Shown in pieces: positions 1 through 50,194 of a stretch of 50,194 nucleotides of DNA; within the stretch, counting starts at the first letter, position 1, and every line of letters starts with the position of its first letter. The notes beneath the pieces were generated by a model that worked only from the letters and a program-made list of their open reading frames with translations, did not search any database and was not told the origin of the DNA. The translations under genes were made by a program, and so were the position numbers. The DNA is from Elusimicrobiaceae bacterium (lineage in GTDB: Bacteria > Elusimicrobiota > Elusimicrobia > Elusimicrobiales > Elusimicrobiaceae): contig JAEEMS010000009.1 in the NCBI GenBank assembly GCA_016283355.1, positions 1-50,194 on the forward strand, read 5' to 3'.

Positions 1-3000
1 AAGAAATAGTGGCTTTGGCGTTGCTGTCGCCGTATACATCGGTGGTGGCAACGTCCGTCACGCGGTACATGTCCACCGGGAACACCGCGCTTGCGCGGTT
101 CTTGACCGAGGGGAACATCGCATCATGTGCTTCCACCACAAACCAGTATGTGCCGGGCGTGACCATGCGGCCTTGTTCGTCGCGGCCATCCCAAGACAGC
201 GTATTCATTTGTTGCGAAACGTTGGCCGTACCTTGTTTAGGCGTTAAGTAGCGCACCACTACGCCGGCTGTGTTCTGCACGGAGGCAACGGCGTTAGCGT
301 CGCGCTCTAAAGCGTATTTAAAGATGAACGGATCCAACCCGTAGGCCGTGGGGCTAGAGCCGATGGTGGAGTAGCTGACCGGTTGGATGGTAATTCCCAC
401 CAAGCCGCGTTCCACTTCTAATGTACCCACCTTATATTTAAGTGTCTTTACACCCGTAAAACATTTGTTGTTAAGATTTTCCCCACAAGGTTTCCCTGGC
501 TCAAATGTTGGCCCACCGCCACCTGCCAAATTTGTATAAGCCCCATTGTAAGGTACTTCTGCCCATAGCACATACACATAATTGCCATCCGGCATAGGAG
601 CCCCATTCATAAAGGTCTCCTCACACCCGTTCTGGGCTCTGCACACGTCTCCATTTGATTCCTTATCATTATAAGGAACGATCCTTTTACATCCACCTAC
701 TATTTGACATGTACCATCCCACCGAGATGTATAATTCATACGTCCGGAACGGTTTTCCTGGCTGCGGTATACAAGGGATCCGGTGTAAACATCACCAGCA
801 ATCTTCTTAATCCCTGGGGGCGTGCCCGTGGGGGTCGAAGAATCTGTATCAATCGCATTTCCTTTATCGGCCTCAAATACTGTACCGGGAGTATAAATTT
901 CCCAATACACGTTGGAAGATTCGGTGGGAACGTAAGAAATCGTTGCGTACGCGGTAGATTTCTTGGTAAGTCCCGTTACTTGCACATCCGTTAATTTCAA
1001 CGGGTCTAGTGAGATTTGGCGTGTAACCGCGCGGGAAAAATCAATGCCCGGCCATTCATCACGCGATTTGGCCTGAATCGTGGCCACGTAGTTCCCTGCA
1101 GGGAGCAATATGCCCGAATCGTTACGTCCGTCCCAAGAATCAAAATCTTGTAAAATTTTATCAGTTGTGTCCCCTATCATTCCTTCGCCGTTGCGCGGTT
1201 GCCAATCTACTAACAACCGGACCGGATTGGTATCAATTGTAGCCGGAGCACCCGACGGTTGGTTTGTGGTATGCTCTGTATCACCACTTGCCCACGCATA
1301 TATTGCATCATCTTTTGATTCCGCATCAAAGATAGCAATGCGTACGTCTGCATCTTTACTGAGGCGGTATACCAATGTATAAGGTTGTGCGGCTACCGGC
1401 GTAATCTTACCCACTAACGACGGCGTACTGCGTACGGTATGCACGTTGGTAACGTCCACCTGTATCGGGATTTGGTTCATGGCGGGATAGACCATCATGG
1501 AATCAAATTCAATATTACCTTGCGTGATAATACCATCGCCGGGCGTATTGGTGGCTACGCGGCCGCGGAAGGCAAACTGTCCGTTTGATTTACCCATCTC
1601 GCCGGAGTGTTCATAGCTAGCGTCCCACGAGGCACAGAACGTGATAGGTTGGAGTGTGTGGGTAGGGGCGCCGTCGTTATTGAAAAACACACAATCGGAG
1701 TGTCCTGTGCTATTCCCTACTTTACAACCGCTACAAGCTTGCCCCGTTTTCCCCGTGGCTATAACCGTACACGAAGAACAGGTAGAATTTTCGCATACAT
1801 ATTTTGCACCGATACACTCTCCCCAAGTTCCATCACCATTGTCATAAGCTTCGGAATTCGTACACCTGTAAGAACCACATTTGTAACGCTCGGGACTGGC
1901 CGTCTCGGCGCCGGAGGTACCCGGGAACAAATCAATCGTGCGGACCGGAGTAGCGGCCTCTGCGTTGTAGAGGTTTTGGTTGTTGTAATATTTTAAAATT
2001 TCAAAGCGCACCTGTTGCAACGGGAACGCAATGGAATACGTGCTTTGCCCCTGCGGCAAGTTATTACAATATACTTCCATACACAACCCCAAACAATGGT
2101 TGGGGTAAAAATTGTCTTTGGGAATATCGTTGGGGTAGGGTTGGTCGTACTCAATCAACGCGGAGGAAACCCACGGGTCCCCCGCATGCACTTCACTGGC
2201 ACCCGGGTTCGTGCTGGTTGCCGGCTGTGTGGAGTAATACGTACCGGTTGAATAGCCACCATTCGGCTGTACTTGGTTACCTTGCGGAAAGGGAGTAGTA
2301 ACAAAACTGCGTTCATCCGTTGTGGCAACAGAATAGGAAGTACCATTAAGTGTTGTAATGGTTCTTTTGAATTTAAAAGTTTTACAGACTTTTGTGGTAT
2401 CTGTTTGTGACTTGTTCCCTGTCAAAAATATAGATGCACTACTTGAATACGCAGTATTCGGTTGGCGGAGGGTAGCGAGCATATTTGCTCGACAAGAAAT
2501 GTTATCTGTTATGTTAAACGAAGTTACAACCTCCCCGTTAAGCAAAATATCGGAAGTTCCATTGGCCTCCGCTTCCCACTCAATTCCACCATCTTTAAAT
2601 GTTTCCCCTGCCGACAAATCTCTAACAGAACCTTCAAGAGCATTCCAAAACATTGCATTTCTGGTATTTGATGTAACACCGGAAGTAACAGTACCCCCAC
2701 TACCGGAACCAGATAAACAGTTATCACTCGTACAAACAACTTGTAAAATTTTACAAGGGATACCTTCTCCCTCTGTCACGCTATCCATTCCATTATCCGC
2801 ATCTAACCAAGGAAATACAAAATATTTCCCCCCTGTGGTATTGATAACTTCCCCTTCCAATTCCAGTTCATCACCGCTGATAGTAATCTTAGGATAAGGT
2901 TTGGTAACATTCGTATCTGCAGAACAACGAAGCGAATTATACCGGACGGCATCTCGCATTTCGCCACCATAATTTGTCACGGGCCTGTAATTGTTTAACT

Positions 3001-3430
3001 CATCTTGGAGGAATCCTGCCAAACTAATAATTTCCCAACCAACAGGGTTATCTTGAAACCGTGCACCCACAGTGCCTTGGGAAACAACACTCCAACGGGC
3101 CGCTGTTGATGTAGATGGGGTATTCTGCCCCGTAGGGCTGTTTGTTCCCGAAATAATGGGGTGGGTATCTTCCTGGCCTTCCCCTCCGCCATTGCCACTG
3201 GGGCCGGGGTTGGTATTCCCCGTAGTTGTGGTGTTCAACACATCACAATACATCCCCGCTAAATTGCTGGGGGAATTTTTGTAGTACACGCCAACACGTT
3301 TTACCTCTGCCGTTTGGGCGAAAACAAGCGTAGAAAAAGCCGCCAACACCGCGGCAAAAACGGCAAACAACACCGTGCTACTTACTAAATTTTTAAGTGA
3401 ATAGAGTTTGTTTGTTTTGTGCTCATTCAT
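1..3430 (-). CDS. Large exported protein with FlgD-like Ig repeats (C-terminus beyond window)
   Basis: I checked the frame codon by codon from the ATG at 3430 to the left edge and found no stop, so at least 1143 residues are encoded and the 3' end is missing. Residues 1-38 form a signal peptide: a basic start, a hydrophobic stretch (VLFAVFAAVLAAFSTLVFA) and cleavage before QTAEV. About residues 515-600 hold ten cysteines, including CENSTCSSC and ACSGC pairs, which suggests a disulfide-rich module. Three later segments match the FlgD-type Ig fold pattern: WDGRNDSG followed by LPAGNYVATIQA (about 760-785), WDGTC followed by MPDGNYVYVLWAEV (about 905-960), and WDGRDEQG followed by TPGTYWFVVEA (about 1078-1100). 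In known proteins these folds lie near the C-terminus of secreted or surface proteins. An AAAGGGAAAC ribosome site precedes the start. Cell-surface or secreted location is well supported; the function is unknown. Confidence 0.85.
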   Translation of the reverse strand, partial: MNEHKTNKLYSLKNLVSSTVLFAVFAAVLAAFSTLVFAQTAEVKRVGVYYKNSPSNLAGMYCDVLNTTTTGNTNPGPSGNGGGEGQEDTHPIISGTNSPTGQNTPSTSTAARWSVVSQGTVGARFQDNPVGWEIISLAGFLQDELNNYRPVTNYGGEMRDAVRYNSLRCSADTNVTKPYPKITISGDELELEGEVINTTGGKYFVFPWLDADNGMDSVTEGEGIPCKILQVVCTSDNCLSGSGSGGTVTSGVTSNTRNAMFWNALEGSVRDLSAGETFKDGGIEWEAEANGTSDILLNGEVVTSFNITDNISCRANMLATLRQPNTAYSSSASIFLTGNKSQTDTTKVCKTFKFKRTITTLNGTSYSVATTDERSFVTTPFPQGNQVQPNGGYSTGTYYSTQPATSTNPGASEVHAGDPWVSSALIEYDQPYPNDIPKDNFYPNHCLGLCMEVYCNNLPQGQSTYSIAFPLQQVRFEILKYYNNQNLYNAEAATPVRTIDLFPGTSGAETASPERYKCGSYRCTNSEAYDNGDGTWGECIGAKYVCENSTCSSCTVIATGKTGQACSGCKVGNSTGHSDCVFFNNDGAPTHTLQPITFCASWDASYEHSGEMGKSNGQFAFRGRVATNTPGDGIITQGNIEFDSMMVYPAMNQIPIQVDVTNVHTVRSTPSLVGKITPVAAQPYTLVYRLSKDADVRIAIFDAESKDDAIYAWASGDTEHTTNQPSGAPATIDTNPVRLLVDWQPRNGEGMIGDTTDKILQDFDSWDGRNDSGILLPAGNYVATIQAKSRDEWPGIDFSRAVTRQISLDPLKLTDVQVTGLTKKSTAYATISYVPTESSNVYWEIYTPGTVFEADKGNAIDTDSSTPTGTPPGIKKIAGDVYTGSLVYRSQENRSGRMNYTSRWDGTCQIVGGCKRIVPYNDKESNGDVCRAQNGCEETFMNGAPMPDGNYVYVLWAEVPYNGAYTNLAGGGGPTFEPGKPCGENLNNKCFTGVKTLKYKVGTLEVERGLVGITIQPVSYSTIGSSPTAYGLDPFIFKYALERDANAVASVQNTAGVVVRYLTPKQGTANVSQQMNTLSWDGRDEQGRMVTPGTYWFVVEAHDAMFPSVKNRASAVFPVDMYRVTDVATTDVYGDSNAKATIS

Positions 3431-3464
3431 GAGAATGTTTCCCTTTTAACGAATTTTAAAAATC

Positions 3465-3519
3465 GTGCGCATTTTCTAATGCACAAAACGGCGTGCCGGT
3501 TCCCCGAAAACCAACGCCG
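3465..3519 (-). promoter_or_regulatory. Structured 5' leader with two hairpins
   Basis: Between the promoter and the start codon the minus strand carries two inverted repeats. The first (3519-3489) pairs CGGCGT with ACGCCG and, inside a small asymmetric bulge, GGTT with AACC around a loop TTCGGGG. The second (3484-3465) pairs GTGCATT with AATGC..AC around AGAA, with a two-base bulge. Neither is followed by a T-run, so they are not simple terminators. I do not recognise a known riboswitch class; an mRNA-stabilising or regulatory leader is possible. Confidence 0.4.
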
Positions 3520-3535
3520 ATAATCTTACTTTTAA

Positions 3536-3564
3536 ATTTTCGCACTTTCGAGGGTATTTGTCAA
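3536..3564 (-). promoter_or_regulatory. Sigma-70-type promoter of the exported-protein gene
   Basis: On the minus strand a perfect TTGACA (3564-3559) is followed after 17 bases by GAAAAT (3541-3536), which matches the -10 consensus at 4 of 6 positions. Transcription would start near 3529, giving a leader of about 100 bases before the ATG at 3430. An alternative -10 such as the AT-rich stretch just downstream cannot be excluded. Confidence 0.6.
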
Positions 3565-3584
3565 GAGAATTTTTGTGAAAAATA

Positions 3585-3636
3585 AAAGAACCGCTATGCG
3601 GGCAATTTTTACGAAGAATAAAAACCGCTTGCGGGG
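3585..3636 (-). terminator. Possible weak terminator after the GGDEF gene
   Basis: Downstream of the GGDEF stop the minus strand has two short GC-rich hairpins in a row, CCGC-AA-GCGG (3634-3625) followed by TTTTTATT and CCGC-ATA-GCGG (3603-3593) followed by TTCTTTTATTTTT. The stems are only four base pairs and the loops are tight, so termination efficiency is doubtful. The position, between the end of a long operon and a new promoter, supports the call. Confidence 0.35.
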
Positions 3637-3673
3637 CTAACAATATCCCCCACATAGAAGAAAAATACGCGTG

Positions 3674-5185
3674 TTATTTAATGTCAAACAGTTCCGTTTG
3701 CCCGGCCACATCCCGGTACACTGCGTAATGCCCGCGCCCGTTTTGCTTGACAACGTACAACGCTTTATCCGCTTTTTCCAGCAGTTCTTCCGCGGTGGAA
3801 CCGTCTTGCGGGAAAGAGGAAATCCCCTGGCTGATGCTTAGATGTACTTCTTTGCCTTCCGTAAACCGCGTAGGGAGCACAATGGCGGTAATGCGCTGTT
3901 GCAAACGTTGGGCAATTACTTTGGCTTCCTCGCCATTGGCGCGCGGCAACATAATTACCATTTCATCCCCGCCAAAACGGCACGGCACATCCGTTTGGCG
4001 CAAGCAGCTGCGCACCACTTTACTGACTTCTTGCAAGGCCCAGTCCCCAATTTGGTGACCGTAAGTATCGTTGATTTGTTTGAAAAAATCAATGTCCATA
4101 ATCATCAGCGACAACGTTAAATCAAACCGTTTGCAACGGTAAATTTCTTCCGAAAATTTTTCGTTAAAATAACGCCGCACCGGAAGTTTGGTCAGCTCGT
4201 CATAATTGGAAAGTTCTTGCACGCGCTCAAACAACCGCGCGTTATCAATCGACAACGCCATTTGCGAAGCAAACTGTTGTAACGAAATAAAGTCCAAATA
4301 CCCTATCGCCCGCCGCGAAAGCAAATTATCAAACGCCAAAAAACCAACCTTGTTGCGCTGTACTTTGAGCGGAATGTAAAACACGCTGCGGCTGGAACGG
4401 TACGTGACCGAAGATTCAAAAACTTCTTTGAGCAGCGCACTTTCCCGTTCGCCCAAGCGGGAGACGTTTTCGTGCACCACTTCGCCGGAAACATCCACCC
4501 CTAAAATGGATTTAATGCGCCGGCCGTACGGGTCGGTTAAATACAAGCGAACACGGTCAAAACGGAAATATTTTTGTACGCCTTTTAAAATAAGCTCCAA
4601 ACCGTCGTTTAACCGCAACGAAGAGGCAAATATCGTAGACAAATCATTCAACGCCGTCGATACATTTAAACGTTGGTTTTTGGCTTGGTCAATTTCCGTG
4701 TTGCGTAAATTGTGCGAAATTTCTTGCGCCAATGCTTTGATTAAATCAAGTTCTTGCGGCGTAAAAACACGGCTTTTGCGGAACCGTTCCAAACGTAACA
4801 TTCCCAAACGTTCCTGCATAAACGTGTGCACTTCCCCGCCGCGCAACTCCATGCTGGGGCGTTGCCATTTAAGCAAGGCATAAACAGCCGGATAGCTTAA
4901 ATCCGTTGTTTCCGTAACGCCTTCTTGCAATAATTGTTTGAGAAACGGCGGTTCATTAACTACTGAAATATCTTCCTGTTTGTCCATGCAGTAATCTTTG
5001 GTGCACATCATCCGCAAAGACAACCGCGCTTCTTCCTGTTGCCAATTAAAAAAGTAAGCACGGTCTAATTTAAACAAGTTGCGCAACGCCGGCAAAGCAC
5101 ATTCCAAAAGTTCGCGCTTGTCTTGAAACGATTGGTTTAATTGTTTGTGAAATTTATAAAGGGTATATGATTTTCGGTCAAACAT
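3674..5185 (-). CDS. GAF-GGDEF diguanylate cyclase
   Basis: This 503-residue protein should condense two GTP into the second messenger c-di-GMP. Residues about 20-165 and 190-325 look like two GAF-type sensor domains joined by a helix, and residues about 340-495 are a GGDEF domain starting at NYDELTKLPVRRYF. The active-site loop is RFGGDEM (GGDEM at 405-409), with Met in place of the usual final Phe. The substrate segment NDTYGHQIGD keeps the Asp expected for c-di-GMP rather than hybrid cGAMP synthesis. RQTD at 396-399 is a product-inhibition (RxxD) site. There is no signal peptide or membrane segment, so the protein is cytoplasmic. It starts two bases after the stop of the solute-binding-like gene with a GAGGGAT ribosome site, so the two are almost certainly cotranscribed and may act together. 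Confidence 0.9.
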   Translation of the reverse strand: MFDRKSYTLYKFHKQLNQSFQDKRELLECALPALRNLFKLDRAYFFNWQQEEARLSLRMMCTKDYCMDKQEDISVVNEPPFLKQLLQEGVTETTDLSYPAVYALLKWQRPSMELRGGEVHTFMQERLGMLRLERFRKSRVFTPQELDLIKALAQEISHNLRNTEIDQAKNQRLNVSTALNDLSTIFASSLRLNDGLELILKGVQKYFRFDRVRLYLTDPYGRRIKSILGVDVSGEVVHENVSRLGERESALLKEVFESSVTYRSSRSVFYIPLKVQRNKVGFLAFDNLLSRRAIGYLDFISLQQFASQMALSIDNARLFERVQELSNYDELTKLPVRRYFNEKFSEEIYRCKRFDLTLSLMIMDIDFFKQINDTYGHQIGDWALQEVSKVVRSCLRQTDVPCRFGGDEMVIMLPRANGEEAKVIAQRLQQRITAIVLPTRFTEGKEVHLSISQGISSFPQDGSTAEELLEKADKALYVVKQNGRGHYAVYRDVAGQTELFDIK

Positions 5186-5187
5186 AA

Positions 5188-6387
5188 TTATCCCTCATAT
5201 ATGGACAACAGATATTCTATTTCCCGGGCGGCCGTGTCCAATTCTTTATCTAAAAATTGTTGTGAAAATTTTCCCGCCACAATTTGCGCCGCACATACCG
5301 CTAAGACGCGTTTTAAAATTTCCATTACGGACCCCGTTACCGTAATATTGGGCAACGTGCGCGCCGAAGCTAAAATGTTACTGTATGTCTCCAACCGCCT
5401 GGAAGACGAAAATACAAAATGTTCAAAGGCGTCTTCAAACGCCGGGAACGCATCAATCTTGGCCGCGTATTCAATTTGATTGTCCGCCCGCGCACAAAAT
5501 TTAATAAATTTAAGCGCGTTCTTTTTCTCCTGCGATAACGTATTGATAAATAAATTCATCCCCGACAAATACGCTTGCGAATTCTGCCCCGTTGACGGTA
5601 CCGGCAGTGTGCGAATTTGAATTCCGCGCGGCGCATTAAACGACCCTTGCTTACGTGATAAAATTAAACTGGCCTTGCCGGAGGCCATCGTCCCTAAAGA
5701 ACCGCGTTCCCGTAAAATGGGCATATACTCATGAATGGCTAAATTGATGTACGCACGTAATCCCTCTTTAAATGCTTTGGTACCAACAAATGTATTTTTA
5801 TAATCCGCAGAAAGCAAATCAACCCCTTTGCCCCAAATACACGGCAACGCAAGACGCATGGATAAAGAACCGCGCCAATCGCTGTTTTGCATCGGGTAAT
5901 AACCGGGGACATCCCGGAACGTGTTTTGTAACGCAGCGCAAACGCGCAACAACCCATTCCAAGTGGAAAGGTCTTTTTCCGGATTGGAAGATACCAATTT
6001 TAAATGGTCAGTACGGTAGTGTAATGCGCTGACATCAAACCACCAAGGATAAGAATAAATATCTTTTGTACCCGGTTGATAACAAGCATTTTTCAGTGGC
6101 AGCAAACAGTTGGTAAGCGAGAGCCCCGGATCCAATTCCGACAAATTGGCAGCCACACCTTCCCGCACCAAAAGCGCGGTCCAGTAATGCGGAATTTGAA
6201 TAATATCCGGGATTTCCTCTTCGTAAGTAGGATGCTTAATGGTAAACATCCGGCGCCACAAAATATTCCGCGTAAAAATACGAATTGAAATATTTATGGA
6301 CGGATTTTCTTTTTTGAACCGGGCTACAAATGCTTCCATGCGTTCTCTTGATTTGTCTCCCGCGTCCGGTAAAACCCATAAAATCAT
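5188..6387 (-). CDS. Solute-binding-protein-like protein without a signal peptide
   Basis: The 399 residues resemble the family 1 extracellular solute-binding fold (sugar ABC transporter type): an N-terminal strand MILWVLPDAGD, a helix with FVARFKKENPSI, IPDIIQIPHYWTALLVREG, YSYPWWFDVSALHYRTDHL and a C-terminal helical part. Family members are normally exported and often lipidated. Here the start ATG is preceded, in the same frame and only four codons upstream, by the tsaD stop codon, with an AGGAG site in between. No N-terminal extension is therefore possible and the protein should stay in the cytoplasm. No permease or ATPase gene is adjacent. The neighbour two bases downstream is a soluble GAF-GGDEF cyclase, so a ligand-sensing role is an inference from context. 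Recognition of the fold is by pattern only. Confidence 0.65.
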   Translation of the reverse strand: MILWVLPDAGDKSRERMEAFVARFKKENPSINISIRIFTRNILWRRMFTIKHPTYEEEIPDIIQIPHYWTALLVREGVAANLSELDPGLSLTNCLLPLKNACYQPGTKDIYSYPWWFDVSALHYRTDHLKLVSSNPEKDLSTWNGLLRVCAALQNTFRDVPGYYPMQNSDWRGSLSMRLALPCIWGKGVDLLSADYKNTFVGTKAFKEGLRAYINLAIHEYMPILRERGSLGTMASGKASLILSRKQGSFNAPRGIQIRTLPVPSTGQNSQAYLSGMNLFINTLSQEKKNALKFIKFCARADNQIEYAAKIDAFPAFEDAFEHFVFSSSRRLETYSNILASARTLPNITVTGSVMEILKRVLAVCAAQIVAGKFSQQFLDKELDTAAREIEYLLSIYEG

Positions 6388-6399
6388 AGTTGCTCCTGC

Positions 6400-7419
6400 T
6401 TATTTCCAACTGCGCACTTGCATATTGGGATCAATCGTTATGTTGCGTTGGAACGGCCGTCCTGTTTTTTCCGCATATGCTAGCTTTTGATAAGCCGCCA
6501 GGGCAATCATGGCTGCATTATCCGAGGAAAGTTTCCTTTCCACAAAGTGCACTTCTATTTTTTGCGCGGCGGCAGCTTGCTGCATTTGTTCGCGCAATAA
6601 CGTGTTAGCCGCTACACCACCACCTACAGCGATGTGATGCACTTTGTACTTTTGGGCAGCTTTTAATGTTTTGGTAACCAGGGTATCCACCATGGCTTGC
6701 TCAAAACTGGCGCATACATCAGGAATACTAAAATTTTTGTGGTCACGCAAGTAGTAACTGACCGCTGTTTTAATTCCGCTGAAGGAAAAATCCCACGTTC
6801 CCGGCAATAACGGACGCGGAAAAGCAATCCCGTCCCGCCGGCCGTTAAGCGCTTGTTTCGACACTTGCGGTCCGCCCGGATAGGGTAAGCCCAACAATTT
6901 GGCTACTTTGTCAAAAGCTTCTCCGGCAGCATCATCCCTCGTCCTTCCAAGCACTTTGTATTGCCCATAATCTTTTACATACCACAATTCCGTATGCCCA
7001 CCGGAAACGACCAATGCCACCAACGGAAATTTTAAGCGATTCTTTACTTCATTCCCTTCAAAATCACATGCAAAAATATGTCCTTCCAAATGGTTGACGC
7101 CTATCAGAGGTACATTTTTAAATTGTGCCAAAGTTTCCGCAGCCACTCTGCCTACCATTAACCCTCCCGGTAATCCGGGGCCACTGGCAAACGCCACATA
7201 ATCAAGCGGATGGTTTCCTAACGCCTCCTTTATGACCGTGGCAATTTTTGCCGCATGGGCCCGACTAGCCAATTCCGGCACAACTCCGTGATATTTTTTA
7301 TGTTCTTCAATTTGGGAATAAATTACATTGGTTACAATCTCTTTTCCTCCGCGTAGTAAAGCGGCGGAAGTTTCATCACAAGTAGATTCAATTCCCAAAA
7401 TCATAAAATCTTTTTTCAT
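6400..7419 (-). CDS. tsaD: tRNA N6-adenosine threonylcarbamoyltransferase TsaD
   Basis: TsaD transfers the threonylcarbamoyl group from threonylcarbamoyl-AMP to A37 of tRNAs that read ANN codons, working with TsaB and TsaE in the cytoplasm. The 339-residue protein has the family start LGIESTCDETSAALL, the metal-binding HLEGH (His110 and His114), VVSGGHTELW, GEAFDKVAKLLGLPYPGGP and, near the end, GGGVAANTLLR and SSDNAAMIA. Length is normal. The ATG at 7419 lies two bases after the ctpA stop; the internal Met6 is an alternative start. tsaB and tsaE are not in the window. Confidence 0.96.
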   Translation of the reverse strand: MKKDFMILGIESTCDETSAALLRGGKEIVTNVIYSQIEEHKKYHGVVPELASRAHAAKIATVIKEALGNHPLDYVAFASGPGLPGGLMVGRVAAETLAQFKNVPLIGVNHLEGHIFACDFEGNEVKNRLKFPLVALVVSGGHTELWYVKDYGQYKVLGRTRDDAAGEAFDKVAKLLGLPYPGGPQVSKQALNGRRDGIAFPRPLLPGTWDFSFSGIKTAVSYYLRDHKNFSIPDVCASFEQAMVDTLVTKTLKAAQKYKVHHIAVGGGVAANTLLREQMQQAAAAQKIEVHFVERKLSSDNAAMIALAAYQKLAYAEKTGRPFQRNITIDPNMQVRSWK

Positions 7420-7421
7420 AT

Positions 7422-8786
7422 TTATTCGGCAGAATTCGTTTTCTTTTCTTGCATTTGCTGTTTTTCTTTTTCTTCTTTTCGTTGTGCAGCAAGTTGTTTG
7501 GATTGCGCTTTAGCATCTTCCAGGGATATTTTCCCGGTCAACACTTCCACCGCTTTATCTAACACTTTATCTTCTTCTTTAAATTCGGGAACGGCTTGTT
7601 TGGTACCCGGCACGTACACAATATTATTGTACTGCATAAGCACTTTCACATCATCTTCCGGCTTTACGTCTACTTCGATATCCGGCCAAATTCCGCCCTC
7701 ATCCTCTTTCGTTTTGTCCCGGTAATTCCGGTGAATCAATTTGCCGGAAGGAGTGTAATACTTGGCAATCGTTAAACGCAAAGCTGAACCGCCGGCAAGC
7801 GGAATCACTTGCTGTACACTGGCCTTGCCGAACGTACGTTGCCCGACGATAAAAGCACGCCCGTTATCTTGTAACGCCCCCGATACAATTTCACTGGCAC
7901 TGGCAGATCCTTGATTGACAAGTACCGCCATGGGAAGTTGCGGATAGAGCGGCTTACCAACCGTTTTATATTCCTGATAATATTCCGGTTTACGCCCTTT
8001 GGTATATACAATCATCTCATTTTCCGGTAAAAATAATTTGGCAATATCCACCGCCCCTGTTAACAATCCACCGGGGTTAAAACGCAAATCCAAGATAAGA
8101 GAAGTCATCCCTTGTTTGGTTAACTCTGCCAAAGCTTTTTTTACTTCTTCGGTACTGTGCCCCGAAAAATCAACCAAATAAACATACCCTATGTTGTCGG
8201 GCAACATGCGGTAATAAACCACTTCCGGCACAATGGTAGCTCTCTTCAATGTAATGTCCGGAATCGGCTCATATTCCCCTTTGTCGTTTTTACGGCTGAT
8301 ACTTAATTTCACTTTACTCCCGGCCGGTCCACGCATTAACGCCACAGCTTCGTCCAACTTCATGGAAACAACCTCTTTACCATCCACCGCCAAAATACGA
8401 TCTCCCGGCATAATACCGGCCTTAAAAGCCGGAGTACCCGGCATGGGGGTAGCCACCGTAATAAAATCATCCGTTTTCTGCAAACGCATCCCAATACCGC
8501 CAAATTCTCCTTTCGTTTCGTTTTTTAAGGCCTTGTATTCTTTTTCATCCAGATACTGAGAAAAATCATCCAATTCATCCACCACCCCTTTGACAGCCCC
8601 CGTAATCAATACATCCGTGTCTATTGTTTCAACATAATTGTCTTTCACAAATTCGATGACATCTACTAATGTACGGATTTTTTTCAAGCTTTTGTCTACA
8701 GTCGCATAAGCGTAAGGAAACAATGTCCCCAAAAAGAAGATAACCGCTGCCCAAACAGCGAAACGATTTATTTTTGATTTTTTCAT
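7422..8786 (-). CDS. ctpA: S41 C-terminal processing peptidase (CtpA type)
   Basis: Periplasmic serine protease that trims C-termini of envelope proteins, including murein hydrolases and their regulators in several bacteria. Residues 1-28 are an export signal (FAVWAAVIFFLGTLFPYAYA). A PDZ domain covers about 95-165 (GGIGMRL, GIMPGDRILAVDG). The S41 catalytic core follows, with nucleophile Ser296 in NQGSASASEI and base Lys321 in GQRTFGKAS, spaced by 25 residues as in known members. The end is rich in Glu, Lys and Gln. I place the start at the ATG at 8786, which has an AGGGAT site; an upstream TTG at 8807 would overlap the previous gene and has no such site. The gene follows the EnvC-like gene in the same operon. 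Confidence 0.93.
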   Translation of the reverse strand: MKKSKINRFAVWAAVIFFLGTLFPYAYATVDKSLKKIRTLVDVIEFVKDNYVETIDTDVLITGAVKGVVDELDDFSQYLDEKEYKALKNETKGEFGGIGMRLQKTDDFITVATPMPGTPAFKAGIMPGDRILAVDGKEVVSMKLDEAVALMRGPAGSKVKLSISRKNDKGEYEPIPDITLKRATIVPEVVYYRMLPDNIGYVYLVDFSGHSTEEVKKALAELTKQGMTSLILDLRFNPGGLLTGAVDIAKLFLPENEMIVYTKGRKPEYYQEYKTVGKPLYPQLPMAVLVNQGSASASEIVSGALQDNGRAFIVGQRTFGKASVQQVIPLAGGSALRLTIAKYYTPSGKLIHRNYRDKTKEDEGGIWPDIEVDVKPEDDVKVLMQYNNIVYVPGTKQAVPEFKEEDKVLDKAVEVLTGKISLEDAKAQSKQLAAQRKEEKEKQQMQEKKTNSAE

Positions 8787-8794
8787 AAATATCC

Positions 8795-9955
8795 CTATTT
8801 TAACCAATGTTCTGGGTCAACCGCGGTAGTTCCTTGACGAATTTCAAAATAAACAGCACTTTGACCCGTCCCGGAAGAAGCTTGCGTATCCTTCCCAGCC
8901 GTTCCCAATATACCTTGTACGTCTAATTTACTACCTACGGAAACCTTTATTTCCTTCAAAAATCCATAAATGGTAAAAATACCTTTTCCGTTGTCCACAA
9001 TCACCACATTTCCATACGAACGGAACGGCCCCGCATAAATCACACTACCTGCCAAAACAGCGTGTACCGCCGTCCCGTACGTAGCCGATATTTTAATACC
9101 ATCTCTAAAAATCCAAGTATTCAAGTCCGCACGATACTCTTTACCAAACGGACTAATTACTTTCCCTTGCACGGGCCAAGGTAACGAGTGAGCCGGCAAA
9201 TTGATTTTAGGTCCTTCGTAAGGTTTGTCCGGCGAAGTACCCGCCGCTTTTTTATCGGAAGATTTACGCTTCCGTTCGAAAGAAGCCAACAAATTGTTTA
9301 ACTCGGTAGCCGATTTGTTTAATTCATTAATTTCCCGTCGAACAGCATCCGCCTTTCGTTTCGTGACATCCAAATCCTTTTTCTTCTTGTTAAATGATTT
9401 GGAAATAACAGCTTCTTCTTTTTTTACCTGGGAAGATTGCGCCAATAATTTTTTATTGCGTTCTTCAAAGGAAAGAATACGTTCTTTAGCTTCTTTTGTT
9501 TCCCGGTGAAGAGTCGATGCAAAAGCCGCCTTATGCGTCAGCATGCGGTCCACAAAGATTTTTTGTTCTAAACTATATCCCCCCGGGCAAGCCGCACACT
9601 CGGGTAAAAAATAAAAATTGGACAATTCCTCCAGCGCTACCCCTCGCCACAGCGGCATACTACGCTCCAAAGCCGCACGCTTTTCTTCCACCGACAAAAG
9701 TTTTTGTTCTAACAAAGAAATATCACTTTCCAATTTGTTTTTCAGCTGTTGCGTACGAGCTTGCTTTGATTGCAACGCAGAAATTTCCTTGGAAATTTTC
9801 TTTTCCTGTTCGCGATATTTTTTTAATTCTTTTTCTTTCTGCGCTGCTTCATTTTTAAGCTTGGCCAATTTTTGCTGATGTTCAGCTGCTTCGTCGCAAT
9901 AAAGCGGCAAAGCGATAAACATACAAATCAGAAATAAGTTTAAAATTTTTGCCAT
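8795..9955 (-). CDS. envC: EnvC-like murein hydrolase activator (coiled coil plus LytM domain)
   Basis: A 386-residue exported protein: signal peptide ILNLFLICMFIALPLYC, a long coiled coil (about 22-230) rich in Lys, Glu and Gln, then a LytM/M23-type domain (about 255-386). Catalytic M23 peptidases use HxxxD and HxH zinc ligands. Here the first site reads FRDGIKI and the second FTIYGFL, so the zinc ligands are missing, as in E. coli EnvC. EnvC activates septal amidases under control of FtsEX. The gene overlaps the ftsX stop by 16 bases, which fits that partnership. The Cys at residue 20 gives weak lipobox resemblance, but a lipoprotein is not clearly supported. Activator rather than enzyme is inferred from the lost ligands. 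Confidence 0.86.
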   Translation of the reverse strand: MAKILNLFLICMFIALPLYCDEAAEHQQKLAKLKNEAAQKEKELKKYREQEKKISKEISALQSKQARTQQLKNKLESDISLLEQKLLSVEEKRAALERSMPLWRGVALEELSNFYFLPECAACPGGYSLEQKIFVDRMLTHKAAFASTLHRETKEAKERILSFEERNKKLLAQSSQVKKEEAVISKSFNKKKKDLDVTKRKADAVRREINELNKSATELNNLLASFERKRKSSDKKAAGTSPDKPYEGPKINLPAHSLPWPVQGKVISPFGKEYRADLNTWIFRDGIKISATYGTAVHAVLAGSVIYAGPFRSYGNVVIVDNGKGIFTIYGFLKEIKVSVGSKLDVQGILGTAGKDTQASSGTGQSAVYFEIRQGTTAVDPEHWLK

Positions 9956-10722
9956 TTAGACAACGTCCACCCAAGTAATCCACAAAAAACAATTAGCAAT
10001 AATTCCCGCCCCAACGAAGTGAAATGGGAAACCGCTTGTGCCAAAAAACCGGTAGGATATAATAATCCGGCAAATACAACACAGGCCAATAACGCCGCTA
10101 AAATACCGGACAAAACTCCCCCCCAACTGTGCGTACCGGAAACGGGAGTAGCTTCTACCAAAAACATAAAAGTTAAAAATACCAATAAGGACAGCACAAA
10201 AACAAGATGCAATACTTTGGAACATATCCCCGTATAAAGAACCAAGGCGGCGTGTTCCTCGTTATAGTGAGGGACCAAATTTTCATATTCCGCGGCTAAA
10301 TTATCCACGAACGGCCGAATGTTATTAATAGCTTGTGGAGAAAGCGTCAATTCAAAATAAGCCGGCATCCTTTCTTTGCCCATCAAAAGCAGTGATTCTA
10401 CTAACTGCGGATTCTGTTGGCGAACAATGTCCAATGCATCCTTGGGAGAAAACAATTTTACGGTTTGAATGTCTGTTTTTTGATTTAAACTGTCACCCAA
10501 TTGGGAAAGTTGTTCATTATTTTCAGCGGAAGAAATCGTCAAAATCACTTTAAAGGAATCACGTAATTCCTGATAATAACTACTCAACCGAACATCCACA
10601 AAAATAAGCCCTTGCCACAACAACGCAATTGCAAATACCAACAAAAATAATTTGCGGTATAAGTGCGGTTGCTGTGGAATTTTTTTATCTTTTCTACGAG
10701 GTTCCTCAAAAAGATCGTCCAT
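9940..10722 (-). CDS. ftsX: FtsX-like cell division permease subunit
   Basis: FtsX is the membrane half of the FtsEX complex, which signals from the division ring to periplasmic murein hydrolase activators. The 260-residue protein has a cytoplasmic N-terminus, TM1 at about 25-42, a periplasmic domain (about 45-165, with the family-like LNQKTDIQTVKLFSPKDAL and RMPAYFELTL) and three further membrane helices at about 168-190, 200-224 and 238-254. It is a little shorter than typical FtsX (about 300). No ftsE lies next to it. It overlaps the EnvC-like gene, which strengthens the assignment. The start has a strong GGGGGAAAT site. Confidence 0.8.
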   Translation of the reverse strand: MDDLFEEPRRKDKKIPQQPHLYRKLFLLVFAIALLWQGLIFVDVRLSSYYQELRDSFKVILTISSAENNEQLSQLGDSLNQKTDIQTVKLFSPKDALDIVRQQNPQLVESLLLMGKERMPAYFELTLSPQAINNIRPFVDNLAAEYENLVPHYNEEHAALVLYTGICSKVLHLVFVLSLLVFLTFMFLVEATPVSGTHSWGGVLSGILAALLACVVFAGLLYPTGFLAQAVSHFTSLGRELLLIVFCGLLGWTLSKWQKF

Positions 10723-10748
10723 ATTTCCCCCTATTATTTAATCCCTTT

Positions 10749-12197
10749 TTAAGAAATAGTTTTGCTATATAAATCCAAATACGCTTGAGCGGAACGTTCC
10801 CAAGACAAATCTTGCCGCATGGCATTTTTAGCCAATCTTTGCCAAACACCTTTGCGTGTATATACCTGCAATGCGTTGGCTACTGTTTCAAAAATTCCCT
10901 GTTCATTGAGTTGACTGATAAAAAATCCGGTTGCGGTGTCGCTGTTATCCCCTGTATACCCACGCACCGTATCCACCAATCCCCCCACGCGGGATACTAC
11001 CGGCAACGTTCCATACTTCATAGAAATCAATTGCGAAAGTCCGCACGGCTCAAAACGCGAAGGCATCAAAAATAAATCGGCACCGGCATAAATACGATGT
11101 GCTAACTCTTCATCCAGGCGATTACTATAGCTCACCGCCCCGGGATGCTTGCGTGCCAAGCTCTGATACGCCTTTTCCAAACGGGGATCTCCCGTTCCCA
11201 AAATAACAAATTGTGCTTGATTTTTCAGCCGTTCAACCACACGGACCACCATATCAAGTCCCTTTTGATAATCCAACCGCGATACCATTCCCACTAGCGG
11301 GATATCCGGATCTTGCACCAATTTACACTGTTGCTGTAAAGTAAGTTTGGCGGCCATTTTTCCTTTTTCCATTTCCATACAATCGTAACCCATGGAAAGT
11401 ACCGGATCCAATTCCGGGTCCCACACATCGGTATCAATACCGTTGAGAATTCCGCAGAAACGGTCACTGCGCGTACGGAGGACCCCCTCCAAGCCAAATC
11501 CCATTGCCGCATTTTTCTGTACTTCTTTGGCATAATTAGGGCTGACCGTATTGATTTGATCCGCAAACACTAAACCACTTTTCAAAAAGCTAATTCCTCC
11601 GTAATATTCAAACTTTTCCGGGGTATAGTCCACAGGATGGAACCCCGCTTTACGGAAAGAAGAATACGGATAATGCCCCTGATAGGCAATATTGTGAATG
11701 GTAAATAAACTGTGGGTACGTGTATAAAAAGCATCTAACTTATAGACCGTTTTTAGATAGGCAGGGATGAGCCCCGTTTGCCAATCGTGGCAGTGAATAA
11801 TATCGGGTCGGAACCCAATAAATTTACACCCTTCCAAAACCGCTCGGTTAAAAAAGATAAACCGTTCATCGTTATCTCCGTATTCGCCTTCTTTGGTACG
11901 GTATAAAGCGGGACGGTCAAAATAATGACGGTTGTTAATGAAAAAAACGAGTACATTGCCCCAATTTACGTATGAAAGGGAGGCCTGCTCAATCTTATCG
12001 CCAATGGGAATCAAATAAACACCCGGGACAATTTTGAGAGAAGAAACCCGCGTAATATTGCGGTAATGCGGCAGGAACAATAAAACTTTGTTTCCCCTGC
12101 GCCCGGCAAACTGCTGGCAAAGCGCTCCGACCACATCGGCCAAACCGCCTGTTTTGCAAAAAGGGAAAGCTTCGCTGGCAGCCAGTACAATGTTCAT
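10749..12197 (-). CDS. glgA: Glycogen synthase GlgA
   Basis: GT5 enzyme that transfers glucose from ADP-glucose to the end of an alpha-1,4-glucan. The 482-residue protein has the ADP-glucose motif KTGGLADV (Lys15 onward), GLIPAYLK, FTIHNIAYQG, the second Rossmann domain with VSRLDYQKGLD and the C-terminal signature SRFEPCGLSQL with Glu and Cys in place. Length is normal. The start overlaps the scpB stop by four bases (ATGA) and has a GGAGGAAC site inside scpB. No other glg genes are adjacent, but malQ with starch-binding domains and a sugar permease sit elsewhere in the window, so storage and reuse of glucans is likely. Confidence 0.96.
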   Translation of the reverse strand: MNIVLAASEAFPFCKTGGLADVVGALCQQFAGRRGNKVLLFLPHYRNITRVSSLKIVPGVYLIPIGDKIEQASLSYVNWGNVLVFFINNRHYFDRPALYRTKEGEYGDNDERFIFFNRAVLEGCKFIGFRPDIIHCHDWQTGLIPAYLKTVYKLDAFYTRTHSLFTIHNIAYQGHYPYSSFRKAGFHPVDYTPEKFEYYGGISFLKSGLVFADQINTVSPNYAKEVQKNAAMGFGLEGVLRTRSDRFCGILNGIDTDVWDPELDPVLSMGYDCMEMEKGKMAAKLTLQQQCKLVQDPDIPLVGMVSRLDYQKGLDMVVRVVERLKNQAQFVILGTGDPRLEKAYQSLARKHPGAVSYSNRLDEELAHRIYAGADLFLMPSRFEPCGLSQLISMKYGTLPVVSRVGGLVDTVRGYTGDNSDTATGFFISQLNEQGIFETVANALQVYTRKGVWQRLAKNAMRQDLSWERSAQAYLDLYSKTIS

Positions 12198-13159
12198 TTT
12201 TGTTCCTCCTGCGCGGATTGTTCCACCGATACATCAGCAGTCGCTTCCTCCGCTACGGTTTCTTCTGCCGGAGACGTTTGCAACGGATCTTGCGAAGGTA
12301 CGACTTCTTCCTGTGAAGAAGAATTTTCCGATGAAGCATCCAATTGTGCAAACACATCCCCTTTGTTATAACTCATACGAGTAAAAAACGGGTCGGCACC
12401 GGACTCGTCCAACGCTTGGAATTTTTCCTCGCCTTCCAACTGTTCCAATGGAATGATAGCGGGTTCACCAACCGGAGGTAACGGCTCTGCAAAGGGCAAA
12501 TCTTCCTGTTTTTCTTGTAAGCTCTTTGCGGCAAATACCTGTAAATCCGGTAATTCGGAAATTTTATTAAGTCCAAACGTTCGCAAAAATTCATCCGTGG
12601 TACCGTACACCATCGGACGTCCAATGGTGTCTTTCTTTCCTACAACGCGCACAAGACCGCGGTCTAACAATTTTTCTAAGGGCCCGGCTACATCCACTCC
12701 TCGGATAGCTTCCATTTCCGCGCGGGTAATGGGTTGTTTGTAAGCCACAATGGCCAATGTTTCCAAAGCCGCATTGGATAAACGGGTCGTCATTTTTTCG
12801 TTGTATAAACGGCGCACCCAACGGCCGTATTCCGGCTTGGTACACATTTGGAATCCGCCGCCGATTTCCACAATTTGTACAGCACTGCCACGGGCGGCAT
12901 ATTCATCTTTCAGGGCTAAAATAATTTCTCGTATTTTGCGTCCATCTGTATTTTCAATTACATCTGCCAAACGGCTGGGTTTAACGGGACGATCCGTAAT
13001 AAACAACAATGTTTCTACAATCTGTTTCAAATCTTCCCGTTGCAACAATTCAAGCGATTGCGCATCCTGCGTATCGGACGCAGCAGAAGATGTTTCTTCT
13101 GTTTGCGATTGCGAGTCAGGTAAAGGGGTTGTTTGCGACAAGTTTTCTTCTTCCGACAT
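12194..13159 (-). CDS. scpB: Segregation and condensation protein ScpB
   Basis: ScpB dimers bind the ScpA kleisin and help SMC organise and separate chromosomes. The conserved double winged-helix core covers about residues 45-210 (LKQIVETLLFITDRPVKPSRL, ALETLAIVAYKQPITRAEMEAIRGVD, GRPMVYGTTDEFLRTFGL). Acidic, low-complexity extensions rich in Glu, Ser and Gln flank it on both sides, making the 321-residue protein longer than the usual 180-200. I prefer the ATG at 13159, one base after the scpA stop and about ten bases after GGAGAAGAG; an ATG at 13177 would add six residues. Partner scpA is directly upstream. Confidence 0.93.
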   Translation of the reverse strand: MSEEENLSQTTPLPDSQSQTEETSSAASDTQDAQSLELLQREDLKQIVETLLFITDRPVKPSRLADVIENTDGRKIREIILALKDEYAARGSAVQIVEIGGGFQMCTKPEYGRWVRRLYNEKMTTRLSNAALETLAIVAYKQPITRAEMEAIRGVDVAGPLEKLLDRGLVRVVGKKDTIGRPMVYGTTDEFLRTFGLNKISELPDLQVFAAKSLQEKQEDLPFAEPLPPVGEPAIIPLEQLEGEEKFQALDESGADPFFTRMSYNKGDVFAQLDASSENSSSQEEVVPSQDPLQTSPAEETVAEEATADVSVEQSAQEEQK

Positions 13160-13160
13160 A

Positions 13161-13925
13161 TTAATTCTCTTCTCCATGCATAAGGGCTTTAAAATCTTTA
13201 TCTTTTGTTTCAGGATTTAAATAAATGCGAATTTGTCCTAATTTTTCATCCTGACGGGCAATGAGTTTACGGATTTTCATCAGCTCTAATACCGCCATAA
13301 AACAAGTAATGATTCCGCGTTTTTTTGTTTCCCCTACAAAAATTTCATCCAACAATACCCATTCGCGCGTTTTGAATAAATTTACTACTTTTTCCATTTT
13401 TCCTTCAATGGGGAATTCTTCGATATTTAATAATTCAATCCGCTTACGTTCGTCCAAACGGTCAAAAGCCCGCTTGACGGCGCTGAGCAAATCAAATAGT
13501 TGCAAATTGATTACCTTTTCTCCATCATCAAAGATAGGAGCAGAGCGATAAAATTTATCTTTGTTGGCTTCCAGTTGTTCGTTTAGATACTTGCTGGCTT
13601 CTTTGTATTTCTGGTATTCTACCAACTTGGCAATCAATTCTTTGACCGGGTTAGGACCTTCATCTTCAGAAGTAGGCGCTTGGGAAGGCAACAATGTTTT
13701 TGCCTTAATTTGCATCAGCGTACTGGCCATCACCAAAAATTCACCGGCCACTTCCAAATTCAACTCTTTCATTACGTTCAGATAATCTAAATACTGTTTG
13801 GTGATTTCGGCAATGTTGATATCACAAATATCCAAATTATCTTTTTTTATCAAATGCAACAGCAGGTCCATCGGACCTTCGAATACATTGATATGAACGT
13901 TAATAGGCGTAGGGGTTGTAAGCAT
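13161..13925 (-). CDS. scpA: Segregation and condensation protein ScpA
   Basis: Kleisin subunit that bridges the SMC heads and binds ScpB. The 254 residues begin with the typical FEGPMDLLLHLIKKDNLDICDI and IAEITKQYLDYL, followed by EVAGEFLVMASTLMQIKAKTLLP, and end with a winged-helix segment (GIITCFMAVLELMKIRKL). Length is normal. The gene lies between trpS and scpB with two- and one-base gaps, so all three are cotranscribed. Confidence 0.95.
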   Translation of the reverse strand: MLTTPTPINVHINVFEGPMDLLLHLIKKDNLDICDINIAEITKQYLDYLNVMKELNLEVAGEFLVMASTLMQIKAKTLLPSQAPTSEDEGPNPVKELIAKLVEYQKYKEASKYLNEQLEANKDKFYRSAPIFDDGEKVINLQLFDLLSAVKRAFDRLDERKRIELLNIEEFPIEGKMEKVVNLFKTREWVLLDEIFVGETKKRGIITCFMAVLELMKIRKLIARQDEKLGQIRIYLNPETKDKDFKALMHGEEN

Positions 13926-13927
13926 AC

Positions 13928-14983
13928 TTATTTAATCATCCGCATCACACGTTTTACACGTTGTAAAGTTTGTTCCGCATTCTGACAGGCACGGGCTTTA
14001 CCGTCTTTTACAATTTGTGCCAATTGGGCTTTGTCACCCTCAAAAAGTTTTCTCCGTTCGGAAAATGCTACCAGTTCCGGTTCCATCAAAGCAAATAATT
14101 CTTTCTTGCAAGCCACGCATCCCAAAGCACCGGCTTTGCATTCTTCGCACCGTTTAGAAACGTTAGGGTTATAAATTTTGTGAAATGCATAAGCCACACA
14201 CCCTTCCGGGTTGGCCGGGTCATGCGCTCCTTTTTTATTGGGGTCTGTAAACATAGACATTACCTTTTTTCGTACGCTGTCCAAGTCCTCCCCCAACGAA
14301 ATAGCATTGTTATACGATTTGGACATTTTTCGCCCATCAATCCCGGGCACACGCGCTACGGTGGTATAGAGCGGTTGAGGTTCCGTAAACACTTGTTCTC
14401 CGTAAATTTCGGCAAAGCGGCGGGTCAAATCCCGTGCAATTTCCAAATGGGCCGTTTGGTCCTTTCCTACCGGCACATACGCGGCCTGTTGAATCAAAAT
14501 ATCCGTAGCCATCAATACCGGATATCCCAAAAAGCCAAAACAAGAAATTTCATCATCGCCGGCAATGGAGGCAATCTTTTCCCCCAGGGATTTTTCATCC
14601 AGTTGCCCTGCATATTTTTGTTTCAAAAGTTCTTGAATTTGCTCCTTGTACGTCGGGTTGCGCAACAACCAACCCAACGGGGTAATCATTCCCAAAAGGG
14701 TATTAAGTTCGCTAATCTGCGGTACGTCCGATTGGATAAAAATCGTACATTTTTGAGGATCCAATCCGGCAGTTAACCAATCGATTAACATATCTTCACT
14801 GTTTTGGGCCAGGTTTTCCGTGTGCTGGTAGGCGGTCGTCAAGGAATGCAAATCTGCCACAAAGAAGTAGCAATCATATTTTCCCTGCAGAGAAACCCAG
14901 TTTTTAAGAGCTCCGTGGAAATTACCTAAATGGAGTTTTCCCGTCGGTCTCATACCGGATAACACAATTTTATTTTCTGCCAT
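13928..14983 (-). CDS. trpS: Tryptophanyl-tRNA synthetase with a probable iron-sulfur motif
   Basis: Class I synthetase that charges tRNA-Trp. The 351-residue protein has the HIGH-type motif PTGKLHLGNF, the KMSKS loop at 219-223, and conserved GRKMSKSYNNAI. Unlike most TrpRS it carries five cysteines in the anticodon-binding region: Cys262, 279, 282, 289 and 292. Cys282-x6-Cys289-x2-Cys292 matches exactly the last three ligands of the [4Fe-4S] site known in Thermotoga maritima TrpRS (C-x22-C-x6-C-x2-C); here the first spacing would be x19 from Cys262. Cluster binding is an inference; zinc is the alternative. An AAGAGGAC ribosome site precedes the start. Confidence 0.95.
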   Translation of the reverse strand: MAENKIVLSGMRPTGKLHLGNFHGALKNWVSLQGKYDCYFFVADLHSLTTAYQHTENLAQNSEDMLIDWLTAGLDPQKCTIFIQSDVPQISELNTLLGMITPLGWLLRNPTYKEQIQELLKQKYAGQLDEKSLGEKIASIAGDDEISCFGFLGYPVLMATDILIQQAAYVPVGKDQTAHLEIARDLTRRFAEIYGEQVFTEPQPLYTTVARVPGIDGRKMSKSYNNAISLGEDLDSVRKKVMSMFTDPNKKGAHDPANPEGCVAYAFHKIYNPNVSKRCEECKAGALGCVACKKELFALMEPELVAFSERRKLFEGDKAQLAQIVKDGKARACQNAEQTLQRVKRVMRMIK

Positions 14984-14993
14984 AAAAGTCCTC

Positions 14994-15632
14994 TTATAAT
15001 CTAAAAATTTTTAGAATTACCGCCCACGCAAAATTTGCCGGCGGAAAAAGCAAATAATTCACTGCGCCTGTTAAAATGAGCGCAAATACAATCCACATCC
15101 CGAACCGCCCGATTACCTGGTCATACCACACTGCTTGTTTTACCGGCAACAGGGCCGTGGCGATACGGCCTCCGTCAAGCGGCGGGATTGGTATTAAATT
15201 AAAAATTGCCAAAAAGATGTTGATTAAAATACCGTATTTCAACATTTCCACCGACGCTAGTAAAATACCCACAGAGAAACTTCCCTGAAACACAACTACC
15301 AGCTTCAAAATTCCCGCAAACAAAACCGCCAACAGCAAATTGACAATCGGCCCAGCGGCAGCCACTTTACCCATATCTTTACGAGGAGAAGGCAAGCGCA
15401 TCGGATTTACCGGTACCGGTTTTGCCCAACCAAAGAGCGGCCATCCCATCAGATAACACAATGCCGGCACAACCAGCGTGCCCAGAGTATCTACATGCTT
15501 GAGCGGGTTTAATGTTAAACGATCACTTAAATATGCTGTATCATCTCCTAATCGGTAGGCGGCAAAACCGTGTGCAAACTCATGCAATACGATTGAAAAA
15601 AATAAAACAGGTAATAATGCAATAATCTCCAT
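14994..15632 (-). CDS. Site-2 protease family (M50) membrane metalloprotease
   Basis: A 212-residue membrane protease of the short, PDZ-less M50 group. The zinc motif HEFAH lies at residues 17-21 in the first membrane helix, and the third ligand is Asp153 in NLIPIPPLDGGRIA. Hydrophobic segments at about 1-25, 48-70, 88-115, 122-145 and 175-205 give roughly five or six membrane passes. The substrate is unknown; such proteins often cut within the membrane to release regulators. It is the first gene of the long minus-strand run; the ribosome site before the ATG is weak. Confidence 0.9.
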   Translation of the reverse strand: MEIIALLPVLFFSIVLHEFAHGFAAYRLGDDTAYLSDRLTLNPLKHVDTLGTLVVPALCYLMGWPLFGWAKPVPVNPMRLPSPRKDMGKVAAAGPIVNLLLAVLFAGILKLVVVFQGSFSVGILLASVEMLKYGILINIFLAIFNLIPIPPLDGGRIATALLPVKQAVWYDQVIGRFGMWIVFALILTGAVNYLLFPPANFAWAVILKIFRL

Positions 15633-15831
15633 ACTTACTTATTTTACTAATTTCTAAGCGTTCCTGCACGCGTGCGTACGGAAAAATAAAATTTTAAATA
15701 AAAGGAGTTGTTTTTTTAATTAAAATTATTTATATTATAATAGTTCTAATTAGTTATAATTAGATATGTTAAAAGAACTAAAGCAAATACAAACAAGAGC
15801 CGGACAAAAGAATTTCTTTTGCACGACTCAT
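15633..15831. other. AT-rich intergenic region, probable promoter of the trpS-scpAB-glgA run
   Basis: The stretch 15690-15770 is strongly AT-rich, with TATAAT-like hexamers on both strands (plus 15736-15741, and overlapping on the minus strand), but neither has a convincing -35 element at normal spacing. A GC-rich patch (CGCACGCGTGC, about 15668-15678) lies nearer the M50 start and is self-complementary. No gene is seen here: a plus-strand open frame beginning at 15766 runs antisense through the terminator and pilin remnant and is not credible. Confidence 0.4.
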
Positions 15832-15870
15832 CTCAAGAAAAGCAAACAGGCCGCTCATAAGAGTGGCCTG
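15832..15870 (-). terminator. Rho-independent terminator of the pilin gene
   Basis: On the minus strand CAGGCC-A-CTC, loop TTAT, GAG-C-GGCCTG (15870-15847, one A/C mismatch) is followed by the T-rich run TTTGCTTTTCTT. The plus-strand reading lacks a T-run after the stem, so the orientation is towards the pilin. Confidence 0.75.
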
Positions 15871-15899
15871 TATATACTTACCAAAATTTATCTTAAAGA

Positions 15900-16016
15900 T
15901 CAAGGATATCTCTCTGCGTTACCGATAAAAATGTTCATCGAACCAATGAAAGCACTCCATTCAAAACAATCTTTATTTAGGTTACTACAAATGTGGCAAT
16001 TGCCCCCAACCATGCC
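15900..16016 (-). pseudogene. Remnant of a second pilin C-terminus, in frame behind the pilin stop
   Basis: Directly after the pilin TAG (16019-16017), in the same frame, 38 sense codons run to a TGA at 15902-15900. The first part reads GGNCHICSNLNKDCFEWSAF. This aligns with the tail of the intact pilin, GGPCDNLSKDYSEWDAVF, sharing the pattern GG.C, .NL.KD..EW.A.F. The DNA is also similar (for example AAAGATT.T and GAATGG in both), with about two thirds of bases equal over the core. The part after it (IGSMNIFIGNAERYP) has no match I can see. It looks like the leftover 3' end of a tandem pilin gene or a partial duplication; it has no start of its own. Confidence 0.65.
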
Positions 16017-16517
16017 CTAATCAGTAAAATTACATTTTACGTCATCGGTAGATTCATTAAACACAGCATCCCATTCGGAATAATCTTTACTTAAGTTGTC
16101 ACAAGGACCACCTTCAGATTTTTCACATGCCAACATTCCATCCGTCAGACGAATCCCAATCGCGTATTCCTGCTCTCCACGCGATTTCGCAATGATAGCC
16201 GGGACACCTTTTCCCTCCACAGAATTACAATATACATAATATGCACTCTGTACACGACATTCAGCAACCGTACCATCGGTTCTTTCGAGCCCTTCTGCTA
16301 CGTTCAATCTATCAAGAAACTTTTCATACTTTCCTTTTTCCATACAAAGAAATTCTTGCTCATCACGCATGGCTGCCAAAAACTCTTCCGCCTCTGTAGT
16401 TTTACGTGTTTCCAATACTTTGTTATACTTGGGCAAAATGACCGCCGCCAATACCCCAATTACCATTACCACCACCAATAATTCGGTCAGTGTAAAACCT
16501 TTTTTGGTACAAATCAT
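16017..16517 (-). CDS. Type IV pilin or pseudopilin-like protein
   Basis: A 166-residue class III-signal protein. The leader is only seven residues, MICTKKG, cut by prepilin peptidase before Phe. The mature N-terminus FTLTELLVVVMVIGVLAAVI has the required Glu5 and the hydrophobic helix. The C-terminal globular part has cysteines that probably form disulfides (AECRV.. and CEKSEGGPC) and ends with a NL.KDYSEWDAVF segment. I place the start at the ATG at 16517, eight bases after AGGA; a GTG at 16532 would give a longer leader. Pilus subunit or secretion pseudopilin cannot be told apart from sequence alone, and no assembly genes are nearby. The same tail motif recurs just downstream in a gene remnant. 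Confidence 0.87.
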   Translation of the reverse strand: MICTKKGFTLTELLVVVMVIGVLAAVILPKYNKVLETRKTTEAEEFLAAMRDEQEFLCMEKGKYEKFLDRLNVAEGLERTDGTVAECRVQSAYYVYCNSVEGKGVPAIIAKSRGEQEYAIGIRLTDGMLACEKSEGGPCDNLSKDYSEWDAVFNESTDDVKCNFTD

Positions 16518-16607
16518 AAAATATCCTCGCACAGTATTGTATTTTAACGGGGAATCCCCCTGATAATACTACCAAAAAAACGGTCCAAAAGCAATAGAAT
16601 GACCGAA

Positions 16608-16636
16608 CTGACAAGTCTTTCCGGATATGGTAAAAT
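16608..16636 (+). promoter_or_regulatory. Promoter of tgt, implying a leaderless mRNA
   Basis: CTGACA (16608-16613) and TAAAAT (16631-16636) are separated by exactly 17 bases; each matches consensus at 5 of 6. The tgt ATG begins at 16642, six bases after the -10 box, so transcription would start at or within a base of the start codon. No Shine-Dalgarno sequence lies upstream of the ATG, which fits leaderless translation. Confidence 0.7.
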
Positions 16637-16641
16637 AAAGT

Positions 16642-17808
16642 ATGATATCACCTTTTACCGTCTTAGCAAAAGATACTCACTCCAAAGCCCGAACCGGACG
16701 TCTCTACACCCAGCACGGTGTCATACAAACCCCGGTTTTTATGCCGGTAGCCACACAAGCATGCGTAAAAGCATTGACGGATGAAGATTTAAGAAATGCC
16801 GGAGCGGAATGTTTACTTTCCAATACCTACCATTTGTATTTGCGCCCTACTACCAAGTTGTTACAACAAATGGGCGGCCTACATAAATTTATGCATTGGG
16901 ACGGAAGCATTTTAACTGATTCGGGAGGGTTTCAAGTATACAGTTTACCCAAATTCCGCAAAATCAAAGAAGAGGGCGTTACTTTTCAGTCTCATCACGA
17001 CGGAAGCAAACATCTTTTTACGCCGGAAAACGTGATTCAATTCGAAAGTGAAATCGGCTCGGACATTTGGACCATGCTGGATGTGTGTATTCACGCCAAA
17101 GATCCTTCTAAACACGATGCCCGCGAAGCTCTAAACCTTACCAAACGTTGGGCAGAACGCGCGGCCAAGGCCTATCAACAAACCGTCGCACAACAGCTTA
17201 TTACTCCAAAGGAAGACGGATCTTTTCAAGTAAAAAATTCTCTCTTGTTTGGTATTATTCAAGGGGCGATTTTCCCGGATTTACGCAAAGAGGCCGCGCT
17301 GCACATGGCTTCTCTCCCTACTCACGGGTACTGCATCGGTGGGCTTTCTTTGGGAGAAACCTTAGAGCAAATGAATGTTTCCGTTTCGGCTGTAACAGAA
17401 AATCTGCCTGAAGGGAAACCGCGGTATTTTATGGGATTGGGAACCCCCGTGGAAATGTTAAACGCCATTGAACGGGGCGTAGATATGTTTGATTGTGTTT
17501 GGCCCACCCGCGTAGCCAGAAACGGCCTTGCCATGACCGGCAACGGGCGTATTAATATTAAAAATGCACAATATCGGTCGGAAGATATCCCTTTGGATGA
17601 TCAATGTGATTGTTTTACTTGCCGTCATTATTCACGCGCTTATTTATGCCATCTCTACCGAGCAGCCGAGTTGACCAGCCACCGTTTGCTTTCCATTCAC
17701 AATATTCGATTTTTAATACGACTTATGGAAAAAGCCCGCGCTTCTATTACAAACGGAACATTTCTATCGTTCAAAGAAGATACCATCCGGCAATACTTAC
17801 AGCAATAA
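16642..17808 (+). CDS. tgt: Queuine tRNA-ribosyltransferase
   Basis: Exchanges guanine 34 for preQ1 in tRNAs with GUN anticodons, a step of queuosine synthesis. The 388-residue protein contains SNTYHLYLRPTTKLL, the catalytic-side DSGGFQVYSL, QLITPKED then GIIQGAIFPDLRKEAA, GGLSLGE, the nucleophile region MFDCVWPTRVARNGLAM, and the zinc site CDCFTCRHYSRAYLCHL with a later His. Length is normal. It is a single-gene plus-strand unit, convergent with the following membrane protein gene. Confidence 0.96.
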   Translation: MISPFTVLAKDTHSKARTGRLYTQHGVIQTPVFMPVATQACVKALTDEDLRNAGAECLLSNTYHLYLRPTTKLLQQMGGLHKFMHWDGSILTDSGGFQVYSLPKFRKIKEEGVTFQSHHDGSKHLFTPENVIQFESEIGSDIWTMLDVCIHAKDPSKHDAREALNLTKRWAERAAKAYQQTVAQQLITPKEDGSFQVKNSLLFGIIQGAIFPDLRKEAALHMASLPTHGYCIGGLSLGETLEQMNVSVSAVTENLPEGKPRYFMGLGTPVEMLNAIERGVDMFDCVWPTRVARNGLAMTGNGRINIKNAQYRSEDIPLDDQCDCFTCRHYSRAYLCHLYRAAELTSHRLLSIHNIRFLIRLMEKARASITNGTFLSFKEDTIRQYLQQ

Positions 17809-17813
17809 GAGAA

Positions 17814-18290
17814 TTATGCGCGAGGTTCATCGCAATTTGCAGGCGGTAAAGAAGTAGGTTGTAAGGACTGTTCTTCCTCTGGCTTTAGATCTACAAATAA
17901 CGCATACGCACTAAACAACTGCAATGTAAATGCCAGGGACACCATAACATATTTGTATACCTTCATACTTCCCACAGTAGGAATCGTGAAAAGATAATAT
18001 ATCTGCCCTAAAAAGCGTAATACCGGCACAAAGGCAAAATCATGCGTTGTAAATAATGCCAAAACACCTTGTAATAACGTGAGCACACAGACCCATTTTT
18101 CCCGCAAAAGGATGAAAATAATTTGAAATAAATACAGGAGTCCAAACCCTATATGAAGACGCAAAAAGACGGTGTTAAAAGATAAATCCCGTGCAATAAA
18201 AAGAACATTAACCAATAGTCCCAATATACAAAGCACGAAAAAAAGCCAAACAAAAAGGGAAAAAGAAAAGAACCAGCGTTGCCATTTCAT
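17814..18290 (-). CDS. Small four-helix membrane protein, unknown
   Basis: 158 residues with four hydrophobic segments: about 8-32 (FFSFSLFVWLFFVLCILGLL), 42-62, 68-85 and 115-135, then a short charged and Pro-rich tail. I recognise no family. It overlaps the ddl stop by four bases (ATGA), so it is translated with ddl as the last gene of that operon. It may be a poorly conserved membrane protein of the lineage; no enzymatic motif is visible. Confidence 0.7.
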   Translation of the reverse strand: MKWQRWFFSFSLFVWLFFVLCILGLLVNVLFIARDLSFNTVFLRLHIGFGLLYLFQIIFILLREKWVCVLTLLQGVLALFTTHDFAFVPVLRFLGQIYYLFTIPTVGSMKVYKYVMVSLAFTLQLFSAYALFVDLKPEEEQSLQPTSLPPANCDEPRA

Positions 18291-19363
18291 AAACGTGATA
18301 CCGCTAATGATTTTTTACATTTATAAACCTGCAAGGCCATTTCGATTAAACGGTCCAAAATAGTGGAGTAAGGGTGATTACCGGCTTCAAAAAGTTGCGG
18401 AAACAAACTTGTTTCACTTAAACCCGGGATTGTATTGATTTCGGAAAAGAAATAATTTCCTTGACGGTCCATCAAAAAATCAACCCGCGCGAAACCACTG
18501 GTTTGTAAGGCCTTGAAAATTACTTCCGTATCACGCTTTAGAGCTTGTGCTACCGACTCAGGAATAGGCGCGGGGATATGCATATCACATCCGCCCGTTA
18601 CTAAATATTTGGTATTATAATCAAAAAATTCGCTGTTGTTTTGGCACAACTCTCCGGGAGCGGATACATATACTTTTTGTTCGTCCCCGTATACCGCACA
18701 GAAAATTTCCCGCGCGGACTCTATTCCTTTTTCTACCAAAACAGCCGTGTCAAATTGTAATGCAAAAGCAATGGCTGCCGGCAATTCTTCCGGAGAAGTT
18801 ACTTTTCGAACCCCCACGGAAGACCCCAAACGTACCGGTTTGACAAACAACGGATATCCTTGCTGTTGCGCCCATTGCAACAGCTGGGCTTCGTCGTAAG
18901 AATCTCCTTTTGTTATTTTTTGGTACGCCACAATCGGAACTCCTGCAACTTGTGCCATCCGTTTCGAAAGTTCTTTATCCATTCCGACGGCCGAAGCCAA
19001 CACATTACACCCTACGTAAGGGATTTGTAAAGTTTCCAAAAATCCTTGCATAGTCCCGTCTTCCCCGTTCGTACCGTGTAAAACAGGGAACACAACATCC
19101 GCATGTACGGCCACATCTCCTTTTAGAGAACGAAAAGTAACTCCCTCCTCTAACACAGGTGTAATGGCCACATCTTGCGGGGTTTGGGGGCCACACTCTT
19201 GTTGCAAAAACCAACGACCTGTCTTACTGATAAAAACAGGATAAACCGTATATTTTTCCGGTTGAGAAGCGAGCGTGCGACAGACCGTCTGCGCACTATG
19301 GACGGATACTTCGTGTTCCGTAGAAATACCGCCGTATAACACGATTACTTTCATCACAGACAT
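18287..19363 (-). CDS. ddl: D-alanine--D-alanine ligase
   Basis: ATP-grasp enzyme that makes the D-Ala-D-Ala end of the peptidoglycan stem peptide. The 358 residues include the family start VIVLYGGISTEHEVSVHSA, VFPVLHGTNGEDGTMQGFLE, PLFVKPVRLGSSVGVRKV, ARVDFLMDRQGNYFFSEINT and IPGLSETSLFP. Length is normal for the longer, VanA-like subgroup. An AGGAAAA site precedes the ATG at 19363; Met4 is an alternative start. The gene follows the coiled-coil protein gene and precedes a small membrane protein. Confidence 0.95.
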   Translation of the reverse strand: MSVMKVIVLYGGISTEHEVSVHSAQTVCRTLASQPEKYTVYPVFISKTGRWFLQQECGPQTPQDVAITPVLEEGVTFRSLKGDVAVHADVVFPVLHGTNGEDGTMQGFLETLQIPYVGCNVLASAVGMDKELSKRMAQVAGVPIVAYQKITKGDSYDEAQLLQWAQQQGYPLFVKPVRLGSSVGVRKVTSPEELPAAIAFALQFDTAVLVEKGIESAREIFCAVYGDEQKVYVSAPGELCQNNSEFFDYNTKYLVTGGCDMHIPAPIPESVAQALKRDTEVIFKALQTSGFARVDFLMDRQGNYFFSEINTIPGLSETSLFPQLFEAGNHPYSTILDRLIEMALQVYKCKKSLAVSRL

Positions 19364-19371
19364 AAATTTTC

Positions 19372-21015
19372 CTATTTATCTTCCCCGAAGATGGACCATT
19401 TAATCCGGCCGAAGAAATTCCCTGTTTTTTCCAAGAAATCTTCGCCCCCGTCCAAAAAATCAGGTTCGGGTTCGTTTTGCACTATTTTAATTTCAGGCAA
19501 ATCTTCGGACGAATTTTTGGAAGATGCATCTTTTTGGGGAGCAGCGGGCTCCGTCGGTTTTACCGGTGGCTTTTGCGCCGTGATATCCGGCGACGGATTT
19601 TGTTTTTCTACCGGTGAAACGGGAGCTTGCGGTTTGTGTTTTTGTGCTTTGGCCTTGGCCAAATCTTCTTGCTCTTTTTCATGGACCAAATGTGCCGCCA
19701 ACAAGGCCGCACTTTGGCTACGCAGTTGTTTATTTTCTTGTGAAATTTCTTCTTTATCTTTTTCCAACTCGTGTTTTTCTTTATTTAATTTTACCACGTA
19801 TTTGGTAAGTTTTGTTTTGACGGCCCCTAATTGCGTTTTTTCTTTGGCAAAAGCTTCGTTTTGACGACTCAACACTTCTATCTTCTGCTTTAATTGTGCA
19901 ATTACGGCATCGTTATTATTAATTTTGGAGAGCAATTCTTTGAAATTCTTTTCCAACAATTCTTTCTCTTGGCGTACCGCATCCAACGATGTCTGCGATT
20001 GTTCCAACTCCACCGATAAACTTTCCCGTTGTGTTTCCAGCGTTTGCAGTTTCTCTTGGGTAGAAAGCAATTTTCCCGGGGGTAAATGAGAACTATTTTC
20101 CATCACGGATAGTTCTTGTTTCAAGGAAGCCACCTGTTGTTCCGTTTCATGCAAACGCAACTGTAAGAGGTCTTTTTCCCGGGCAGCACGGTTCAATTTT
20201 AAATTTTCCGCTTTGAGAGATTCTATTTCTTCCACTTGTTTCATGCACGTGTCCGAAATTTCTTTCAATTGGGTTTCCAAATTAGAAACACGTTGCTGGT
20301 ACGCTTGTTTAACGGAAACGATGCGATCTTCGAAATCAAACGTTTTAAATTTTTCTTCCGCGGCTGTCAGTTGCTCGCGCAGGGACAAAATCTCTTTGGC
20401 TTGCTCGGCTGATTTTTTAAGCGCTTCAAATTTTTCCCGTTGTACTTTCTTAATCTCCCGATCAAGAGCACTGTTCACGGCTTTTAATTGAGAAGCTTTT
20501 TGGCGCAAGCTGGAAAGAGCGCGTTCTTTTTCTTCCTGTTCCTGCCGGCGACGTCTTCTTGCCCGGGAATCTTCTTCAAACTCCCGCGAAGGGGCAGCGT
20601 CAAAATCTTCCAGCCAATCTTCTTCGAAATATTTTCCTTCGTCTTCGTAATCAAAGGATTTGCGCCGTTGTACACGGGATAGATTTTCCACACTGGCTTT
20701 TAGTGAAGCAATAGTTCGTGAAATGTGACGCAAAAAAGCATCACGGCTTTTTTGGTGCCCCAGCGACTCGCGTGTGTGGGATAATTCCGATAGAATTAAT
20801 TCATTTTGGGAAGAAGAAATTTCAAATTTTTCTTCCAATTCCTGAATTTTTCTTTCCAAACGCTCAAAAGAATGCTCGGAAGAAGACGGTTCTTCTTGGT
20901 CAAAAGGTGTATCGTAAAGAGAGGGCTCCGCCGGAGTAGGAGAAGTTTGCTCTTTAAACCTTTCTAAAAATTGGGCAATTTCACTTTTGCCTTGTTTATG
21001 TTGATCCATCGCCAT
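19372..21015 (-). CDS. Long coiled-coil protein, unknown
   Basis: A 547-residue protein that is nearly all predicted coiled coil between about 45 and 450 (heptad-rich Leu, Glu, Lys, Gln), with an acidic, arginine-rich break (EEDSRARRRRRQEQEEKE). A Pro-, Lys- and Ala-rich linker follows (about 450-505), then an acidic and amphipathic end containing FFGRIKWSIFGEDK, which might touch a membrane or partner. There is no signal peptide. I use the ATG at 21015, which has an AGGATCT site; a TTG further upstream at 21072 would overlap folC. A cytoskeletal or scaffolding role is possible given the murA, ddl and division genes around it, but this is only context. Confidence 0.75.
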   Translation of the reverse strand: MAMDQHKQGKSEIAQFLERFKEQTSPTPAEPSLYDTPFDQEEPSSSEHSFERLERKIQELEEKFEISSSQNELILSELSHTRESLGHQKSRDAFLRHISRTIASLKASVENLSRVQRRKSFDYEDEGKYFEEDWLEDFDAAPSREFEEDSRARRRRRQEQEEKERALSSLRQKASQLKAVNSALDREIKKVQREKFEALKKSAEQAKEILSLREQLTAAEEKFKTFDFEDRIVSVKQAYQQRVSNLETQLKEISDTCMKQVEEIESLKAENLKLNRAAREKDLLQLRLHETEQQVASLKQELSVMENSSHLPPGKLLSTQEKLQTLETQRESLSVELEQSQTSLDAVRQEKELLEKNFKELLSKINNNDAVIAQLKQKIEVLSRQNEAFAKEKTQLGAVKTKLTKYVVKLNKEKHELEKDKEEISQENKQLRSQSAALLAAHLVHEKEQEDLAKAKAQKHKPQAPVSPVEKQNPSPDITAQKPPVKPTEPAAPQKDASSKNSSEDLPEIKIVQNEPEPDFLDGGEDFLEKTGNFFGRIKWSIFGEDK

Positions 21016-21040
21016 ACCAGATCCTATAAAGATATCACTA

Positions 21041-22306
21041 TTATTTAACCACAAACCGGACTGCAGTGTCAACTGATTCTATTTCTATCTTGAGTTTGTG
21101 CAAATACGCCCCCACCAAGTAAAAAGACCCCGTACAAACCACTAACCGCTTTTGTTTTGCCCGGGTAAAAGCTTTTTTAAAATCAGGTTCAAAAACAACA
21201 TCCTTGCTAAGGAAGGGGGCCAGTTCCTTCGATCCGCAAGCACGTCTAGAAGGAGGACAGGTTATAATTACATCTTCAAAATGGGGTTGCAAGAGATGTA
21301 ACATTTGCGGAAAATCTTTATCCTTCATAAATCCGCACAATAGCGTTCCGTGCGGATATTGAGGATGTTTCTGCCACAAAGAGATTAAAGATTTGATAGC
21401 TTGAGGATTATGCGCTCCATCCAAAATAAATCGATTCTTCCGCTGAGAAATCGATTCAAAACGTCCCTCTAGCCGTATTGTTTTAAAAGCTTTTTTTATT
21501 GCAGCGGCGGGAATCGCTAAATGAGTACAAATTTGATAAACCAAACATGCATTAAGGGGCTGCTTTTCCCCGATTACATGCAACGGCCAATTTGACTGCC
21601 CGTCCGATAAAATCATTTCGTTTTTGTACCACTTTATCCGAACACAGGAAAAAGGACTTCCCGTTCGAACGAACTTCAAAAGAGCTCCCTTCCTCCCTGC
21701 ATAAGAACGCACGACACGCAAAGCCGCCGGTGGGATTTCCCCGCAAAAAACAGGAACTTTTTTCTTAAGAATGCCTGCTTTTTCCGCAGCTATCTTCTGT
21801 AGCGTGTTTCCCAAAAGCTGCGTGTGATCCAGCCCGACAGAAGTAATGACACAGGCAAGAGGATTACAAACGGTAGTAGGGTCTTTGCGTCCTCCAAGCC
21901 CCGTTTCCAACACAACATATTCAACTTTCTTTTCCGCAAAATAAACAAAAGCCGCAACGGTTAAAAGTTCAAAAAAATTAAGAGAATTTGTTTCAAGAGA
22001 TACTACTTTTTGCAAGATCCGACAAAGGGATTGCCGTGTAATAGGACATCCGTTTAGCGTGATACGTTCTGTAAGATAAATTAAATGTGGAGAAATAAAC
22101 AAGCCGGTTTTATGCCCTGCGGTTGTCAGTGTGTGTGCCAATAATGTACAAACAGACCCTTTTCCGTTTGTTCCGGCCACGTGAATAACTTTCAAATTTT
22201 TTTCTGGATTTCCTAATTTTTTAAGCAAAATGCGTAATTCTGTCCGGCCAACACCCGCAACAGAACTACGCATGGAAAGTAAGTCACACGCTTCCTTAAA
22301 ATGCAT
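21041..22306 (-). CDS. folC: Bifunctional folylpolyglutamate/dihydrofolate synthase
   Basis: Mur-ligase-family enzyme adding glutamate to dihydropteroate or folates. The 421-residue protein has the P-loop VAGTNGKGSVCTLLAHTL (45-51 core), FISPHLIYLTERI, the family patch VVLETGLGGRKDPTT, VGLDHTQLLGNTLQKIAAEKAGI and LDGAHNPQAIKSL. Length is normal. The start overlaps the murA end by 11 bases. Folate genes are otherwise absent here. Confidence 0.94.
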   Translation of the reverse strand: MHFKEACDLLSMRSSVAGVGRTELRILLKKLGNPEKNLKVIHVAGTNGKGSVCTLLAHTLTTAGHKTGLFISPHLIYLTERITLNGCPITRQSLCRILQKVVSLETNSLNFFELLTVAAFVYFAEKKVEYVVLETGLGGRKDPTTVCNPLACVITSVGLDHTQLLGNTLQKIAAEKAGILKKKVPVFCGEIPPAALRVVRSYAGRKGALLKFVRTGSPFSCVRIKWYKNEMILSDGQSNWPLHVIGEKQPLNACLVYQICTHLAIPAAAIKKAFKTIRLEGRFESISQRKNRFILDGAHNPQAIKSLISLWQKHPQYPHGTLLCGFMKDKDFPQMLHLLQPHFEDVIITCPPSRRACGSKELAPFLSKDVVFEPDFKKAFTRAKQKRLVVCTGSFYLVGAYLHKLKIEIESVDTAVRFVVK

Positions 22307-23567
22307 CTTTATCCGGATTATAACGGCGAATATCTGCCCCGAGGGCCGTTAATTTTTGCTCTAATTGTTCATACCCACGGTCAATGTGATAAACACGCTC
22401 TACCTCTGTTTCCCCCGACGCACACAAACCGGCCATTACCAAGGCAAACCCTCCGCGTAAATCCGATGCCTGCACGTGGGCCGCCGATAGAGAGGGAACT
22501 CCCGTGATGCGGGCTACGCTTTTCTCTGTAGAAATGTCTGCTCCCATGCGTACAAGTTCCGGAGCATGCATAAAACGGTTTTCGAAAATATCTTCATCTA
22601 CTTCCGCGGTTCCGTTACACAGTGTCATCAATGTCATCCAAGGGGCCTGCAAATCGGTTGCAAAACCCGGATAAGGTGCTGTACGAATACGGACCGGCTT
22701 AATTTCTCCGTTATAGGGATGTACATGGACCGAAGAATCGGTTACGGTTAAAGCAAATCCCGCTTCACGCAAATCGTCTAATAAAATAGAATTATGTTCC
22801 GGTACACAATCTTTCACGCACACATCCCCGCGCGTAGCTGCAGCCGCCAACAGAAAGGATCCTGTTTCTATACGATCCGCCACTACCGTGTGTTCGGCCC
22901 CGTGTAATGTGTTTTTACCATGAATGATTAAACGGCCTTTTTCGTCCTTCTGGACATCGGCTCCCATTTTATTTAAGAAATCAATTACATCATCTACTTC
23001 CGGCTCTTTGGCAATATTGTCTAAAATAGTATTCCCTTCTATTAAGCAAGCGCACATTAATAAGTTTTGTGTTGCCCCAACACTAGGAAAACGCAATACA
23101 ATGTTCGCCGGATTTAATTGTTCGGCGTGGATGCGTACATTCCCAGATTTTACCTCACACGTTGCGCCTAATTTTTCAAAACCTTTCAAGTGAATATCTA
23201 CCGGACGTACCCCAATGGCGCAACCGCCTGGCAACGGGATATCCGCTTCTTTAAACCGCGTAAGCAACGGACCGGCTACCCAAAAACTGGCACGCATCTG
23301 TTTGACCAGCTCGTACGGTAATGTATTTTTTAAAGAGCCGTTAGCTGTGATGGTAACGGTATTATCCCTGTATTCTACTTTCTTGCCCAGATATTCCAAC
23401 ATTTTGAGCGTCGTGCGCACATCGCGCAAATTAGGAACACGATGCAAGACACAAGGTTCGTCCGTAAGTAACGTCGCCACCAGTATAGGAAGGGCCGCAT
23501 TTTTACTCCCGCTAATATGTACAGTCCCTTTTAATTTTTTACCACCCTTGATTAAAAAACGATCCAT
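22296..23567 (-). CDS. murA: UDP-N-acetylglucosamine 1-carboxyvinyltransferase
   Basis: Catalyses the first committed step of peptidoglycan synthesis, enolpyruvyl transfer from PEP to UDP-GlcNAc. The 423 residues start with FLIKGGKKLKGTVHISGSKNAALPI (Lys22), and the catalytic Cys116 is in GGCAIGVRPVD, so the enzyme should be fosfomycin-sensitive rather than the Asp-type resistant form. PYPGFATDLQAPWMTL and the Arg near the end (HIDRGYEQLEQKL) are present. A strong AAGGAG site precedes the start. Confidence 0.97.
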   Translation of the reverse strand: MDRFLIKGGKKLKGTVHISGSKNAALPILVATLLTDEPCVLHRVPNLRDVRTTLKMLEYLGKKVEYRDNTVTITANGSLKNTLPYELVKQMRASFWVAGPLLTRFKEADIPLPGGCAIGVRPVDIHLKGFEKLGATCEVKSGNVRIHAEQLNPANIVLRFPSVGATQNLLMCACLIEGNTILDNIAKEPEVDDVIDFLNKMGADVQKDEKGRLIIHGKNTLHGAEHTVVADRIETGSFLLAAAATRGDVCVKDCVPEHNSILLDDLREAGFALTVTDSSVHVHPYNGEIKPVRIRTAPYPGFATDLQAPWMTLMTLCNGTAEVDEDIFENRFMHAPELVRMGADISTEKSVARITGVPSLSAAHVQASDLRGGFALVMAGLCASGETEVERVYHIDRGYEQLEQKLTALGADIRRYNPDKDAF

Positions 23568-23576
23568 AAAAACTCC

Positions 23577-24413
23577 TTATCTTTTTTGCGCTAGCACAAA
23601 ACGCTCTACGTTAAATATATCTTTTTTTACTTCCGCCTTCCAGTCAATTTCCGCTAACCCGCGTGCAAGCGGCCAGGGTTGCCCGTCATCTAATTCCAAA
23701 GCCAACCACCCACCGGGATTTAAGTAACCGTCTGCAGCTCGACATAACGGACGGGTTACCTCATATCCATCCGCCCCCCCATCTAGCGCTAACCGGGGTT
23801 CTTCTTTTACTTCACGAGACAAATTGTCTAAATTGGCAGAGGGAATATATGGCGGATTGGAAATGATTAAGTCAAAGGTTCCCATTACGTTTTCCCACAA
23901 GTTGCTTTGCAATAAATCCACTCTTTCGGTAAGTTTATGTTTACGAATATTTTGAGCTGCCACTTGCAATGCGGCGGAAGAAACATCTACCGCCAAAACG
24001 CGCGCATTTGGAAATTTGACAGCCAGTGCTACCGCAATACAACCACTCCCCGTGCACATATCCACAAAGGTATAATGCCCCTTTTTTTCAAATTTTTCAC
24101 TTATTATCTCTACTAAATTTTCTGTTTCCGGGCGCGGAATCAGTACATCCGGTGTTACTAAGATGTCCAATCCGCAAAAAGGTTGAATCCCGGTAATGTG
24201 TGCAAGTGGCGCGCCGTTTCCCTTGCGCGTGAGGAGAGATAAAAATAATTTTTCTTCTTTTTCGGACACTTCAAATGCACCGTTTACCAGCACCCATGTA
24301 CGCGCTACGCCCAATACATGTGCCAACAGAAATTGAGCATTGGCTTGTGGCTCATCTATACCGGCATTTGCCAAACGCGTAGTGGCTGTTTGTAAAAGAT
24401 CGGCAATCTTCAT
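23577..24413 (-). CDS. prmC: Peptide chain release factor N5-glutamine methyltransferase
   Basis: Methylates the Gln of the GGQ loop in release factors, using S-adenosylmethionine. The 278 residues have a helical N-terminal domain with LIPRPETENLVE at its end, the SAM motif DMCTGSGCIAVALA and the catalytic NPPYIP (NPPY at 186-189). Its substrate gene prfA lies 19 bases upstream, a common pairing. The start lacks a clear Shine-Dalgarno sequence. Confidence 0.95.
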   Translation of the reverse strand: MKIADLLQTATTRLANAGIDEPQANAQFLLAHVLGVARTWVLVNGAFEVSEKEEKLFLSLLTRKGNGAPLAHITGIQPFCGLDILVTPDVLIPRPETENLVEIISEKFEKKGHYTFVDMCTGSGCIAVALAVKFPNARVLAVDVSSAALQVAAQNIRKHKLTERVDLLQSNLWENVMGTFDLIISNPPYIPSANLDNLSREVKEEPRLALDGGADGYEVTRPLCRAADGYLNPGGWLALELDDGQPWPLARGLAEIDWKAEVKKDIFNVERFVLAQKR

Positions 24414-24432
24414 AGGAGTGATTGTTCATACG

Positions 24433-25491
24433 TTAAATTTGCAGATTTTTGAGTTTTTGTTCTACACGAAAAGCACGCAAATCTTCTAATATCGGTTCAA
24501 TATTTCCTTCCATAATCTCCAAGAGGTTATGATACGATTTATCCGTACGATGATCCGTTACACGGCTTTGCGGGAAATTATAAGTGCGGATTTTTTCCGA
24601 TCGGTCTCCGGTCCCTACCTGGCTTTTGCGTTCATCATAAATTTCTTTATTCCGTTTTTCTTCTTCGATCTGGTACAACTTAGCGCGCAACATAGCCATG
24701 GCTTTTTCACGGTTTTTCCCTTGATGACGTTCTTCTCGGCAAGAAACAACTATTCCGGTGGGTTTGTGCAGAATACGCACAGCCGTTTCTACCTTATTTA
24801 CGTTTTGACCGCCGTGGCCGCCCGCGCGGGAAGTTTCCAATTCCAAATCTTCCGGACGGATTTCAATATCGATTTCTTCGGCTTCCGGCATAATGGCCAC
24901 CGTCACGGTGGAGGTATGTACACGCCCGGATGTTTCCGTATCGGGAACACGTTGTACCCGGTGCGTCCCCGCCTCGGTACGCAACCAAGAATAGGCCCCG
25001 TCACCTTTGATAAACATGCTGACATATTTGCAGCCCTTCAGCCCGGTAGGGGTAAATTCCAAAATCTCCGTAGTCCACCCTTTCGTTTGGGCAAAATGTT
25101 GGTAAACGCGTAGCAATTCCGCCGCGAACAAAGCAGATTCATCGCCTCCCGCACCGGGACGAATTTCCAGATAAATATTTTTGGAATCATTCGGATCTGG
25201 CGGAATCACCAAAATACGTAATTCCTTTTGAAGTATCGGTAATTTTGCTTCTAATTCAGCCAATTCATCCGCGGCCATCTTTACCAAATCTTTATCTTCA
25301 CCGGCTTCAATAAGTGCGCGGTCATCTGCTATGGCTTTTTGAGTAGCAGCGATTTCTTGTTCTTTTTCAATAATCGGTTTTAAAAATGCGTGGCGCTTGG
25401 CCTTAGCCGACAGTTCTTGACTGGACAAATTGCCCGAAGAAAGCGCTTGTTCCAATTGTTTAAATTCTTCGATATATTTTGAGTTATCCAT
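24433..25491 (-). CDS. prfA: Peptide chain release factor 1
   Basis: Releases finished peptides at UAA and UAG. The 352-residue protein has the GGQ hydrolysis loop (227-229, in [12 protein letters not shown]) and the RF1-type codon-reading motif PDT (183-185, P-x-T rather than the SPF of RF2), followed by [11 protein letters not shown]. Length is normal. The partner methyltransferase prmC is next. A terminator separates prfA from rpmE upstream, so readthrough or an unseen promoter must drive it. Confidence 0.96.
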
Positions 25492-25510
25492 AAAATTTTT
25501 CCAAAATTAT

Positions 25511-25546
25511 AAAAAAAGAGCAGACTTCCTTTTCGGTTGTCTGCTC
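25511..25546 (-). terminator. Rho-independent terminator between rpmE and prfA
   Basis: The minus strand has GAGCAGAC (25546-25539), a loop region ending in GAAAAGGAA, then GTCTGCTC (25525-25518) followed by seven T. This is a strong intrinsic terminator for rpmE and would limit expression of prfA downstream. Confidence 0.85.
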
Positions 25547-25562
25547 TCTTCAAAGTACGATG

Positions 25563-25907
25563 CTATTTAGCTTCTGCTTTTGTTTCTTTTTTAGCAGTTG
25601 CTTTCTTTACCGTTTTTTTGGCCGCAACTTTTTTGACTACAACGGGTTTTTTGAGTTTGGCTTTCGCTTTTACTTCCGTTTTCGGTTTGCGGACCATGGT
25701 TTTTCCTTCGGTTTTAGCAAAACGTTTGTTGAATTTTTCTACCATACCTTCCGTATCGAGCAATTTTTGTTTGCCGGTAAAAAACGGATGGCAAGCGGCG
25801 CAAATATCCAATTTCAAAGTTTTGGCTGTAGAGCGGGTCATAAATTTGTTACCACAGGCACATACCGCTTCTACGAATTCATAAGTAGGGTGTATATTCT
25901 CTTTCAT
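25563..25907 (-). CDS. rpmE: Ribosomal protein L31 with a lysine/alanine-rich tail
   Basis: The first 65-70 residues are bacterial L31 of the zinc-binding type: [20 protein letters not shown] with Cys16 and Cys18, and a second pair in [15 protein letters not shown], then the subunit-bridging segment RFAK. About 45 more residues, nearly all Lys, Ala, Val and Thr, extend the C-terminus; such basic tails probably lie along rRNA. The gene has its own extended -10 promoter overlapped by a palindrome and an AAAGGAAG ribosome site. Confidence 0.94.
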
Positions 25908-25939
25908 GTTTCGTTCTTCCTTTCAAAATCTTATAGTTT

Positions 25940-25968
25940 ATTGTACCATATTTTGGCGTTTTTGCCAA
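25940..25968 (-). promoter_or_regulatory. Promoter of rpmE
   Basis: TTGGCA (25968-25963, 5 of 6 to consensus), 17 bases, then TACAAT (25945-25940, 5 of 6), with an extended -10 TG one base upstream of the hexamer. Transcription should start near 25933, giving a leader of about 25 bases. Confidence 0.75.
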
Positions 25969-25973
25969 AATAT
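25948..25973. promoter_or_regulatory. Perfect 10-bp palindrome over the rpmE promoter
   Basis: Arms ATATTTTGGC (25948-25957) and GCCAAAATAT (25964-25973) are perfectly complementary with a six-base centre. The palindrome covers the -35 box and most of the spacer, and begins three bases after the rho stop. It is not followed by a T-run on the minus strand. A repressor operator is one reading and an mRNA 3'-end hairpin for rho is the other; I do not recognise the half-site. Confidence 0.5.
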
Positions 25974-25975
25974 CG

Positions 25976-27427
25976 TTAGAAAGCATTAACCTCCATCTGC
26001 TTGAAAAAATCTTTATTGGATTTTGTAGCAGACAGCTTTTCCAACAGTAATGTCATCGCATCTACGGAACTAAGCGGTGCCAGTACCTTGCGGATAATCC
26101 ATACTTTATTGAGTTCATCTTCCGGCAAGAGTAAGTTCTCTTTTCGGGTAGAACTGCGGTTAATATCTACCGCCGGGAAAATGCGCCGTTCCGACAGTTT
26201 GCGGTCCAAGCACAATTCGCTGTTACCCGTTCCTTTAAATTCCTCGAAAATAACTTCATCCATACGGCTACCGGTTTCAATCATGGCCGTAGCAATAATG
26301 GTAAGCGAACCACCTTCTTCTATGTTGCGGGCAGCTCCCAGGAAACGTTTCGGTTTCTGCAAAGACGTCGCTTCCAGACCTCCGGTAAGTACACGACCGG
26401 AAGAAGGAGCTACTGTATTGTATGCACGGGCCAAACGGGTAATGGAATCCAGCAAGATAACCACATCTTTGCCTTGTTCTGCCAAACGCTTGGCTTTCTC
26501 AAGCACCATTTCCGCTACTTGTACGTGGCGATCCGCCGGTTCGTCAAAAGTAGAGGCCACTACTTCGCCTTTTACGTTGCGACTCATGTCCGTTACTTCT
26601 TCCGGACGTTCATCAATGAGCAGTACCATTAATACCGTATCTTTATAATTTTCCGCAATTGAGTGGGCAATTGCTTGCAAAATCATTGTTTTACCGCTTT
26701 TGGGTGGGGCCACAATCAAGGCACGTTGCCCTTTCCCGATAGGAGCAATCAAATCAATTACCCGTTGGGTAAGTGAATTTTTATCCAATTCCAACGTAAA
26801 TCGTTCATCCGGATGCAGCGGTGTTAAGTTTTCAAATAATGGGCGGTTGTATACTTGCGTAGAATCTACCCCGTTCACTTTTTGCACCTGAAGCATGGCA
26901 AAATAACGCTCGTTATCTTTGGGCGGACGAATGAGACCTTCGATGGTATCTCCTTTGCGCAAACCCAAACGTTTAATTTGAGAAGGAGATACATAAATAT
27001 CTTCCCCCCCGGCCAAATAATTATTTTCTTCGGAGCGCAGGAAACCGAACCCGTCCGGTAAAATTTCCAACACACCTCCGCCGTAAACAGAACCGTTTTG
27101 TTTGGCTTGAATGGCCACTATACGACCGATAAGCTCTTGCTTACGCAAACCGGAAATATCTTCTAAATTGTAATTGACAGCTAATTTCGTTAATTCGGCA
27201 ACGCTTAATTTATTGAGTTCACGTGCGTCCATTGTTTTAGCGCCGTTAGGTTGGCGGGCCGGTTGTGCTGTCTGCGTATTTGGATAGGTTGGTTTTTGCA
27301 CTAAGCGGGTATTTGTATGACGAGAAGAATAATTTTCTCGTTTGGCCGTCTCTGTTTTAACAGTGCGGGGGGATTTGGTTTCTTTGGCAGGTTTTTCCAC
27401 TATTTCCTGCGTTTTATTTTCTTCCAT
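25976..27427 (-). CDS. rho: Transcription termination factor Rho
   Basis: Hexameric RNA-dependent ATPase that ends transcription. The 483 residues begin with about 65 residues of basic, Thr- and Gln-rich low complexity not found in E. coli Rho, then the N-terminal helix bundle ([16 protein letters not shown]), the cold-shock-like RNA-binding fold ([23 protein letters not shown]), and the ATPase with Walker [23 protein letters not shown], Walker [18 protein letters not shown] and [24 protein letters not shown] ribosome site precedes the ATG. N-terminal insertions are common in Rho from many phyla. Confidence 0.96.
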
Positions 27428-27441
27428 GATAACTCCTAATT

Positions 27442-28020
27442 TTACTTAAGTAGGTCAAACGCTTTACAAAAACGATGGACCTTCCATCTTAAATCTGTTT
27501 TTGTTTTATGAAAAAAAATCACATCTGCCAGGGCCGCCTTTTTTTCTTCGGGCCATTGGGCTTTTAAACGTGCTTCATATGCGGCACGTGTCAAACCGCG
27601 TTTCTTTAAACGCATATTGAGTGTCTTGGGATCTGCCATCACCAGCACATTCAAATCTGTCATTTTTTCCCAGCCGGCTTCAAACAACAAAGGAATTTCT
27701 ATTACCACTAAATGTTGGGAACTTTTTTTAATTTGCTGTGCCAATTCCTTTAATACCAGCGGATGGATAAAACGTTCCAATTGCACTCGTTTAGACGCAT
27801 TCGCAAAAACTTGGCGGGCGATTACTTGCTTTTCTACTGTGCCAAACCAACGTTTGAGGTATTGTTGTATTTCCCGTTTTTCGTAAAGTTGCCTTACTAT
27901 TTCATCCGCAGAGAATGTCGCCGCGCCTTGCGCTTGAAAATCGGCCAGGGCTGTACTTTTGCCGCTTAGCATATTTCCGGTAAGCCCAATTATCCATTTA
28001 TTTTTGACACGTAAATTCAT
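27442..28020 (-). CDS. coaE: Dephospho-CoA kinase
   Basis: Last step of coenzyme A synthesis, phosphorylating the ribose 3'-OH of dephospho-CoA. The 192-residue protein has the P-loop GNMLSGKS (normally GGIGSGKS, so the first half is altered but GxxxxGKS is intact), [23 protein letters not shown] and [21 protein letters not shown] take the ATG at 28020, which overlaps the polA stop as ATGA; an earlier ATT is unlikely. The ribosome site is weak, suggesting coupling to polA. Confidence 0.91.
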
Positions 28021-30605
28021 AAAGGAAGCTTTTCTAATTCGTACCAATTTTTACCGGCTTTAGCGCTGACCAATAAGGGAACTCTTAGTTTCACGGCATT
28101 TTGCATGCACTCTTTGATTTGAGCAGCCGCTTCTTGCAACCGTTCTTGCGGCAATTCAAAAATAAGTTCATCATGTACCTGCATTGTCATTTTTACGGAC
28201 GTATCGCGATAGATGGTAAACACATCTATCATAGCTTTTTTAATAATATCTGCGCTACCGCCTTGCACAATCGTGTTGATAGCCGCACGCTGCGCAAAAG
28301 AAGATAACGCCCCTACACCCATATTAAATTCCGGCAGATACCGAACATGTCCAAGCATTGTTTTAACATATCCGTTTTGACGCGCCAACGCAACATTGGC
28401 ATCAATCCATTCACGCACAACATGATAATTACGGAAATAATTGTCGATATATTCTTTTGCTTCGCGCAGAGAAATGCCCAACGCTTGAGACAGCCCCATA
28501 GGGCCCTGTCCATAAATGATACCAAAATTTATAGCTTTTGCACTAGAGCGCATTTCCGCAGTAACCATCAGGGGCATCACGCCAAACACTTGTGCAGCCG
28601 TCTGTGTATGAATATCCCCCCCTTCTAAAAATGCCTGAATAAGTGCTGGGTCTTGACTTTCATGTGCAAGAACACGCAAATCAATTTGAGAATAATCTAC
28701 ACTGAGCAACACATGCCCCGGTGCGGCACAAAAAGCACGGCGCAATTGGCGTCCTTTCTCTGTACGAACGGGAATATTTTGCAAGTTAGGGCTGGAACTG
28801 GATAGCCGTCCCGTTACCGTACCGGTTTGATCTAAATAAGAATGGACTTTATTTTCATCATCGGCTAACAAAAGCAAATTATCCACATAGGTGGATTTTA
28901 ATTTGCTGCTGGAACGATAATCTAAAATAGCACGCGCCACCGGATAAAGAGGGGCTATCTCTTCCAACACACTTTCATCTGTAGAATACCCCGTCTTAGT
29001 TTTACGAACCGGAGGAATTTTCATTTCTTCAAAAAGCAAAATTCCCAGTTGTTTAGGAGAATTAATATTTACCCTGTACCCCGCCAATGTATCAATTTGT
29101 TGTTGAAACTGCGCAATTTCGTTCTCCAGCACCCCTTGAAAACGGCGTAACCAATCCGGGTCCACTCTGAACCCTGTAAATTCCATATCCGATAAAATCA
29201 TCATAAGCGGAAGTTCCAAGGTACGGTACAATTCGTATTGTCCGCTTTCTTGTAGTTTTTTGGTTAACACTTCCTTGAGCGGCCAGATAAACCGATTATA
29301 CATTTGTAACAAAGCGATGGGATCTTCTTCGCTAACCGTTACAGAAAAGTATGCGCCGCAGGAACCCGCAAAACTTAAATCCTCAGAAGGGTTGAGTAAA
29401 TATCTGGCCAAACGTCCATCAAAACAATTGATAAATTGCCCTTTTAAATCCAAATCTAATTGGCGCAAGGTTAATTTTAAATCGTATCCTATTTTTTCAA
29501 CCGTATCTTTTTGAAAAATTTGCTTTAACTGCGCCATTTCCCATGGTTGTATATCCGACAAAGCAATGATACAACTTTCCTGCGGATTAAAGCCCAACAC
29601 CAGGCGATCCTCATCCACGTGCACAAAAACTTGTGATGCGGTCATGCCTTTTTCAAGTGCTTGCGAAAGCGAAAGAGACACCGACGATGGCGCTTGCGGC
29701 TGAGAAACAGGAGCAGGAGCCCCCTCTTGCGGGAAAGAAATAAAATCCATTAAATTTTTAAATTCATATTGGGAAAATAATTTTCCTAGTTCTTCCCGGG
29801 AGGGAGTATGTACTTGGTAGTCCGTTATGGAAAACGGAAGGGATAAATCCGGATCTAACACCACCAGTTGCTTGGAAAGAAGGGCTTCCCCTTCGTGTTC
29901 CAATAATTTTTTAGCCACAGCGGGTTTCATGGCCGGATTATCTTGCCGGGCTGCCCGCAAGATATCTTCCAAGTGACCGAATTTTTGAATTAAATCAACG
30001 GCAGTTTTAGGACCTACCCCCGCTACACCCGGGATATTATCGGATGCGTCTCCGACAATCGAAAAGTAATCCGGAAGGAACGGCACCTGCACTCCAAATT
30101 TTTCTACAGCAGCTTCGGGTCCTTTAAAACCGTCTTTTCCACCGGCGGGCCAAATGTGAATAAATGAATTTAAAAATTGATAAACGTCTTTGTCCGTTGT
30201 AACCAAAACACTTTTTACTTGCACTTTTTCTGCTTGCAACGCAAGAAAGGCCATCAAATCATCTGCCTCAATGCCGGGCTTGGCCACTACGGCAAACCCT
30301 AACCGGCTAACAAGTTCCCTTGCCAAACTCAACTGGTTTAAAAGAGCTTCGTCCGGTTTTTTGCGCGTTCCTTTATAAGACGGTAGCAATGCTTTGCGAC
30401 GCGCGCATCCCCCCGGAGAATCAAAGCAAACCGCCACATAAGATGGATTTTTTTCCCGCCGCATTTTGAGCAGCCAACGAACGAATCCAAACAAAGCCCC
30501 CACCTCTAATCCGGTAGAAGTGGTTAATTTAGGAAGCGCATGATAATTGCGATGCAAAAAATTATGCGCATCTACTAAAAAAAAGTCGGGGGAAAAACTT
30601 GTCAT
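28017..30605 (-). CDS. polA: DNA polymerase I with inactive proofreading domain
   Basis: An 862-residue repair and Okazaki-fragment polymerase. Residues about 1-290 form the 5'-3' exonuclease (FVRWLLKMRR, EADDLMAFLA, TTDKDVYQFL, GDASDNIPGVAGVGPKTA). The middle (about 315-470) has the 3'-5' exonuclease fold but lacks the DxE metal site (FVHVDEDRLVLGF where FDTET is expected), as in Taq. The polymerase part has motif A DYSQIDLR, the O-helix RSSAKAINFGIIYG, and motif C VHDELIFE. Motif A has Asp where E. coli and most relatives have the steric-gate Glu (DYSQIELR). The gene is followed by coaE with an ATGA overlap. Confidence 0.96.
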   Translation of the reverse strand: MTSFSPDFFLVDAHNFLHRNYHALPKLTTSTGLEVGALFGFVRWLLKMRREKNPSYVAVCFDSPGGCARRKALLPSYKGTRKKPDEALLNQLSLARELVSRLGFAVVAKPGIEADDLMAFLALQAEKVQVKSVLVTTDKDVYQFLNSFIHIWPAGGKDGFKGPEAAVEKFGVQVPFLPDYFSIVGDASDNIPGVAGVGPKTAVDLIQKFGHLEDILRAARQDNPAMKPAVAKKLLEHEGEALLSKQLVVLDPDLSLPFSITDYQVHTPSREELGKLFSQYEFKNLMDFISFPQEGAPAPVSQPQAPSSVSLSLSQALEKGMTASQVFVHVDEDRLVLGFNPQESCIIALSDIQPWEMAQLKQIFQKDTVEKIGYDLKLTLRQLDLDLKGQFINCFDGRLARYLLNPSEDLSFAGSCGAYFSVTVSEEDPIALLQMYNRFIWPLKEVLTKKLQESGQYELYRTLELPLMMILSDMEFTGFRVDPDWLRRFQGVLENEIAQFQQQIDTLAGYRVNINSPKQLGILLFEEMKIPPVRKTKTGYSTDESVLEEIAPLYPVARAILDYRSSSKLKSTYVDNLLLLADDENKVHSYLDQTGTVTGRLSSSSPNLQNIPVRTEKGRQLRRAFCAAPGHVLLSVDYSQIDLRVLAHESQDPALIQAFLEGGDIHTQTAAQVFGVMPLMVTAEMRSSAKAINFGIIYGQGPMGLSQALGISLREAKEYIDNYFRNYHVVREWIDANVALARQNGYVKTMLGHVRYLPEFNMGVGALSSFAQRAAINTIVQGGSADIIKKAMIDVFTIYRDTSVKMTMQVHDELIFELPQERLQEAAAQIKECMQNAVKLRVPLLVSAKAGKNWYELEKLPL

Positions 30606-30643
30606 AGCATAGGTTTTGCCCTTTTTACCATCCGAGCAAAAAT

Positions 30644-31069
30644 TTATTTATAGCGGGCCAGCGTTTCTTTTATCTCATCGCCTACTTCTTTGTTATATCC
30701 TTTTTGTCCGGAAGAGTATACTTGGACTCCGCCATTTAAAATAATTGTTTTGGGATATAAGGTTACATCCAATTGATTGGCCAATTGAAGATCTTCCTCT
30801 TGCGGGTGCGTCATATCTACCAAGTAGAAATAAATTTTTTCTTGTGCAGCATATTGTGCTACCAACGGCAGCAATATTTCTTTTTTAAATTTTTTGCAAG
30901 GAGCGCACCACTGCGCCGTGAATGTAAGAACATATACGTCGCCGTCCTTTGATTGAAAAATTTTCTGATATTCTTCTTTGGGAAGCACACGAATTTCTTT
31001 CTGTTCTGCCTGACACGGCACAGAAAGCAACCCCCACAGCACTACCACCCATAAATACCATTTTCGCAT
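30644..31069 (-). CDS. Exported thioredoxin-like protein
   Basis: A 141-residue protein with a signal peptide (WYLWVVVLWGLLSVPCQA) and a thioredoxin fold. The active site is WCAPC, followed by KKFKKEILLPL; later YPKTIILNGG contains the cis-Pro of the fold. The mature protein should act in the periplasm as a disulfide reductase or in cytochrome or outer-membrane protein maturation. A strong AGGAG site precedes the ATG. It lies 11 bases after trxA, so cytoplasmic and exported thioredoxins share a transcript. A DsbD-like electron donor is not in the window. Confidence 0.88.
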   Translation of the reverse strand: MRKWYLWVVVLWGLLSVPCQAEQKEIRVLPKEEYQKIFQSKDGDVYVLTFTAQWCAPCKKFKKEILLPLVAQYAAQEKIYFYLVDMTHPQEEDLQLANQLDVTLYPKTIILNGGVQVYSSGQKGYNKEVGDEIKETLARYK

Positions 31070-31080
31070 GAATTACTCCT

Positions 31081-31401
31081 TTATAACAGCGCGTTTATTT
31101 TTTCTTCTAACGCTGATTTGGATTGCAGACCCGTAGTTTGGGCTACTAATTGTCCATTTTTAAAAAAGAGCAACGCGGGAATAGAGGAAATACGATATTG
31201 AGTACAAGTATTCATTGCCTCGTCCGCATTGATTTTACAAACTTTCAATTTACCTTCATATTGTGTTGCCAGCTCATCCACAACCGAAGCCAACATCCGG
31301 CAAGGGCCACACCATGTAGCCCAAAAATCAGCCATCACAGGGCCTTGCGCCTTCAACACTTCTTGTTCAAAATTAGAATCGTTAACTGTTACTTCGCTCA
31401 T
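31081..31401 (-). CDS. trxA: Thioredoxin
   Basis: A 106-residue cytoplasmic thioredoxin with the classic WCGPC site, preceded by VMADFWAT, and the cis-Pro segment SSIPALLFFKNG. It reduces disulfides in enzymes such as ribonucleotide reductase, taking electrons from thioredoxin reductase. Length and motifs are typical. It is the first gene of the trxA, exported thioredoxin, polA, coaE, rho run and has a good promoter. Confidence 0.96.
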   Translation of the reverse strand: MSEVTVNDSNFEQEVLKAQGPVMADFWATWCGPCRMLASVVDELATQYEGKLKVCKINADEAMNTCTQYRISSIPALLFFKNGQLVAQTTGLQSKSALEEKINALL

Positions 31402-31432
31402 AATTTCCCCCTATCAAACATTCTATACCCAC

Positions 31433-31461
31433 AGTTTACTTGCTAAAAAGCAACTTGTCAA
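31433..31461 (-). promoter_or_regulatory. Promoter of trxA
   Basis: Perfect TTGACA (31461-31456), 17 bases, TAAACT (31438-31433, 4 of 6). Transcription should start near 31426, giving a leader of about 25 bases with a GGGGGAAA ribosome site. The spacer holds a small inverted repeat, TTGCTTTTTAGCAA. Confidence 0.7.
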
Positions 31462-31484
31462 CTGTTCATTATTTAAAAAACGAA

Positions 31485-31515
31485 TTTACACAAACAATTT
31501 TAAGTATTGTACAAT
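31485..31515 (+). promoter_or_regulatory. Possible promoter of the YwqK-repeat gene
   Basis: TTTACA (31485-31490) and TACAAT (31510-31515) lie 19 bases apart, a long but usable spacing, divergent from the trxA promoter. The start codon at 31533 follows with an AGAGAAAA ribosome site. Confidence 0.4.
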
Positions 31516-31532
31516 AACAACAAGAGAAAATT

Positions 31533-32591
31533 ATGAAAGAAAAAATTATTTGCATTGTAACCCCTGTAGATAAAACATACTATCGCGCTACCCCTGTGGC
31601 AAAAGAATTTCTGGATAAAGAACACAACGTGGTTCATACAACCGGAACTATTCCCGATGGAGATATGGAAGAATATAACGTGTCCTCCGTTACGCTGAAA
31701 ACACTGCGAAAAGGAAAGTTACATGGCAAATTGGAAATTATCAATTTAACCAACAATACACCTACTCTTACCGAGGAATACGACAAGGGAAAGTTACTAA
31801 ATACATTACAAACCTCTACGCTTTCCCATCCCTCCCTTGAAAAGAGTGCACCCCCGGCCATTTCCGGCACAATTTTAAAAAGCAATAACGGCACGCACTC
31901 TTTTTATTTAAACGGACAGGAAATAGCGGAAGAAACGGTCTCTTCCGGCATGACGGTAGAACTATTGGGAAACATCCCCGACGGAGAAGTAAAAGAATTG
32001 GATGAAAACAATAAAGTAAAAGCCATTGTCCATTACAAGAATAATAAAATGCACGGCACACTTACCCGTTATGATGACGATGGAGAAGTCCTATCGCGCG
32101 AAGAATATGTGGCCGGCATATTGCAAGGTCCTGCGGAGTATTTTTCCTATTTAAACAATGATTTGCTCTATACCAAATGCACTTATAAAAACGCCTTACT
32201 GGAAGGAGAACGAACCGTCATTCAAAAAGATGGCACCTTGCGCGAACGATCCTCGTATAGTCACGGAAAATTGCAAGGAGAGCGTACCAGTTTCTATCCG
32301 AACGGAGTTGCGGAAATAAAAGAAAATTATAAAGATGGGCAACTCAACGGAGAACGCACCTTATTTTTCCCTTCCGGGGAAACATGGTACAAAGAAAATT
32401 TCTCCAATAATTTACTGGAAGGAACTCGAACCGCCTACTATCCAAAGGGAAAGATATATATGGAAGAGTTTTATTCCGAAGGATTATTGAACGGACCACG
32501 CAAAGTATATGATCAAAATGGGAATTTATTAACCAGTGAAGAATACCACTGGGGAACGCTGTTGCATAATACGGAGCGCATGGAACAATGA
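31533..32591 (+). CDS. YwqK/MORN-like repeat protein
   Basis: A 352-residue protein made largely of repeats of about 22-24 residues of the form Y..G.L.GERT.F.P.G....E.., for example YSHGKLQGERTSFYPNG, YKDGQLNGERTLFFPSG, FSNNLLEGTRTAYYPKG and YSEGLLNGPRKVYDQNG; six or more are visible from about residue 145 to the end. Two weaker copies occur near 35-85. The repeats match the beta-hairpin MORN/YwqK type. There is no signal peptide or membrane segment. In other bacteria such proteins bind partners or act as antitoxin-like factors, but none of that can be claimed here. It overlaps ispE by four bases. Confidence 0.8.
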   Translation: MKEKIICIVTPVDKTYYRATPVAKEFLDKEHNVVHTTGTIPDGDMEEYNVSSVTLKTLRKGKLHGKLEIINLTNNTPTLTEEYDKGKLLNTLQTSTLSHPSLEKSAPPAISGTILKSNNGTHSFYLNGQEIAEETVSSGMTVELLGNIPDGEVKELDENNKVKAIVHYKNNKMHGTLTRYDDDGEVLSREEYVAGILQGPAEYFSYLNNDLLYTKCTYKNALLEGERTVIQKDGTLRERSSYSHGKLQGERTSFYPNGVAEIKENYKDGQLNGERTLFFPSGETWYKENFSNNLLEGTRTAYYPKGKIYMEEFYSEGLLNGPRKVYDQNGNLLTSEEYHWGTLLHNTERMEQ

Positions 32592-33520
32592 AAGACATCC
32601 GTTTCTGCCCGGCAAAAATAAATCTTTTTTTGGAAGTAACCGGTAAATTACCAAACGGATACCATGAACTGGCTACTTTGTTTGCCAAAATAAATATAGG
32701 GGATCGGTTAACCGTTGAAGCTACCCCCGCAGAGAAAACAACCATTTCCGTTGTATTGACCGGACCCGTCAGCTCTCAACTCACAGCTGATTCCAACAAC
32801 CTTGTTTGGCGGGCAGCCCAAGCTTTCTTAGATTTTTTTCACTTACAAGCACGTATCTGCATAACATTGGATAAGCACATTCCCACCGGGGCCGGTTTGG
32901 GTGGGGGCTCTTCGGATGCGGCGGGCGTACTACTTAGTTTGTGCAAAATTTTCCGTAAAGATACCGCTCTTCTGTTACCGACAGCCGCTAAATTAGGTGC
33001 GGACGTCCCTTTATTTATGTATGAAGATACTTTTTTAAAGGGAGAGGGAATCGGGGAAAAATTAACACCTATTCCTTCTAAAGGCCCTTTACCTTGGTTG
33101 GTACTAGCTTATCCCAACATGCCGGTTTCTACGAAGGGCGTTTTTGCCCGCTTGCAACTTCCCTCTCGTCAGGAAGTGTTGACAAACCTTTCCAAATTAG
33201 ATAGAATGATTGACGTAGTAAAAAATGACGTTCCTTTTCCTGCGTGGAAAGGATTGCTCTTTAATAGATTGGAAGAATGCGTACTTCCGTTTACTGATTC
33301 TGTACGACAAGTCCGAACGGATTTGCAACAGTTGGTAGCGGAAAATTGCTTGATGTCGGGTTCCGGCTCTACTGTATTTGCTTTAGTTGAAACTGAGCAG
33401 GCCGCGCAAAGCGTGGCGGCACAGTTACAACCAGATGAACGCACGTGTTTTGTAACGACGTTCTTAGAGAGTAACGATAACGATGAAAATCACGGAAATC
33501 CGAATTCACTTAATGCATGA
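32588..33520 (+). CDS. ispE: 4-diphosphocytidyl-2-C-methyl-D-erythritol kinase
   Basis: GHMP kinase of the MEP isoprenoid pathway. The 310 residues contain FCPAKINLFLEVTGKLPNGYHEL, the ATP loop PTGAGLGGGSSDAAG, LGADVPLFMY and the C-terminal MSGSGSTVFAL. The last about 13 residues (after FLESNDND) are low in conservation and overlap the spoVG start by 38 bases, longer than normal overlaps. The start is the ATGA overlap with the repeat-protein gene. Confidence 0.94.
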   Translation: MKDIRFCPAKINLFLEVTGKLPNGYHELATLFAKINIGDRLTVEATPAEKTTISVVLTGPVSSQLTADSNNLVWRAAQAFLDFFHLQARICITLDKHIPTGAGLGGGSSDAAGVLLSLCKIFRKDTALLLPTAAKLGADVPLFMYEDTFLKGEGIGEKLTPIPSKGPLPWLVLAYPNMPVSTKGVFARLQLPSRQEVLTNLSKLDRMIDVVKNDVPFPAWKGLLFNRLEECVLPFTDSVRQVRTDLQQLVAENCLMSGSGSTVFALVETEQAAQSVAAQLQPDERTCFVTTFLESNDNDENHGNPNSLNA

Positions 33521-33797
33521 AGATCGTTTAAAAGCTTTTGCGAGCGTGATATTCGATCATTCATTTGTTGTACGCAACATGAAGGTAGTCGAAGGAACAA
33601 ACGGCGTATTCTTGTGTATGCCTTCCCGAAAAATGTCAGACGGAACCCATAAAGATATGGTACATCCCATTAATCATGAGTTTCGGGCATATTTGGAAGA
33701 GCATGTTTTAAAGGCCTACAGGGAAGAAGTTGAGAAACAATCTCAAAATCCACCATCGCCTTGCAACGAGTATGAATCGCCTTCGGCATATTCATAA
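33483..33797 (+). CDS. spoVG: SpoVG family nucleic-acid-binding regulator
   Basis: A 104-residue protein with the SpoVG signature: MKITEIRIHLM, LKAFASVIFDHSFVVRNMKVVEGTNGVFLCMPSRK and PINHEFRAYLEEHVL. Members bind DNA and RNA and affect division, sporulation and virulence genes in Gram-positives and spirochaetes; the role in non-spore-formers is less clear. The ispE-spoVG order is also seen in Bacillus relatives. The ATG at 33483 lies inside ispE. The tail after about residue 85 is polar and poorly conserved. Confidence 0.93.
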   Translation: MKITEIRIHLMHEDRLKAFASVIFDHSFVVRNMKVVEGTNGVFLCMPSRKMSDGTHKDMVHPINHEFRAYLEEHVLKAYREEVEKQSQNPPSPCNEYESPSAYS

Positions 33798-33807
33798 TAA
33801 GAAAATC

Positions 33808-33845
33808 GCACAGCGCCCATTTTCTTCATCTCGCTTTTGCTGTGC
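33808..33845 (+). other. Inverted repeat between spoVG and tRNA-Gln
   Basis: GCACAGC (33808-33814) pairs with GCTGTGC (33839-33845) around a 24-base loop, ending nine bases before the tRNA. There is no T-run. It could be an RNA-processing structure on a spoVG-tRNA transcript, or chance. Confidence 0.3.
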
Positions 33846-33853
33846 CCATTTAC

Positions 33854-33927
33854 TTCCGGATGGTGAAACGGTATCACTACTGGTTTTGGTCCAGTCATTC
33901 TAGGTTCGAATCCTAGTCCGGAAACCA
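33854..33927 (+). tRNA. tRNA-Gln (anticodon UUG)
   Basis: Complete cloverleaf: acceptor TTCCGGA/TCCGGAA, D-stem GTGA/TCAC with loop AACGGTA, anticodon stem ACTGG/CCAGT with loop TTTTGGT (anticodon TTG), T-stem CTAGG/CCTAG with loop TTCGAAT, discriminator A and an encoded CCA (33925-33927). All stems pair perfectly. Confidence 0.97.
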
Positions 33928-33930
33928 TAT

Positions 33931-33964
33931 AAAACCCCACTTAAATGTGGGGTTTTATTTTTTC
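33931..33964 (+). terminator. Rho-independent terminator after tRNA-Gln
   Basis: AAAACCCCAC (33931-33940), loop TTAAAT, GTGGGGTTTT (33947-33956), a perfect ten-base-pair stem, followed by ATTTTTTTC. It begins four bases after the CCA. Confidence 0.92.
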
Positions 33965-34149
33965 TAGATTCAATACGTGTTAAACCTTGACAATTCCGTC
34001 TTGGTTAGAACTTTCTGCAAAGTGCTTAAGTGCGCGTCAGGAGAGTTTCCTTTTTGTACGTACACATTTTACAAATCAAGCAGATTTTTTATCCTTTCAT
34101 TTGTTTTACGATTAAATACACAACGAAATAGACAAAATTAGGAAGAAAT

Positions 34150-34222
34150 ACCCCCGGCGGGAGTTGAACTCGCAACCTCTTCCTTAGGACGGAATCGCTC
34201 TATCCATTTGAGCTACGGGGGC
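34150..34222 (-). tRNA. tRNA-Arg (anticodon CCU)
   Basis: Acceptor GCCCCCG/CGGGGGT (one G-U pair), D-arm GCTC/GAGC, anticodon stem ATTCC/GGAAG with an A-G mismatch at its base and loop GTCCTAA (anticodon CCT), T-stem GCGAG/CCCGC with one A-C mismatch and loop TTCAACT, discriminator A. CCA is not encoded. Position 32 is G rather than the usual pyrimidine. It begins six bases after the stop of the sigma factor gene on the same strand. Confidence 0.9.
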
Positions 34223-34228
34223 GTAAAA

Positions 34229-35383
34229 TTATTTCTTTTTGGAGCGTGTTCTCGAGGAACCCTTTTTGGAGGGCTTTTTCTTGAGGGCAACAATCCGATG
34301 TTTGGATTTTGTCACCTTCCGTTTAGGACGAATTGCAGTTTTGGAAACGGCAGACCGGGATTTTGTTTTAGATATATTTTTTTTCTTTTTTGTTTTTTTG
34401 GAAGGCCCCGTTTCTTGTGCTTTCTTGAGCAATCGTGCCAAGGCACCCGTTTGGATTTCTTCTCCCAAAATATTCGTTTTACGACGAGGGCGCATGGCAC
34501 TATGTAACTTATTGGTACGGAAATCATGGGAATGAACTTCCAAAATACCGGCTTTTTGTGCCGCCACACGAAGCGCATGTACCGCCCGTTCTTCAATTTG
34601 ACGCACCCGCTCACGGGACAAACTAAGTATTTCGGCAACTTCTCCCAATGTCTTGGGAGTGTTATCTTCTAAACCGTAACGCATGCTGACAACTAAACGG
34701 TCTCTCTCATCCAAATTATCCAAACTTTCCCGGATACTGGTTTGACTTTCGTTTTCTAAGAAAACCTCATGCGGATTTCCTTTACCATCATCACTAATCA
34801 AATCCTCTAACGTGGTAGCATCTTCTTCGTACACCATCGTTGTCAAAGAATCAATCCCTTTGGCAGCATTTAGTGTATCCATAATGGACTTAACTTGCCG
34901 AGCTGTTAAATTCAATTCTTCCGCCATCTCTCGCAGAGACGGATCTCGGCCGTTAGTTTCTTTCAATTCATTCCAGGCACGGAACCATTTTTTTAAATTT
35001 CCCCATGCATGGGACGGTATTTTGATTGTTCCAGATTGTTCTTCAATAAATTTGCGAATGTATTGCTCAATCCAATAAACGGCATACGTGGAAAAGCGGT
35101 ATCCCTTTTCCGGCTCAAATTTATCAATAGCTTGTAGGAGCCCCAGATTTCCTTCTTCAATTAAATCCATTAGCTCCATACCCGGCCGTTGAAAACGTTT
35201 GGCGGTAGGAATAACCAGGCGCAAATTCATCTCCATCAGTTCTACTTTTGCGGATTCATCCCCTTTCTTGGCACGTTTCCACAACTGGGACATTTCCGCC
35301 CGGTCCATTTCTTTTGTGATTTGTCCTAACTGTTTAAAATATTCATTAACTGTATCAAAAGATTCGTTTGCCATATTACTCAT
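34229..35383 (-). CDS. Sigma-70 family RNA polymerase sigma factor with a long basic tail
   Basis: 384 residues. Region 1.2 is at about 8-35, region 2 at about 40-120 (NLRLVIPTAKRFQRPGMELMDLIEEGN, GYRFSTYAVYWIEQYIRKFIEEQ), region 3 at about 140-205 and region 4 at about 215-275 with the helix-turn-helix LGEVAEILSLSRERVRQIEERA. No region 1.1 is present, and the segment after region 2 (SGTIKIPSHAWGNLKKW) differs from the primary-sigma RTIRIPVH pattern, so it may be a non-primary group 2 type sigma. Residues about 285-384 form an extra tail, from 321 on mostly Lys, Arg, Ser and Thr, which ordinary sigma factors lack. The start at 35383 has no clear ribosome site; Met4 is an alternative. Confidence 0.92.
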   Translation of the reverse strand: MSNMANESFDTVNEYFKQLGQITKEMDRAEMSQLWKRAKKGDESAKVELMEMNLRLVIPTAKRFQRPGMELMDLIEEGNLGLLQAIDKFEPEKGYRFSTYAVYWIEQYIRKFIEEQSGTIKIPSHAWGNLKKWFRAWNELKETNGRDPSLREMAEELNLTARQVKSIMDTLNAAKGIDSLTTMVYEEDATTLEDLISDDGKGNPHEVFLENESQTSIRESLDNLDERDRLVVSMRYGLEDNTPKTLGEVAEILSLSRERVRQIEERAVHALRVAAQKAGILEVHSHDFRTNKLHSAMRPRRKTNILGEEIQTGALARLLKKAQETGPSKKTKKKKNISKTKSRSAVSKTAIRPKRKVTKSKHRIVALKKKPSKKGSSRTRSKKK

Positions 35384-35458
35384 ATAGTATCAAACTTTTG
35401 AAACTTGTTCCAGTTGTTTTTATAAAGAAGAAAAGTTACATTCAATTAGCAAAAATAG

Positions 35459-35467
35459 TGTTATAAT
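35459..35467 (+). promoter_or_regulatory. Extended -10 promoter of the sugar permease gene
   Basis: TG-T-TATAAT, a perfect -10 hexamer (35462-35467) with the extended TG one base upstream; no good -35 is visible. Transcription should start near 35474, 22 bases before the ATG at 35496. Confidence 0.65.
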
Positions 35468-35495
35468 GGAAGTAAGCCATTTCAAAGGAGAATTT

Positions 35496-36821
35496 ATGCA
35501 GACAGAAAGACCCACTAAAAATTTTTTACAAATTTTATATATGTGTTTAGGATTTTTTGGAATTCAGTTCGGCTGGGCGCTCCAGATGAACAACATGAGT
35601 GCCATTTATTCCCGTCTGGGAGCCAGTGAATCCGAGCTACCTATTTTGTGGTTAGCCGCACCGGTGACGGGGTTACTGGTACAACCCATTGTAGGATATT
35701 TCAGTGACCGCACTTGGTGCCGATTGGGCAGAAGACGCCCCTACTTTTTAGGCGGTGCCATTTTTTCTGTCTTTGCACTCTTCTTAATGCCGCAAGCTAC
35801 CGCCGTTTGGATGGCCGCAATTACTTTGTGGATATTGGATACTTCTGTTAATGTCAGCATGGAACCTTTCCGCGCGTTTGTCGGGGATATTTTACCGGAA
35901 CACCAACGCAAAACCGGATACGCAATGCAAAGCGTGATGATTGGCGCGGGAGCCGTCATCGCTTCCTTCTTACCGCAGATTTTGACTAATTTAGGAGTCA
36001 GCACCGAAGCGGCCATCGGCCATATTCCTAACACCGTACGTTATTCTTTTTTCATCGGAGCCATCGTACTGTTAACAGCGATCATCGCCACCGTAGTTAC
36101 CACTCCTGAATATCCACCGGCCGATATGGAAGAATTTAAAAAGTTACAAAAACAATCTAAAAGCTTCTTTTTAACGCTCAAAGAAATGTGGAATGCTTTT
36201 GTTACTATGCCGCAAACTATGTGCCGTCTAGCGGTGGTGCAATTTTTTACGTGGGCAGCGTTTATGTTGATGTGGGTTTATTTTACCCCCGGCATTGCTT
36301 CCGGTGTCTTCCATGCACTCCCCGGAACACCGGAATATGAGGTAGCGGCCACGTGGGGCAGTTCCTGTTTTGGGATTTATAATGGAGTTGCTTTCATCTT
36401 TTCGTTTGTGTTGTTATGGCTGACAACACGTTTCTCCGCTAAAAAAATTCATATTGTTTGTTTAACAATCGGCGGAATCGGCTTGGCATCCTTGGGTACC
36501 ACCTTATTCGGCATACAATTTACCAAATACGGACTTATTTTCCCCATGGTATGTATCGGAATTGCGTGGAGCAGCATTTTGTCCATGCCCTATGCCATGC
36601 TCTCCAATGCATTACCCGCAGAAAAAATGGGATTCTATATGGGCGTATTTAATTTCTTCATTGTGATTCCTCAAATTTGTGTAAATTTATTTTTCGGGCC
36701 TTTCATGAAATACGCCTTGGGTGGTAGTACAATTGCAGCGGTTGGTGTCGGCGGAATCAGTTTGCTCATCGCAGCCGTAGCCACTTTACGGGTACATGAA
36801 CCCCTTTCTACGCAGGAGTAA
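35496..36821 (+). CDS. MFS sugar transporter (SLC45/GPH-like)
   Basis: A 441-residue permease with about twelve membrane helices. The N-terminal part FGIQFGWALQMNNMSAIYSRLGA and the loop GYFSDRTWCRLGRRRPYFLGG are typical of the sucrose/maltose MFS group related to SLC45, which import disaccharides with protons. I choose the ATG at 35496, directly after AAAGGAGAATTT; an earlier in-frame ATG at 35466 overlaps the -10 box. malQ follows after six bases, so maltose or maltodextrin is the likely substrate. That substrate is inferred from context. Confidence 0.85.
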   Translation: MQTERPTKNFLQILYMCLGFFGIQFGWALQMNNMSAIYSRLGASESELPILWLAAPVTGLLVQPIVGYFSDRTWCRLGRRRPYFLGGAIFSVFALFLMPQATAVWMAAITLWILDTSVNVSMEPFRAFVGDILPEHQRKTGYAMQSVMIGAGAVIASFLPQILTNLGVSTEAAIGHIPNTVRYSFFIGAIVLLTAIIATVVTTPEYPPADMEEFKKLQKQSKSFFLTLKEMWNAFVTMPQTMCRLAVVQFFTWAAFMLMWVYFTPGIASGVFHALPGTPEYEVAATWGSSCFGIYNGVAFIFSFVLLWLTTRFSAKKIHIVCLTIGGIGLASLGTTLFGIQFTKYGLIFPMVCIGIAWSSILSMPYAMLSNALPAEKMGFYMGVFNFFIVIPQICVNLFFGPFMKYALGGSTIAAVGVGGISLLIAAVATLRVHEPLSTQE

Positions 36822-36827
36822 TATCGT

Positions 36828-39494
36828 ATGGAAATTCTGTTTCACATTCACTATAAAACCGCTTGGGGAGAAAACCTGCATGCGGTTCTTACCCTTCCGG
36901 AAAAAGGAAAGATACAAATTTTTGACGTGCCTCTTACTACAAAAGACGGCTTGTTTTGGACGGGGAAATTACAACTCTCCCCTTCCGGTACGCTTACTGC
37001 TTCTTATCACTATGAAGTGTTCCGGCAAGACAAATTGTTCCGCCGAGAATGGCATACGTTGCCCCGGACACTCGTAGTAAACCCTGTATCTTCTCGTTAC
37101 ATTGTACGTGACACTTGGCGTGATTTACCCGACCAATACCCTTTGTATTCTTCTGCAGTAACGGAAGTGTTCCGCAAGCGATCCGTAAAAACTTCGTACA
37201 ACTGGTCCCTTTTTAAACACACCGTTATACTCCGTGCGCAAACACCGCGCCCGCACACCGGGCAAACGCTTCATCTTTGCGGAGAAGGAAAAGCACTGGG
37301 GAATTGGGATCCAGCTCAAGCTCCGGCATTTACGGAAACATCTCCCAATGAGTGGACACTCTTGCTAAATGCGGATAAATTACTCCCGGGTGCTAGTTAC
37401 AAATTACTCATCTGCGGGAACAAAGAAACCCTTTGGGAAGAAGGGAAAAACCGAACATTACCCGATTTTACACTACAAGATAATGAAGTGTGGATTCAAA
37501 GTGATTTGCGTCCCAAATTTGTAGTAAATAATCCGCTGCGTGCGGCCGGAGTTGTTTTGCCGGTGTTTTCTTTACGTTCACAAAAGAGTTGGGGTATCGG
37601 CGATTTTGCAGATCTGGCACGCTTGGCCGATTGGGCCAAACAAACCGGGCAAAAGGTTATCCAAATTTTGCCTATTAACGATACAACCCTTTCGCACGCC
37701 TGGCAAGATTCTTATCCGTATAATGCGGTATCTGTGTATGCATTACATCCCATTTACGCCGATGTAAACAATCTCCCTGGGGAAATAAAAGAAGATTGGG
37801 AAAAACAACGCAAAGAACTCAATCTTTTGCCTGCAGTGGATTACGAGGCCGTCCTTTCTTTAAAATTAGCCCGGTTGCGCACAGCTTTTAAAGCGGAAGG
37901 GAAACGTGTTTTATCCACCAATGCTTTCCGTGAATTTTTTATCGCACAACTTCACTGGCTGCCGGCTTATGCCATGTTCTGCGTATTACGGGACCGTTAC
38001 AAAACTCCCGATTTCCGGGAATGGCCCCAGTACCAAAATTTTTCGTACAGAAGAGTGGTTACTTTTTGTGAGGAAAAATCCTCCGAATATGCTGAGGTAT
38101 CTTTTTGGTATTATGTACAATTTACGTTACACAAACAATTATTACAAGCTGCGCAAAAAGCCCGCAGTTTAGGAATTATTTTAAAGGGAGATATTCCGAT
38201 TGGTATTTCCCCCACCAGTGTGGAAGCATGGATGGAACCGCAACTGTTCCATTTAGACGTCCAAGCCGGAGCTCCGCCGGATGCTTTTTCCGCCACCGGG
38301 CAAAATTGGGGATTTCCAACTTACAATTGGGAAACCATGTCTAAAGACGGTTACCGTTGGTGGATGCGTCGTTTTACGCACATGGCTACTTATTTTGATG
38401 CGTACCGCATTGACCATGTACTGGGATTTTTCCGTATTTGGGAAATTCCTTCCCATAGTGTACAAGGACTACTCGGACAATTTTCTCCCGCGCTTCCCTT
38501 GGACCCGAAGGAAATCGGTCAATTTGGCTTGCAATTCAAAAACGCTTTTGTATTACCCCGTATTTCCGAAAAATATTTGAAAGAAAAATTGGGCGACCAA
38601 GCGCAAAAAGCCAAAGAGTTATTTCTCTTACCGGAAGGAAACGGCACTTACCGACTCAAACCGGAATTTTCAACTCAACGGCAAATAGAAACTTTCTTGG
38701 CCAACGAAAGCGACAAAAAAACCGAACAACTGCGCCAAGGAATGTATGCGCTTATTTCCAATGTGCTTTTTGTGGAAGATTTACGCCAAAAAGGCAAATA
38801 TCATCCGCGTATTGCTGCCCTAACAGACGGATTTTTCCGTTCGTTAAGTGCAACACAGCAAAGTGCATTCCGCAAACTCTACAATGATTATTTTTTCCGA
38901 CGGCACAACACCTTTTGGGCGGAACAAGCTCTTAAAAAATTGCCGGCGCTTACGCAAGCTACCCGCATGTTGGCCTGCGCAGAAGATTTGGGAATGGTGC
39001 CTGCGTGTGTACCAACCGTCATGCAAAAATTACAATTACTGTCTCTTGAAATTGAACGCATGCCTAAAGAATTGGGGAAAGATTTTGCCGATATTTGTAA
39101 ATATCCTTATCTTTCGGTTGCTACACCCTCTACTCATGATATGTCTGTATTGAGAGCATGGTGGAAGGAAGACAAAACGCTTACACAAAAATTTTGGAGT
39201 GAGGTGCTAGGTAAAACGGGCAAAGCCCCGCAAGAAGCCGATGCGGCAACCTGTGAAGCTATTTTGGATTTACATTTGCAAAGTCCTTCTATGCTCGCGC
39301 TTATTTCTTACCAAGATTGGACTAGCATGGACGAAACGCTCCGCACCGAAGACCCGGATGCAGAACGGATTAACATACCGGCCAACCCGCGCCATTATTG
39401 GCGATATCGAATGCCCATTACAATTGAAGAATTGTTCACAAAAAAATCCTTCAATCAGAAAATAAAAGATAAGATTGTTCAGAACGGACGATAA
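36828..39494 (+). CDS. malQ: 4-alpha-glucanotransferase with two N-terminal starch-binding domains
   Basis: GH77 amylomaltase of the long type resembling plant DPE2 and Bacteroides enzymes. Residues about 1-105 and 125-230 look like two CBM20 starch-binding domains (HFHIHYKTAWGENL-like start; HLCGEGKALGNWDPAQAPAF). The GH77 barrel follows, with QILPINDTTLSHAW, SYPYNAVSVYALHPIY, the nucleophile region FDAYRIDHVLGFFR, the acid CAEDLGMVP and ATPSTHDMSVLRAWW. At 888 residues it is far longer than E. coli MalQ (about 690). It transfers glucan segments between maltodextrins and has no signal peptide, so it is cytoplasmic. It follows the permease with an AGGAG site. Confidence 0.94.
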   Translation: MEILFHIHYKTAWGENLHAVLTLPEKGKIQIFDVPLTTKDGLFWTGKLQLSPSGTLTASYHYEVFRQDKLFRREWHTLPRTLVVNPVSSRYIVRDTWRDLPDQYPLYSSAVTEVFRKRSVKTSYNWSLFKHTVILRAQTPRPHTGQTLHLCGEGKALGNWDPAQAPAFTETSPNEWTLLLNADKLLPGASYKLLICGNKETLWEEGKNRTLPDFTLQDNEVWIQSDLRPKFVVNNPLRAAGVVLPVFSLRSQKSWGIGDFADLARLADWAKQTGQKVIQILPINDTTLSHAWQDSYPYNAVSVYALHPIYADVNNLPGEIKEDWEKQRKELNLLPAVDYEAVLSLKLARLRTAFKAEGKRVLSTNAFREFFIAQLHWLPAYAMFCVLRDRYKTPDFREWPQYQNFSYRRVVTFCEEKSSEYAEVSFWYYVQFTLHKQLLQAAQKARSLGIILKGDIPIGISPTSVEAWMEPQLFHLDVQAGAPPDAFSATGQNWGFPTYNWETMSKDGYRWWMRRFTHMATYFDAYRIDHVLGFFRIWEIPSHSVQGLLGQFSPALPLDPKEIGQFGLQFKNAFVLPRISEKYLKEKLGDQAQKAKELFLLPEGNGTYRLKPEFSTQRQIETFLANESDKKTEQLRQGMYALISNVLFVEDLRQKGKYHPRIAALTDGFFRSLSATQQSAFRKLYNDYFFRRHNTFWAEQALKKLPALTQATRMLACAEDLGMVPACVPTVMQKLQLLSLEIERMPKELGKDFADICKYPYLSVATPSTHDMSVLRAWWKEDKTLTQKFWSEVLGKTGKAPQEADAATCEAILDLHLQSPSMLALISYQDWTSMDETLRTEDPDAERINIPANPRHYWRYRMPITIEELFTKKSFNQKIKDKIVQNGR

Positions 39495-39495
39495 T

Positions 39496-39523
39496 AAAAA
39501 CCCCCGGATTATCGGGGGTTTTT
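39496..39523. terminator. Bidirectional terminator between malQ and the carboxyltransferase
   Basis: AAAAACCCCCG (39496-39506), loop GATTAT, CGGGGGTTTTT (39513-39523), with T-runs on both strands. It serves convergent malQ (plus) and the acyl-CoA carboxyltransferase gene (minus). Confidence 0.9.
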
Positions 39524-39525
39524 TA

Positions 39526-41133
39526 TTACAAAGGAATGTTTCCTTTATGTGGATTACTGCGCCGGGGATCACGTTTTTTACGTAACACCTCAAATGCACG
39601 AATAATTTTGGCACGCGCTTGCGCGGGTTCAATTACCTCATCAATCGAACCGTTGGAAGAGGCCTGATAAGGAGAAGCAAATTTATCGGAATATTCTTGT
39701 GTCATTTTTTGTTTCATTTCTTCCTTTTTGGCTTCATCCTTTTCTGCCTTCAAAGCACGGGAATACAAAATTTCCACTGCACCGCGCGGCCCCATAACGG
39801 CAATTTCCGCGGAAGGGAAGGCAAAGTTAAAATCACCCCGCAAGTATTTAGACCCCATGGCAATGTAGGCCCCTCCGTATGCTTTACGTAACACAAGCGT
39901 TACTTTCGGGATGGAAGCTTCCGAATAAGCATACAGCAATTTTGCCCCGTGGCGAATAATTCCACCATGTTCTTGGGCCACACCGGGTAAATAACCGCCC
40001 GTGTCTACCAATGTTAAAAGCGGGATGTTAAACGCGTTTAAAAAGCGGATAAAACGGGCTGCTTTATCGCTGGCATCACAATCCAACGCACCGCCCAATG
40101 TAGCCGGGTTATTGGCCACCACTCCGACCACTTGCCCGCCCAATCGAATAAAACCCGTTACGATATTTTTGGCAAAATTTTGATGAATTTCAAAGAATCC
40201 GTAATCATCCGCTAAACGCCAAATGACATGTTGAATGCGAAACGCTTTCTTCGGGTCCATTTCACATACACGTTCCAAAACCGGCGTTGCACGGTTGATT
40301 AAATCCGTGGTCGTTTCAACGGGAGGATTTTCATCACAGTTTTGCGGTAAAAACGACAACAATTCACGCACTTGGCGGAAACAGTCCTGTTCCGACTTAG
40401 CCACAAATTGACACACGCCGCTTTTCTCGCTATGCGGCGCACTACCGCCCAACGTATCAAAATCTACTTCTTCACCGGTGGCGGCCTTAACGGCACCGGG
40501 ACCGGTAATAAACATATGGCTAATCCCTTCCACCATGAAAATGAAGTCCGTTAATGCCGGGGAATAGGCAGCGCCCCCCGCACACGGCCCTAAAATGAGT
40601 GAAATTTGAGGAATGATACCGGAAGCTTTCACGTTACGGTAGAAAATTTCCCCGTATCCGTTTAAGCTATCCACCCCTTCTTGTATACGAGCACCACCGG
40701 AGTCAAACAACCCAATTACCGGAATTTTGGCATCAATAGCGCGGTCCATTAATTCGGCAATTTTACGGGCATGTGCCAAACCCAAAGACCCACCCAGTTG
40801 CGTAAAATCTTGGGCAAACAGGGCTACTTCTCGGCCGTTAATCCGGCCAAAACCGGTAATGACCCCGTCCCCTTTAATATGTTTATCCTTTACCCCAAAA
40901 TCGGAGCAGGAGCTTTCCATTAAGCTTTTGATTTCCAAAAAACTGTCTTTGTCTAACAAATAAGAGATGCGCTCACGCGCCGTCATCTTTCCCTTTTCTT
41001 TTTGGGCTTTGATACGTTCTTCGCCGGCCCCTTGCAAGGCGTCTTGAGAAATCTGCCGAAATTTTACCAATGTTTCAGGCGCAGGATCAGTGGATGGTTT
41101 ATCGAGTCGAGGATCTTCAAAAAGTTCAATCAT
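39526..41133 (-). CDS. Biotin-dependent acyl-CoA carboxyltransferase (PccB/MmdA family)
   Basis: A 535-residue protein with two crotonase-like carboxyltransferase halves: GKMTARERISYLLDKDSFLE, GDGVITGFGRINGREVALFAQDFTQLGGSLG, FDSGGARIQEGVDSL, GPCAGGAAYSPALTDFI, then the C-terminal half with VVANNPATLGGALDCDASDKAARF, TLVDTGGYLPGVAQE and AYGGAYIAMGSKYLRGD. Family members are the beta subunit of propionyl-CoA carboxylase or the alpha subunit of methylmalonyl-CoA decarboxylase. No biotin carrier, biotin carboxylase or sodium-pump subunit lies in the window, so the exact reaction cannot be decided. A GGGAGGG site precedes the start. Confidence 0.92.
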   Translation of the reverse strand: MIELFEDPRLDKPSTDPAPETLVKFRQISQDALQGAGEERIKAQKEKGKMTARERISYLLDKDSFLEIKSLMESSCSDFGVKDKHIKGDGVITGFGRINGREVALFAQDFTQLGGSLGLAHARKIAELMDRAIDAKIPVIGLFDSGGARIQEGVDSLNGYGEIFYRNVKASGIIPQISLILGPCAGGAAYSPALTDFIFMVEGISHMFITGPGAVKAATGEEVDFDTLGGSAPHSEKSGVCQFVAKSEQDCFRQVRELLSFLPQNCDENPPVETTTDLINRATPVLERVCEMDPKKAFRIQHVIWRLADDYGFFEIHQNFAKNIVTGFIRLGGQVVGVVANNPATLGGALDCDASDKAARFIRFLNAFNIPLLTLVDTGGYLPGVAQEHGGIIRHGAKLLYAYSEASIPKVTLVLRKAYGGAYIAMGSKYLRGDFNFAFPSAEIAVMGPRGAVEILYSRALKAEKDEAKKEEMKQKMTQEYSDKFASPYQASSNGSIDEVIEPAQARAKIIRAFEVLRKKRDPRRSNPHKGNIPL

Positions 41134-41172
41134 AGTCCCTCCCGTAATCTACTTATATTTTACTAAAATAAA

Positions 41173-41197
41173 AGCGCCAAGGGGGCCCCTTGGCGCT
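41173..41197 (-). terminator. Rho-independent terminator of the 265-residue membrane protein gene
   Basis: On the minus strand AGCGCCAAGG (41197-41188), a five-base loop and CCTTGGCGCT (41182-41173) form a perfect ten-base stem, followed by TTTATTTTAG. Confidence 0.88.
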
Positions 41198-41215
41198 ATT
41201 AAGGAAAAATTTTGT

Positions 41216-42013
41216 TTAAATTTGAGGAATTTCCGGCAGTGAATCTTCCACAGCCGCGGCAGAAGCAGCGGGTTTATCCTCTTCGAACAAATCCGGCTGG
41301 TTGAAAAAGAAAATCAATGCTGCCACAAACAGAACAATATGATTGATAATCCCCCACAATAAGAGTACAAACGCGCGGACCGTTTCACTAATAAAAATAC
41401 TGGGCAGCAAGGTAAGGCCAAAACCAACGGTAGCCACTATAAACCACACCCACCAGTAACTCAGCAAGAGGGAAGCCCCGTTTGCTAATGCTTGACGGCG
41501 GGAGGGGTTTATAGCAAAACCCAACCCAAACAACACTAAGCTGATTTCCCACACCATCATGTACAGTGCGTTGGGAATACTGGACGTCATAAACGGCGGC
41601 ACCAACCAAATAGAGGAAAAATTATCGTTCCAAAATAGGGAAAGACAAATCACAATTCCCAAAACCACTTGCAGTGTCCATAATTTCCAACCACAACGCA
41701 GCGTAAGCCCTATTAACTCCCAACGGCTGTGTTGGTGTGGCGTTACTTTGTTGAGAAGCACGTACATAATCCATAAGAAAATCAGGTCTAGCCCTCCAAC
41801 GGCAAGCGCACTGTAAATAGCCAACAAAGCATTTTGCGTAAGACCGTAGATCACATCGTGATTGGCAAAGAAAGACACCAGTGGCCCCAATAAGACCGCC
41901 GCCAGCCAGCCGAAAAAAACGGGGAAAAATTGTAGCAGTATAAACCCTGTTACAACCCCAAACCCTGCCCAAAAAAACAAAGACACCCAAGATGGAACTT
42001 TTCTTTCACTCAT
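41216..42013 (-). CDS. Six-helix membrane protein, unknown
   Basis: 265 residues with about six hydrophobic helices (roughly 12-35, 60-85, 105-128, 145-168, 180-205, 215-240), then a polar Ala- and Glu-rich tail of about 25 residues. The pattern of Trp-rich helices (YWWVWFIVATVGFGL) resembles Yip1-like or other small integral membrane proteins, but I do not recognise the family with confidence. It starts 12 bases after the stop of the 1344-residue exported protein and ends at a strong terminator, so it is the last gene of that unit and may assist that protein. Confidence 0.75.
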   Translation of the reverse strand: MSERKVPSWVSLFFWAGFGVVTGFILLQFFPVFFGWLAAVLLGPLVSFFANHDVIYGLTQNALLAIYSALAVGGLDLIFLWIMYVLLNKVTPHQHSRWELIGLTLRCGWKLWTLQVVLGIVICLSLFWNDNFSSIWLVPPFMTSSIPNALYMMVWEISLVLFGLGFAINPSRRQALANGASLLLSYWWVWFIVATVGFGLTLLPSIFISETVRAFVLLLWGIINHIVLFVAALIFFFNQPDLFEEDKPAASAAAVEDSLPEIPQI

Positions 42014-42025
42014 ACGTATATATTA

Positions 42026-45000
42026 TCATTTTACCTTTAAAAGTTGGGCTTTTATAGCGGTTAAATCTTTTATCAAGGTATTAATGTCATTGGAAACACC
42101 GGAACCTACCTCCAAATAAGAGGATAAATTTTGTTCCAACGGTTTGAACACTTCCGTATAATCAACATATTCAGGCCCGGGTCTAAATTTGGCAATTGTT
42201 TGCTGGGCGGCAGAGACGGAGTTGTCCAACTCCACTCTTATCGCTTGCAATTCGTTTATCTGCGCATCCAATTTTTGCGTTAAATTTGCCAAATTTTCTT
42301 TGGATCCCGTTTCCAATGCGGCCACCGCATCGTCCATAATTTTTTCTGTTCTGTTGAGTGTGGGGGCCAAACGGTTGGCGGCGTTCACTATATTCTCTAT
42401 CGGTTCAGAACGCAGTATAGTTCTATATTGCTGAGCCACGGTAGAAACAGTGCCTCTTTGCGGGAATTGCCTGAATGCTTGCCCTTCCAATAAGGAAATG
42501 TCATGCTCCAAAGCTGGCACTCCTTCATGTAACGGGCGGGCATCTTGAATAATTTTTCCCGATGCTTGTGAAAATGATTGGGATCCTTGTTTTACAAACT
42601 GTATCGGAGAAAGCTCCGGTTGCGGTTCTACCTTCTTCGGAGAAGTAGAATTCTGCACGTGTGATGGACGCTCCGCTGAACCAAAAGATTCCCTTCCTGC
42701 CGTTTTCGCCATCTTTCCTTGTGCTTCGGAGGCATTTGCCATCTGGAGAGAAGCACTTTCTTCCGCTTTTTTCCATCCTTCGGGATCACTTCTTTTCCAC
42801 ACGTCATCCTTTAAGATCTCTTTATATTCTTCGGTTCTATTCTTCAGGCGCAAATTTGCCCGCTCCAACTCCGACATAGAACCGCTCGATTCTTGTTGCA
42901 AATTATTTTGATGACGCTGTTCATGGAAAGCTTTCCTTTCTGCCGCTTTCGCTATTTTCCCCTGTGCTTCGGAGGCATTTGCCATCTCGAGATAAGCACT
43001 TTCTTCCGCTTTTCTCCATCCTTCGGGATCACTTCTTTTCCACGCGTCATCCTTTAAGATCTCTTTATATTCTTCGGTTCTATTCTTCAGACGCAAATCT
43101 GCTCGCTCCAACTCCGACATAGAACCGCTCGATTCTTGTTGCAAATTATTTTGATGACGCTGTTCATGGAAAGCTTTCCTTTCACTCACCAACTGCTCAG
43201 CGCCCTGAGCTGGGTCCGATGCACCACCATCCGCAGCACGGACTCCTTGGGTACGGGCTCTTTTGGCACCTGTACCCATAGCTGATGCATGGCCTTGATA
43301 GGTAGACACTTGCGAACGCGTCTCCTTCAACAAATTAGCCAATTTCTTATCTTTTTTTGCCACCTCATCCAAAAATGCCAACGTTTCTTTTCCGAACGTA
43401 CCGGAAGGAGTACGCACGGAATATCCTGACACTAACGTAACCAAATCTTGCCGACTCAGTTTCCCTACATGAGTTTGTCCTTGGGCATCTACAAATTCAA
43501 CTTCCAAATTTCCATTAGAATCGAAACCGAAGGAATTGGGAACTTGTCTGTCCCCCGCGGCCGCGCCACGAGCTGCTCTCGAAGACCCCCCCGCGGCCCG
43601 AGCATCTTGTGCGGTACTTGTACCCGATGTACCGCCCGCCCGGGATGTTCCTTGCCCGGCGTCTGTACCTGCAGATAGTGCCTCTTGGTTGCGGATTCTT
43701 TCTACGTTTTCAAAGGCAATTTCTTCAAGTTTATTCATACTCTTGGCCGATAATTCAACTTCTCTTGTCATAACCCCTTCCGGCCCTAAATAGCTAACCC
43801 TCGCGCGGGACGGGTTAATTCTCTCTACAAAAATCACCTTGTCGATCTCAATACCACCTTTTCTCAAAACTCTTTGAATTAAATGTCTTTGGAAATTTAA
43901 TTTTTTCGTCGGAATGGGAATTCCCATTGCAGCCATATTCCTTGTTCCTTCAACCCAACCATCAGCGAATGCAACGACATTATCGTACCAAGAACCATGT
44001 ACTACATTATCCCCCTGATTCTTTACCTTATTATCCAAACGAGCAGTTACCTCTTCTTTTTGCGCAGCATGGGTACTTACCCCGCCATTGGAATTTTTCA
44101 CGGCCGGACTTTCAAATTCCAACACTTTTTCTTCCCCGGTGACATTGCCTTCAAGATGAGGTGTTTGTGCACCCACCCTTTCTCCTCCAACACCAGAACC
44201 TTCAGTGCGAGATATCCGTGGATTCATCGGTTCTTCCACCGAAGCGGATGGTTTCTTCACCGGGGTTGTCGACGGAGTTCCTGGTGCTTTCGCTTCTACT
44301 TTTGGGGTGGATTTTCCGCCAATACGCGCTTCTTTCTTGATGTTCCGTGCGGTTTGTTTAGTTACCTTCCACGCTTTGGACCCCATACGGCTTACACCTC
44401 GGCGCAGCCCCTTTACCGTGCTCCAAATTCCCCTTCCGATGGCAGGGCCTGCCGCCAACATACCGGGCAGAGAAAACAACAACAACGCCGTATCGGCCAT
44501 TTCACCACCCGCCTTTGTTTTCTTTAACATATTATATTGCTTGGCTTTTTCTTTAAATTTTTCTCCGCCATATGTTGCAAGACCTTTATTTTCCTTGGCC
44601 AAGGCATTATAATATCGCGCGACAATACGGCGGATACGTGTTTGCGTACCAGCATTAATATCCCAAAAGTCCCCCATAAGAAGTATGATCAATTTATACA
44701 TTCCTTCTTTTTCACCATTGGGAACAATATACCCCGGATATGTGTCAGAGGCAGACAAAATTCCCACTACTACCGGCCAATGTCCATAAAAATCCATCTT
44801 TGACTTCGTCTTTGTGGTAACAATGGCCTTTCCATAGTCGTCATAATATGTTCTACTTTTGTATGGGTTCTTAGCATATTGGATAGCATTCCACATAATT
44901 TTCCTAGCTAATTTTCCCGCACCGGTACTCTGATTATCACGCACTTCCGCCCCAATGATATGGCCAATTTCTTCAAACGAGTTTGTGTATGGATATTGAA

Positions 45001-46060
45001 TGCCCACTTTTTGATATGGAGCTTTTCCGAACGTTTTAGGGTTGGCTGCACATGTATTCTCATCTACATAGCTAAATCCTTCGTTCGTTTCATTATAATA
45101 TCTGGTAGCATTACGTGCTCTTTCTTGTGAACCAGCATATATATTTGTGGCTACCCAATTCACAGAGACAAGATCCAAAAGGTGAGCACCGCGATTTACT
45201 TCTGGTTTTGCTACATTGGTTAAAAAATTGTCGATGTTATTCCAAGCACCCAACAACACTAAAGCCGAAACAGCACCCGTTATTACTGTAGCCCCATCCG
45301 AACTCTTCCACGCCTTGTTCAAATAGTGAACAATAGTGGCAATAGCTCGTTTCTTTTCCGCTTCATTCCCGAATTTTTTGGCAAGCAAAGCTATACCAAT
45401 GAGGGCATCTACTTCCTGCGCACAATGTTGATTTTGTACAGCCGTAATTTGAGGAATTCCGGCAGCGGTCCAACCCGATTTACCACACGTAATGGTGGAT
45501 GTAACATCGTAAAAATATTGCCGCAAGACGGCAACGTCCCCTTTCGTATTCCCCTCTTCTTGATAAACACCCCAAGACGAAATCAAGTTCAACATATCCC
45601 CAGCGACTCGTTTGATAGCTTTTCCGTTGGTGTATAACCCCTTTCTATTGAGGACAATACGATGAATTCCCCCTTGCGCTGCAGCAATCGAAGGCCCGCA
45701 ATATTGAGTGTTATTCGCTCCTTTTACACAAATTTCTTTTTGAGGTTTGTCTGGATTTGCACCCACTAATTGTAAATCCGAAATTACACACATCGGAGGA
45801 ACTTCATTGGGAATAAGACAATCTGTCCCAACTACACGAGATGCTTTTTCCACTTCCGAAATTTGCTCTTCGGCTGCTTTCTTTTTTTGCACCAATGCAT
45901 TGTCAATATTTTTTGATTGTTTCTTTGTAACAATAGGGGTGGGCGCTGATTCCAGCCGGCGGGGACCCTTAAGCCCTTGAGCATAAACCGGGAAGGTATT
46001 TGCAAATAAGAAAATAAAAGCAATAAAAAGGGATACACCCTTTTCCAAAGCAGAACGCAT
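42026..46060 (-). CDS. Giant exported protein of unknown family
   Basis: 1344 residues. A clear signal peptide (VSLFIAFIFLFANTFPVYAQG, cleavage near 28) is followed by a Cys-containing region (about 80-230), a mostly helical part (about 200-500), and a hydrophobic stretch TALLLFSLPGMLAAGPAIG (about 515-535) then a basic segment. The middle is low complexity in Pro, Ser, Thr, Gly and Ala (about 575-840). Residues about 960-1120 hold two nearly identical 81-residue copies (ERKAFHEQRHQNN...). The C-terminus is coiled coil. I recognise no family. It has a good promoter and an AGGGAG site, and a membrane protein gene follows. The architecture suggests an envelope-spanning or surface protein; a passenger with repeats is possible. 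Confidence 0.85.
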   Translation of the reverse strand: MRSALEKGVSLFIAFIFLFANTFPVYAQGLKGPRRLESAPTPIVTKKQSKNIDNALVQKKKAAEEQISEVEKASRVVGTDCLIPNEVPPMCVISDLQLVGANPDKPQKEICVKGANNTQYCGPSIAAAQGGIHRIVLNRKGLYTNGKAIKRVAGDMLNLISSWGVYQEEGNTKGDVAVLRQYFYDVTSTITCGKSGWTAAGIPQITAVQNQHCAQEVDALIGIALLAKKFGNEAEKKRAIATIVHYLNKAWKSSDGATVITGAVSALVLLGAWNNIDNFLTNVAKPEVNRGAHLLDLVSVNWVATNIYAGSQERARNATRYYNETNEGFSYVDENTCAANPKTFGKAPYQKVGIQYPYTNSFEEIGHIIGAEVRDNQSTGAGKLARKIMWNAIQYAKNPYKSRTYYDDYGKAIVTTKTKSKMDFYGHWPVVVGILSASDTYPGYIVPNGEKEGMYKLIILLMGDFWDINAGTQTRIRRIVARYYNALAKENKGLATYGGEKFKEKAKQYNMLKKTKAGGEMADTALLLFSLPGMLAAGPAIGRGIWSTVKGLRRGVSRMGSKAWKVTKQTARNIKKEARIGGKSTPKVEAKAPGTPSTTPVKKPSASVEEPMNPRISRTEGSGVGGERVGAQTPHLEGNVTGEEKVLEFESPAVKNSNGGVSTHAAQKEEVTARLDNKVKNQGDNVVHGSWYDNVVAFADGWVEGTRNMAAMGIPIPTKKLNFQRHLIQRVLRKGGIEIDKVIFVERINPSRARVSYLGPEGVMTREVELSAKSMNKLEEIAFENVERIRNQEALSAGTDAGQGTSRAGGTSGTSTAQDARAAGGSSRAARGAAAGDRQVPNSFGFDSNGNLEVEFVDAQGQTHVGKLSRQDLVTLVSGYSVRTPSGTFGKETLAFLDEVAKKDKKLANLLKETRSQVSTYQGHASAMGTGAKRARTQGVRAADGGASDPAQGAEQLVSERKAFHEQRHQNNLQQESSGSMSELERADLRLKNRTEEYKEILKDDAWKRSDPEGWRKAEESAYLEMANASEAQGKIAKAAERKAFHEQRHQNNLQQESSGSMSELERANLRLKNRTEEYKEILKDDVWKRSDPEGWKKAEESASLQMANASEAQGKMAKTAGRESFGSAERPSHVQNSTSPKKVEPQPELSPIQFVKQGSQSFSQASGKIIQDARPLHEGVPALEHDISLLEGQAFRQFPQRGTVSTVAQQYRTILRSEPIENIVNAANRLAPTLNRTEKIMDDAVAALETGSKENLANLTQKLDAQINELQAIRVELDNSVSAAQQTIAKFRPGPEYVDYTEVFKPLEQNLSSYLEVGSGVSNDINTLIKDLTAIKAQLLKVK
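42699..43184 (-). repeat. Tandem duplication of 243 bp inside the giant exported protein
   Basis: Two in-frame copies, 42699-42941 and 42942-43184, each 243 bases (81 codons), differ at only about 15 positions, several of them silent. Each encodes a helical, highly charged unit with HEQRHQNNLQQESSGSMSEL and WKRSDPEGW. The near identity at DNA level points to a recent duplication. Confidence 0.93.
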
Positions 46061-46088
46061 AATCGATCTCCCTGTAAAAGATACTTAT

Positions 46089-46117
46089 ATTCTAATGGTA
46101 AAAGTGAAAATTTTCAA
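46089..46117 (-). promoter_or_regulatory. Promoter of the giant exported protein gene
   Basis: TTGAAA (46117-46112, 5 of 6), 17 bases, TAGAAT (46094-46089, 5 of 6). The start near 46082 gives a leader of about 22 bases that includes the AGGGAG site. Confidence 0.78.
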
Positions 46118-46120
46118 GGG

Positions 46121-46744
46121 CTATTTTCCGATAGCCACGGAAAACTGAAACCCCGGGATTAGGGTCGTAGTGGATAACGTAATGGAAGGACAGCCCAATT
46201 GATTGTAGATTTCTTGCGCGCGGCCAAAAAATTGGACATTCCCGCCAACGCACCGAATTTCAAAGCTATTGAGCGTAAGCCCCGTGCCCAACAATTTAAC
46301 AACGGATTCTTTTTGCGTCCAAAGCGCGGTTAAAAATGTATCCGTATCTTCCGTTAGTTCCGACGGATGAAAGAAGTCCTGTTTCCACGCATTTATACGG
46401 TGAGCCACTTTTTCTAAATCAATCCCGATATAACGGGCCTGCGGGGCGGCAGCGGCCACCGCATACCCGTGACTGTGCGTAATACTGAAAGGAAGATTAG
46501 GTGATTTTTCCTCTAAAACAAGTTCTGGTTTGCCGCTTTTTTCCTGTGGGAGGACTTCGATTTGTTTAAAAGCATAAGGAGTGCATTGAGTAATAACTTT
46601 TTTTAAAGCAATTCTGCCCCCGAGCCATTCCGTCCTTCGTTTGGGGAGTTTAAGCGTATCATAATACGCTTGTTCCCGTTCACTTAAAACGTCTTGGGCC
46701 GGGGGCAGTGTCGTTAAATCAATTACTTCTACTAAATAATCCAT
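46121..46744 (-). CDS. 4'-phosphopantetheinyl transferase (Sfp type)
   Basis: A 207-residue enzyme that moves phosphopantetheine from CoA onto carrier proteins. It has the family motifs LSEREQAYYDTLKLPKRRTEWLGGRIALKK, PFSITHSHGYAVAAAA, the magnesium site YIGIDLEKV and LWTQKESVVKLLGTG (WxxKES, normally KEA). Length is close to Sfp. I place the start at the ATG at 46744, six bases after the megasynthase stop with a TAAGGTG site; a GTG at 46789 would overlap by 40 bases. Its position right after a synthase with carrier domains makes that synthase the likely substrate. Confidence 0.93.
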   Translation of the reverse strand: MDYLVEVIDLTTLPPAQDVLSEREQAYYDTLKLPKRRTEWLGGRIALKKVITQCTPYAFKQIEVLPQEKSGKPELVLEEKSPNLPFSITHSHGYAVAAAAPQARYIGIDLEKVAHRINAWKQDFFHPSELTEDTDTFLTALWTQKESVVKLLGTGLTLNSFEIRCVGGNVQFFGRAQEIYNQLGCPSITLSTTTLIPGFQFSVAIGK

Positions 46745-46749
46745 GCACC

Positions 46750-49700
46750 TTATTGACCAATGGCCTGGTAACCGTGGATTTCCACCCACACATTGCCTTG
46801 TGCATCAAACACGTAGGCATCGTGTAACGTTTTACCATCGGCAGTAGTCCCTTTGTTTACACCGTACAAAAATAATTGTGCGGGCGGCACTTGGCGGTTC
46901 AATATGGCCACTTCGGAAATACCGTCCGGCAATGTCATTTTGTGGGCGACGGACATATCTTGAAAACCGCAGCATTGGAAAGCCGCTTCAATAAGCATCG
47001 GATTGGCTAACAACGTACGAGGGCCGTCGTTCCATTGCGGGCGCGGCGTCGTGTGATACGCTGCCAATGAAACTTTTTCGTCCACGTGTAAAATTCCGTT
47101 TAGCACTTGGAAGGAAGGACCGTGGAAGTATTTCTGGTAAATCTCCTCTTTGCTAACCGTGGTAACACCGGCAATTCCGGCCATTGCATCCGCTTTCACG
47201 CTGTCCCACGTAGAAACAAAATTTTCCAACGTTTGGGCTGTAAAATGGCGGCGGGTATTGCCCATTTTAATTCCCTTACTATTGATAAAGTCCGATTCAA
47301 TTTCCATATCGGCCACGGAACCGTTGGCTTTACCGATTACACGCACCGCTTGCGGACGATTGCGTAAAAGTTTGATCGGCAAATAGAAATGTACATTTTT
47401 CAACCCTTGCGGTACAACACCCGTAAGTGCGGTGGCTGTTTCCATAAATGTTTCAATTCCCATCACGCCCGGAACATACGGCGTTCCTTCAATGGCGTGA
47501 TCGGCCAGGTACGGATCCGATTCCAAATTAAATTCTTTTTCCAAATGGATTTCCGCACCTTTCTGCAACGAAGCTACCTTCCCCAAAAAGTGGGTAGCAT
47601 CCGCACCTGCCGCGGGGGTTGGAGCCGGCTGCGCAGCCGGTGCTACCGCCTTTTTAACCGTGGTTTCTTTTTTAGACGGAGTTGCTTGAATTGTCACGGA
47701 AATTTTGGGAGAAGCACTTCCCCCTTTCGGGGTATCATCCTGCGGAGTTGTAGCGGGAACATCGATCCCGGCTTCTTCCCAATCTATTTTGAGTTGGTGA
47801 TCCCAATCCAACTTTCCAAGTGAACCGGTCAATACAATTTCCGGCACTCTACCGTATACAATTTCATCCAAGAAAAGCTGCATTCCGTCTTCCGGATCTA
47901 CAAAATCCACTCCGTTGGAACGCAAGAATGTTTCCACGCCCGCACGCACACCCATACCTACATTTTTGTAAGCACTCATCGCAATGCTGATGGCGCGGTA
48001 CCCTTGGTTAGTCAGCGAGAATGCCGATTTAGCCAAGTAATCGTTTGCGCTGGCATAGTCGCTTTGCCCCAGGTTTCCGTATTTACCGGCAATAGAAGAG
48101 GCAAAAGCGAAGAACCCGCTATCGCGCACGATGTTGTTGGCCAAGAACGTACCAAAGCTGGTGGCTTTCACATCAAAAATACGATAATACTCTGCCGGGT
48201 CTTTATCGTAAATCAGTTTGGAACGTTCCAATCCGGCAAAATGGATAAGTCCGTCCACACGGCCGTTTTTGGCTTTGATTTTCGTGCAAACCTCTTTTAC
48301 CATAGCTGCGTTGGTAACGTCGCAGTGGTGATATTCCACTTCACTGCCTAGATCACGCAGTTTTTGTAAATTGTTATAAAGCGTGATGGAATCTTTCACA
48401 CGGCCAAAAGCACGTTCCAACAACACAGGCGTTGCTTTTTGCGTCGGATTCGCTTTTAGATCTTCCCAGATTTGCTTTTTAAGGGCGGCCAATTCTGCCT
48501 CGTTCATCTTGGCCCACAACGGCGTTTTTTCTTGAATTTCAATAATATCCAAGATGATGATTTTGCTATGGTACTGCGCCGCGATTTTTTGACTGAGCAT
48601 CGCGCCGATTCCGCGACCGGAACCTGTAAAGATAACGGTTTTACCGGTCAAATCAAAGTTCTTTACGCTGCGGTCCAACCGAGTCGGCAACGACAAGATA
48701 GTGGAGCGTACCCCGCCGCGCGTACCCACCATTAGGCGCATATCTCCGTGCAAGATTTCATCCATCGTTTTTTGTGCCATTTCGTCAGGTGTAGCAGTCG
48801 GTTCAAAATCCATCAATTTAGAGATGGCTCCCGTACGTTCATAAACATCCTTGCGGAAACAGGTCGTTCCACCCATCAAGGCGCCTACAATCGGGTTAAA
48901 CTCATCCTTTGTGGTATAACCGAAATTTCCGTCTACTTTGGTATTTACAGCAAAGAACGTGTCTGCATCCGTACGGTTGGAAAGTCCTTTCTCAAACACA
49001 CGCAGTGCTATGAACAATGGCATAACGTATTTCGTTAACTCGTTGTGTGCGCTGAGTTTTTTATCAAACTTCTTAACCGTAGCACCCAATAGGTACACAA
49101 TCCCTTGTATGTTGGGATCTTCCGCCGCGTACGCTTGCAAAGCGGACTGGGTCTCTTCATACGATTCCCAATTCATGATGGTCGTATTTTTGCTGCGGGT
49201 TTTGAGTGTGGTGAAAATATGATATTTTACACCCAATTCCTTAAACTCTTCTTGGTATGCTTTGATAAGTTGTGAATTATCCGCAAACAAAAGCACCGTG
49301 CGGTCTTTTGATAAGCGTCTATTTTCCCGCTCTGACAACGGAGCATCGACAACCGTGGTTACAAAGCGCAATTTCTTCTCGTGGCAATGTTCACCTTGAT
49401 ATCCTTCCCGTTCCGGACGCTCCGCAAGTGATTCTCTTTTTTCAATCGGGGCGGTAGGATTGGTTACCAATGCATCGGCTTGCGGACCTGTTACTTTTTC
49501 CGCTACCGTAGCTTGAGCCGATTGTACGGTCGGCGTCGATTTTTCTACCGTAACGGGGGCCGGTTGTACCACCGGAGCCGGCGTTACCGGAGACGTAACC
49601 ACAGGTTGAACCGTAGGAGCTGCCATAGCGGAAGATTGACCCACATTCGCTAAAGCAAAGTTAATACAATGGCGAATCGTCGGATAATCTTTGAGTTGGA

Positions 49701-50194
49701 TACCTTCTTGTTGGGCAATACCATAATGTTCACGCATGGCGGCGAACAATTCCGCTTGCTTGACCGTATCGATACCCAAATCGGCTTCCATATCCAAATC
49801 GAGTTCCAGCATATCTTCCGGATAACCCGTTTTTTCTGCCACCATGTTCACTATTTCTTTGGTAACGGTAGCTTCATCCAACGCTTTAGTTGATTTTACC
49901 ACAGCCGGTTGCACAACGGGTGCGGATTGTGGTGCCGGTGCAGGTTGCGCCGTTAATATAGGTTGCACCACAGGAGCCGATGTAGCTGCGGGTTGTCCGG
50001 CATTGGCTAATACAAATTTAATGCAATGGCGAATCGTGGGATAATCTTTAAGTTGGATACCTTCTTGTTGGGCAATACCGTAATGTTCACGCATGGCGGC
50101 GAACAATTCCGCCTGCTTGACCGTATCGATACCCAAATCGGCTTCCATATCCAAATCGAGTTCCAGCATATCTTCCGGATAACCCGTTTTTTCT
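46750..50194 (-). CDS. PfaA-like polyketide/fatty acid megasynthase: ACP-ACP-KR-DH (N-terminus beyond window)
   Basis: The frame is open to the right edge, so about 1147 C-terminal residues are seen and the true start lies outside. In order: two carrier domains separated by Pro/Ala/Val-rich linkers, a ketoreductase (about 48900-47820) with GSGRGIGAM and the active-site FASSIAGKYGNLGQSDYASAND, a long insert between its two Rossmann parts as in PUFA synthases, and a double-hotdog dehydratase with DHAIEGTPYVPG (catalytic His). In the second hotdog the usual Asp is Glu (LIEAAFQ). Both carriers read LGIDTVKQAE, so Thr stands where the phosphopantetheine Ser is expected. Ketosynthase and acyltransferase domains would lie upstream. 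A PUFA-like or other long-chain product is likely, the exact product unknown. The phosphopantetheinyl transferase follows. Confidence 0.88.
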   Translation of the reverse strand, partial: EKTGYPEDMLELDLDMEADLGIDTVKQAELFAAMREHYGIAQQEGIQLKDYPTIRHCIKFVLANAGQPAATSAPVVQPILTAQPAPAPQSAPVVQPAVVKSTKALDEATVTKEIVNMVAEKTGYPEDMLELDLDMEADLGIDTVKQAELFAAMREHYGIAQQEGIQLKDYPTIRHCINFALANVGQSSAMAAPTVQPVVTSPVTPAPVVQPAPVTVEKSTPTVQSAQATVAEKVTGPQADALVTNPTAPIEKRESLAERPEREGYQGEHCHEKKLRFVTTVVDAPLSERENRRLSKDRTVLLFADNSQLIKAYQEEFKELGVKYHIFTTLKTRSKNTTIMNWESYEETQSALQAYAAEDPNIQGIVYLLGATVKKFDKKLSAHNELTKYVMPLFIALRVFEKGLSNRTDADTFFAVNTKVDGNFGYTTKDEFNPIVGALMGGTTCFRKDVYERTGAISKLMDFEPTATPDEMAQKTMDEILHGDMRLMVGTRGGVRSTILSLPTRLDRSVKNFDLTGKTVIFTGSGRGIGAMLSQKIAAQYHSKIIILDIIEIQEKTPLWAKMNEAELAALKKQIWEDLKANPTQKATPVLLERAFGRVKDSITLYNNLQKLRDLGSEVEYHHCDVTNAAMVKEVCTKIKAKNGRVDGLIHFAGLERSKLIYDKDPAEYYRIFDVKATSFGTFLANNIVRDSGFFAFASSIAGKYGNLGQSDYASANDYLAKSAFSLTNQGYRAISIAMSAYKNVGMGVRAGVETFLRSNGVDFVDPEDGMQLFLDEIVYGRVPEIVLTGSLGKLDWDHQLKIDWEEAGIDVPATTPQDDTPKGGSASPKISVTIQATPSKKETTVKKAVAPAAQPAPTPAAGADATHFLGKVASLQKGAEIHLEKEFNLESDPYLADHAIEGTPYVPGVMGIETFMETATALTGVVPQGLKNVHFYLPIKLLRNRPQAVRVIGKANGSVADMEIESDFINSKGIKMGNTRRHFTAQTLENFVSTWDSVKADAMAGIAGVTTVSKEEIYQKYFHGPSFQVLNGILHVDEKVSLAAYHTTPRPQWNDGPRTLLANPMLIEAAFQCCGFQDMSVAHKMTLPDGISEVAILNRQVPPAQLFLYGVNKGTTADGKTLHDAYVFDAQGNVWVEIHGYQAIGQ
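49650..50194 (-). repeat. Tandem acyl-carrier domain repeats
   Basis: Two carrier domains with a 357-base (119-codon) period; the Thr codons of the LGIDT motif lie at 49765-49767 and 50122-50124. The domain bodies are almost identical in DNA and protein, while the linkers differ. The second copy is cut by the window edge, so more copies may follow upstream. Confidence 0.9.

What the first reader, a model, noticed from the sequence alone, without database searches (positions are those of the whole stretch)
3674..6387. Cytoplasmic solute-binding-like protein paired with a diguanylate cyclase
The 399-residue protein resembles a sugar ABC transporter binding protein, yet the in-frame tsaD stop four codons before its start rules out a signal peptide. 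It lies two bases from a soluble GAF-GAF-GGDEF protein, with no permease near. This suggests an intracellular ligand receptor feeding a c-di-GMP signal, a use of this fold I do not know from other systems.
Basis: partly seen in the sequence, partly recalled or inferred. Interest (0 to 1): 0.7.

Follow-up and report, generated by a model that had tools for sequence, protein, structure and literature searches.

The report
Cytosolic sugar-binding-like partner of diguanylate cyclase
A protein built like the sugar-catching part of a nutrient transporter, but kept inside the cell, is always encoded right beside the enzyme that makes the signal molecule c-di-GMP in Elusimicrobiota and a few other bacterial phyla, so it is probably an internal nutrient sensor that controls that signal.

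Summary
The 399-aa protein has an oligosaccharide solute-binding-protein (SBP) fold: AlphaFold pLDDT 92, and all top PDB matches are oligosaccharide-binding proteins. No signal peptide is possible, because its frame opens four codons before ATG, straight into strand 1. Two bases on lies a soluble GAF-GAF-GGDEF cyclase with intact catalytic and RxxD sites.

The pair is no local accident. Across Elusimicrobiota, Auribacterota, Omnitrophota and Caldisericota, all 84 evaluable members of this SBP clade lack a signal peptide and are followed by the cyclase. Their other neighbours change at least seven times. The paired SBPs sit on one side of a single branch (SH-aLRT 99). The window genome has no other SBP_bac_8 protein, only peptide-type permeases, and one canonical GGDEF protein; so this may be its main c-di-GMP source.

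Best explanation: a cytosolic ligand receptor that regulates its partner cyclase. This is an all-cytoplasmic counterpart of periplasmic NspS-MbaA. Binding, ligand and effect on the cyclase are inferred, not shown. The pocket keeps W44, W69 and D/E118, but a conserved Arg/Lys replaces a stacking Trp in this order, hinting at a changed, perhaps anionic, ligand. I found no published description in the open-licence library searched. New variant of a known kind.

The parts
5188..6387 (-). Signal-less solute-binding-like protein (CUT1 oligosaccharide type), 399 aa
3674..5185 (-). Soluble GAF-GAF-GGDEF diguanylate cyclase, 503 aa
4766..5185 (-). First GAF-like domain of the cyclase (residues 1-140), followed by a long helix (143-188)
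   Evidence: AF2 model; weak Pfam
4235..4612 (-). Second GAF domain (residues 192-317), joined by helix 296-327 to GGDEF
   Evidence: Pfam GAF_3; model
3731..4207 (-). GGDEF domain
   Evidence: Pfam PF00990 162.9 bits
3989..4000 (-). RxxD inhibitory-site motif (RQTD, residues 396-399), present in 33 of 33 paired cyclases
3962..3973 (-). GGDE signature (residues 405-408), GG(D/E)E in 33 of 33
6268..6270 (-). SBP Arg40: takes the place of ligand-site Trp41 of the Thermus beta-glycoside-binding protein; R in 14 and K in 1 of 15 Elusimicrobiales members, W in 9 of 11 other paired SBPs
6181..6183 (-). SBP Trp69 (Trp67 of the Thermus protein), invariant
6034..6036 (-). SBP Asp118 (Glu117 of the Thermus protein), D or E in 24 of 26 paired SBPs
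6400..7419 (-). tsaD, upstream neighbour in the order (absent beside the pair in other lineages)
7422..8807 (-). S41 carboxy-terminal protease, conserved upstream neighbour in the order

Best explanation
The SBP-like protein is a cytosolic ligand receptor, not a transporter part. Shown by sequence: its fold, the absence of a signal peptide, its fixed gene coupling to the cyclase and purifying selection. Inferred: it closes on a small solute in the cytosol, most likely a sugar, oligosaccharide or sugar derivative made or imported by the cell. The open or closed form then binds the tandem GAF region of the cyclase and changes its GGDEF dimer activity, so that c-di-GMP follows the internal level of that solute. 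The RxxD site would supply the usual product inhibition. In the window genome this is the only GGDEF protein with a canonical signature, so the pair would set most of the c-di-GMP read by its PilZ protein and removed by its single EAL protein.
For: Fold and fit: AF2 pLDDT 92.3; Foldseek top hits are beta-glycoside-, cellodextrin- and beta-1,2-glucan-binding proteins, TM 0.79-0.84, E down to 7e-27. Cytosolic: no signal in 85 of 85 non-redundant clade members. Coupling: 84 of 84 evaluable followed by the cyclase, on one side of a branch with SH-aLRT 99, in at least seven different contexts. Not transport: the own genome holds no other SBP_bac_8 protein, and its only BPD permeases are an Opp/Dpp-type pair. 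Active cyclase expected: GG(D/E)E, the RxxD site and the conserved Asp/Asn positions checked are intact in 33 of 33; the other two GGDEF domains of the genome are degenerate, AADRF and GGDDF. Selection: dN 0.11 against dS about 1.8 (saturated), close to TsaD and the cyclase. SBP distances follow those of the cyclase's GAF half (r 0.89) more than its GGDEF half (0.77). Pocket residues W44, W69 and D/E118 kept. Sugar context elsewhere: in two other Elusimicrobiota families of a different class the pair lies directly behind an exported SBP and two permeases.
Against: No binding, ligand or activity data. The Trp-to-Arg change and the low identity between families (about 25%) mean the ancestral sugar cannot be assumed. 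Co-divergence of neighbouring genes is partly species phylogeny. No SBP-GGDEF fusion protein was found. No complex could be modelled with the tools.
Confidence: 0.68

Rival explanations
1. Ligand-free scaffold: the SBP fold binds the cyclase constitutively to stabilise, silence or place it (for example near the FtsX/EnvC-like/CTP division genes of the same gene row) and no longer senses a solute.
For: The pocket Trp is changed to Arg in the whole order; the FtsX-M23-CTP-TsaD-SBP-cyclase gene order is conserved in two families; the family diverges fast, about 25% identity between families.
Against: W44, W69 and D/E118 are kept, and the Arg is itself conserved (14 R, 1 K of 15), which looks like a retuned rather than a lost pocket. 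Outside the order the pocket is ordinary and the FtsX row is absent.
Confidence: 0.14
2. Operon bystander: the two genes are co-transcribed but act separately, the SBP for example as a cytosolic carbohydrate buffer or chaperone.
For: Adjacency alone does not prove contact; a separate clade of signal-less SBPs in Anaerolineae lies mostly next to glycoside phosphorylase and hydrolase genes without a cyclase.
Against: The pairing stays while every other neighbour changes, in four phyla and 84 of 84 cases, always with the SBP first and usually within a few bases.
Confidence: 0.1
3. Transporter component exported by an unusual route, or with a mis-called start.
For: It belongs to a family whose ordinary members are exported; L073 and L075 carry the pair behind an ABC operon, and one Anaerolineae signal-less SBP (L217) neighbours two permeases.
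Against: The in-frame stop leaves four codons before ATG; no clade member has a signal; the genome has no sugar-type permease; L073 and L075 operons already have their own exported SBP.
Confidence: 0.03
4. Reverse control: the cyclase or c-di-GMP regulates the SBP, which delivers or sequesters a glycan (for example near glycogen metabolism, glgA lying upstream in the same gene row).
For: glgA lies in the same gene row in family f1; c-di-GMP controls glycogen debranching in Streptomyces (PMC9530166).
Against: glgA was not found in the row in the sampled f2 loci, whose reach upstream is limited, and other lineages lack it; no c-di-GMP-binding motif was noted in the SBP.
Confidence: 0.05

Closest known systems
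NspS-MbaA (Vibrio cholerae, Sinorhizobium meliloti): polyamine SBP controlling a GGDEF-EAL receptor (PMC9993111, PMC5646818, PMC8967002)
   Same: A separate SBP encoded with, and controlling, a c-di-GMP enzyme
   Different: There the SBP is periplasmic and acts on the periplasmic domain of a membrane protein; here both partners look cytosolic, the receptor is GAF-GAF-GGDEF without EAL, and the SBP is of the oligosaccharide type. A periplasmic relative of this SBP beside a dCache-HAMP-GGDEF-EAL protein was found in Paenibacillus (L096)
Oligosaccharide SBPs of ABC transporters: Thermus beta-glycoside-binding protein (7c6x series), CbpB of Clostridium thermocellum (7x0x), Lin1841 (5ysx)
   Same: Fold, length, several ligand-site residues
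   Different: No signal peptide, no cognate permease, paired with a cyclase, ligand-site Trp41 replaced by Arg in this order
SiaC-SiaD (Pseudomonas aeruginosa; complex 7e6g)
   Same: A soluble partner protein, encoded with a soluble cyclase, controls it in the cytosol (from general knowledge; the PDB title calls SiaC the activator)
   Different: SiaC is not an SBP and is not thought to sense a solute
EIIA-Glc with PdeS in Vibrio cholerae (reviewed in PMC8846402)
   Same: A cytosolic sugar-status protein controls a c-di-GMP enzyme by contact
   Different: Phosphorylation-based PTS protein and a phosphodiesterase, not an SBP fold with a cyclase

Membership tests
ABC-transporter solute-binding protein (CUT1 type) | SBP fold with two lobes and hinge | tested here: met
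   Pfam; AF2 and Foldseek
ABC-transporter solute-binding protein (CUT1 type) | Signal peptide or lipobox | tested here: not met
ABC-transporter solute-binding protein (CUT1 type) | Cognate permease in the operon or genome | tested here: not met
   Only an Opp/Dpp-type permease pair in a 96%-complete genome
ABC-transporter solute-binding protein (CUT1 type) | Sugar-binding pocket residues | tested here: inconclusive
   W44, W69, D/E118 kept; Trp41 equivalent is Arg; Trp177 equivalent not kept
NspS-MbaA type SBP-controlled c-di-GMP receptor | SBP gene coupled to a GGDEF gene | tested here: met
   84 of 84
NspS-MbaA type SBP-controlled c-di-GMP receptor | Periplasmic SBP and membrane receptor with periplasmic domain | tested here: not met
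   No signal; window cyclase model is two GAF domains plus GGDEF without a membrane segment
NspS-MbaA type SBP-controlled c-di-GMP receptor | SBP binds the receptor and changes its activity | not testable with these tools
   Needs biochemistry
Diguanylate cyclase (GGDEF) | GG(D/E)E signature and metal/guanine-site residues | tested here: met
   33 of 33 at the positions checked
Diguanylate cyclase (GGDEF) | c-di-GMP synthesis | not testable with these tools
   Needs enzyme assay

The most novel reading that the evidence does not exclude
A widespread, previously undescribed cytosolic receptor class: an SBP lineage that lost export once, became the dedicated input of a GAF-GAF cyclase, and reports an internal metabolite to c-di-GMP. 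In Elusimicrobiales the conserved Arg in place of a stacking Trp would make it a sensor of an anionic sugar, such as a sugar phosphate or uronate, and the main switch of c-di-GMP in these reduced genomes.
Probability: 0.35. Interest if true: 0.78.

Novelty: new variant of a known kind. Interest (0 to 1): 0.62.

Why it matters
SBPs are regarded as extracytoplasmic, and surveys set aside those without signal peptides for manual curation (PMC9602780); the c-di-GMP sensing review treats such domains as periplasmic (PMC8846402). A conserved, signal-less SBP dedicated to a cyclase shows the fold can be reused as an intracellular metabolite receptor, gives a testable input for c-di-GMP in an almost unstudied phylum, and offers a simple two-protein system for testing how an SBP can control a GGDEF dimer without a membrane.

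Tried and rejected
A missed signal peptide or mis-called start: rejected by stop-to-stop frames in 85 relatives. Matches of 750-785 aa outside the order: these are SBP-permease fusions with signal peptides, i.e. ordinary transport proteins, except L070, where the long frame is only a GC-rich open frame. A tsaD-linked function: rejected as the general rule because the pair leaves tsaD in other classes and phyla. A glycogen link through glgA: glgA is in the row only in f1 among the sampled loci, which do not all reach far enough upstream. An Anaerolineae origin of the pair: the Anaerolineae signal-less SBPs form a separate clade, mostly without a cyclase. Text searches for a prior description gave nothing relevant.

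Full report
WHAT IS THERE. On the minus strand the window holds tsaD (6400-7419), a 399-aa SBP-like gene (5188-6387) and a 503-aa GAF/GGDEF gene (3674-5185), two bases apart. The SBP frame opens at the in-frame tsaD stop; GCA GGA GCA ACT ATG follows, so there is no room for a signal peptide and the protein starts in its first beta strand. Pfam gives SBP_bac_8 (1.4e-13) and SBP_bac_1, and GGDEF (4.7e-47) with GAF. phmmer against the PDB finds oligosaccharide-binding proteins, best E 5e-23, over nearly the full length.

FOLD. An AlphaFold2 model from 46 natural relatives has pLDDT 92.3 and pTM 0.90. Foldseek ranks the Thermus beta-glycoside-binding protein (TM 0.79-0.84, E down to 7e-27), CbpB of C. 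thermocellum and the beta-1,2-glucan-binding Lin1841 highest. The cyclase model (pLDDT 87.9; pTM 0.58, so domain placement is unsure) shows two GAF-like domains joined by a 46-residue helix, a second signalling helix and GGDEF, with no membrane segment. PDB matches are phytochrome-type and other cyclases.

CONSERVATION OF THE PAIR. The SBP is found in 59 of 61 related genomes and in 43 of 43 with at least 90% completeness. In both families of the order the row CTP protease - TsaD - SBP - cyclase is kept, with FtsX and an M23 protein upstream where the loci reach. Elsewhere in the phylum, in families f6, f14 and f22, the pair is kept without tsaD. A scan of 84,980 species genomes and an HMM check found the same signal-less SBP followed by GAF-GGDEF in Candidatus Auribacterota, Candidatus Omnitrophota and Caldiserica. 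Titles of those loci also show that the window's phylum is Elusimicrobiota (contigs of L072, L073, L075 and L070 reappear as named Elusimicrobia or Endomicrobiales records).

Of 85 non-redundant clade members, 81 were scored automatically as followed by the cyclase. L003, L010 and L045 also have it (truncated, or in a long GC-rich frame), and L036 ends with its contig. That makes 84 of 84 evaluable. The 270-bit cut-off was placed in a gap between 273 and 264 bits of a model built from clade members, so membership is partly circular. A tree made without that score puts all paired SBPs on one side of one branch, SH-aLRT 99, separate from exported SBPs and from a signal-less Anaerolineae clade. 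The tree was a quick search with midpoint drawing, so 'one loss of export' is consistent with the tree, not proven.

CONTEXT TURNOVER. Neighbours of the pair outside the order: an ABC operon with exported SBP and two permeases (L073, L075), chorismate synthase and shikimate kinase (L088), scpA (L089), a DNA methylase on one side and cytidylate kinase on the other (L092), a histidine kinase (L084), a glycoside-hydrolase-like gene (L097), a DUF4143 ATPase (L071). Only SBP and cyclase stay together, always SBP first, usually within a few bases. This is the main argument for a functional unit.

NOT TRANSPORT. In the window's genome (96% complete) this is the only SBP_bac_8 protein, and the only BPD_transp_1 permeases are one adjacent pair with BPD_transp_1_N and OppC_N domains, i.e. 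peptide type. Within paired SBPs no hydrophobic stretch precedes strand 1 (highest 12-residue Kyte-Doolittle mean 1.1), while ordinary relatives show Sec or lipoprotein signals.

CYCLASE AND OUTPUT. GG(D/E)E, RxxD and the four conserved Asp/Asn positions checked are kept in 33 of 33 paired cyclases. The genome's other GGDEF domains are degenerate: AADRF in a GGDEF-EAL protein and GGDDF in a REC protein. It has one EAL, one PilZ (with RxxxR and DxSxxG motifs by eye) and one MshEN match. So the pair is plausibly the main c-di-GMP source; this is inference. A few paired cyclases of other lineages have a stretch hydrophobic enough (19-residue mean 2.2-2.3; L031, L033, L089) to deserve a membrane check, which was not done.

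POCKET. Residues named as mutants in the 7c6 PDB titles (W41, W67, E117, W177) were taken as ligand-site residues; I could not read the original paper. By sequence alignment W67 and E117 correspond to W69 (invariant) and D118 (D/E in 24 of 26), while W41 is Arg40 here: R 14 and K 1 of 15 in the order, W in 9 of 11 other paired SBPs, W in 27 of 30 exported ones. A conserved basic residue suggests a retuned pocket and perhaps an anionic ligand. This is a hypothesis.

SELECTION AND CO-DIVERGENCE. Window against its 84%-identical relative: dN 0.106 and dS 1.82 for the SBP (0.067/1.50 cyclase, 0.083/1.80 TsaD); dS is saturated, so only strong purifying selection can be claimed. SBP distances correlate with the GAF half of the cyclase at 0.89 and with the GGDEF half at 0.77 over 27 genomes; shared ancestry explains much of this.

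COMPARISON. SBP-driven c-di-GMP receptors are known with a periplasmic SBP (NspS-MbaA; PMC9993111, PMC5646818, PMC8967002), and PMC9602780 lists such cases while noting that cytosolic proteins can match SBP profiles. PMC8846402 describes this domain clan in c-di-GMP proteins as periplasmic. My searches of the open library found no cytosolic SBP-cyclase pair; subscription papers were not searched. In Paenibacillus a related exported SBP sits beside a dCache-HAMP-GGDEF-EAL protein, a periplasmic version of the same idea.

VERDICT. Real, conserved, and best read as a cytosolic receptor-cyclase module. Shown: fold, lack of signal, pairing, intact cyclase motifs, absence of a cognate transporter in the window genome. 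Inferred: contact, ligand, direction of control.

Noticed in passing
L202 (Anaerolineales), 3962-11405: Two tandem signal-less SBPs between a PAS-GGDEF gene and a GH1 beta-glucosidase, with a GH94 phosphorylase upstream: a second, separate pairing of cytosolic SBPs with a cyclase.
   Followed up: partly
L203-L220 (Anaerolineae class): A distinct clade of signal-less SBPs, up to seven matches in one genome, often beside GH94, GH4 or GH13 genes.
   Followed up: partly
L217:5819-9194: A signal-less SBP directly behind two BPD_transp_1 permeases and before a GH4 gene; whether it serves that transporter is unexplained.
   Followed up: no
L073:3430-9887 and L075:3290-11467: Operon of exported SBP, two permeases, signal-less SBP, cyclase and an alpha/beta-hydrolase: suggests the inner SBP senses what the outer one imports.
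   Followed up: partly
L096:3845-7819 (Paenibacillus arenilitoris): Exported SBP beside a dCache-HAMP-GGDEF-EAL protein, an NspS-MbaA-like arrangement with a sugar-type SBP.
   Followed up: partly
window 2-3430 (-): Large secreted protein (over 1143 aa, runs off the window) downstream of the cyclase on the same strand.
   Followed up: no
L241 and L242 (window genome): The genome's other GGDEF domains are degenerate: AADRF in a GGDEF-EAL protein and GGDDF in a REC protein.
   Followed up: yes

What the first reader, a model, noticed from the sequence alone, without database searches (positions are those of the whole stretch)
42026..46060. 1344-residue exported protein of no known family with a partner membrane gene
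Signal peptide, Cys-rich start, hydrophobic segment in the middle, long low-complexity linkers, duplicated helical units and a C-terminal coiled coil; a six-helix membrane protein gene follows 12 bases later and ends at a strong terminator. The two may form an unknown envelope system.
Basis: partly seen in the sequence, partly recalled or inferred. Interest (0 to 1): 0.55.

Follow-up and report, generated by a model that had tools for sequence, protein, structure and literature searches.

The report
Fast-changing giant exported protein pair
A gut bacterium makes a very large exported protein together with a small membrane protein; the two genes stay together in the related genomes found to have the membrane gene, change unusually fast, and belong to an apparently undescribed family in which one shared front part is joined to many different tails.

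Summary
In detail: a 1344-aa exported protein on the minus strand (42026-46060), 12 bases later a 265-aa polytopic membrane protein (41216-42013), then a strong terminator-like hairpin. Neither has a significant Pfam, NCBIfam, PADLOC or PDB match. Linkage is conserved: in all 19 of 340 phylum genomes with a partner match, a large exported-protein gene is adjacent (14 intact, same strand), one gene away (1) or at a contig edge or break (4). The giant's head (residues ~100-523, HEAT/ARM-like in the predicted model, two near-invariant cysteines) was found only in one family of Elusimicrobiota. Tails are exchanged: MFS, trypsin-like, and more weakly caspase/legumain-like and receiver-like modules; in one single-contig genome three genes share a 2,994-bp block without a mismatch between diverged ends. 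At the window's locus flanking genes are 72-98% identical to a sister species, the partner 42%, the head 28%, the tail unalignable. Tails almost lack cysteine, suggesting export of the whole chain. Best reading: a modular, rapidly diversifying envelope scaffold whose head docks on an inner-membrane partner with a CysZ-like predicted fold. Localisation, docking and function are inferred, not shown.

The parts
42026..46060 (-). giant exported protein, 1344 aa
45977..46060 (-). signal peptide, residues 1-28
   Evidence: read by eye from the translation
44492..45763 (-). conserved HEAT/ARM-like head, residues about 100-523
   Evidence: family alignments; model; structural comparison
45422..45487 (-). 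stretch from Cys192 to Cys213, near-invariant cysteine pair of the family
   Evidence: invariant in 13 of 13 rows, 90% or more of 41 rows
44435..44491 (-). hydrophobic neck, residues 524-542, followed by a basic stretch
42029..44254 (-). cysteine-free low-complexity tail, residues 603-1344; no relative in the 89 other genomes of the family searched
42684..43183 (-). 243-bp tandem duplication in the tail
41216..42013 (-). partner polytopic membrane protein, 265 aa, CysZ-like predicted fold
41173..41197 (-). terminator-like hairpin closing the two-gene unit

Best explanation
The pair is a modular envelope scaffold. The giant is exported by Sec and its signal peptide removed; the head folds outside the cytoplasm as a helical solenoid held by disulfides; the hydrophobic and basic neck lies at the inner membrane and docks on the co-transcribed six-helix partner; the long cysteine-free tail projects into the periplasm or to the surface and carries the exchangeable working part. 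In paralogs without the partner a membrane part or an enzyme is fused into the tail instead (MFS transporter, trypsin-like, caspase/legumain-like). Heads can be spread or homogenised by recombination while tails and, at this locus, the whole pair diversify fast, as expected of proteins facing hosts, rivals or phages. Shown by sequence: export signal, linkage, shared head, exchanged tails, identical head block in one genome, hypervariability. Inferred: disulfides, co-transcription, location of the tail, docking on the partner, selective cause.
For: Linkage in 19 of 19 genomes with a partner match, in two genera, with a 4-base overlap of the two genes in four genomes of genus g2. Head family: matches in 48 of 340 phylum genomes, all in family f1 (some of these rows match only the signal-peptide end of the model). 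Tail cysteine 35 in 40,991 residues (0.085%) against 0.93% in heads (40 proteins), 0.57% in 59 other exported and 1.54% in 127 cytosolic proteins of the same loci. The five head proteins with the caspase-like site have only 1 or 2 Cys in the tail (L034, L096, L036: 1; L097, L098: 2). Same locus, sister species G140: flanks 72-98% identical, partner 42%, head 28%, tails not alignable (G140's tail is cut by a contig end). RpoB distance 0.03 against 2.28 (head) and 1.21 (partner). Correlated divergence of head and partner: partial r 0.43 given RpoB, permutation p 0.007, 9 genomes. Linked heads cluster on the tree: 2 changes, shuffled mean 8.3, 0 of 500 as low. Three loci of one contig share 2,994 bp at 100% between diverged ends. 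Polytopic tails (4 or more hydrophobic segments): 0 of 8 linked, 12 of 25 unlinked complete giants, Fisher p 0.03, not corrected for relatedness; three of the 12 share the identical head block.
Against: Net charge rises after the neck in 36 of 42 members (2 ties), which would favour a spanning neck with a cytosolic tail, although positive residues alone are more numerous there in only 20 of 42. A receiver-like stretch in the tail of one relative (L033; below the cut-offs) would be odd outside the cytosol; a second, in L034, I saw only by eye and Pfam did not report it. Three unlinked paralogs nest within the linked clade, so head and partner can part. Head homology is not detectable in 5 of the 19 linked giants (G237, G096, G243, G244, G132) and weak in 3 (hhalign probability 29 and 45%). 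The long identical block was seen in one genome only; in 10 others with two or more loci tested it was absent. Some tails are stable: those of two species pairs are 73-76% identical. Low-complexity sequence is itself poor in Cys. No experiment.
Confidence: 0.4

Rival explanations
1. Transmembrane receptor: head outside, neck a true membrane span, tail in the cytosol as signalling or effector part, partner a co-receptor.
For: Hydrophobic neck with KD 1.6 or more in 37 of 42 and higher net charge after it in 36 of 42; receiver-like stretch in one relative (E 6e-4, below the Pfam cut-off).
Against: Tails almost lack Cys, unlike cytosolic proteins; several necks carry R or K in the middle; in the g2 giants the segment that seems to correspond holds acidic residues (by eye).
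Confidence: 0.2
2. Polymorphic toxin or contact-dependent effector: constant delivery head, variable killing tail.
For: Related heads with different tails, identical head block in three loci, peptidase-like tails, fast divergence.
Against: In the window the only gene before the terminator is the partner, and the partner is kept with very different tails; a whole MFS domain as a tail part; no PADLOC hit for 6 proteins. Immunity genes in the relatives' neighbourhoods were not searched for.
Confidence: 0.12
3. Solute uptake system: partner is a CysZ-type permease, giant head a binding protein.
For: Partner model matches CysZ best (Z 10.3, 188 residues, rmsd 5.0); MFS fused in another member.
Against: No sequence similarity to CysZ or EI24 (and no EI24 match in G000 or G049, which both have the partner); Z under 13 for a helical protein can be a common arrangement (note); a permease would not be expected to change this fast (general knowledge).
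Confidence: 0.1
4. Weakly constrained lineage-specific protein with little function, drifting fast.
For: Low identity, low-complexity tails, broken copies in G090.
Against: Head features and cysteines kept, pair kept together, long open frames in many genomes.
Confidence: 0.06

Closest known systems
CysZ sulfate channel (EI24 family), for the partner
   Same: Size and predicted fold: best structural matches 6d79 (Z 10.3) and 3tx3 (Z 9.8), the next group at 6.8; yeast PNS1 also scores 9.8
   Different: No detectable sequence relation; linked to a giant protein gene
HEAT/ARM solenoids (importins, adaptins), for the head
   Same: Helical solenoid; best Z 10.5 over 264 residues, rmsd 5.0; weak HEAT and DNA-alkylation-type hits in single members
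   Different: Exported, with cysteines; no significant sequence match; Foldseek found nothing at E 0.001 or less
Rhs and other polymorphic toxin systems (recalled)
   Same: Constant head, exchangeable tails, homogenised head block in one genome
   Different: Tails of hundreds to thousands of residues that can include a transporter, and a conserved membrane partner at some loci; no immunity gene identified
Giant bacterial surface proteins (e.g. Apilactobacillus Giant1-5; start of abstract seen)
   Same: Very large, exported, lineage-restricted
   Different: Shared head domain and, at some loci, a linked membrane gene; catalytic and transporter modules in tails

Membership tests
CysZ / EI24 (PF07264) | sequence match to the family profile | tested here: not met
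   no Pfam hit for the window protein at E 1; of 13 members scanned (window included) none matched EI24 at E 0.1, one matched DUF594 at 0.054; no EI24 match in G000 or G049; hhalign with E. coli CysZ probability 0.8%
CysZ / EI24 (PF07264) | CysZ fold | tested here: inconclusive
   VIA-align Z 10.3 and 9.8 to two CysZ structures, below the level considered safe for helical proteins; Foldseek alone gave no hit at E 0.001
CysZ / EI24 (PF07264) | sulfate flux | not testable with these tools
   needs reconstitution
HEAT/ARM repeat superfamily (head) | helical solenoid fold | tested here: inconclusive
   model pTM 0.77, best Z 10.5
HEAT/ARM repeat superfamily (head) | sequence match to repeat profiles | tested here: inconclusive
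   no hit for the window head; HEAT_PBS in 2, HEAT_2 in 1, DNA_alkylation in 2 of 41 members, best E 0.0017
Polymorphic toxin system | constant head with exchangeable tails | tested here: met
Polymorphic toxin system | toxin tail with cognate immunity gene next to it | tested here: inconclusive
   no known toxin domain in the window tail and no gene but the partner before the terminator; relatives' neighbours were not searched for immunity genes
Clan CD cysteine peptidase (tails of 8 relatives, not the window) | His-Gly and Cys-x-x-Gly motif (recalled) | tested here: met
   H, G, C, G invariant in 8 of 8; these rows were collected by similarity to one another
Clan CD cysteine peptidase (tails of 8 relatives, not the window) | significant profile match | tested here: inconclusive
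   Peptidase_C13 in 4 of 8, best E 0.01; NCBIfam caspase_w_EACC1 in 1 of the 2 such proteins scanned, E 2e-4, 20.9 bits against a cut-off of 140; all 10 PDB hits are legumain-type but E 0.17 or worse
Anti-phage defence system | match to PADLOC models | tested here: not met
   0 hits for 6 proteins at E 0.01

The most novel reading that the evidence does not exclude
A cassette system of giant envelope proteins peculiar to Elusimicrobiaceae: one helical head, moved or homogenised among loci by gene conversion, mounts many alternative tails (peptidase, transporter, sensor, coiled scaffold), and at some loci head and a dedicated six-helix membrane dock co-diverge rapidly as a surface under outside attack. 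It would be a new kind of evolvable envelope machinery in a phylum with hardly any genetics.
Probability: 0.25. Interest if true: 0.78.

Novelty: new variant of a known kind. Interest (0 to 1): 0.56.

Why it matters
It turns two orphan genes into a defined, testable family: a shared head, a dedicated membrane partner and exchangeable tails that include a transporter and peptidases, in gut Elusimicrobiota whose envelope biology is little studied. The single-contig genome with three identical head blocks gives a direct handle on how such giants are assembled, and the hypervariable locus points to contact with hosts, rivals or phages.

Tried and rejected
Membership in a known family: Pfam, NCBIfam, PADLOC and PDB searches of both proteins, and Pfam and PDB searches of their alignments, gave nothing significant. 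The first scan of the genome collection with the single protein confirmed none of 15 candidates; the alignment gave 12 loci, titled Elusimicrobiaceae (2), Elusimicrobiales (6), Elusimicrobia (1), Elusimicrobium sp. (1) and 'uncultured bacterium' (2). Viral contigs: 16 candidates, none confirmed. EI24 in 60 phylum genomes: 2 matches, both under the cut-off; one lies inside a 2615-aa ORF of another make-up, the other is a 286-aa gene with no ORF over 708 aa in the 17 kb read. Partner profile against giant tails, to see whether polytopic tails are fused partners: best E 1.4. A shared 62-residue repeat module links 8 relatives but not demonstrably the window tail: hhalign E 0.03 to 0.04 at best against 0.052 for the best of 20 shuffles of one stretch. 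Long identical blocks between paralogs of 10 other genomes: none, best 68.5% over 1411 bp among the long ones. A homologous head in L114 and in the 837-aa protein of L033: not detected. My first view of the neck as a clean membrane span was dropped, since several members have R or K inside it.

Papers: searches (1481 papers hold a term, 30 listed; 932, 12 listed; 5628, 12 listed; 519, 8 listed; 78, 15 listed). None of the listed titles or abstract starts describes this family. Passages read: PMC11573180 (huge proteins; [quoted passage not shown] The E. minutum genome paper was not seen. Absence from print is claimed only for what these listings showed.
Full report
What is there. The window (the first 50,194 bases of contig 15 of a 1.40-Mb, 29-contig genome) holds, on the minus strand, a 1344-codon gene (42026-46060) with a signal peptide, then 12 bases later a 265-codon polytopic membrane gene (41216-42013), closed by a strong terminator-like hairpin at 41197-41173. 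Upstream lie a 4'-phosphopantetheinyl transferase and a multidomain polyketide-type synthase, downstream a carboxyl transferase, all on the same strand. The genus is that of records titled Elusimicrobiaceae and Elusimicrobiales: contigs of G140, G144, G193, G221 and G202 have the lengths of titled contigs.

Relatives. A search with the single protein found head relatives in 8 of 198 phylum genomes, all in the window's genus. With an alignment of 13 heads, 48 of 340 phylum genomes matched, all in one family and three genera; the weakest rows match only the signal-peptide end, so the number with a true head is smaller. A script over the fetched loci recovered 42 proteins with the head, from 485 to 5370 residues, some cut by contig ends. 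In 60 genomes of the class 6 matched, all of the same family.

The head. In a 41-row alignment two G and two D are invariant and two Cys are kept in 90% or more (C192 and C213 of the window protein, invariant in 13 of 13). The predicted model (pLDDT 75.6, pTM 0.77, mostly unreliable after residue 476 of the 591-residue query) is mostly helical. Foldseek gave no PDB hit at E 0.001 or less; the second-look aligner ranks HEAT/ARM proteins at the top, Z up to 10.5, which for repeats may mean only a common arrangement. A neck follows, hydrophobic at KD 1.3 or more in 41 of 42 and at 1.6 or more in 37 of 42 (the window's is 1.55); net charge is higher after it in 36 of 42, two ties, but positive residues alone are more numerous in only 20 of 42.

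The tails. Blast clustering splits them into one mixed cluster of 26, some smaller ones and singletons; the window tail is a singleton and has no relative in the 89 other genomes of the family searched. Modules above the curated cut-off: Trypsin_2 in L122 and L123 and MFS_1 in L165. Weaker: MFS_1 in L166 and L112, a clan CD-type domain in 8 proteins with His-Gly and Cys-x-x-Gly invariant, a receiver-like domain in L033, a kinase-like stretch in L116 just under its cut-off. Tails of 40 proteins hold 35 Cys in 40,991 residues. The comparison sets, made with a simple signal-peptide pattern, gave 0.57% for 59 exported and 1.54% for 127 cytosolic proteins; ORFs there were called mechanically, so these are rough, and the exported set contains at least two partner-linked giants.

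Exchange. G034, a single contig of 1,643,562 bp (its size fits what I recall for Elusimicrobium minutum; not verified), has three head genes with identical scores. The DNA shows one 2,994-bp block identical in all three, without a mismatch; outside it the 5' ends and the tails diverge, L165 and L166 staying alike somewhat further. This is what recent gene conversion or cassette transfer leaves; an assembly error cannot be excluded. Ten other genomes with two or more loci tested show no such block.

Partner and linkage. The alignment of 13 partners finds 19 of 340 phylum genomes, in two genera. In 14 a large exported-protein gene is directly next to it on the same strand (G000, G208, G144, G193, G067, G049, G221, G202, G076, G226, G237, G096, G243, G244). 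In G140 the two lie at two contig edges that fit one locus; in G154 one gene lies between; in G132 they stand head to head, the giant cut by the contig end; in G218 and G090 only the start of the giant is left near the contig edge, and in G090 both genes look broken. The giant comes first in the window, G208, G226, G154 and, by the contig edges, G140; the partner first in most others. The head is recognised in 9 of these giants, weakly in G076 and the G154/G226 pair (hhalign E 2e-4 and 6e-4, probability 45 and 29%, against E 0.2 to 0.47 for three controls), and not in the four g2 giants or G132 (E 0.07 and 0.03), although G132's tail matches the L030 tail at 52%. The partner model is confident (pLDDT 90) and its best structural match is CysZ; sequence gives no support.

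Speed. Window against G140: carboxyl transferase 98%, synthase 84%, the transporter-like gene at 35466-36821 82%, sigma factor 78%, phosphopantetheinyl transferase 75%, glucanotransferase 72%, but partner 42% and head 28%. The window giant's best hit in G140 by BLAST is in fact the partnerless paralog L027, 28.5%. Against G208 flanks are 60-91%, partner 38%, head 30%. In G193 against G221 most neighbours are 73-97% beside 50% for both members; in G144 against G067 the neighbours compared are only 45-63% identical, with 62 and 66% for the pair, so that comparison shows no contrast. The partnerless paralogs of the window species group are also fairly fast, 47-51%. Head and partner distances correlate (r 0.67), less after removing RpoB distance (partial r 0.43, p 0.007, 9 genomes). 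Linked heads group on the tree with three unlinked paralogs inside.

Reading. Export signal, linkage, head-tail exchange and speed are shown by sequence. A scaffold with an outside tail and a membrane dock accounts for most of this; the receptor reading is kept alive by charge and the receiver-like domain, the toxin reading by head-tail exchange. That complete giants with the partner have no polytopic tail (0 of 8) while 12 of 25 without it do (p 0.03) suggests membrane parts supplied in trans or in cis, but shared ancestry alone could give it.

Noticed in passing
window 46121-50169: 4'-phosphopantetheinyl transferase next to a multidomain PKS-type synthase (KR, DH and carrier domain in Pfam); the G140 version is a 2771-aa ORF.
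   Followed up: no
L026 5546-6652: In the window's own genome a second, partnerless head protein (646 aa) is preceded by an exported protein with a HELGH zinc-peptidase-like motif (motif from recall).
   Followed up: no
L114 4598-9934: A third very large exported protein (1778 aa) of the window genome without a detectable head.
   Followed up: partly
L122 4984-7977, L165 3984-6977, L166 3580-6573: Three giants of one contig share a 2,994-bp block at 100% identity; the L165 tail contains an MFS domain above the Pfam cut-off.
   Followed up: partly
L028 9231-12073: Recent internal tail duplication, 1413 bp at 99.2%.
   Followed up: no
L033 1111-6977: Two exported giants in tandem, one with a caspase-like, one with a receiver-like C-terminal part.
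   Followed up: partly
L038, L041, L042, L033 (837 aa): These exported giants end in Trp at the very C-terminus (VW, QW, TW, VW).
   Followed up: no
L028 6108-6530 and L030 9963-10385: A small gene with a lipoprotein-like start precedes the partner in both genomes.
   Followed up: no
window 5-3430: Another large ORF (at least 1142 aa, running off the window) with a FlgD_ig-type domain near its cut end.
   Followed up: no
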